Assembly: GCA_021835025.1 (NCBI GenBank) | Contig: JAKBQY010000028.1 | Span: 1 to 32,880 of the forward strand | Source of the DNA: Thermoplasmata archaeon | Lineage (GTDB): Archaea > Thermoplasmatota > Thermoplasmata > Thermoplasmatales > Thermoplasmataceae | Direction: 5' to 3' | Length of the DNA stretch: 32,880 nucleotides | Shown: piece by piece, positions 1 to 32,880 of the stretch | How the letters are laid out: each line of letters opens with the position of its first letter | Position numbering within the stretch: the stretch's first letter is position 1 | Notes under the pieces: generated by a model | Told to the model about the DNA's origin: nothing | What the model saw: only the letters and a program-made list of their open reading frames with translations | Database searches by the model: none | Program-made: the position numbers and the translations under genes

Positions 1-92
1 TTTTTCACCGCATTGTATGCAAAATTCATTGCCATATTTGCCCTGTTTATATCATCCTTTCCCGCTGTGGATACAACAAATAATTTAGCCAT
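1..92 (-). CDS. DsrE-like small protein, N-terminal part (cut by window edge)
   Basis: Read on the minus strand from ATG at 92, this gives 30 residues beginning MAKLFVVSTAGKDD and running off the left edge. The short hydrophobic beta strand followed by S/T-x-G and a helix rich in M, A and N matches the start of DsrE/DsrF-like proteins. It resembles the start of the complete DsrE-like protein at 3257-3586 (VIVTSGEKD, then a helix with AMIGLNLAL). A TATA-like stretch at 113-126 lies about 26 nt upstream of the ATG, so the gene is probably leaderless. DsrE-family proteins act as sulfur carriers or in thiol and redox chemistry, but no catalytic cysteine is visible in this fragment. Family assignment is moderate, function is unknown. 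Confidence 0.55.
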   Translation of the reverse strand, partial: MAKLFVVSTAGKDDINRANMAMNFAYNAVK

Positions 93-190
93 AAATATTA
101 ATTGTAAAATTGGTTATAAATTTTAGGACGGACTATAAAATATATGTTCCAATTTTCCCTTAGCAATAATTTACATTATTATCATATTTA

Positions 191-245
191 ATTATGTAAC
201 ATAATTGCTTTAAATTTTATGGAACCTTCCATATTCAGCTAAAGA
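191..245 (-). mobile_element. Decayed end of an insertion sequence (solo terminus)
   Basis: Positions 191-205 form a near-perfect palindrome, ATTATGT-A-ACATAAT. On the minus strand the bases leading into it can be aligned over about 45 nt with the transposase C-terminus and end at 32756-32810. The same GAATATG...AATTTA-AGCAATTATGTTACATAAT order is seen in both. At the right edge the last codons of the transposase frame lie in this sequence; here the frame is interrupted. It is therefore best read as an orphan end of the same IS family. The family is not recognised. Confidence 0.5.
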
Positions 246-252
246 TAACAAA

Positions 253-501
253 ATGGAAAACCTAAATGATGTATTGAAAGAGTTATCCCCTCGATCTTAA
301 AGAGGGCAAAAGTTAATAGAATGGTTTTCAGGCAACATAACGGATGAAGAAGTATTTGAAGAGTTACAGGTTATTCATATGAGGGGCCAGAAAAGGAAAA
401 GTGGTACAGAATGTTGTGTTGTGTACAGGAAGTTGGACAGTAGGAAAGGGGATAACTCTAGACCTTGCAGTTGGGGAACAAGCACAAAGACTAAATTGTA
501 A
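253..501 (+). pseudogene. Broken small ORF with one in-frame stop, unknown
   Basis: The frame from ATG 253 to TAA 499-501 is open for 82 codons except for a TAA at 298-300. The first part reads MENLNDVLKELSPRS. After the stop it continues with a protein-like stretch (LIEWFSGNITDEEVFEELQ) and ends in basic residues. Charged, amphipathic text on both sides of the stop argues for a real former gene rather than chance. It sits between an orphan IS end and the mevalonate gene, so it may be a piece of an IS or an accessory gene. I recognise no family. Confidence 0.3.
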
Positions 502-513
502 AGCATAAGTGAT

Positions 514-529
514 ACATATATTATAAATA
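514..529 (+). promoter_or_regulatory. TATA-like box of the mevalonate-pathway gene
   Basis: ATATATTATAAATAA is centred about 24 nt before the ATG at 545. That spacing places the transcription start at or next to the start codon, so the mRNA is probably leaderless. There is no Shine-Dalgarno-like sequence between the box and the ATG. Confidence 0.55.
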
Positions 530-544
530 ATGTAATATACATCT

Positions 545-1639
545 ATGAAAATAACAGGGCTTAAAGAATTGGGAGATTCAATCAAGGATATGCTAATCCA
601 AAAAGATTATTTTAAAAATAATAAAAAATATAATGCAAATTTAATTGATGGAAACATTTCATCGGGGTATGGTTACCCCATAAAGGCATTTGAAAAGTTT
701 CTTGGATATTACGATTCTCCCAACAGGGTGGCATATAATCCATCTATTTCCATGAGCACCAATTTTTCATACTGCCTATCGGCATGCAAATACAATAAAA
801 ATGGAAAAATGGACACAGTAATAGTAGATGGAATAAGTGATGAAAACTACGATAAAAAGGCAAAATATGCCCTTGATTATTTCAGAAATGATTTTGGTAT
901 CAAGGGAACTTTTGATTTTTACATAAAAAGATATAGAAAATATGATAGGGGTAAGGGCATGAGTGAATCCGCTGCGGTTGCTGCCTCTGTTTCGCGATCC
1001 CTTATTACAAATGTATTTGGAAACGATGCTGACGATATTTTAATATCCAAATACGCCAGGCTTGTATCTGGTTCTGGCACCAGGGCTGTGCATAACGGAA
1101 TATCCATGTGGTTATCATATCCGGATATGGACTTGAATTACTGCACCGCAGTTAAAATATCTGGAATGCCAGAAAAATTATATTATGGCATATTTCCAAA
1201 ATTTACCAACCAAAAAACAGACCAGGCACATAGGTTGGCGGTTAAATCAGAATTTTATGAACCGTGGATAAGGAATAAGTATAATTTTATAGAAAAGTAT
1301 ATTGAAAGAGATTTTGACCTGGACCTGCTTTTGAAAAGGGGCATTGAAGACACACTAAATCTGCATTCTGTTTTATTTTCCCAGGGAATGATTTTGCAAA
1401 CGGAGGAAAGCATAAACCTGATAAAAAATATAATAAACTTCTCAAGTAATAATGAGGGCTTTTATTTCAGTGCAGATACTGGGCCATCAATAATGATTCT
1501 CTCTCCTGAGAAGAACCTCATTGAACAGTTCAGGGAAAATAAGAGGGATGAATTTATATACGGATCCAATGATTTCAAGGAACATGAAAAAAATATGGGT
1601 TCATTTTTAAAGGAGGCTATTGATTATTTCAAAAATTAA
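545..1639 (+). CDS. GHMP-family mevalonate-pathway decarboxylase (mevalonate 3,5-bisphosphate decarboxylase-like)
   Basis: This 364-residue protein has the diphosphomevalonate-decarboxylase layout of the GHMP superfamily. It carries the ATP loop GKGMSESAAVAASVS (residues about 137-150), the SGSGTRAVHNG segment (about 175-185) that matches the SGSACRS region of decarboxylases, and a late D-x-G-P turn (SADTGPS, about 309-315). Thermoplasmatales lack the classical route and use mevalonate 3-kinase, a 5-kinase and mevalonate 3,5-bisphosphate decarboxylase to make isopentenyl phosphate. The length and both motif regions fit the decarboxylase best. Mevalonate 3-kinase is a shorter paralogue and remains the main alternative. 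The product would feed ether-lipid isoprenoids. It starts leaderless and is followed 30 nt later by an MFS gene. General family is sure, exact substrate is inferred. Confidence 0.7.
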   Translation: MKITGLKELGDSIKDMLIQKDYFKNNKKYNANLIDGNISSGYGYPIKAFEKFLGYYDSPNRVAYNPSISMSTNFSYCLSACKYNKNGKMDTVIVDGISDENYDKKAKYALDYFRNDFGIKGTFDFYIKRYRKYDRGKGMSESAAVAASVSRSLITNVFGNDADDILISKYARLVSGSGTRAVHNGISMWLSYPDMDLNYCTAVKISGMPEKLYYGIFPKFTNQKTDQAHRLAVKSEFYEPWIRNKYNFIEKYIERDFDLDLLLKRGIEDTLNLHSVLFSQGMILQTEESINLIKNIINFSSNNEGFYFSADTGPSIMILSPEKNLIEQFRENKRDEFIYGSNDFKEHEKNMGSFLKEAIDYFKN

Positions 1640-1669
1640 TTTTTTATACAATAACTGTTATTAATTATT

Positions 1670-2857
1670 TTGAAATTAAGTTATATGTTACGAGTTTTTT
1701 CAAGGCCCCAGATGAAAATAATTTCACTGGTTTCCACAACAATAGGATTGAGAACTTTGGGACTTTTCATGGTATTACCAGTTTTTTCATTATATGGCGA
1801 AAAATTTACAGGTTCATATTTATTAATTGGGCTTGCACTTGGTGCATATGGCATTACTATGGCTATTTTCCAGACACCTCTGGGAATATTGTCCGATAAG
1901 TATGGGAGAAAACTTATTATATCCCTGGGCATAATTACATTTACCATAGGAAATATAATATGTGCATTCCCGGTTAATATTACTGGCCTTATTATTGGAA
2001 GGCTCATGGAAGGCGCAGGAGCAGTGAGTTCAACTGGCATTGCCCTGGTACATGAAAATATTGAACCAACAAAGAGAAATATGGCCGATGCAATAATAGG
2101 GATATCAATAGGGTTATCATTCATGATTGGTGTTATAATAGGACCGTTATTGGCTGTATTTTTAAGCTATTCAGCGCTGTTTATAATTGCTTCATTGTTT
2201 GGAATTGTATCATTGGTCCCGGTATTTATGGTCAAGGAAAGAAAAAGAGAGCTTAATTTTGAAGCAAAATCAAGAATCGACATAAAAATTATCATGGTTT
2301 CAATAATAAGCTTTTTCATATATTTCTATATGATAGTTTTTTATTTCTATCTCCCTTTCTTCTCAATAAGATATGTCCCCGTTTCAGGATTTTATACATT
2401 TTTAATACCAGCAGTGATTATAGCAGGCGCTATAGGCATCGCAATTGCCAGGCCGGCCGACAAGAATAAAACTGTATTATTTTCCGTGATTTCATTGATA
2501 ATTCTTTTAATAAGCGTTCCAGTATATTTTTTAAATGTATATATCAAGGATGTTTATTTTTTCTATCTGGGTGTCGTTGTGTTTTATTCAGGCTACATAA
2601 TAAGCGAAACGGTATTTCCAACATTGATTACCAGAGTAGCTTCTGAAAATTCTTATGGTGGAAATCTTGGATTTTATACATCAATGCAACACGCAGGTGT
2701 ATTTGCGGGGGCAGTAGTTGCAGGCTTTCTTTTAATAAATATAAAGAATGATACGAATATACTTATTGTTATGGTTTCACTTTTCATAATTAGCATTATA
2801 ATACTATATATGGCCACAAAATTTAGGGAAATATATCTTAAAAAAAATCAAACTTAA
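1670..2857 (+). CDS. Major facilitator superfamily transporter
   Basis: A 395-residue integral membrane protein with about 12 hydrophobic segments in two halves. The loop after the second segment carries the MFS motif A (LSDKYGRKL, around residue 73-81). A proline/glycine-rich fourth to fifth segment resembles drug:proton antiporters (VGLIIGRLMEGAGA-like text). A charged loop at about residues 190-205 separates the halves. The TTG at 1670 is 25 nt after a TATA-like TTTTTATAC at 1641-1649, which suits a leaderless TTG start; ATG 1685 is the alternative. The gene runs into the tRNA-Leu promoter at its 3' end. Substrate cannot be read from sequence. A multidrug or sugar-acid exporter is plausible. 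Confidence 0.8.
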   Translation: MKLSYMLRVFSRPQMKIISLVSTTIGLRTLGLFMVLPVFSLYGEKFTGSYLLIGLALGAYGITMAIFQTPLGILSDKYGRKLIISLGIITFTIGNIICAFPVNITGLIIGRLMEGAGAVSSTGIALVHENIEPTKRNMADAIIGISIGLSFMIGVIIGPLLAVFLSYSALFIIASLFGIVSLVPVFMVKERKRELNFEAKSRIDIKIIMVSIISFFIYFYMIVFYFYLPFFSIRYVPVSGFYTFLIPAVIIAGAIGIAIARPADKNKTVLFSVISLIILLISVPVYFLNVYIKDVYFFYLGVVVFYSGYIISETVFPTLITRVASENSYGGNLGFYTSMQHAGVFAGAVVAGFLLINIKNDTNILIVMVSLFIISIIILYMATKFREIYLKKNQT

Positions 2858-2882
2858 TATATTTTGAAATAATAGGGGTGGT

Positions 2883-2967
2883 GCAGAGGTTACCGAGCTA
2901 GGACAAAGGCGCCAGATTAAGGGTCTGGTCTCGAAGGAGTTCGCGGGTTCAAATCCCGTCCTCTGCA
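2883..2967 (+). tRNA. tRNA-Leu, type II, anticodon reads AAG
   Basis: The cloverleaf is clear. The acceptor GCAGAGG (2883-2889) pairs with CCTCTGC (2960-2966), followed by discriminator A at 2967. The anticodon stem is CCAGA/TCTGG (2912-2916/2924-2928). There is a long variable arm at 2929-2942 (CTC GAAG GAG hairpin), and the T arm GCGGG-TTCAAAT-CCCGT is at 2943-2959. The 7-nt anticodon loop is TTAAGGG, so the anticodon at 2919-2921 is AAG (Leu, codon CUU). A34 is not expected in archaea, where GAG is used. Position 10 is A facing C25, also a mismatch. Both departures are single G-to-A changes from an ordinary tRNA-Leu(GAG). CCA is not encoded. A TATA-like TTAATATATTTT lies at about 2853-2865. 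Confidence 0.85.
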
Positions 2968-3256
2968 TGGCATTTTATTTTCATTTTTATTTTAGGTGAA
3001 CTACAGTAAACCTTGATTGCGTTTTTTATAAGGAATTGTTTAGCAACAAAAATTCGAAAAATAGTTAATCAAATATTTAGAGACTCAAAAGAGTATAGCA
3101 AAATGCCTGAAAAGATCTAGATTCTGTTGAAAATAATTATCTCATAAAAGGAGCAATAAATTGTGATTAAATTGAGTATTCGATGAGGAAGTTATAAAGT
3201 GGTGCAATCAAGAGGGGGCCATATATAAAAATAATATACAAAATTTAAAAAAATAT
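2968..3256. other. Intergenic stretch with no clear gene
   Basis: About 290 nt of AT-rich DNA between tRNA-Leu and the DsrE-like gene. A protein-like plus-strand reading (FDEEVIKWCNQEGAIYKNN) exists at about 3178-3240, but it has a stop just before it, has no start codon and runs into the antisense of the next gene. I see no RNA fold or promoter beyond AT-richness. Confidence 0.4.
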
Positions 3257-3586
3257 TCAAAAGGTTACCGGTATATAGCCTTTACCCAAAAAATCGGTTA
3301 TTACAGATGATATGGGTTTCAGATCTATTTTTAATTCCATAAGTTTTTCTCTTATATTTGCTGAATCTGCTATATTCTGGCATGCAATTGGCAAAATATT
3401 TTTATTTCTCAGGCCCTCTAGAAGAGAATCTATATCTTTATCGCCAGAAGCTGCCAGTTTTTCACTTTCTCCAAAGAGTATAACCTTTGTCTCAACGTTT
3501 GAATGAAGGGCAAGGTTCAATCCAATCATGGCTTTTGTTTTATCTTTTTCACCAGATGTTACAATAACAAGCATCTTTGTTTCCAT
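3257..3586 (-). CDS. DsrE/DsrF-like family protein
   Basis: A 109-residue soluble protein. It opens with a hydrophobic strand and turn (MLVIVTSGEKD), then a helix (AMIGLNLAL), a second strand ending in VILFGESEKL, a short acidic segment, and a strand with a cysteine (ILPIACQNIAD, about residues 66-76). It closes with a beta strand and GKGYIPV. This is the usual DsrE/peroxiredoxin-like flavodoxin-type half-fold, with the single Cys at the position used for persulfide carriage in sulfur-transfer members. A TATA-like AATATATTTATTA (3603-3615) lies about 23 nt before ATG 3586, so it is leaderless. A related N-terminus is present at 1-92. A role in sulfur or thiol metabolism is inferred. Confidence 0.7.
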   Translation of the reverse strand: METKMLVIVTSGEKDKTKAMIGLNLALHSNVETKVILFGESEKLAASGDKDIDSLLEGLRNKNILPIACQNIADSANIREKLMELKIDLKPISSVITDFLGKGYIPVTF

Positions 3587-3706
3587 ATTCCGAGATTATC
3601 AAAATATATTTATTAATTTTTTCAACATTTTATTAACAATAAGAATATTAATACACATAAATTTTTTAATTTTCTCCCACACGCGACATTCTCACACGAC
3701 TAAACA

Positions 3707-3862
3707 GTGGATCAAAAATCACTTCCAGACTGGCTATTTGGCGGAATTAAATTTGTAACGGATGGATTAACCCTTGCCATCGATGCCTGTGCTAAAGCTT
3801 TCATCACATTAGATATTATCCCAAATACCGGTTATGATATTCATGAAAACCAGAGATTGTAA
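3707..3862 (+). pseudogene. Short ORF, possible DDE transposase fragment
   Basis: From GTG 3707 to TAA 3860-3862 the frame gives 51 residues, VDQKSLPDWLF, GGIKFVTDGL, then a helix-like stretch and NTGYDIHENQRL. The strand-plus-D pattern KFVTDG is similar to the second catalytic Asp region of DDE transposases. It has no TATA box or Shine-Dalgarno site and is bounded by stops. I read it as an orphan fragment of an insertion sequence, with low certainty. Confidence 0.25.
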
Positions 3863-4164
3863 ACAATGATTGCAAGATAAACGTAGAAGAGCCTAATGTT
3901 TAGCCTTTTTGATGTTGTCTTTGTAAGTAACTTCTTGGTCATTCAGTATCCTTTTTCGATCTCCCTCTCTTTTTGTACATCCCCAGTATATCCTTCTATT
4001 ACAGTTTCATGTTTGTTGCAAATATGTATAAAATTCTAGCATTTTTGTTTCTACAATACACTGGTACAAGGAGAATGTTGCCTGGCTAAATTTTTGATCT
4101 GCTGAAATAGGGTGGAATTTCCTGCTCAAAGTGTTAAAATTCTATTGAAAATAAAGAAAATGAA
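3863..4164. other. Relic DNA with an IS605-like left-end sequence
   Basis: No intact gene is present. Positions 4109-4140 (GGGTGGAATTTCCTGCTC...GTGTTAAA) match the outer end of the IS605 remnant at 13614-13645 at roughly three bases in four, including a small GGAA/TTCC hairpin. On the minus strand, a short open stretch ending at 3943 reads ICNKHETVIEGYTGDVQKE and is interrupted by stops upstream. This looks like an old, heavily degraded IS copy. Confidence 0.35.
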
Positions 4165-5580
4165 TTAAACAAAATCCCTTTTTACCATGCTATCCTGCAT
4201 TCTTTTGTTAATTTTTTTGCTTAGAATTAATGAAAATGAAACTATCAATAGTGCAATAATACCAATATAGAGCACTGGAATTATAAATAAGCTAATTATT
4301 GTAATTAAAACAAATGGGATTAAAATTATAACAGTAATTATATTACCTATAGAATATCTTGCATGGCCGGATAATTCACCGAGATCCGTAATCTGTCTTG
4401 TATTGTAGAAGCCACCGATATAATAACCAATAATGGTGAAAAGCATACCAAATACCATGGTAATTATAAGCATCCTTAAAAATAATATATGCCCAAAAAT
4501 GAAATACAGAATCAAATTCCCTATAATTAGGGGTATCAAAAAAATTTCTGTTGACAAGGATTTTCCTATTGCATTAAGCCTGAAATATTTATAGGATGGC
4601 ATGGCCATTAGTGAAAGCCATAATCTCTCAGTTGAGGAAGCTGCATATCCCTTGGTGAATGGATAAATTATAACTGCGTATATTAAATAATATATACCAA
4701 CAAGGAATTGAAAATACAGTGATTTTGGCAGATAAAAAAATAATATGGTATATACCGCTGCAATTCCTATAGAAAATATAAATGAATATGTTAATTTGAA
4801 TCTTGGTGCATAGACCCTGGCCGTTGAACCCACCCTCATTACGGAAATTCCACCAAGCATTTTTAAATTAAATGAAAAAACTGCTTTTTCAGGAGACATG
4901 CCGGAAAATTTCACATTTTCCTTTATCTGGGCTGACTTTTTGGCCATAAAATTATAATATGTTGATGGCAGGTTTCCAGATTTATTGTAAACGTACAACC
5001 ATAATAAAAGGGATAGAACTAAACCTATAATTGTCCCGGAATATATATGGCCTGTGAACGCCGATACAGGTGAAAATGGAAAATTAATAAATCCAGGGAT
5101 GATATACCATATAATCAGGGTAACGATTGTTATTATTCTTGTTTTTGTCGAATATTTCCTCATTATTGTTGATATTGATATATTAATAACAAGAATTGCA
5201 AAAATATCAATTAAGCCCAGGAAAGCAAAATATCCATGTTCCGTGAATAAAAGTATATAACACATAAAAAAATTGAATGAAGAGGATATAAGTGTTGAAG
5301 TTGTAAAAAATGATTTTGCAAGCTCTTTCCTGTTTACAGGGGTCATGAATAAAAAATCAAAATCCGATTTTTTATAATAGAATCCAGCGAATAATATTTC
5401 CATTAATGAAATGGATGCTATTATGGAAGCTGCAATTAAAAATTCTGATTTAACCGTTTTTCCAATAAAATATGCAAGCACTGCATATAGAATTTCAAGG
5501 AAATAGAATATAAAGATGAGTATTACGTATCCTGATGTTACTCTTGTTTTGAGGACAAATTTCAATAATTTCACATTCAT
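4165..5580 (-). CDS. ABC-2-type transporter, membrane subunit
   Basis: A 471-residue integral membrane protein with roughly ten to twelve hydrophobic segments and a cytoplasmic-like region near residues 215-255 (AKKSAQIKENVKF, MSPEKAVFSFNLKML). It is coupled to the ATPase gene just upstream: its ATG at 5580 overlaps the ATPase stop (ATGA), preceded by GGTGGAT as ribosome site. The pair makes a typical two-gene exporter. Long membrane subunits of this form are widespread in Thermoplasmatales and are usually annotated only as hypothetical or ABC-2 permeases. The exported substrate is unknown. It ends in a basic tail (KKINKRMQDSMVKRDFV). Confidence 0.75.
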   Translation of the reverse strand: MNVKLLKFVLKTRVTSGYVILIFIFYFLEILYAVLAYFIGKTVKSEFLIAASIIASISLMEILFAGFYYKKSDFDFLFMTPVNRKELAKSFFTTSTLISSSFNFFMCYILLFTEHGYFAFLGLIDIFAILVINISISTIMRKYSTKTRIITIVTLIIWYIIPGFINFPFSPVSAFTGHIYSGTIIGLVLSLLLWLYVYNKSGNLPSTYYNFMAKKSAQIKENVKFSGMSPEKAVFSFNLKMLGGISVMRVGSTARVYAPRFKLTYSFIFSIGIAAVYTILFFYLPKSLYFQFLVGIYYLIYAVIIYPFTKGYAASSTERLWLSLMAMPSYKYFRLNAIGKSLSTEIFLIPLIIGNLILYFIFGHILFLRMLIITMVFGMLFTIIGYYIGGFYNTRQITDLGELSGHARYSIGNIITVIILIPFVLITIISLFIIPVLYIGIIALLIVSFSLILSKKINKRMQDSMVKRDFV

Positions 5581-6287
5581 AATCCACCCATTATTTGGGA
5601 TATTACGGCTTCCATGCTGGCATTTTCTTCATCACCCATGTTTTTTAACTGCTTAATTTGGCCTTCCCAGATTTTTTGGCCCCTATTTATTATTACAATA
5701 TTGTCCGTGAATCTTTCAGCAATTGACATTATATGTGTTGAAACAAGAAATGTTGCATCCATTTTTTTGAAATATTTTATAACGTCCTCCTGAGATGGTA
5801 TATCAAGATAATTTAATGGTTCATCCAGCAATAATATCTTTGGTTCATGCATTATTGCAAGTGCCAAGGACAATTTCTGCCTGTTTCCTCTTGATAATGA
5901 ACTTACCTTATTCCTTTCATATTCCCTTAACTTCAAAAAGTCCAGAAAAAAATCAGTTTTATAATTTAAATCATCAATCCCCCTCAAAGCACCCAGATAT
6001 TCAAGATTTTCCCTAACGCTCAGAGTGAGATATGGTGAGGCGTCTTCTGGCAAATAACCTATTATTTTCTTTGCCTCTTCGGCATCCGGTTTGTATCCAG
6101 ATATTAGGACATCCCCTGAATCCGGTTCAAGCAATCCAGCAAGTATTTTAATTGTTGTGCTTTTTCCTGCTCCATTTGGACCAATTAATGATACACTATC
6201 GCCACAATTGATATTTATTGTTAGATCGTTTAAGGCCGTGTTATTACCAAAATTTTTTTTAATATTGTTGAAGTCTATGCAATACAT
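5577..6287 (-). CDS. ABC transporter ATP-binding protein
   Basis: A 236-residue nucleotide-binding subunit. In order it has Walker A GPNGAGKST (about residues 37-45), a Q-loop-like GYLPEDASPYLTLSVRENL region (about 77-95), the signature LSRGNRQKLSLA (about 133-144, a variant of LSGGQ), Walker B ILLLDEPLNYLD (about 151-162) and the switch His in STHIMS. GYLPED and a C-terminal segment after the H-loop are typical of ABC-2 exporters of the drug/Na or CcmA type. A TATA-like TTTATAAAC at about 6311-6320 is 27 nt upstream of ATG 6287, implying a leaderless operon mRNA with the permease second. Confidence 0.88.
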   Translation of the reverse strand: MYCIDFNNIKKNFGNNTALNDLTININCGDSVSLIGPNGAGKSTTIKILAGLLEPDSGDVLISGYKPDAEEAKKIIGYLPEDASPYLTLSVRENLEYLGALRGIDDLNYKTDFFLDFLKLREYERNKVSSLSRGNRQKLSLALAIMHEPKILLLDEPLNYLDIPSQEDVIKYFKKMDATFLVSTHIMSIAERFTDNIVIINRGQKIWEGQIKQLKNMGDEENASMEAVISQIMGGL

Positions 6288-6372
6288 TTAGGATATAAAC
6301 ATAATTTCGTTTATAAAATTTTTTATGCCTTGGCCAAAATTTTAATGGAATTTATATAAAAAATATAGGAAT

Positions 6373-7686
6373 TCAATTTACCCAGACAGTTTTTATATTT
6401 GTGAATTCAAGAATGCCATATCTTGATAATTCCCTTCCTATACCGGATTTTTTTGTTCCTCCAAATGGAAGCCTTGGATCGGAAGCAACAATTTTATTTA
6501 TTGATACCGTACCCGCATCAATAAATGGAACCATTTTTTCTGCTTCATCCGTATTTCCCCAAATGGAAGAACCCAGGCCGTATGGGGTATCATTTGCTTT
6601 TTTAATTGCCTCATCAATAGTCCTGAAGTTCATAAGCATTGCCACTGGGCCAAAAACTTCTTCATTGTATTCCCTATCAAGATTAACAATCATTGGCCTT
6701 ATTATATTGCCATTGTTTTCACCGGTAGTTAATATTTTACCATATGATTTCAACTGATTTATCTGGTCATTGATAATTCTTGTCTGGGCACTGGATGATA
6801 ATGGCCCTACATATGTATCTGAACTCAATTGGTCACCTACCCTGACCTTCTGAAACTCCTCATACATCATTTTTGAAAATTTATCATATATATTATCCTT
6901 TATGATGAATCTCTTTGACGCTATGCAACTCTGGCCATTGTTCTGTAACCTTCCCACAACACTGTTTTTCACAGCTTCTTCAATATTTGAGTCGTCTATA
7001 ACTATATAAGGATCGGAACCGCCAAGCTCCATTACAAATTTCTTTATATTTTTTGCCGCTTCTGCAGCTATTTTTGAACCTGCGGCGGTTGACCCTGTAA
7101 AGGATACTCCATCAACATATTTTATTGCATCATCGGCTATTTCTCCTGTTGTTATAACGGATTTAAATTCCTCAAGATTGAAAAGCTCCTGTATCTTCAA
7201 CGATGTTCCACTCACAATTGACGCATGTTTCAGAATTACGGTGTTCCCTGCCAAAAGAGCGGGAATTGCAGCCCTGGCAACCTGCCATAAGGGAAAGTTC
7301 CATGGCATAATAATCAACACGGTACCCAAGGGATCAAATCTTATATAGGATTTACTTGCCTCTGTTTTAACATATTCATTGGACAAAAAATTCTTTCCAT
7401 TTTCTATATAATAATCAAATAACAATAATGTTTTTTTAACCTCAGCAATGCTCTGTGTTATTGGCTTCCCCATTTCAGATGACATAAGTATTGCCAGGTC
7501 GTTCATATTTTTTTCAAAATTTTTCCTTGATTCCTTAAGCCTTCCTATTCTTTCATCCATATTGATTTTCCATTGGGATTGCTTGGAATTTAGACCTGAA
7601 ATTATTCTCTTTACCTCATCAATATCCTGAATTTTGTAAGAACCGAGCTGTTTATTCGTATAGGGATTAAATGTTTTAACTTCCAT
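6373..7686 (-). CDS. Aldehyde dehydrogenase (succinate-semialdehyde dehydrogenase-like)
   Basis: NAD(P)-dependent oxidation of an aldehyde to the acid. The chosen start is ATG 7686 (MEVKTFNPYT), 25 nt after a TATA-like AATATTTAAGG at 7706-7716, giving 437 residues; the longer reading from 7707 would begin upstream of the predicted transcript. Visible motifs are PWNFPLWQ (about 128-135), the nucleotide-site GFTGST-like VSFTGSTAAG (about 194-203), the general base in MELGGSDP (Glu about 220), the nucleophile in NNGQSCIASKR (Cys about 254) and a late EVFGPV. The shape fits the short succinate/glycolaldehyde semialdehyde dehydrogenase group. It lies 49 nt downstream of a ThDP-dependent enzyme on the same strand, so it may oxidise the aldehyde that enzyme releases. 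Substrate inferred only. Confidence 0.85.
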   Translation of the reverse strand: MEVKTFNPYTNKQLGSYKIQDIDEVKRIISGLNSKQSQWKINMDERIGRLKESRKNFEKNMNDLAILMSSEMGKPITQSIAEVKKTLLLFDYYIENGKNFLSNEYVKTEASKSYIRFDPLGTVLIIMPWNFPLWQVARAAIPALLAGNTVILKHASIVSGTSLKIQELFNLEEFKSVITTGEIADDAIKYVDGVSFTGSTAAGSKIAAEAAKNIKKFVMELGGSDPYIVIDDSNIEEAVKNSVVGRLQNNGQSCIASKRFIIKDNIYDKFSKMMYEEFQKVRVGDQLSSDTYVGPLSSSAQTRIINDQINQLKSYGKILTTGENNGNIIRPMIVNLDREYNEEVFGPVAMLMNFRTIDEAIKKANDTPYGLGSSIWGNTDEAEKMVPFIDAGTVSINKIVASDPRLPFGGTKKSGIGRELSRYGILEFTNIKTVWVN

Positions 7687-7735
7687 ATTAATAAAATGTG
7701 GGATCAATATTTAAGGTTTTTTAAAACATTAAAAA

Positions 7736-9463
7736 TTATGGGTTGTATTTTTCTAGTTTAATGTCAATCAATGATGGTTCACCCTTCTCTGCATCAATCA
7801 CCGCAAGATTCATTGACTCATCCAATTCATCAATTGTTTCAACAGGATATGATTTTACATTGAACCCAGATGCAATTGTTGCGAAATTAATTCTTGGTTC
7901 ATCTATATCTATAAACTCACGATCATGCAGGTTTGCAACATATCTCTGAGAAGTATTTTCAAAATATGGCCATTCTACAGCCCATGAACCATTGTTAAGT
8001 ATAATATATATTACACCAAGATGATAATGCTTAACTGACCATAGAACGGAAGTTAAATTACCAAAAATTGAGTCCCCATCACCTGTAACGCAAACCGTTG
8101 GTTTATAATCATGGATTCCGTTAAGATAATTTTTTTCATTTTTTGCCAGAAATATACCGTATGCCATGCCCACTGGAGATCCTAGGTGTCCGCTTGGGTT
8201 GCTAAAATAACTCCCCGGTTCATTCAACATTACCCTTTGATTTATCAGGGTATTTGATGTTATGCTCCCATTCACAAAGGACATTCCGGGTTTCCAGTAT
8301 TTATTTATTGTATATCCAATAGATGCGGCTGTCAACCTGCCACTTTTCATATCTAATTTAGTTTCCCCATCAATTTCTTGCATCATTTTTTCATGTTTTT
8401 CCCTTATTTTTTCCTTTCTATCGGCTATTATTTCCCGATCCTTCGATTCAAGCCTGATTTTTTTCATAATAACTTTGAGTGTTGGGCCAAGGTCAGAAAT
8501 TATGTCCATTGAATTGAAAAGATTAGAAGAACCGTAATCCCCACCGCTGTATATATCCCTTCTTCTCACAAAATCGGTGGAAAAGTCTATAATGTCAATA
8601 TCATCCCTGAAGGCATTGCCTGGAAGAATGCCGAATTCAAATAGGAGAAGCAAATCATCATTTCTTGTATCAGGCGGTTTCATTCTTGCAGAAAATCCAA
8701 GATGCATTGAATTTTCCAGTGGAAAACTCATGAAATATCTTCTTTCCCTTACCTTAATTCCCATCATTTCGGAAAATTTTACCATTGTATCCACATATTC
8801 AGGATTCCTTCCTGCGTGTGATATGAGCATTTCAGGATGATTGGATGAGAGTATTTTGCTAATTATGATATTGATTGTATCCTCATCGGGAACCTTTTTG
8901 CTGTAATAAAATTTCTTTATTTTTATTTTGGAACCGTTATATGCACGCTGCATAAGGTCATGCCTTAATGTGATAAATGATATCCCCTTAGGTTCTATCT
9001 GTGATATAAATATTGCCTTGGAAAGGTCTTCATCCAGCATTTTCTCTGACTGGGAGTTATTTGACCATTTCACCCACGGTTCAATTATCTGCAGATGCTT
9101 GCTTGAATAATGGCTTGTTGGATCCTTCAGCAAATGCGTGCCTGCAATATCCCTTGAGGATAAAACAAGCATTGGTGCCATATTCAGGTATGAGGAATAA
9201 AGTGCACCTATTGAATTCTGGGTTCCCACAATTCTATCAATCAATGCTATTCCCGTTTTGTTTTTTGCCAGTGCGTAGCCTTCAGCTGAACTCACAGCAG
9301 TGAATTCATGTAGTGCCTGGATCCATTTTAAATCCTTTTCAACAGAAATTGCGTCCTGAAGTTCTGCCATTCCAGCACCTGTGGTGCCAAAAATAAAATT
9401 ATTGCCATACATCTTTAATGACCTGATCAAAAATTGAGCCAGTGTTTTAATATCCTGTGCCAT
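7736..9463 (-). CDS. Thiamine diphosphate-dependent enzyme (2-oxoacid decarboxylase/acetolactate synthase superfamily)
   Basis: Start ATG 9463 (MAQDIKTLAQ) is preferred over 9535: a TATA-like AATTTAAATC is centred 26 nt upstream and the extra N-terminal text is not protein-like. The result is 575 residues with the three-domain layout of this family. The N-terminal PYR domain has FGTTGAGMAEL and the catalytic Glu in ALHEFTA (about residue 53). The C-terminal PP domain has GDGDSIFGNL followed about 25 residues later by NNGSW, the ThDP/Mg site. A central domain with LLLFEFGILPGN replaces the usual FAD-binding consensus, so acetolactate synthase is less likely than a decarboxylase or benzaldehyde-lyase-like enzyme. 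Pairing with the neighbouring aldehyde dehydrogenase suggests 2-oxoacid to aldehyde to acid. Exact substrate unknown. Confidence 0.75.
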   Translation of the reverse strand: MAQDIKTLAQFLIRSLKMYGNNFIFGTTGAGMAELQDAISVEKDLKWIQALHEFTAVSSAEGYALAKNKTGIALIDRIVGTQNSIGALYSSYLNMAPMLVLSSRDIAGTHLLKDPTSHYSSKHLQIIEPWVKWSNNSQSEKMLDEDLSKAIFISQIEPKGISFITLRHDLMQRAYNGSKIKIKKFYYSKKVPDEDTINIIISKILSSNHPEMLISHAGRNPEYVDTMVKFSEMMGIKVRERRYFMSFPLENSMHLGFSARMKPPDTRNDDLLLLFEFGILPGNAFRDDIDIIDFSTDFVRRRDIYSGGDYGSSNLFNSMDIISDLGPTLKVIMKKIRLESKDREIIADRKEKIREKHEKMMQEIDGETKLDMKSGRLTAASIGYTINKYWKPGMSFVNGSITSNTLINQRVMLNEPGSYFSNPSGHLGSPVGMAYGIFLAKNEKNYLNGIHDYKPTVCVTGDGDSIFGNLTSVLWSVKHYHLGVIYIILNNGSWAVEWPYFENTSQRYVANLHDREFIDIDEPRINFATIASGFNVKSYPVETIDELDESMNLAVIDAEKGEPSLIDIKLEKYNP

Positions 9464-9587
9464 AAAATATAAGTATAAAAATAGATTTAAATTTTTGTAT
9501 ATGTTTTGGGGATGAATATCTAAAAATAAGCCCAATATAATAAAACAATTTTAAAAATATTTATTAACACAATTTTAATGATTGTAT

Positions 9588-9884
9588 GGAAAAGCCCGAG
9601 GGCAACTTTCGCCGTTAAGGTGAGGAAAGTCCCCCCTCCTTGGTCAGATGCTTCCGGCGAAAACCGGAATCCCGAGAGAGATGGTAAAGAGACAAGAAAT
9701 AAACGGCTTCGGATAAAGAATGATTCGAAAAGATGACGTTTCCCGGATGGCCGATGGGAACTCTTCCAGCATGGAGCAAGTCTAAATTGAATCTATGAGC
9801 TCGACCATGAGATTCAGGTAAGACGCATAGTCGAATGTTGCCAACCGAAAGGCGAACAGAAGGAGGCTTACTCCGGGCATTTCC
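9588..9884 (+). ncRNA. rnpB: RNase P RNA
   Basis: The conserved core is plain. GAGGAAAGTCC (9621-9631) is the CR-I element, and ACAGAAGGAGGCTTAC (9856-9871) is the CR-V element. Helix P1 pairs GGAAAAGCCCG (9588-9598) with CGGGCATTTCC (9874-9884), with one A/A mismatch. Length of about 297 nt is normal for archaeal type A RNA. A TATA-like AATATTTATTA at 9556-9566 lies about 27 nt upstream of the proposed 5' end. The RNA processes the 5' leader of pre-tRNAs. The minus-strand reading frame across this region is a shadow of the RNA. Confidence 0.92.
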
Positions 9885-9937
9885 ATTTTTAAATGTATTC
9901 ATAAATAATTTTTAATATATGTTAACGTTGTTTGATT

Positions 9938-10357
9938 ATGCTATGTGATGCTTCTGTTGTTTTAATTGTTAATGGCCATAAATTCCTGCTAATCAAAAGA
10001 TCTGAATTTGAAGGGGATCCATGGTCAGGGCAGATGGCCATACCAGGCGGCCATAGAGAAAATGATGAGAACTGTGAACAGGCAGCAATAAGAGAGGTTC
10101 GCGAGGAAATAAACCTTGATATAGATATTACAAAAAACCTGGGCATATATCATACATTAAATCAGAGTATAAGTGTAATGGCGTTTGAATCAAAAAAGGT
10201 TTCAGGTGAAATAAGAATTGATAACGAGATAGATCGGTATTTTTGGGTAGATTTCAATGATCTGTTTCCGGATGGCGAGGAATATATATTCAAAAATTAC
10301 AGGATATTTGGATTGACATATAGAATATTGAGTGATTATATGAAAAATTATCTATAA
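9938..10357 (+). CDS. NUDIX hydrolase
   Basis: A 139-residue protein from ATG 9938, which lies 23 nt after TTTTTAATATAT (9909-9920), so leaderless; TTG 9932 is the less likely start. The NUDIX box is GGHRENDENCEQAAIREVREEINLD-type (G-x5-E-x7-R-E-x-x-E-E-x-N, about residues 29-52), with all three metal-binding glutamates of REVREE present. An N-terminal strand (SVVLIVNG, FLLIKRSE) and a late WVDFNDLFPDG complete the fold. The family hydrolyses nucleoside diphosphates linked to another moiety. GQMAIPGGHRE resembles the CoA-pyrophosphatase/MutT-like groups, but substrate cannot be fixed. A symmetrical terminator follows at once. Confidence 0.88.
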   Translation: MLCDASVVLIVNGHKFLLIKRSEFEGDPWSGQMAIPGGHRENDENCEQAAIREVREEINLDIDITKNLGIYHTLNQSISVMAFESKKVSGEIRIDNEIDRYFWVDFNDLFPDGEEYIFKNYRIFGLTYRILSDYMKNYL

Positions 10358-10375
10358 AAAGCTATTTTTTATAGA
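10351..10375. terminator. Bidirectional terminator-like inverted repeat
   Basis: TCTATAAAAA (10351-10360) and TTTTTATAGA (10366-10375) are perfect inverted complements around a 5-nt loop, with A and T runs on the two sides. It overlaps the stop codon of the NUDIX gene (10355-10357) and that of the opposing relic (10369-10371), as expected for convergent genes. Confidence 0.55.
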
Positions 10376-10531
10376 TTGTGTGAATTTATTATCTGGTTTT
10401 TTTCCTTAGTATCACTAAAAATGAGGTCTTCTAGGCTCAACCATTTACTCCATTTCTTTTCCTCAAGTTCTGGAATGTCATGCTCTTCGGTTAAAATCAC
10501 ATGTTATTGCAATATTTAAGTAAGATTCATT
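10369..10531 (-). pseudogene. Truncated, frameshifted NUDIX-like fragment
   Basis: The minus strand reads NESYLNIAITC and then, after a change of frame near 10500, ILTEEHDIPELEEKKW followed by SKWLSLEDLIFSDTKEKN, ending at 10369. An aliphatic strand followed by a loop and a W-x-x-W-L-x-L-E-D-L ending is what the C-terminal half of NUDIX proteins looks like (the typical text is EWxWxxLDEL). The N-terminal half, including the NUDIX box, is absent. From GTG 10500 alone a 43-residue ORF remains open. It faces the intact NUDIX gene and shares its terminator. It could alternatively be an independent tiny gene. Confidence 0.35.
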
Positions 10532-10639
10532 ATACATGTACATGCATTACTAAGTTCAATAAATATATTATAATGCATATTTTGATTGAAATAATAATAA
10601 CTTTATATAAAAATAGGATATCAACACGAAGGTATCTTT

Positions 10640-11494
10640 ACGGGTAAAATTAAAACATTTATTGAGTTTATCAAGCTGGAACATACTGTATTCGATCTTC
10701 CTTTTATCTTTGCAGGGGCTTTGATCGCATCTAATGGCAATGTAGAAATAATAAAATATTTTTTAATACTTTTTGTTGCCATTACTGCAAGGGGAGCAGC
10801 TATGTCCATAAATAGAATCACGGGAAAAAAATATGATATGGTTAACCCAAGGAAAAAAAGCTGGGCTCTAGTCACAGGAGAGTTAAAAAAGAAGGATGCA
10901 ATAATATTCACTACTATTCTTATTATTTTATTTGAAGTCTTTACATATATGCTTAACAATATTGTTTTTATTCTATCACCGATTGTCCTTGCTTTTTTTA
11001 TTGTGGATCCTTTATTGAAAAGGGTGACTTGTTTAAGACATTTATTTATGGGTTTCACCATAGGCCTGGGAATAATAGGGGGATTTCTTGCAATAACCCC
11101 GGTCTTCCCACCACTTATTATATATTTAATTGTAGCTGCATCCACATTCTGGATTGCAGGTTTCGATATAATATACACAATACCAGATAGAATCTATGAT
11201 AAGGAAAATGGCCTTAAAACAATAATAGTAAAATATGGAATGAGAAAAGGTCTTATTGTGTCCATAATATTCCATCTTTTAACAATAGTATTTTTCATTT
11301 CTATAGCATTTATTGTAAATTCAATATACTATGTCGTTAGCCTTATACCCATTATTTTCCTGATAATATACGGGCACATAGGGATAAATGGGGATGATGC
11401 AGTATCCATAAGAAAGGCATTTTTCAATACAAATTCATTAATAGGACTTATATTCTTGCTTGGAATATGGGCATCGGTATTTTTAAAAATTTAG
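10640..11494 (+). CDS. UbiA-family prenyltransferase
   Basis: A membrane prenyltransferase with about eight to nine hydrophobic segments, attaching an isoprenoid chain to an aromatic or lipid acceptor. The conserved N-terminus (IEFIKLEHTVFDLPFIFAGA) lies upstream of the first ordinary start codon, TTG 10721, so the true start must be earlier. The frame is open from 10601, but contains no ATG, GTG or TTG there. ACG at 10640, ATC at 10634 and ATT at 10649 are the candidates downstream of a strong TATA-like CTTTATATAAAA (10601-10612). I place the start at ACG 10640 (ACG GGT AAA ATT AAA). The second Asp motif is intact (DIIYTIPDRIYD). The first reads NRITGKKYD, so the usual middle Asp is Gly. Convergent with the next gene, 2 nt apart. 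Confidence 0.75.
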   Translation, partial: TGKIKTFIEFIKLEHTVFDLPFIFAGALIASNGNVEIIKYFLILFVAITARGAAMSINRITGKKYDMVNPRKKSWALVTGELKKKDAIIFTTILIILFEVFTYMLNNIVFILSPIVLAFFIVDPLLKRVTCLRHLFMGFTIGLGIIGGFLAITPVFPPLIIYLIVAASTFWIAGFDIIYTIPDRIYDKENGLKTIIVKYGMRKGLIVSIIFHLLTIVFFISIAFIVNSIYYVVSLIPIIFLIIYGHIGINGDDAVSIRKAFFNTNSLIGLIFLLGIWASVFLKI

Positions 11495-11496
11495 AA

Positions 11497-12969
11497 TTAT
11501 TCAGAGGGTAGATTTGCCCTTATTTCCTCCGAAATATCCCTGTTTTCTTTCCTTTTAAGATAATTTTTTCTATAAGCAAAAATAAAAATACCCACGAGGA
11601 AGGTTATAAACAGCTGTATTGATGGTTGAAGAAATAGAGAAATTCCCGGTTCATATATCACCGATGGTATGAGAACCAATGAAATAGCAATGCCAAGTAT
11701 GGCCATAATGACCATTGCAGATGTTGTCACCCTTTTTTGCCATTCCTCCTTATTTTGCCTGCGCTTAAGAATCAGTACACCAAAACCAAGAACCATTATG
11801 ACAATAAGAATTCCAACAGATCTTATTACTATGACGGCAATTCCGATAAATGATGTATATATCAGGAATATGCTTGAGAGCATAAGGGTTAAAAGTAGGG
11901 CAGTATCAGGCGCCTTCCTGTTATTCACGTGAAGGAAAATGGATGGCAAGATTCCATCATTTGCCCACGCGTATACGGATCTGCTGCTGGCAAGCATTGC
12001 AGGGGAAATGGTCTTTGCAAGTATTATCGTTATCAGTACTGAAATAATAAGTCCAATGATTTTTGGAGCTATAAGGCTTATTATTCCCGGCAATGTTGTA
12101 TAATAGGGTTTATTGCTTTTCAGAAGAGAATAAACCAGTGAAGAATTGGCAACGTGGAAAATTGCTAACGTGACCAATGTAAATAAAACAAGTGCCATTC
12201 CCCATCCAAGAATTATTCCCAAAGGCATGTTCTTTTTTGGATTTTTTGTTTCACCGCCAAGCATCGGGGCTGCACTCAAACCACCATAAGCAAAAACAAA
12301 CAAAGTCATTGTACCAAAAAATGAAAAGTATGTTAGTTTTGGAAGTTTATATGATGGAACAGTACCATGAAAAATATTGGATGATAATGCGGATTCAAAT
12401 GTTGATGGTGTATTACCAAAGCCAAATATCATTGATATTGCAGCCGCGATAACTATTATTACAAATGTTATCCAGAGCAAATATGAGTATGATCTGATGC
12501 CGGAATAATGTATTCCAAAAATAAGAATTATTATGGATAATCCAATAAATATGTGGCCAGGAATTGTAGCGAAATAAGCCCCTGAGGTTATTCCAAGAAG
12601 TACAAGAGTGGATGCCAATGTTGTTCCGGTGGCATAAGCAAGAAATGATATGCCGCTGATCACGCCTATCCAGTAAATAAAATGGGTTATAAAACCAACT
12701 GCGGGTGAAATGGAACGGGATATCCATGTGTATTCGCCGCCGCTGCTGCTGGCAACACTGCCATACCTCTGAAACATGAAAACCTTTGGTATAAGAAATA
12801 GGCCAACAGTAAACATTGCAAGTGGTGCCAGATTTCCAATACCCGGATACACTGACATTGAACTTTCCGCAACAACGTTTATCCCTGAACCATATTCAGA
12901 TGCTAACGCAGAAGCCATTATAGTAAACCATCCAGCTGTTTTAGCCAGTCTTAATGTATTGTTTTGCAT
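11497..12969 (-). CDS. APC-family amino acid permease
   Basis: A 490-residue transporter with about twelve membrane segments. The first segment region holds the unwound-helix text typical of the APC superfamily (WFTIMASALASEYGSGI) and further on GGEYTWISRSISPAVGF (about residues 76-92), the [GS]GEY-W-I motif of amino acid/polyamine permeases. FAYGGLSAAPMLGGETKNPKKNMP (about 227-250) is the conserved sixth segment and following loop. A basic C-terminal tail ends ISEEIRANLPSE. A TATA-like ATATTTAATA is centred about 27 nt upstream of ATG 12969, so the gene is monocistronic and leaderless. Likely imports amino acids in this peptide-scavenging lineage; exact substrate unknown. Confidence 0.85.
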   Translation of the reverse strand: MQNNTLRLAKTAGWFTIMASALASEYGSGINVVAESSMSVYPGIGNLAPLAMFTVGLFLIPKVFMFQRYGSVASSSGGEYTWISRSISPAVGFITHFIYWIGVISGISFLAYATGTTLASTLVLLGITSGAYFATIPGHIFIGLSIIILIFGIHYSGIRSYSYLLWITFVIIVIAAAISMIFGFGNTPSTFESALSSNIFHGTVPSYKLPKLTYFSFFGTMTLFVFAYGGLSAAPMLGGETKNPKKNMPLGIILGWGMALVLFTLVTLAIFHVANSSLVYSLLKSNKPYYTTLPGIISLIAPKIIGLIISVLITIILAKTISPAMLASSRSVYAWANDGILPSIFLHVNNRKAPDTALLLTLMLSSIFLIYTSFIGIAVIVIRSVGILIVIMVLGFGVLILKRRQNKEEWQKRVTTSAMVIMAILGIAISLVLIPSVIYEPGISLFLQPSIQLFITFLVGIFIFAYRKNYLKRKENRDISEEIRANLPSE

Positions 12970-13081
12970 GTAGAACTAAAACATGATAGTTATTAAATAT
13001 ATCCATATAAATAAAAATATTACCATGGAAAATTATTTATTAATTTTATAATGCTTAAATTAATGTGACATCCTCCCACGA

Positions 13082-13431
13082 TTAAAACCGTAGGCTTCCT
13101 GCTTCTGCGACCAGAGTTGCCCTTGCGGGTAGTGCCCCAATCTCCACAGGCGTAACTTCGGGAATGGCCCTCCCTACTTTTTCCAGTTCCCTGTTATGGA
13201 TATTGATCGCTGCGTTGAGATCCCTATCGATCTTATATCCACAGTTGTTACATACAAAGATGCGTTGTGATAATTTCAGGTCATCCTTGATGTGTCCACA
13301 ACAGGAACATGTTTTGGATGTATTTCTTGGATCCAAGATCAAGTTATACAGTTCTCTACAGAGTTCTATCTGGTCGTTTAACATTCTTTCCTGCTCTGAA
13401 GATGGTACAGCTTGAACTTATATGCTTTCAT
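13082..13431 (-). pseudogene. tnpB: tnpB remnant (RNA-guided nuclease/OrfB family), internally deleted
   Basis: The N-terminus MKAYKFKLY starts at ATG 13431. A one-base loss after KLY throws the frame; restoring it gives PSSEQERMLNDQIELCRELYNLIL, the classic TnpB opening helix. This joins directly to DPRNTSKTCSCCG, skipping the WED and most of the RuvC region (about 250 residues). The C-terminal zinc ribbon (CSCCG...CNNCG) and the RuvC III segment DRDLNAAINIHN survive. It ends GSLRF just inside the right end. It is a decayed copy and cannot cleave. Homologues in IS605 use an omega RNA made from this same right end. Confidence 0.85.
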
Positions 13432-13553
13432 ATCCCTTTCTGATCCTCCGCGTATTTCTTTATGGTTTGTGAAGAAACATGTCCATGTGTGGATACAAAA
13501 TGGTAATTCATAAAATGAATAGATGTCTCCAAAGCAGTATATCCCTTTGACAT
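13428..13553 (-). pseudogene. tnpA: tnpA remnant (Y1 transposase C-terminus)
   Basis: A 41-residue ORF from ATG 13553. Its central stretch YHFVSTHGHVSSQTIKKYAEDQ aligns with the C-terminal YFVSTVGxVSEETIKxYIExQ segment of IS200-type Y1 transposases, the region next to the catalytic tyrosine. The HUH motif and most of the protein are gone. Its TGA overlaps the tnpB ATG (ATGA), the usual tnpA-tnpB coupling, which confirms the identification. Confidence 0.7.
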
Positions 13554-13677
13554 TATAAGTAAATATCATCATTATATCTCACATTTGGGTTTTGCTTTCA
13601 TTCTACCCATAAATGGTGTGGGATTTCCCGCTCGCTGTGTTAAATTTATTATATAAAAATAATTTTTTGTATTAATT

Positions 13678-14829
13678 TTATGCGGAAATATATAACTTGG
13701 TTATTGCAAATTCATAATGCTTTAGAATTTCGTTTGCTGTAAGGGTTCCAGAGGCTGTTTTAAGCATGGTATTGTAAAGCCTGTTTCCTGCTTCCTTCAG
13801 GTCATATTCAAAGTTGAGTAACCCTGAAACGTCCAGATCAAAATGTTCCTTCATTGAATTATATGTCTTTGGATTTGCCGTAATTTTTATTACCGGTTCT
13901 ATGGGATTTCCAATTATATTACCCTGACCCGTTGTGAAAAGATGCACAACTGCACCAGCAGCAGAAAACAGGGTTACAGCCTCCGCCGCTGCCGAAGATG
14001 TATTCATGAAATTTAACCCCTTGGCCCTTGGTTCTTCAGCATAATCAAGCACTCCTCTTATTGGTCTTGTTCCCATTTTTTGTATATTACCAAACGCCTT
14101 TTCTTCTATAGTGGATAGGCCGCCTTTAATATTCCCCTTTGTTGGCTGTGAACCAAGAAGATCGGCTTTTTCCTTTATTATATCTGCCTGGTAGTCGTCA
14201 AATATTTTCTGGAATTTTGTTTTCAGTTCGGGAGTTGCACAATTCCTGGCCACATAATTTTCTGCACCTGTGAGTTCTGAAGTTTCACCGAATATTACCG
14301 TAGCACCTTCATCAACCAATCTATCAAAAACAACACCAACCGTTGGATTTGAAGCCAAACCAGAGGTTGTATCTGATTCTCCACATTTTGTGCTAACCAC
14401 AAGATTCGAAACATCAAACTCTTTCCTGGTTTTTCCACTTGCCTCCTTTACCATATCCCTTGCAACTCTTGATGCTTTTTCAATGGTCTTTATATCACCA
14501 CTGCCTTCTATACTTATAGCATCAACTCTTTTCCCGGTTTCAGCGATTTTGTCTGCTACTTCCTGTGTCCATTGATCTTCTATACCTACAACAACAGCAC
14601 TTGCTATATTTGGATTCTTGCCCATACCGGCCAGGGTCTTGAATGTTAAATCAAGATCCCTGCCAAATTGTAATCTCCCATATGGATGTGGTATGGCTCT
14701 AGTGCCATATATATTATTTTCCACTGCTTGTGTAACAGAATTGGAAAGATCATCCAATGGTATTATCAAAACGTGGTTTCTAGCGCCTATTCTTCCATTT
14801 TCCCTTTCATATCCCATAAACGTTGACAT
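13678..14829 (-). CDS. UxaA/altronate-dehydratase-type lyase, large (catalytic) subunit
   Basis: A 383-residue protein of the UxaA/GarD/SuyB family, which dehydrates sugar acids such as D-altronate or galactarate (or, in SuyAB, desulfonates sulfolactate) through an iron-dependent site. Recognisable blocks are GYERENGRIGARNHVLII near the start, the N-terminal-half STKCGESDTTSGLASNPTVG (about residues 163-182), FGETSELTGAE, and the late HLFTTGQGN plus PVIKITANPKT. The start ATG 14829 is chosen because AGGTGG sits 5 nt before it; GTG 14838 would overlap the upstream gene. The SAF subunit precedes it, so the two halves that are fused in bacterial UxaA are separate here. Family is firm. Altronate is the best guess given the neighbouring uronate genes. 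Confidence 0.8.
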   Translation of the reverse strand: MSTFMGYERENGRIGARNHVLIIPLDDLSNSVTQAVENNIYGTRAIPHPYGRLQFGRDLDLTFKTLAGMGKNPNIASAVVVGIEDQWTQEVADKIAETGKRVDAISIEGSGDIKTIEKASRVARDMVKEASGKTRKEFDVSNLVVSTKCGESDTTSGLASNPTVGVVFDRLVDEGATVIFGETSELTGAENYVARNCATPELKTKFQKIFDDYQADIIKEKADLLGSQPTKGNIKGGLSTIEEKAFGNIQKMGTRPIRGVLDYAEEPRAKGLNFMNTSSAAAEAVTLFSAAGAVVHLFTTGQGNIIGNPIEPVIKITANPKTYNSMKEHFDLDVSGLLNFEYDLKEAGNRLYNTMLKTASGTLTANEILKHYEFAITKLYISA

Positions 14830-14831
14830 TT

Positions 14832-15113
14832 TTACCACCTCATTGTCCTTATATTGTGAACGTGCACATGCTCACCTTTTTTTATATCCTGTGTGGCTTT
14901 GCCTACTGGCTCCCCATATTCCATAACCTTTTCATCCTTTTTAATATCTTTTAAAGCTATTTTATGCCCTAAAACAATATTATCAACTGCCTTAACATTG
15001 GTTCTTTGATTATTGTCCATATATACACCTTCTACTTCCTCATTTTTTGAGATGTCGTTGGTTGCCACACCAACAGAATCTCCATTTTTGTGTGCCAAAA
15101 ACTTTGTTGCCAT
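14832..15113 (-). CDS. UxaA-type SAF-domain small subunit
   Basis: A 93-residue SAF-domain protein, the N-terminal module of altronate/galactarate dehydratases and SuyA. It shows MATKFLAHKNGDSVGVATNDISKNEEVEG and then HKIALKDIKKDEKVMEYGEPVGKATQDIKKGEHVHVHNI, the signature (HK-x-A, I-K-G-x-x-V-x-x-Y-G-x-x-x-G-x-A, G-x-x-V-H-x-H-N) including the closing histidines. It ends 2 nt before the large-subunit ATG and carries that gene's ribosome site in its last codons. A TATA-like TTAAATAAA at about 15131-15142 lies 24 nt upstream of ATG 15113, so the operon mRNA is probably leaderless. The 517-nt region upstream separates it from the divergent regulator. Confidence 0.82.
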   Translation of the reverse strand: MATKFLAHKNGDSVGVATNDISKNEEVEGVYMDNNQRTNVKAVDNIVLGHKIALKDIKKDEKVMEYGEPVGKATQDIKKGEHVHVHNIRTMRW

Positions 15114-15630
15114 AATTATATATAATGTTAATTTATTTAAACTTTATTAATATGATATATTGTTTTAGATTTTTATTTAACAAAAATTGATAATAATATA
15201 ATATCTATTTAACACATTAAAATGAAAAAAATTTGGATATTGTTAAAAAAAATTACAGCAATTTCTGAATTATAACATAAAAGAATGGATAATATTTTTT
15301 AATCCCAATGTACCGTATAATATAATGTATTGACAAATTCTATATAGTTAAAAACATTTTATTTTTGTATATACAAAGCTGCTCAGGATACACATCATAA
15401 ATATTTCCAAAAATTCCTTTTTAAAAAATTTTAAATTTGCATATTTATAAAAATCTGTAAAAATTCGCTATTTTTAATGTGCATTATAGATATGCAAATG
15501 TCATTTTGTGTTATTATTAAAAATATTATTTAGGAATTTTATCAAGAAATTATATATTGTTTTATACTTTTGGACAAAATTGCATATTTTTATTTAAAAA
15601 AAATTATATATAAATAAAATATCTTCTATT
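15114..15630. promoter_or_regulatory. Divergent control region between uxaA-type operon and GntR gene
   Basis: 517 nt of very AT-rich DNA without genes. It holds the outward TATA boxes of both flanking genes (TTAAATAAA near 15137 and TATATATAAATA at 15605-15615). It also holds a recurring TTTGCATATTT-type motif at 15436-15446 and 15579-15590, with the reverse form ATATGCAAAT at 15490-15499, and a 14-bp palindrome described separately. Such repeats would suit regulator binding, but AT-richness makes chance copies possible. Confidence 0.45.
15364..15377. promoter_or_regulatory. Candidate GntR/FCD operator palindrome
   Basis: TTTGTATATACAAA is a perfect 14-bp palindrome. It has the TnGT...ACnA half-site arrangement typical of FadR-subfamily GntR regulators. 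It lies between the two divergent genes, one of which encodes exactly such a regulator. Confidence 0.4.
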
Positions 15631-16323
15631 ATGTACAATCCAAAAAATGTTAAAACATATAAAGATGAGAATGAAAATTTAGATCTTTCCGCAAGGGCAT
15701 ACGCCCAAATAATAGGTATGATTAGCTCAGGCTCTCTTAAAATGGGACAGATAATAACAGAGGATGCAATGAAAAACAGGCTTGGTATGAGTAAAACTCC
15801 CATAAGGGAAGCTTTTGCATCTTTGGAATTTGAAGGAATAATAAGTAAAAACGGAAGGTCATATTCTGTTATATATCCGGAAAGGGAAGAATTAAACGAA
15901 ATTTATGAGTTCAAGAGAGAGGTTGAGGGATTGGCCGCCTATTTTGCAACTTTAAGAATGACACCAGAAGATAAAAATGAATTAAAAAGAATAATTGATC
16001 TCATAGTAAAAGAGAATAAAGAGAGTGGAGACCCTGTTGTATTAGCCAATTTAAGTGGCGAATTGCATGAGGCAATAGCAAAGGGAAGCAAGAATAATCT
16101 TATTAGAAAAGATATTGAAAGCATGAGGTTAAAACTCAGAATTGTTAGAATTTCATTGTTTGCCAGCATGGAAAGAAAGCAGGAAGAGCTTGCAGAACAC
16201 CTGCTAATTACAAATGCAATACTGAATAACAATCCGGATGAGGCAAGGAAGGTCATGTATGACCATCAGACCGATGTGTGGAACTATGTTAAGGCAAAGG
16301 TTGTTCCAAGGTTGTATTATTAA
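15631..16323 (+). CDS. GntR-family transcriptional regulator (FCD/FadR subfamily)
   Basis: A 230-residue regulator. The N-terminal winged helix-turn-helix runs from about residue 17 to 82, with LKMGQIITEDAMKNRLGMSKTPIREAFASLEFEGII, where SKTPIREA is the GntR recognition helix. The C-terminal FCD effector domain shows its metal and ligand positions in LSGELHEAIAKGSKN (about 143-157), EHLLITNAI (about 190-198) and MYDHQTDVW. FCD members sense small carboxylates such as sugar acids. A TATA-like box ends about 16 nt before ATG 15631, so it is leaderless. Its stop overlaps the convergent uxuA stop by 4 nt. It probably controls the surrounding sugar-acid genes, in response to a pathway acid. Confidence 0.88.
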   Translation: MYNPKNVKTYKDENENLDLSARAYAQIIGMISSGSLKMGQIITEDAMKNRLGMSKTPIREAFASLEFEGIISKNGRSYSVIYPEREELNEIYEFKREVEGLAAYFATLRMTPEDKNELKRIIDLIVKENKESGDPVVLANLSGELHEAIAKGSKNNLIRKDIESMRLKLRIVRISLFASMERKQEELAEHLLITNAILNNNPDEARKVMYDHQTDVWNYVKAKVVPRLYY

Positions 16324-17309
16324 TGTATATTATTTTTATATGCTTCATATAACCCATTGATATAACCTATTGCATAAAGTCTGCCAAGATATGAATAACC
16401 TGGCACATCTGTATCATCACCACATAATGTCGGAACGTGGTCAACTCTCATTATGCCTGAGAAATTAATATCGTTATATGATCTAATGCAATCGGCTAAT
16501 GGGGTTTTACCTTTACCCAATGGTACTTCCATGAACTTTTCTCTATTACCAAGCACATCACGAAAATGAACGAATTTAATTCTATCCCCAAAATGTTTTA
16601 TTGCTGCTGGTAAATTATCAGTCATTAATGTAAAATTTCCCTGGCAAAATGTCATTCCATTATTTGGGCTTTTATTCAATTCGATCAATTTATCAAAGGA
16701 TTCAATTGAATTCATTATCCTTGGAATACCCATTAGAGAATTCAAAGGTGGATCGTCAGGGTGCATACATATTTGAATATCATTATTTTCAGCGATTGGA
16801 ATCACTTTGTCTAGAAAATATTTAAGGTTGTTCCATAGGTCTTCCTTTTTTATTTTATATTTATAATGAGATTTGACATCCCTAAGTTCCTGTAAGTCAA
16901 ATCCAGAGACTGTTCCATATTCACTCTTTATATGTGTTGATGTTCTTGTCCATCCCGTTATGGCATTCCAGCTATAACTCCATAGTTTTATTCCAAGCTT
17001 GCCAAAATTATCAAGCATTTTTGAAATATTTTCTATTTCATAATCTCTTTCATCCAACCCCAACCGAATCTTATCCATTGGTGGGTTGTCCTCTATTGCA
17101 ACCAATTTAAAACCATTTTCCTTTAACATGTTTTTATATTTTAAAAGTGGTAAGAAATCCCACGGTTCCTGGTTTTTTACCTTTCTCCAGTCATTAAATC
17201 CTCTTGGTAAAACACCTACTGTTTCGGACACCCCGATTTCCCTCAACATTTCCCAGTATTTATTTGGTTTTTCTTCGAGCAAAATTTCAGCAATTCTTAA
17301 TCCGGCCAT
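16320..17309 (-). CDS. uxuA: D-mannonate dehydratase
   Basis: A 329-residue TIM-barrel enzyme that converts D-mannonate to 2-keto-3-deoxygluconate (KDG). Family marks, in order, are YSWNAITGWTRT (about 112-123), QICMHPDDPP (His about 183), MTFCQGNFTLM (Cys about 222), GDRIKFVHFRDV (His about 248), then MRVDHVPTLCGD (Asp about 290, His 291) and PGYSYLGRLYAIGYINGL. These supply the Cys, two His and Asp of the divalent-metal site and the catalytic His/Asp of UxuA. Somewhat shorter than the bacterial enzyme (about 350-390). It lies 9 nt after the KDG aldolase gene; AGGTGATA, which contains that gene's stop codon, is its ribosome site. It is the last gene of the four-gene operon 20047 to 16320. 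Confidence 0.87.
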   Translation of the reverse strand: MAGLRIAEILLEEKPNKYWEMLREIGVSETVGVLPRGFNDWRKVKNQEPWDFLPLLKYKNMLKENGFKLVAIEDNPPMDKIRLGLDERDYEIENISKMLDNFGKLGIKLWSYSWNAITGWTRTSTHIKSEYGTVSGFDLQELRDVKSHYKYKIKKEDLWNNLKYFLDKVIPIAENNDIQICMHPDDPPLNSLMGIPRIMNSIESFDKLIELNKSPNNGMTFCQGNFTLMTDNLPAAIKHFGDRIKFVHFRDVLGNREKFMEVPLGKGKTPLADCIRSYNDINFSGIMRVDHVPTLCGDDTDVPGYSYLGRLYAIGYINGLYEAYKNNIH

Positions 17310-17318
17310 CTGTATTTA

Positions 17319-18182
17319 TCACCTTTTATATTCATTTATTAATATTTCCAATTCCCTACTTAGCAAGGAATTCTGGTCTTCAGAAAGAGGGTATATTGGC
17401 AATCTTGGTTTCCCTACGTCATATTTTAATAGATGTTTAACCATATTATAATTTGCTGACCACTGCCCATATTTTTGAGATAGGGCAGCTAGTTTGCCCA
17501 GAAATTTCTGGGATTGAAATGCCTGTTCAAAATCATCATTCATAATTGATGCAACCAACTCAGGGGCATAATTCCCAGTTCCTGCAACAGCTCCATCAAG
17601 TCCTGACCTGATAGCTGGTAAAATTAAGGTATCAGGGCCCGAATATACCCTAAACGATTTAGAAAATTCCCATTTAAAATTTAACATATGGTTTATATCT
17701 GGCAATGTTTCCTTGATTCCTATTATATTGCCTTTGCTTTTATTTACTGTTTTAATGATATTTGGTGAAATATTATAACCAGTTGTTAATGGGAAATTAT
17801 ATGCTATTGTTGGATAAATAGAAGAAATTTCAGTATAATATTTGGTATACCATTCATCGGGCATTCTTGGATAATAATATGGAGGAAGTGCTGCAATAGA
17901 CTTAATATTAAATTCCTTTGCTTTTTTGGCAAGCATTTTTGATTCTTCTAAATCAAGTGAGGTTACCTGAAGTATAACCTTTTCAGGGATGTCAGAAAAT
18001 TCCTTCATTATTTCCAGTTTTTCTTTAAATGATAATGATGGCCCAAGTCCCGTTGTACCCGCCAATAATAATGAATCAACACCGTTTGAAAGCAAAAAAT
18101 TGGCATGCCCCCTCAATTTTTTCAGATCAATGGAATTGTCATCCCTAAATGGAGTTATTATCGGAACTATAAACTCACTCAT
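17319..18182 (-). CDS. kdgA: 2-keto-3-deoxygluconate aldolase (DapA/KdgA family)
   Basis: A 287-residue DHDPS-fold class I aldolase cleaving KDG to pyruvate and D-glyceraldehyde. It follows the Sulfolobus KdgA closely: IVPIITPF at the start, LLLAGTTGLGPSLSFKEK (about 38-55), LPPYYYPRMPDEW (about 99-111), the catalytic Tyr in IAYNFPLTTG (Tyr about 128), the Schiff-base Lys in GIKET (Lys about 157) and YSGPDTLILPAIRSGLDGAVAGTGN. GTTGLGPSLS and YYYPRM are the text that separates KDG aldolases from dihydrodipicolinate synthases. It starts within the last codons of the hydrolase gene upstream (8-nt overlap, GGTGAT ribosome site). It is directly followed by uxuA, whose product it would consume. Confidence 0.88.
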   Translation of the reverse strand: MSEFIVPIITPFRDDNSIDLKKLRGHANFLLSNGVDSLLLAGTTGLGPSLSFKEKLEIMKEFSDIPEKVILQVTSLDLEESKMLAKKAKEFNIKSIAALPPYYYPRMPDEWYTKYYTEISSIYPTIAYNFPLTTGYNISPNIIKTVNKSKGNIIGIKETLPDINHMLNFKWEFSKSFRVYSGPDTLILPAIRSGLDGAVAGTGNYAPELVASIMNDDFEQAFQSQKFLGKLAALSQKYGQWSANYNMVKHLLKYDVGKPRLPIYPLSEDQNSLLSRELEILINEYKR

Positions 18183-18909
18183 TGTATATCACCGGTTGTG
18201 ATGCCTTATTCTTTCCAATACTTAACGAGAAATCAGTTTCGTCCTCATTTCTCATAAAAATATTTACTTGATCATTTTCAATATATCCATTTTCATTAAA
18301 CGGTGGGTCATGCCCAGGAAATATTATATCTGGATGGAGATTTTTTATTTTAATAATACTTTCCTTTGCTTTTTCCAAATTGTAAAATACAATATCAGGT
18401 ATTCCCCGAATGAATGCCCTCCTATTTGGAATGGCGTCTCCGGAAAATATTATTTTATTATTGCCATTCTCTAAAAGTAGGGAAATATGGCCAGGAGTGT
18501 GGCCTGGAGTATATATAACACTTGAATTGGGGGAAATATTTTCTCCTCCTTTAACAAGTTTCAGGTCTCTCTCCTTTAGGTATTCTATAAATTTTTTACT
18601 AATATTATCGTTTATTCCGGTTAATGTACCTAATTCGTATTCACTCTTTCCAATGATTACTTCAGCATTTTCGAAGATATCAAGGTTCAGGCAATGATCC
18701 CAGTTCATATGTGTTAAAAAAATTATATCTATATCCGATGGGGATATTTTATTTTCAACAAGGCGTTTTAAAAGCAAGTCCCTATTACCAAAATGTCCCG
18801 TATCCACAAGTATATTTTTATCACCCTGTATTAGAGTGACAGAAGCCGCACCCATTGTTCCATAATTTCCAAAGATGCCAGCACCCTTTAGAAGTCTAAT
18901 TAATTTCAT
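18175..18909 (-). CDS. Metallo-beta-lactamase-fold hydrolase (lactonase-like)
   Basis: A 244-residue metallohydrolase. The metal motif reads THMNWDHC (about residues 66-73), where the family consensus is HxHxDH, so the second His is Asn. The later ligands are present: TPGHTPGH (about 134-141), SGDA (Asp about 158) and PGHDPP (His near residue 201). The size and TPGHTPGHISLLLE resemble the quorum-quenching lactonase branch. In a sugar-acid operon the natural guess is hydrolysis of an aldonolactone or uronolactone formed by a sugar dehydrogenase. That is inference; MBL-fold sugar lactonases are less common than SMP-30 types. Overlaps both neighbours (14 nt upstream, 8 nt downstream), so translation is coupled. 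Confidence 0.75.
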   Translation of the reverse strand: MKLIRLLKGAGIFGNYGTMGAASVTLIQGDKNILVDTGHFGNRDLLLKRLVENKISPSDIDIIFLTHMNWDHCLNLDIFENAEVIIGKSEYELGTLTGINDNISKKFIEYLKERDLKLVKGGENISPNSSVIYTPGHTPGHISLLLENGNNKIIFSGDAIPNRRAFIRGIPDIVFYNLEKAKESIIKIKNLHPDIIFPGHDPPFNENGYIENDQVNIFMRNEDETDFSLSIGKNKASQPVIYNE

Positions 18910-20047
18910 TTATATCGCCGTGATATTTATATTCTGAGCTAAAATATTCAAGGTGCATTTTCTTATATGGATATTTTGTCAGTGCCTCTTCATTAATTTC
19001 TATTCCAAGTCCAGGTTTATTGCTTGGATATATATATCCATCCTTTAATCTAAAGTATTCATTTATAAGATCGTGCCTTACCGTTTCTGCATCAAGCCAG
19101 AATTCCAAAATAAGTGCATTTGGCATAGTTATGAGGGCATTCAGGGAAGCAGCAGTAGCAACAGGCCCATTGGGATTGTGTGGTGCCACTGTTATATAAT
19201 TTGTATTAGCCATTGCCCCAACCTGGGACAGTGCAAAAATACCACCCATGTGGCACACATCGGGCTGTATTATATCAGCACCCCTAGCAACCATTAATTC
19301 CCAGAATTTATTCTTTGACAATATTCTCTCTCCTGTAGCTATTGGTACCCTGGAGTTTCCTTTGACCTCTGCCATGGATAGAATATCTTCTTCAGGAACT
19401 GGTTCTTCGAACCAATATGGGTTATATTTTACAATTTCATTAGCTATCTTAATTGCCGTTCTAGTGTTAAATCTGCCATGTGCTTCTATCATAAGGTCAA
19501 TATCATCACCGACATTGTCCCTGATTGATTTGATTTTTTCTAAGGCAAGTTCCAACTCCCTATTGCTTATTGTTGGGCCGGATCCAGAAAATGGATCAAA
19601 TTTTAGTGCGTAGAAGCCTCTCTCAACGGTCTTAACTGCAGCTTTACCGAATTCCTCTGGTGATACATTTCCAGAGATAAATCCATTACCATAAACCTTC
19701 ACCTTATCTACAGCTTTGCCACCAATCATTTTATATACTGGCATGTTGAGAGTTTTTCCCATGAGATCCCAAAGTGCCTGTTCTATAGCACTTTCAGCAG
19801 TGGATAGCACGGGACCATTACGCCAGAAAAAATGCCTTACAAAAAAGTTTGTAATTTCATTGATTTCTATCTCACGGCCAATAAGAAATGGTTTTAAGTC
19901 GTTAATTGCCGCTTCTATACTTTTCTCAAAATCCCCAAGGGTGCCTTCACCATATCCCTTAAGCCCATTTTCTCCTTCTATTTCAACAATAACAAAATTT
20001 CTCCATACGGCTGCCGCAAAATATGTTTTAATGCCTTTTATTTTCAT
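18896..20047 (-). CDS. Enolase-superfamily sugar-acid dehydratase (galactonate/gluconate dehydratase-like)
   Basis: A 383-residue protein of the mandelate racemase/DgoD group, which removes water from an aldonate to give a 2-keto-3-deoxy acid. The N-terminal capping domain covers about residues 1-125. The barrel carries LKFDPF (Lys about 149), IEAHGRF (metal Glu about 188, His 190), WFEEPV (Glu about 214), ATGER (Glu about 240), QPDVCHMGG (Asp about 263) and APHNPNGPVATAAS (catalytic His about 290). His190 plus His290 is the pattern of galactonate and gluconate dehydratases rather than of mandelate racemase. The first metal ligand is Glu instead of the common Asp. First gene of the operon ending at 16320 and divergent from the aldehyde dehydrogenase gene. 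Substrate cannot be fixed. Confidence 0.83.
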   Translation of the reverse strand: MKIKGIKTYFAAAVWRNFVIVEIEGENGLKGYGEGTLGDFEKSIEAAINDLKPFLIGREIEINEITNFFVRHFFWRNGPVLSTAESAIEQALWDLMGKTLNMPVYKMIGGKAVDKVKVYGNGFISGNVSPEEFGKAAVKTVERGFYALKFDPFSGSGPTISNRELELALEKIKSIRDNVGDDIDLMIEAHGRFNTRTAIKIANEIVKYNPYWFEEPVPEEDILSMAEVKGNSRVPIATGERILSKNKFWELMVARGADIIQPDVCHMGGIFALSQVGAMANTNYITVAPHNPNGPVATAASLNALITMPNALILEFWLDAETVRHDLINEYFRLKDGYIYPSNKPGLGIEINEEALTKYPYKKMHLEYFSSEYKYHGDINEIN

Positions 20048-20150
20048 GCAATTGAATTAATATATATTATATAAAGATGTCTATTTATTACTTTTATTAG
20101 TTATACGATAATAAAAAAATTAATATATAATATCAACATGGTAAAATTAT
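20048..20150. promoter_or_regulatory. Divergent promoter of the two sugar-acid operons
   Basis: 103 nt separate the outward-facing starts at 20047 and 20151. TTAATATATAATATC at about 20120-20134 suits the rightward aldehyde dehydrogenase gene. TTAATATATATTATATAAAG at 20056-20075 suits the leftward dehydratase operon. Shared control of both is likely. No copy of the 14-bp palindrome at 15364 is visible here. Confidence 0.45.
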
Positions 20151-21599
20151 ATGATAACCGATCAAGAAGGAGCGATTATAGGAGGAGAAATAGTAAAAGG
20201 TGATGAAATTAAAGTATTTAATCCCTCAACTGGCAAGGTTATAGCTTCAATGCCATCACTTAGTGGTGACGATATTGAAAAGGCCATTGACATTGCCGAT
20301 GAGGCATTTTATAAATATTCCGAACTGCCAGCTAGATCAAGAAAAAAACTCCTCTTGAGAGTATCTGAACTTATAACAAGCGAAAACGAAAACCTTGCTG
20401 TAACCATGTCGGAGGAAAGTGGAAGACCTATTAAGAGTTCAAGGGGGGAAATTTTAAGAACTGCAGACATATTTAAATTTGCCGCCTGGGAAATGGAACA
20501 TGTATTAAAAGGGGAATTTATTCCGCTGGAACTATATGATTATCCTGCTGGAAACGATGAAAGAATTGCAATTACGGTCAGAGAGCCAATGGGGGTTGTG
20601 TCAACAATAACACCCTTCAATTTTCCAGGTGCGAGTTTCGCGCATAAAGTTGCCACTGCACTGGCAGTTGGAAATACAGTTGTACACAAACCAACAAAAT
20701 ACACTCCTTTGACACAAATAAAACTTTCTAAACTCATCTTAAAAGCCGGTTTTCCCGAAGGCACGATAAATGTTGTTACTGGGAATTCTTCGATGATAGG
20801 GGATATAATTGTAGATAATAATAAAATTAAACTTATTTCCTTCACAGGATCAACAAATGTTGGGTTAGATCTTGCATCAAGGGCGGTTAAACATGGTAAA
20901 CGATCAATAATGGAACTTGGGGGTAGTGACGCCGAAATAATACTGGATGATGCAGACATAACTAAGGCCGTGGATGCCGCCACGTTTGGCAGGTTTGATT
21001 ATGCTGGCCAATTTTGTAACTCAACAAAAAAAATAATAATTTCAAAAAATATAGCCGAAAAAGTGCAAAAGTTAATTGAAGAAAAACTTTCAAAAATGAC
21101 CGTGGGAAATGCCCTAAAGGATGAGACGGAAATAGGGCCTGTGATCTCATCTGATGTTGTTAGCAAAATGTCAACATTTTTGAAGGATGCAGAAGAAAAT
21201 GGAAATAAAATTGTATTCAAAAAAGATGTTCCAAAGGAAGGCTTCTTTTTCTCACCCACAGTTGTAGACATAAACAATTTACATTCTAAAATTGTTGAAG
21301 AAGAGGTATTTGGACCACTATTGCCCATTATCAAAGTTGATTCAGATGATGAGTGTATTTCAATTATAAATAACTCAAAATTCGGATTGGATACAGCAAT
21401 TTTTTCCAGTAATTTTAGCAGGGCATATAAAATGGCAAGAAAAATTAATGTTGGTACCGTAGTTATAAACGACACAACCAGATTGAGATGGGATAATTTA
21501 CCATTTGGTGGTCCAAAATTCAGTGGCATAGGAAGAGAATCAATTTCCAATACAATGGAAGAAATGACCGAATCAAAAGTCATTTCATATCATATATGA
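20151..21599 (+). CDS. Aldehyde dehydrogenase (glyceraldehyde or semialdehyde dehydrogenase)
   Basis: A 482-residue NAD(P)-dependent dehydrogenase. Features are TPFNFPGASFAHKVATALAVGN (about 154-175), the VVHKP cofactor strand (about 177-181), FTGSTNVG (about 231-238), the base in IMELGGSD (Glu about 255), and the nucleophile in YAGQFCNSTKK (Cys about 289, where QxC follows the family). EEEVFGPLLPI and PFGGPKFSGIGRE close the motif set. In Thermoplasma and Picrophilus an enzyme of this family oxidises D-glyceraldehyde to glycerate in the non-phosphorylative Entner-Doudoroff path. Standing beside the KDG aldolase operon, it would complete that path; an alpha-ketoglutarate semialdehyde role in pentose oxidation is the alternative. 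Followed 10 nt later by the SDR gene. Confidence 0.87.
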   Translation: MITDQEGAIIGGEIVKGDEIKVFNPSTGKVIASMPSLSGDDIEKAIDIADEAFYKYSELPARSRKKLLLRVSELITSENENLAVTMSEESGRPIKSSRGEILRTADIFKFAAWEMEHVLKGEFIPLELYDYPAGNDERIAITVREPMGVVSTITPFNFPGASFAHKVATALAVGNTVVHKPTKYTPLTQIKLSKLILKAGFPEGTINVVTGNSSMIGDIIVDNNKIKLISFTGSTNVGLDLASRAVKHGKRSIMELGGSDAEIILDDADITKAVDAATFGRFDYAGQFCNSTKKIIISKNIAEKVQKLIEEKLSKMTVGNALKDETEIGPVISSDVVSKMSTFLKDAEENGNKIVFKKDVPKEGFFFSPTVVDINNLHSKIVEEEVFGPLLPIIKVDSDDECISIINNSKFGLDTAIFSSNFSRAYKMARKINVGTVVINDTTRLRWDNLPFGGPKFSGIGRESISNTMEEMTESKVISYHI

Positions 21600-21609
21600 G
21601 GGATAAAAA

Positions 21610-22386
21610 ATGAATTTGAAAGATAAAAGAGTTATAATAACAGGTGGAACGCATGGAATAGGGGAAGCTACTGCTTTGCTTTTTAAAGAAAATGGTGCTG
21701 ATGTTCTTGTGATAGGCAGGAATGAGGAAAAGGGAAATGAACTGAAAAATGCTATAGGTGGTGGAAAAATAAATTTTTTTAAATGCGATTTAACGGTAAG
21801 AAACGATACTGAAAAATTATGCGAATTTATTGATAAAGCAGAAAAACCATATGATGTCCTTATAAATTGTGCTTCCAGAAATTCAAGATATAATATATCC
21901 AATATTGAAATGAGTGAGTGGGGGAGTATGATAGAATTAAACCTGACCTCATTGTTGCTTTTAACAAAACATTTTTCTAATAAACTTATCAGTAAAAATA
22001 AACCAGGTAAAATAATAAATATTGGCGCTGTTCAATCTATAACTCCACTAAAATCATCTCTTGCCTATGCTGCAGTTAAAGGTGCATTAAGGTCAATAAC
22101 AAAAAGTTTGGCCGTGGACCTCGGGGAACATAATATACTATGCACACTTGTAATGCCCGGTCCAATATATGCAAAAACAGATAATGAGGTCCCTCCACAG
22201 AATCTTGATTCAAGAGCGGCAACTCTCTTACAAAGGATGGGCAGGAAGATAGAAGTTGCAAACCTTCTTAAATTTTTGGCCTCTGATGAAAACTCATTCA
22301 TGACTGGCAATGAAATAATAATAGATGGTGGTAGGGTCATATCAAGGAAACCAGATCCAGATGAGATAATAAAAGGAGATTTGTAA
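21610..22386 (+). CDS. SDR-family oxidoreductase
   Basis: A 258-residue classical short-chain dehydrogenase. The Rossmann motif is TGGTHGIG (about residues 11-18). The adenine strand has VIGRNEEK, where R at the end of beta 2 favours NADP. A variant NCAS replaces NNAG (about 87-90), and the catalytic set is Ser in IGAVQS, then Tyr and Lys in YAAVK (about 156-160). MTGNEIIIDGGR closes the fold. GAGGGATA before ATG 21610 serves as ribosome site and it is co-transcribed with the aldehyde dehydrogenase. In the uronate context it could reduce a keto-uronate (fructuronate or tagaturonate reductase role) or oxidise an aldose to its lactone. The sequence alone does not decide. Confidence 0.85.
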   Translation: MNLKDKRVIITGGTHGIGEATALLFKENGADVLVIGRNEEKGNELKNAIGGGKINFFKCDLTVRNDTEKLCEFIDKAEKPYDVLINCASRNSRYNISNIEMSEWGSMIELNLTSLLLLTKHFSNKLISKNKPGKIINIGAVQSITPLKSSLAYAAVKGALRSITKSLAVDLGEHNILCTLVMPGPIYAKTDNEVPPQNLDSRAATLLQRMGRKIEVANLLKFLASDENSFMTGNEIIIDGGRVISRKPDPDEIIKGDL

Positions 22387-22525
22387 ATGGGTCAGATTCT
22401 TAGGCATTGTGATTTAATAACTATGGCAATCATTGAGGGTTAGAATTTTCACACTATTTTCACTCAAGGACATCGTAAATATCTGTATATAGAAAGGTTT
22501 GTTGTGTATGGGGTAATTACCATCT

Positions 22526-22759
22526 ATGACAGTGATACCGCATAAAGTGAAGGGGAACGGGAAAGACAACATATGTGGGATATCTGGGAAAGAATCCAAA
22601 GTCAAAGATGGAGATATCCTACGGAGAGATCCGTCCATATGTTACGAAACTCATGATATCTTGAAGAAGATATGGATTAATTTCGATATATCGCCCATAA
22701 CGAAGATTGTTATTGAAAATGACAGGAAAATGAAGACGACGTTACTCAGGATAAGGTAA
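22526..22759 (+). pseudogene. Small ORF of unknown origin, probably a gene fragment
   Basis: A 77-residue frame from ATG 22526. It is lysine-rich with two protein-like parts, NICGISGKESKVKDGDIL and ETHDILKKIWINFDISPI. It has no TATA box at the usual distance and no ribosome site. The base composition is nearer that of the hsd genes than of the SDR gene. It may be the worn edge of the transferred segment or an IS fragment. Not recognised. Confidence 0.25.
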
Positions 22760-22967
22760 TATAAATGAAAATACATTTCAGTACTGATATTAAGATTAGT
22801 TATGGACTATTAATTATCAGAATCCCTATACAATGATAAGATGATTGGTTCAGCATATTCACAAAGAAGAAAGCAGATAGACCATTCAATTTGATGTATA
22901 ATCAATTCATATAGCGACGAATATTTCCATAATTAATCCTCAATGTCTCTCATTGAAATGTGACAAA

Positions 22968-22980
22968 TTTTTATATATAC
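22968..22980 (+). promoter_or_regulatory. TATA box of the hsd operon
   Basis: TTTTTATATATAC is centred about 25 nt before GTG 22999, which decides that start over the in-frame GTG at 22960 that would lie upstream of the transcript. Confidence 0.6.
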
Positions 22981-22998
22981 GAAACTCATATTATTTAT

Positions 22999-24549
22999 GT
23001 GAGTGAGACTAATAGCAACGAGCGTGGAATTGAAAAGGAATTGTGGAAAGCCGCTGACAAATTAAGAAGCAGCATGGATGCTGCGGAATACAAGCATGTA
23101 GTTCTTGGGCTCATTTTCTTGAAATACATATCGGATACATTCAATGAAACTTATGAGAAAATTAAGAACGATCCAGAAATGTTGTCAGATCCAGAAGACA
23201 GGGACGAGTACATTGCTAGGAATGTCTTCTGGGTTGTACCTGAGGTGCGATGGCCATACCTCAAAAGTAACGCTAAACAACCAAACATTGGCATTCTTGT
23301 GGATCAGGCTATGGATGCAATTGAGAGAGACAACAATGTCTTGAAAAGTGTACTGCCTCATGATTACGGAAGACCAGCACTCGATAAGCAGAAACTCGGG
23401 GAACTCATTGATCTGATAAGCAACATTGGATTCAGCCAGTTGGATGGAAAGAGCAAGGATCTTCTCGGAAGTGTGTACGAATACTTTCTTGGCCAGTTCG
23501 CAGATGCAGAGGGGAAGAAAGGAGGACAGTTCTACACACCCAGAAGCATCGTTCAGTTGCTTGTTGCAATGCTTGAACCTTTCAAAGGCAGGGTTTTTGA
23601 TCCGTGTTGCGGGTCAGGAGGAATGTTTGTTCAAAGTGAGAAATTTATCGAAGCACATCAGGGGAGGAAAGATGATATTCACGTTTTCGGACAGGAATCA
23701 AACCAGACTACATGGAAACTGTGCAAGATGAATCTTGCGATCAGGGGTATCGATTCTGATTACGTCAGATGGAACAGTGAAGGAAGTTTCCTGAACGATC
23801 TGCACAGGGATCTAAAGGCAGATTTCATCCTTGCCAACCCACCCTTCAATGATTCTGACTGGAGTGGAGAATCTCTCAGGAGTGATATCAGATGGAAATA
23901 CGGTGTACCACCTGCGGGAAACGCCAACTTCGCGTGGATACAGCACTTCATCAGTCATTTGTCACCAACGGGAATCGCAGGTTTTCTTCTCGCAAACGGT
24001 TCGATGAGTTCCAATACTTCAAATGAGGGAGATATCAGGAAAAATATCATTGAAGCTGATTTGATTGATTGCATGGTTGCTCTTCCTGATAAGCTATTCT
24101 ATAATACAGGGATTCCTGCTTGTCTTTGGTTCATTTCGCGGGATAAGCACAACAATAAGTTTAGAGATAGAAAAGGACAGATTCTTTTCATAGACGCAAG
24201 AAAGCTTGGAAATATGATCGACAGGAGACACAGGGAACTTACTGATACTGATATAAAGAAAATCTCAGACACTTATCACCTATGGAGAGGAGAACAATTA
24301 GAGAACGTTGAAGGTGGATACAAAAATATTCCTGGTTTTTGCAAATCTGTGAACTTGGAGGAAGTAAGGAAAAATAACTGGATTCTTACGCCTGGCAGAT
24401 ATGTTGGTAGTGAGGAAGTAGATGATGATGAAGATTTTGAAGAAAAGATGGAGAATCTAACTCGTGAACTTGCAAGACTGATGGATGAAGGCCAGAAGCT
24501 TGACGATGAGATAAAGAAAAATTTGGAGGTGATAGGATGGCGGATTTAG
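22999..24549 (+). CDS. hsdM: Type I restriction-modification methyltransferase subunit
   Basis: An N6-adenine DNA methyltransferase subunit of 516 residues from GTG 22999 ([20 protein letters not shown]). The N-terminal HsdM helical domain runs [33 protein letters not shown] (about 15-47), the standard opening. The methyltransferase core has [15 protein letters not shown] (about 175-189), the SAM loop [10 protein letters not shown] (about 201-210) and the catalytic NPPF in [13 protein letters not shown] (about 276-288). The C-terminus is a charged helix. Four genes follow in tight overlap. The segment is visibly richer in G and C than the flanks. It protects the host target site in complex with HsdS. 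Confidence 0.93.
24524..24531 (+). promoter_or_regulatory. Strong Shine-Dalgarno site for the gene inside the hsd operon
   Basis: GGAGGTGA ends 5 nt before ATG 24537 and lies within the last codons of hsdM. It is complementary to the archaeal 16S 3' end and fixes the start of the unknown gene, arguing that the gene is genuinely translated. Confidence 0.65.
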
Positions 24550-25352
24550 GTTTACCTGGGTTTACATTCGGCTTCTCTTTTATCTATGAACAGACACGGA
24601 GACATTGGGGAGAACTATGTGGTGTGCCTCTTCTCCCAAGCCTACAAGATGAAAATAGAGTGGGTTGGGATGCAATTTTACCGACTGTTGGTACTAATTA
24701 TTACTATCAATTCAAACGAAGCGAACTTCTTCAAAGAAGTAATGCTAAGCACATATCAGAGGGACCTTACTTAGATCCATATTTCAGGTTTTACTTGCAC
24801 AAATCCAACTACGACCGACAACGTCGATTTCTATGGGAGCATGCTCAGAAGTTAGGTAATCATAATATATACTACGTAACTCCGGAAACGGTGTCCCGAT
24901 CGAAATTTAGAGCAGCCTTCATGAATAACACAATTCATGAACATTCAAAATTGATCCCATTACGTGGATGTCACAATTACCCTTTTGATAATGGTAAGCT
25001 ACTTTACATAACATATGAATACAATGTCAAAGGTTTCCACCAATATTCTGATTCTTACAAGGGTGATGGCGATATATTTAGAAAGAATATTGAAAGTTTA
25101 TTTGAAAAGAGCGAAAAAGATTTAGTTCCTATTGATGAAAATTATTCAGATAATTTTTTAAAGAACACAATAAATTCTATCGAAGATCTGGTTAAAGATT
25201 GTTATCTCTCTGGGGTTCAGAAATTACTCGACGTTCGATTTCCGGAGACTAAGATCGAAAAAATTTTATTTTCTGCAAAAATATTATCCGCAGCATTCGG
25301 TATTTCAGCGGAATTAGTTGGAAAAAAGGGCGAGAACAGTGGTGTCAAATGA
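24537..25352 (+). CDS. Unknown protein with PD-(D/E)XK-like core, inserted between hsdM and hsdS
   Basis: A 271-residue soluble protein that belongs to no standard type I subunit. Near the N-terminus it reads [20 protein letters not shown] (about 31-50) and then YYYQFKRSE (about 55-63). The order Glu39, Asp45 on a strand after GW, then Gln58-x-Lys60 on the next strand is what a PD-(D/E)XK nuclease core of the D...QxK type looks like. It continues with [25 protein letters not shown] and [15 protein letters not shown], which fit an alternating strand/helix fold, and ends in a charged helical part (about 185-271). The start overlaps hsdM by 13 nt and the stop overlaps a possible hsdS start by 4 nt, so it is made with the complex. 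A nuclease, anti-restriction or specificity-modifying role is possible. Function unknown. Confidence 0.7.
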
Positions 25353-25420
25353 TTCCACGGGGACACAGAAAAAATAAAATACAAATAAGGCGGTTTGTTA
25401 AAAAAAATGGAAGGTATCTA

Positions 25421-26629
25421 ATGGTTTATACTACTTTCAACTTGGAAGAATTGGTGTCAATTTCTACAGGTAAGATCAATTCAAATGAATCCAATGTAAA
25501 TGGTATTTACCCTTTTTTTACCTGTGCACCAGAACCATTGAGAATTAACTGGTACTCTTTTGAAGCGGATGCAATTCTCTTAGCTGGAAATAACGCAAAT
25601 GGAATTTACCATATACAAAGGTATAATGGTAAGTTTAATGCATACCAGAGAACTTACATTATAACAACAACCAGAACAGATGTTTCACTTGATTACCTAT
25701 ATTACTTATTGAAACTGAGATTGAATTATCTTCACGATGTTTCGCAGGGAACTGCAACAAAATTCTTGACAAAAAATATATTAAATAAAATTTCTATAAA
25801 TCTGCCCTCAATAGAAGTGCAGGATAATGTGGCTCATATTTTGACCACATTGGAAAATAAGGTCAAGGTGAATAAACAATTGAACAAGACCCTCGAATCC
25901 ATTGCCCAAACCCTCTTCAAGCATTGGTTCATAGATTTTGAATTCCCTGACGAAAATGGTCAACCTTACAAGTCAAGTGGGGGGGAGATGGTTGAATCTG
26001 AATTCGGGGAGATACCTAAAAATTGGGAAATAAAAAAGTTAAACCAAATCGTAGACCTGAAAATTGGAAGAACGCCCCCCACATCCCAAAAAGAGTGGTT
26101 CAGTACTAATGAGAGGGATATACCATGGATTTCTATCAAGGATCTTGGAAATGCTCAAACTTTTGTGACAGAAACAGCGAGATTTTTGACTGAAGAGTCG
26201 GTAGATAAATTCAAAATTCCGTTGATTAAATCCGGAACCGTTATGCTCAGTTTCAAACTTACTGTTGGAAGAGTTGCCATTACTGCTATGAATTGTATAT
26301 CGAACGAGGCAATTGCCCAGTTCAAGATTCAAGACCAAAAAATGTCCACGTCGTATTTATATCTTTATCTAAAGAGTTATGACTTCAACAAGGTGGGAAG
26401 CACATCTTCTATTGCTAACGCAACGAACAGTAAAGAAATTGGCAAGATCCCCATAATAGTTCCTTCAAAGGAGGTGTTCACTCCTGAAACGATTTCATTT
26501 GAAACAATATTGGAAAAAATTAGAATAAATACTTTGGAAAATAGAAATCTGAGTAAGATTAGAGATTTACTGCTTCCTAAATTAATGTCTGGCAAAATCA
26601 GAGTTCCAGTGAGGGATACCAATGACTGA
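25421..26629 (+). CDS. hsdS: Type I restriction-modification specificity subunit
   Basis: The DNA-recognition subunit, 402 residues from ATG 25421. That start has GGAAGG about 6 nt upstream and gives the usual short lead-in ([17 protein letters not shown]). ATG 25349, overlapping the preceding stop, would add a lysine/arginine-rich 24-residue leader and is the alternative. Two target-recognition domains are separated by the central helix ([35 protein letters not shown], about 144-178), and a second helix, [27 protein letters not shown], closes the protein. The second domain begins with [23 protein letters not shown]. The two domains differ strongly, so the target is probably bipartite and asymmetric. 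Overlaps hsdR by 8 nt. Confidence 0.92.
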
Positions 26630-29600
26630 CCGATTTTATGAATCTGACCTTGAGGAAACTTTCATGGAGATGCTGGCTGATCTTGGCTACAGGACGGAAT
26701 ACGCTCCAAACATCTCAGAAGGGAGCCTCTATCAGGAGAGGACCAACGATGAGGTTGTCTTTGTGGAGAGGATTAGGCAGAGGCTTATATCCATCAACCC
26801 GGGAGTTCCGAGAGATGTCATAGAAGATGCAATCAGAAAGATAACAAGAACTGACTCACAGGATCAGGTGGTAAACAACAGAAGTTTCCACAGAATTCTC
26901 TTCAATGGGTTGGATGTAGAATTCAAAGACAAAGATGGTCGGATAAAGGGAGAGAAAGTATGGTTAATAGACTTCGAGAACCCCGAAAACAATGAATTCT
27001 TCGCCCTGAACCAGTTCACCGTAAGAAAGGAAAAGAGGAATAATCTGCCAGACAGAAGACCAGATATTGTCATCTTTGTGAATGGCTTACCCTTAGTTGT
27101 AGTTGAGCTAAAGAACCCTACAGATGAAAAGGCAACAATTCTTTCCGCGTACAGGCAAATACAGACCTACAAGAATGAAATACCTTCACTATTCAGATTC
27201 AATGAAATAATCATTATCAGCGACGGTATACAGGCAAAAGCAGGAACAGTTTCTTCTCAATACGAGAGATTCATGCCTTGGAAGACTGTCTATTTCAATC
27301 CTCCGGAGAAAAATATACCCCAATATGAAACTCTCATTCAGGGCATGTTAAATAAAAGAACATTCCTGGATCTTATCAGGCATTACATTGTCTATGAAGA
27401 GGAGAGAGACACGGTCAACAACATAACACGGACGGTAAAGAAATTAGCCGCCTACCACCAGTACAACGCTGTAGAAAAGGCAATAAAAACCACTGTGTCA
27501 GCAAAAGGTGGTAGCAAGAAGGCAGGTGTCGTTTGGCATACTCAAGGATCAGGAAAGAGTCTCACAATGGTTTTCTATGCTGCAATGCTTGCAATTAGAA
27601 AGGAACTTAAAAATCCCACCATTGTAGTCCTCACTGACAGAAATGATCTTGACGGACAACTATTCGCTACTTTTACAAGATGCCAGGAATTGCTGCGACA
27701 GGAACCAAAACAGGCAGATTCCAGAAAAGATTTGCAGTCGCTCCTGAAGGTTGCATCTGGAGGTATCGTTTTCACAACAATCCAGAAGTTTCTCCCTGAA
27801 GAAAAGGGGCATGAATTTCCATTGCTGTCAGAAAGAGATAATATCATTGTAATTTCAGATGAAGCGCACAGAACTCAGTATGGATTCGGTCTGAAAGTAC
27901 CGAAAAGTGATGATGAGGCATTACTGAAATATGGATATGCCAAGTACATCAGGGATGCCTTACCAAATGCATCTTTTATTGGTTTTACAGGAACACCCAT
28001 AGAAAACGCAGATCGCAGTACCTCTGCTGTTTTTGGTGAATACGTGGATGTTTACGACATTCAGCAATCTGTGGTGGATGAAAACACAGTAAAAATTTAC
28101 TATGAAAATCGTTTGGTTGAGATTCATCTTAATTCAGAGAAGGTTCCAAAAATAGACAGCGAGTTTGATGCTGCAACCGAGGGTGAAGAAATAGAGGGAA
28201 AGGAAAAGCAAAAGACCAAGTGGAGTGCCCTTGAAAAGGTAGTGGGAACTGAAGAAAGGATAAAAAAGATCGCCGAAGATTTCGTGAAACACTGGGAAAA
28301 CCGCTTGAGCATCTTGGATGGCAAAGCCATGATCGTAACCATGAGCAGGAGAATCGCCATTGAACTTCACTATGAGATCATTAAACTGAGACCATCGTGG
28401 TATAATAGGGACGATACAAAGGGAACAATCAAGGTTGTTATGACTGGTTCAGCGTCAGATGGACCTGAATGGCAGGAACACATCAGAAATAAGGAGGGGA
28501 GAGATCGAATAGGAGACAGGTTCAAGGACCCGGATGACTCACTGAAGATTGTAATCGTAAGGGATATGTGGCTCACCGGCTTCGATGTTCCCAGCTTGCA
28601 TACCATGTACGTCGACAAACCGATGCAGGGACATACTCTAATGCAGGCAATTGCAAGGGTGAACAGGGTATTCAGGGATAAACCTGGTGGTCTTGTCGTT
28701 GATTACATCGGTATTGGTTCGGACCTGAAAAAGGCTCTTAGCATATACACTGAGGGAGATAAAAAAGACACTGGCATACCAATGGATCAGGCCATTGCAG
28801 TCATGCTGGAAAAATATGAAGTCGTTTCTGCACTGTTTCATGGATATGAATACAAGAAGTTCTTCACAGCAGAACCAAAGGATAAACTGAGAATAATTCT
28901 TGAAGCTTCAGATTTTATCCTGTCTGTAGATAGAGGAAAGGGAAGATTTCTGGAAAATGTACTCTCACTTTCAAGGGCTTATGCTTTATGCGTACCGAGC
29001 CAGGAATCCATTCACCTCAGGGACGAGATTGGTTTTTTCCAAGCAGTCAGAGCATCCATATTGAAAAACAGCGAAGATTCCAAAAGAGATTACAAAAATA
29101 CCGATTCTGCTATAAAACAGATCCTATCCAAAGCCATTGTATCAGATAGGGTAATAGACCTGTTTGAGGCTGTAGGTATCGAAAAACCAGACATTTCAAT
29201 CCTGTCAGATCAGTTCCTTTCTGAAGTGAAGGGGATCCAACAGAAGAATCTGGCATTTGAGGCCTTGAAGAAATTGTTAACAGATCAAATAAAGTTAAGG
29301 CTGAAAAAGAGTGTGGTACAGGGCAGGTCCTTTGCAGAACTGTTGGATAAGACGGTCAAGCGCTATATCGATAGGAGCATAGAGGCTGCTCAGGCATTGG
29401 AAGAATTGATCGAACTCGCCAAGAAGATCAGGGAGGATCAGAAAAGGGGAGCGAGGCTAAACCTGAATGAATATGAAGTTGCTTTTTACGATGCTTTAGC
29501 AGATCATAAGACCGCGAATGATGTACTTGGAGATGATACTCTAAAGGATATAGCAAGGGAACTTGTGAAGGCATTGAAAAAGAACGTCAAGATCGATTGG

Positions 29601-29750
29601 ACCATAAGGGAGAGCGTTCAGGCACAGATGAGGATCATGGTGAAGAGGATTCTCAAGAAATATCACTATCCACCGGATGGGCAACAGAGGGCCATCGATA
29701 CTGTTCTTGTCCAGGCAAAACTGTTTGTTCAGGAATGGGTTGTCTCCTAA
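26622..29750 (+). CDS. hsdR: Type I restriction enzyme, nuclease/translocase subunit
   Basis: The 1042-residue motor and nuclease. The N-terminal PD-(D/E)XK domain shows [22 protein letters not shown] (Asp148, Glu162-x-Lys164), followed by the QxxxY-like RQIQTYK (about 178-184) of HsdR nucleases. The SF2 translocase has Walker A HTQGSGKS (306-313), DEAH (413-416) and FTGTP (455-459). In the second RecA domain are [23 protein letters not shown] and [12 protein letters not shown] (motifs V and VI). The C-terminal helical region contacts the methylase. All active residues appear intact, and no frameshift is seen. GAGGGAT 4 nt before ATG 26622 is the ribosome site. It cuts DNA at a distance when the HsdS target is unmethylated. 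Confidence 0.95.
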
Positions 29751-30138
29751 CTATAACAATTCAAGAATACTGTCATTTTTTGGGAGATGTGTTATCTATC
29801 CAGTATTCAAGTGCATTTTTCAACCCGTTCTTCAAATCTTTGGCCAAAACCACAGTTGACTTCAGTGTGTACTTAAACTTGAGTTATAATTAATTCTGCT
29901 GCTGATACTAAATATAAATTAAAAATGAATGGTATATTTTTAACTTGTAGGATTATAATGCACTGAATGCGACTATTTATACAAAGAAAAAAGTATGGTG
30001 TAATTGATCATAATATGGCCGCTTTTAGTTTCTAGACTATATTTTAATATTAATAATATTACAAATAGTATCTATTAAAATATATTTTAATATATTTATT
30101 AATACAAAACTTTAAATAATAATTCTGAATACATTATA
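29751..30138. other. Intergenic region right of hsdR with a promoter
   Basis: About 390 nt, changing from the hsd composition to very AT-rich DNA by about 29880. No gene is supported; frames across 29597-29893 are shadows of the hsdR end. TTTAAATAAT (30111-30120) is centred about 24 nt before ATG 30139 and is the likely leaderless promoter of the transporter gene. Confidence 0.5.
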
Positions 30139-31512
30139 ATGGTTGTCAACGAGATAGATTTTTTTGACGTTTTAGATAATAGCAAGATGGGGGTATTTCA
30201 AAAAAAACTTTTATTACTAGCCTCTCTAGGTCCTTTTAGCGATGCCTTCAATGAATTTGGAGTAAGTGTCTCTCTTGTAACTGTTGGAGTTTTATTTCAT
30301 CTTTCCGCAGTACTAGTTGCGATAATGGTGGCTTCATATTGGGTAGGTGTTGCGGTTGGGGGTATAGTAGGAGGGGTAGTTTCCGATTTAATAGGAAGAA
30401 GAACACTTTTTGTTTATGATACTTTGGGAATGGCTATTTTTGCCCTTTTTTCTGCACTTTCATTTAATGGAACAATATACTTTATAACAAGATTTCTACT
30501 TGGATTATTTATTGGATTGGACTATGCTGCTGCAGTACCCTTGGTTTCTGAGTATTCACCAGCCAAAATACGAGGAAAAGTACTTTCAGTTGAAAAAGTT
30601 TTTTTTAAGATAGGGGGTCTTGTTACCATTGCCTTAAGTCTTGCTTTAAGTATACTTATTCCTAAAAATATAGCATGGAGAATAGATTTTATAGCTGCAG
30701 CAATAGTTCCACTTATTCTTTTCTTTCTGCGCAGAGATATCCCAGAAAGTGCCAGGTGGGCTTTTGATACAGATAATACAAAAAAGGTATCAGAAATAAA
30801 TAAAAAATTGGAAAAATATGGTCTTGCCTTAAATGTTTCAAAGATACCTCTTGGTAAGAAGAGAACTTTAAAGGAAAATGTATCGGAGTTTTTCAGCAAA
30901 AAAAACTCAAAGCAATTACTTTATATATTCTGGATAGGGACGGGTTATGCACTTACGGTTAATATAGCATCAGTATACGGCACAGCAATATTTTCAAAAC
31001 TTGGAGCAAGTGGTACTGTAGCCTTAGCAGATACTTTAATTACGGCCTTTTTAGGACTTTTTGGTATACTACTTATGTTGTTTATAGTTGATAAAGTTGG
31101 TAGGAAAATAACAGGTACACTAGGATTTTTTTTAACGGTTATTCCATCAGCACTGTTCCTCATAACTTACACAATGGGTATAATTACACTATTCATTGCA
31201 GTTCTTGCTATTGGATTAATATTCTTTATAAATGTAGGGCTTATTGGAACTCTTATGTATATCCCATCCGTTGAAATAACACCAACTCATCTGAGAGGCA
31301 TGATGATAGGGTGGGATAAACTTTTTGCTTTCGGTTTGGCTTTGCCCGCACTTACCCTTTATGCTGCCGTAGGATTAAAATATGCATTCATATTTGTAAT
31401 TATTACATCTATAATATTTGGTATAGGAACTTATTTTTTCACTATAGACTCTACCGGTAAAACTTTAGAGGAAAGTCAGGGATTTGATTATTTAGACGAG
31501 GAGTTAAAATGA
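30139..31512 (+). CDS. MFS transporter (sugar/metabolite:proton symporter type)
   Basis: A 457-residue membrane protein with about twelve segments in two halves. The loop after segment 2 has GGVVSDLIGRRTLF (about 79-92, motif A DxxGRR). Segment 4 to 5 has GLFIGLDYAAAVPLVSEYSPAKIRGK (about 127-152), the sugar-porter-type E...P...RG signature, and a matching VDKVGRKI lies in the second half. The middle loop (about 200-260) is basic and charged. TPTHLRGMMIGWDKLFAFG in the second half mirrors the first signature. Its last codons hold GAGGAG for the next gene, whose ATG overlaps the TAA-containing end by 4 nt. The paired dehydrogenase suggests uptake of a sugar or polyol that is oxidised at once. 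Confidence 0.85.
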   Translation: MVVNEIDFFDVLDNSKMGVFQKKLLLLASLGPFSDAFNEFGVSVSLVTVGVLFHLSAVLVAIMVASYWVGVAVGGIVGGVVSDLIGRRTLFVYDTLGMAIFALFSALSFNGTIYFITRFLLGLFIGLDYAAAVPLVSEYSPAKIRGKVLSVEKVFFKIGGLVTIALSLALSILIPKNIAWRIDFIAAAIVPLILFFLRRDIPESARWAFDTDNTKKVSEINKKLEKYGLALNVSKIPLGKKRTLKENVSEFFSKKNSKQLLYIFWIGTGYALTVNIASVYGTAIFSKLGASGTVALADTLITAFLGLFGILLMLFIVDKVGRKITGTLGFFLTVIPSALFLITYTMGIITLFIAVLAIGLIFFINVGLIGTLMYIPSVEITPTHLRGMMIGWDKLFAFGLALPALTLYAAVGLKYAFIFVIITSIIFGIGTYFFTIDSTGKTLEESQGFDYLDEELK

Positions 31513-32561
31513 TAGGAGTTAAGATAAAAGGGAATTACAATGTTGGTGTTGAAGAAGTTGCAATTCCAGATGTAGGTTCACATCAAGTAATAATACAAAC
31601 AGAAGCTTCGACCATTTGTGGAAGCGATCTACATTTTTATAGGTCTCCATCAATAGAAATGGGAAATCGTGTAAATTTTATTGCAGGTCATGAGGGGTCA
31701 GGTATTGTACACAAAATCGGTGATCATGTAGAAAATATTAAAGTGGGAGATCGAGTTGCTATTTTTCATAGATACGGATGTGGAGTATGTGAAAACTGTA
31801 TAAAAGGATGGCCTCAGTATTGCAAGGAAGGAAAATCTACTACCCTGGTCATGGGACAATCGGTTATCCCATGGAAATCCTCAGGAACTTTTGCAGAATA
31901 TATACTTTGCCCATCAGATGTTTGCTTTAAAATTCCTGATAGTATAAATTTTGAAGCAGGTTCTATTATAGGCTGTAATGGAATAACTGCCTATAGCATA
32001 ATAACAAAATTAGGAATTAAATCCGGAGATATTGTTGGAATTTTTGGACTTGGACCTCTGGGTATTACTGCAAGTATGATATTAAATGGAATGGGTGCAA
32101 TACCAATTGGAATTGATCTTTCTTTAGAAAGAAGGAAACTGGCTGAAAAACTTGGTCTTCCATATTCTGCGAATAATATATCAAAACTGGGGGATTCCAT
32201 AGATATAATTTCACACAAACGGTACGAAATAGATGTAACTATAGATTTTACAGGAAACAGTAATGCTATAAATGATGCTATTAGAATAGTTAAACCACTT
32301 GGAAAAGTTGGATTAGTTGGTATAGGGCCTGGGCTTGAATCAACAGTTATTAAACCAACTCAATTCCTGGAAAAGGGGGTGACAATATCTGGAATACTTG
32401 TTGGAAATATTCATAATATGTATGATATTATACGATTTGTAGACAAACATAATATAGATTTCAGTAAGATGATTACGGATAGATTCAAACTTTCAGAGGC
32501 AATAAAAGCATTTACAATTGCAGAGAAAGGAACTGAGGGTAAAATAGCGTTTATAAAATGA
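31509..32561 (+). CDS. Zinc-dependent alcohol/polyol dehydrogenase (MDR family)
   Basis: A 350-residue medium-chain dehydrogenase. The catalytic zinc ligands appear in STICGSDLHFY (Cys about 38) and AGHEGSG (His about 62, Glu 63). The structural zinc loop is CGVCENCIKGWPQYC (about 89-103, four Cys). The NAD(P) fold shows GIFGLGPLGITA (about 177-188) with GIDLSLERRKLAEKLG, where Asp after the second strand favours NAD. The sequence is nearest to sorbitol/threonine/glucose dehydrogenases rather than simple ethanol dehydrogenases. It is translationally coupled to the MFS gene upstream (ATGA overlap), so it probably oxidises the imported sugar or polyol. Exact substrate unknown. Confidence 0.88.
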   Translation: MIGVKIKGNYNVGVEEVAIPDVGSHQVIIQTEASTICGSDLHFYRSPSIEMGNRVNFIAGHEGSGIVHKIGDHVENIKVGDRVAIFHRYGCGVCENCIKGWPQYCKEGKSTTLVMGQSVIPWKSSGTFAEYILCPSDVCFKIPDSINFEAGSIIGCNGITAYSIITKLGIKSGDIVGIFGLGPLGITASMILNGMGAIPIGIDLSLERRKLAEKLGLPYSANNISKLGDSIDIISHKRYEIDVTIDFTGNSNAINDAIRIVKPLGKVGLVGIGPGLESTVIKPTQFLEKGVTISGILVGNIHNMYDIIRFVDKHNIDFSKMITDRFKLSEAIKAFTIAEKGTEGKIAFIK

Positions 32562-32755
32562 TTTTGTAATTTTAATTTTAGTTAGACATCAAATAGTTGT
32601 GTATTTTGATGCAAAAAATAAGTTGAGTAACATAAGCGAAAATGAAATTCCTTCTTTTTTTAAAAATTAGTATTATAGGTTGATAGTTAATTAATAAAAA
32701 TATTTATTTTTATTTTGCAGATAATGGCTTACTTGTTAAAATATTTAAATATTAG
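32562..32755. other. AT-rich spacer after the dehydrogenase gene
   Basis: About 190 nt without a supported gene. A start-less open frame (32557-32661) ends IPSFFKN and is not convincing. T-rich stretches may terminate the upstream operon. Confidence 0.35.
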
Positions 32756-32880
32756 ATTATGTAACATAATTGCTGTAAATTTGTAAGGCCTTCATATTCC
32801 TTAATCTACCTCCATATTTATATATTTGCTTCCTGTAATCCACTCCTCGTTGATATCCATCATTATTGACACTACCACCC
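32756..32880 (-). mobile_element. Insertion sequence end with transposase C-terminus (cut by window edge)
   Basis: On the minus strand the frame from the window edge reads GGSVNNDGYQRGVDYRKQIY and then KYGGRLRNMKALQIYSNYVT, stopping with TAA at about 32763-32765. The stop lies inside the near-palindrome ATTATGT-A-ACATAAT (32756-32770), which should be the terminal repeat. A basic C-terminus overlapping the element end is typical of DDE transposases. A decayed copy of this end is at 191-245. Family not recognised; the rest of the gene lies beyond the window. Confidence 0.6.

Follow-up and report, generated by a model that had tools for sequence, protein, structure and literature searches.

Archaea are usually described as lacking tRNAs with adenosine at the first anticodon position (e.g. 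PMC11066159). The window, a 32,880-nucleotide stretch of an Acidiplasma genome, holds a tRNA-Leu gene whose anticodon reads AAG. The questions raised by this locus are whether the gene works and how the codons CUU and CUC are read with its product.

Identification of tRNA-Leu(AAG)

An earlier inspection of the DNA letters (the sequence-only reading) had described a tRNA-Leu with an AAG anticodon and an A10-C25 mismatch in an otherwise intact fold. ARAGORN, Rfam model RF00005, and direct reading of the bases all confirm this description. ARAGORN reads the gene as Leu-AAG, and RF00005 matches positions 2883-2967 on the plus strand with 38.1 bits against a gathering score of 29. The anticodon loop (2917-2923) is TTAAGGG, which places AAG at tRNA positions 34-36 as had been stated, with G37 at 2922. 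Twenty pairs were checked across the acceptor, D (10-12/23-25), anticodon, and T stems, and all but A10-C25 are standard. The cloverleaf, long variable arm, covariance-model match, and leucine anticodon identify a type II tRNA-Leu. The locus has these features:

2883..2967, plus strand: tRNA-Leu gene, anticodon AAG, tRNA positions 1-73 (ARAGORN, Rfam RF00005)
2919..2921, plus strand: anticodon, A34 = 2919, A35 = 2920, G36 = 2921 (direct reading, ARAGORN)
2892, plus strand: A10, 5' side of the A10-C25 mismatch (direct reading)
2910, plus strand: C25, 3' side of the A10-C25 mismatch (direct reading); U25 in G001 (A. aeolicum)
2853..2865, plus strand: TATA-like motif CTTAATATATTTT, a putative promoter 18-30 bases upstream of the tRNA
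2973..2993, plus strand: T-rich stretch 3' of the gene, possibly a terminator; not conserved even in G002

The motif TTAATATAT starts 28-29 bases upstream of the tRNA in 8 of the 10 genomes examined that carry the A34 gene, the match being inexact in G026 and G028. Among relatives with G34 in the corresponding gene, it lies 30 bases upstream in G054 and G055 and 33-34 bases upstream in G045 and G046, and it is missing upstream of the tRNA in G007 and G029.

The tRNA set and the absence of GAG

The source assembly is 1.68 Mb in 65 contigs and 96.2% complete. An Rfam search found 44 tRNAs, and their anticodons were assigned by ARAGORN. The leucine anticodons are TAA, CAA, TAG, CAG, and AAG. Neither a GAG tRNA-Leu nor a second A34 anticodon occurs among the 44, and each of the other four-codon boxes (Val, Ala, Pro, Thr, Ser, Gly, and Arg) has a G34 tRNA and no A34 tRNA. 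The list for F. acidarmanus (G019) also has 44 tRNAs, with Leu-AAG, without Leu-GAG, and without another A34 tRNA, and the list for G057, which we take to be Thermoplasma acidophilum, contains Leu-GAG. These lists are not quite complete: tRNA-Trp is unnamed in all three, including among the 44 of this genome, and ARAGORN left one tRNA each unread in G019 and G057. Pro-GGG, present in this genome and in G057, was not recognized in the G019 list (Pro-UGG and Pro-CGG only) and was perhaps missed by Rfam. Two genes of this genome, a GUA-type Tyr tRNA and a CAU tRNA (L023 1501-1596 and L024 1501-1590), have enlarged anticodon regions that are probably introns.

The absence of GAG from this 96%-complete genome alone is not absolute; GAG is also absent from F. 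acidarmanus, which is assembled as a single contig. A GAG anticodon-arm pattern was found in 0 of 13 Acidiplasma and Ferroplasma genomes and in 7 of 7 G34 genomes of the family by the same search. The tRNA census that the sequence-only reading had proposed as a check thus finds no GAG tRNA-Leu, either among the 44 tRNAs of this genome or, by pattern, in 12 relatives. A34 sits in the orthologue of tRNA-Leu(GAG) with no GAG gene remaining, and no tRNA dedicated to CUU and CUC other than the AAG one was found in this organism.

Distribution and origin of A34

The family was searched with this tRNA. Seventy-two of 77 genomes matched and five did not, and the best match was read in 69, the weaker matches of G049, G053, and G067 being left out. 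AAG was found in 3 of 3 Acidiplasma genomes (this one and A. aeolicum, G001, included) and in 10 of 10 Ferroplasma genomes (F. acidarmanus included). In the rest of the family the best match was GAG in 55 of 56 genomes, the remaining one being a CAA tRNA from the incomplete genome G076, and GAG was seen in all 17 other genera. The sequence-only reading had regarded a close relative with G34 as evidence against an A34 tRNA; such relatives exist outside the Acidiplasma/Ferroplasma group, and none was found among the 13 genomes within it. A34 is accompanied by A10 in 13 of 13 cases, as A10-C25 in 12 and as A10-U25 in G001. All 55 GAG tRNAs of the family have G34 together with G10-C25, in agreement with the earlier proposal that both oddities are G-to-A changes relative to tRNA-Leu(GAG).

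A tree built from 11 proteins encoded in the ribosomal-protein region (1,853 columns; 13 genomes) places the seven A34 genomes sampled in one group, split from the six G34 genomes with a support of 1.0. The sequence comparisons suggest that a single G34-to-A34 change, with G10 to A, most likely occurred in the common ancestor of Acidiplasma and Ferroplasma and became fixed there. An origin of A10-C25 from A10-U25 by a U-to-C change was also considered, on the basis that G001 has A10-U25 and that U25 faces A10 or G10 in this genome's other Leu tRNAs. It is disfavored by A10-C25 in 12 of 13 A34 tRNAs and G10-C25 in 55 of 55 GAG tRNAs. This distribution favors a path from G10-C25 to A10-C25, which would have been followed by C25-to-U in G001. 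G001 is the first branch among the A34 genomes with a support of 0.84, and this position leaves some room for the reverse order, with A10-U25 first.

Part of this picture is already published. A 2018 survey of 167 genomes (PMC6000648) reports tRNA-Leu-AAG in F. acidarmanus fer1, its derivation from GAG by a G-to-A change, and the absence of GAG. That gene belongs to the same family, and the gene in the window is its Acidiplasma orthologue. The survey terms the F. acidarmanus gene a species-specific gain, whereas here all 13 genomes of two genera have it. Beyond the family, a class-wide sample gave matches to GGYGNNNGAYTRAGGNTC in 131 of 400 genomes, the 269 unmatched genomes being uninformative. 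Matches of the A34 type came from the 12 A34-group genomes in the sample (G024 was not sampled) and from G283 and G325. The last two were rejected as carriers of an A34 tRNA, as ARAGORN finds no tRNA in 218 bases around the match. A collection scan returned 18 stretches; 10 are tRNA-Leu(AAG), all from Thermoplasmata, Ferroplasmaceae, Ferroplasma or Acidiplasma records, and eight are not.

Conservation of the A34 tRNA

The tRNA alignment comprised 11 of the 69 sequences, seven of them distinct (three A34 and four G34). Over the seven distinct sequences, 98.8% of cells are paired, compared with 35-52% in slid controls. Seven pairs changed on both sides versus 3.2 in shuffles, and only 1 of 500 shuffles reaches seven. 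Alignment columns 31-45, a pair of the anticodon stem, hold C-G in Acidiplasma and U-A in Ferroplasma; in the variable arm, columns 49-56 pair as U-A or C-G within the A34 group. Position 34 is the sole difference from the aligned G34 relatives in the anticodon loop. The conserved pairing and the upstream TTAATATAT are not expected of a decaying gene. All three window genes adjoining the tRNA also adjoin it in G002, and two of the three do so in G001; the same three genes were not found within about 1.5 kb of the tRNA at four Ferroplasma and three G34 loci.

The sequence-only reading had offered decay or sequence error as explanations. Two departures from tRNA-Leu(GAG) in one gene could point that way, and the gene has the lowest Rfam score (38.1 bits) among the 44 tRNAs of the genome. 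The idea of a decaying gene, or of sequencing or assembly errors at A34 and A10, fails against the identical A34 and A10 shared by all 13 genomes of the two genera, the lack of a second CUU/CUC reader in the tRNA list and by the GAG pattern, the compensatory changes on both sides of stems within the A34 group, and the F. acidarmanus gene already reported in PMC6000648. We regard it as exceedingly improbable. Judged by its sequence and conservation, 2883-2967 is apparently a functional, working tRNA-Leu.

Search for an A34 deaminase

In bacteria and eukaryotes an encoded A34 in a four-codon box is converted to inosine by TadA or ADAT2/3. The tRNA studied here is likewise an encoded A34 in a four-codon box and, if deaminated, would decode alike. 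Of 21 genomes searched with PF14437, 20, including this one, have a single matching protein. PF00383 matched in 18 of 18 genomes, with a second strong match in G027 and a weaker second match in the G34 genome G033. Nineteen of the 20 PF00383 proteins were extracted, the weaker G033 match being left out, and all 19 carry one dCMP-deaminase-like motif set, whether they come from A34 or from G34 genomes. Three of them were scanned against NCBIfam and scored 117-119 bits with ComEB (cut-off 219), 98-109 bits with the anti-phage dCTP deaminase model (cut-off 400), and 40-44 bits with TadA (cut-off 150); the name dCMP-deaminase-like is thus given by similarity, the best model, ComEB, being below its curated cut-off. 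Compared with solved structures, the protein of this genome is closest to dCMP deaminases (4e-26), the best TadA match being 3.5e-6. The ADAR-type family PF02137 was found in 0 of 9 genomes; the control for this search matched in only 1 of 14 genomes, below the cut-off. The PF14437 and PF00383 hits were rejected as a TadA-like A34 deaminase because they are dCMP-deaminase-like and common to G34 genomes. The second G027 (Ferroplasma) protein is encoded by a different dCMP-deaminase-like gene (C104 and C68; L164 and L179); by eye it is nearer to those of other genera, and it may reflect contamination (4% reported) or transfer.

The deaminase check suggested by the sequence-only reading therefore recognized no TadA- or ADAR-type enzyme with PF14437, PF00383, or PF02137, which gave only dCMP-deaminase-like proteins where examined. 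Its statement that A34 is unexpected in archaea, which lack the A34-to-inosine system, stands: A34 is exceptional, and a recognizable deaminase was not found. Its suggestion of editing is not borne out, A34 being encoded in 13 of 13 genomes; inosine formed at position 34 of the mature tRNA stays a rival. An enzyme missed by sequence searches would make inosine, and CUU, CUC, and CUA would then be read as in bacteria and eukaryotes. Archaea form m1I57 from adenosine, which counts in its favor, as does the presence of a protein with the CDA deaminase fold in these genomes. Nearly all A34 tRNAs elsewhere become I34, according to PMC11066159 and PMC3711424. Set against these points are the dCMP-deaminase-like motifs of 19 of the 20 PF00383 matches, the TadA scores far below the cut-off in three of three proteins scanned, the dCMP deaminases as best solved relatives of the one protein searched, the same protein in G34 genomes, and the empty PF02137 search with its weak control. 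These data make inosine at position 34 unlikely, though still worth serious consideration.

Codon usage of CUC

Codons were counted in ORFs of at least 150 amino acids in sampled stretches of nine A34 and 10 G34 genomes. CUC/(CUC+CUU) amounts to 0.18 here and 0.24 in F. acidarmanus, near the respective values of 0.17 and 0.22 for GUC/(GUC+GUU). The Leu-Val contrast does not differ between A34 and G34 genomes (p = 0.44), and when six other four-codon boxes are averaged as the reference, the CUC share is lower in A34 than in G34 genomes (p = 0.008); both tests treat related genomes as independent, and three A34 samples have fewer than 200 CUY codons. The Leu/six-box ratio is 0.20-0.61 in eight of the nine A34 genomes and 0.80 in the ninth, which has only 75 codons. 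Base composition was rejected as the whole cause, as G34 genomes of similar GC3 are not low (G007, 0.69; G029, 0.68; G061, 1.01). G054, which of the G34 genomes lies closest to the A34 group on the tree, also has a low ratio (0.32); CUC may thus have become rare before A34 arose. The six-box contrast goes against easy reading of CUC. In four A34 genomes, CUC codons align with Leu of G34 relatives in 62, 64, 81, and 68% of cases and CUU codons in 68, 68, 63, and 59%. CUC aligns with Leu about as CUU does, which indicates that CUC is a working leucine codon.

These results bear on a second rival, in which A34 reads only or mainly CUU, and tRNA-Leu(UAG) reads CUC by superwobble of a U34 that is unmodified or carries a suitable modification, making the loss of G34 tolerable. 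The tRNA-Leu(UAG) is present in this genome, CUC makes up only 6-8% of Leu codons here and in F. acidarmanus, and its rarity against the six boxes relative to G34 genomes fits this scheme. The lack of depletion relative to GUC speaks against it, and the same lack of avoidance favors inosine. The ribosomal protein L2 region is also divided. The CUC fraction there is 0.17 versus 0.27 elsewhere in F. acidarmanus, as the scheme would have it, but it is not lower in this genome (0.19 versus 0.18), and the values are 0.27 versus 0.21 in G028 and 0.16 versus 0.18 in G002. Archaeal U34 is normally modified in a way that restricts wobble, which also counts against reading by UAG. An M. jannaschii tRNA with AAG and G37, expressed in E. 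coli with no inosine detected, read CUU and CUC at 87:13 (PMC11066159). This preference for CUU favors reading of CUC by UAG, and it also indicates that A-C wobble works in E. coli, if weakly. We judge the transfer of CUC to tRNA-Leu(UAG) unlikely too. Reading of CUC through unmodified A34 opposite C3 is about evenly balanced against its alternatives.

A-C stem pairs and the acid cytoplasm

A-C mismatches were counted over the 20 stem pairs defined in PMC3372908, using the tRNA lists of three genomes. This genome has eight A-C stem pairs, F. acidarmanus has 10, and G057 has three, so that among the three genomes compared they are commoner in the two A34 genomes than in the relative with the less acid cytoplasm. 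PMC3372908 lists 10 A-C pairs for F. acidarmanus, five for Picrophilus torridus, and two for T. acidophilum and ties them to internal pH; our F. acidarmanus count agrees, and the G057 count is three against the two listed for T. acidophilum. For seven of the eight A-C pairs of this genome, F. acidarmanus has an A-C pair at the matching site of the corresponding tRNA:

Asn 5-68
Gln-UUG 27-43
Ser-CGA 11-24
Glu-UUC 27-43
Glu-CUC 27-43, A-C in G057 too
Leu-CAA 50-64
Leu-AAG 10-25

Apart from L023 and L024, the tRNAs of this genome have three mismatches other than A-C. The non-A-C mismatches at L023 and L024 and at L291 of G057 are taken as artefacts of introns in the anticodon loop. A-C mismatches are also one-step intermediates of ordinary stem evolution. 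A10-C25 is one case of a stable A-C pattern in Acidiplasma and Ferroplasma, and it fits the C-A "mismatches" of acidophile tRNAs described by Bernhardt and Tate (2012, PMC3372908). Section 16 of that paper concerns stem pairs only, and its main text does not use the word "wobble"; the step to A34 opposite C3 is our own.

The internal pH is given as 4.9 +/- 0.5 for F. acidarmanus (PMC3372908) and 5.6 for F. acidiphilum (PMC3787623), values that favor A+.C pairs. P. torridus retains GAG, according to PMC6000648, and an internal pH of 4.6 is listed for its sister species in PMC3372908. Acidity would therefore permit A34, not require it.

Other features of the window

Three further regions were noted by eye. 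Positions 22960-29750 resemble a type I restriction-modification operon, with methylase (22960-24549), specificity (25349-26629), and restriction (26622-29750) genes and an extra 271-amino acid ORF (24537-25352) between the methylase and specificity genes. A 100-amino acid ORF on the minus strand (13082-13384) looks like the zinc-ribbon C terminus of a transposase of the IS605 type and is probably a remnant. Positions 13678-20047 hold a cluster that looks like sugar-acid catabolism, with altronate/mannonate dehydratase-like, dihydrodipicolinate synthase-like, and mandelate racemase-like genes and a GntR-type regulator.

Discussion

We propose that A34 would stay unmodified in the mature tRNA, that CUU would be read by Watson-Crick pairing of A34 with U3, and that CUC would be read by A-C wobble of the unmodified A34. 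The acid cytoplasm, reported at about pH 5-5.6 in Ferroplasma, may protonate adenine, so that an A+.C pair with the shape of G.U forms, and the same pairing would also rescue A10-C25 together with the remaining A-C stem pairs. Cytoplasmic acidity would then take over the role of inosine, A34 being protonated on the ribosome and CUC being read by A+.C wobble. This last step is tentative and, on balance, doubtful. The whole explanation, a functional sole reader of CUU and CUC with one origin, an unmodified A34, and CUC reading by A-C wobble that is probably aided by acid, comes close to an even call without quite reaching it.

A close parallel is found in Mollicutes that lack TadA, which likewise have an unmodified A34 in a four-codon box and no deaminase gene, as described in PMC3711424. 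One group of them reads the entire box with a lone A34 tRNA-Arg, whereas here U34 and C34 Leu tRNAs serve CUA and CUG. The bacterial and eukaryotic I34 systems differ in having TadA or ADAT2/3, no TadA- or ADAR-type enzyme being recognized here. The F. acidarmanus gene, its GAG origin, and the loss of GAG are already known from PMC6000648, and the A-C stem pairs from PMC3372908. PMC6000648 surveyed 29 anticodon-modifying enzymes, listed in a supplementary table; its main text does not contain "TadA", "deaminase", or "Acidiplasma", and no mention of A10 or of CUC reading was found there. Searches of the open-access literature yielded neither an account of CUC reading in these archaea nor a link between the A34 tRNA-Leu and the A-C stem pairs. 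New here are the occurrence of the A34 tRNA throughout two genera, the change at position 10, the negative outcome of the deaminase searches, the mixed codon evidence, and the link between two published observations.

Deaminase-free A34 tRNAs are very rare, and here A34 has replaced G34 in a whole group that includes cultured members. These organisms offer a natural test of unmodified A34 on C-ending codons and of an acid cytoplasm against the base-pairing rules of translation. If the proposal is true, wobble on these ribosomes would depend on pH, and the same chemistry would have left a second trace in the A-C stem pairs.
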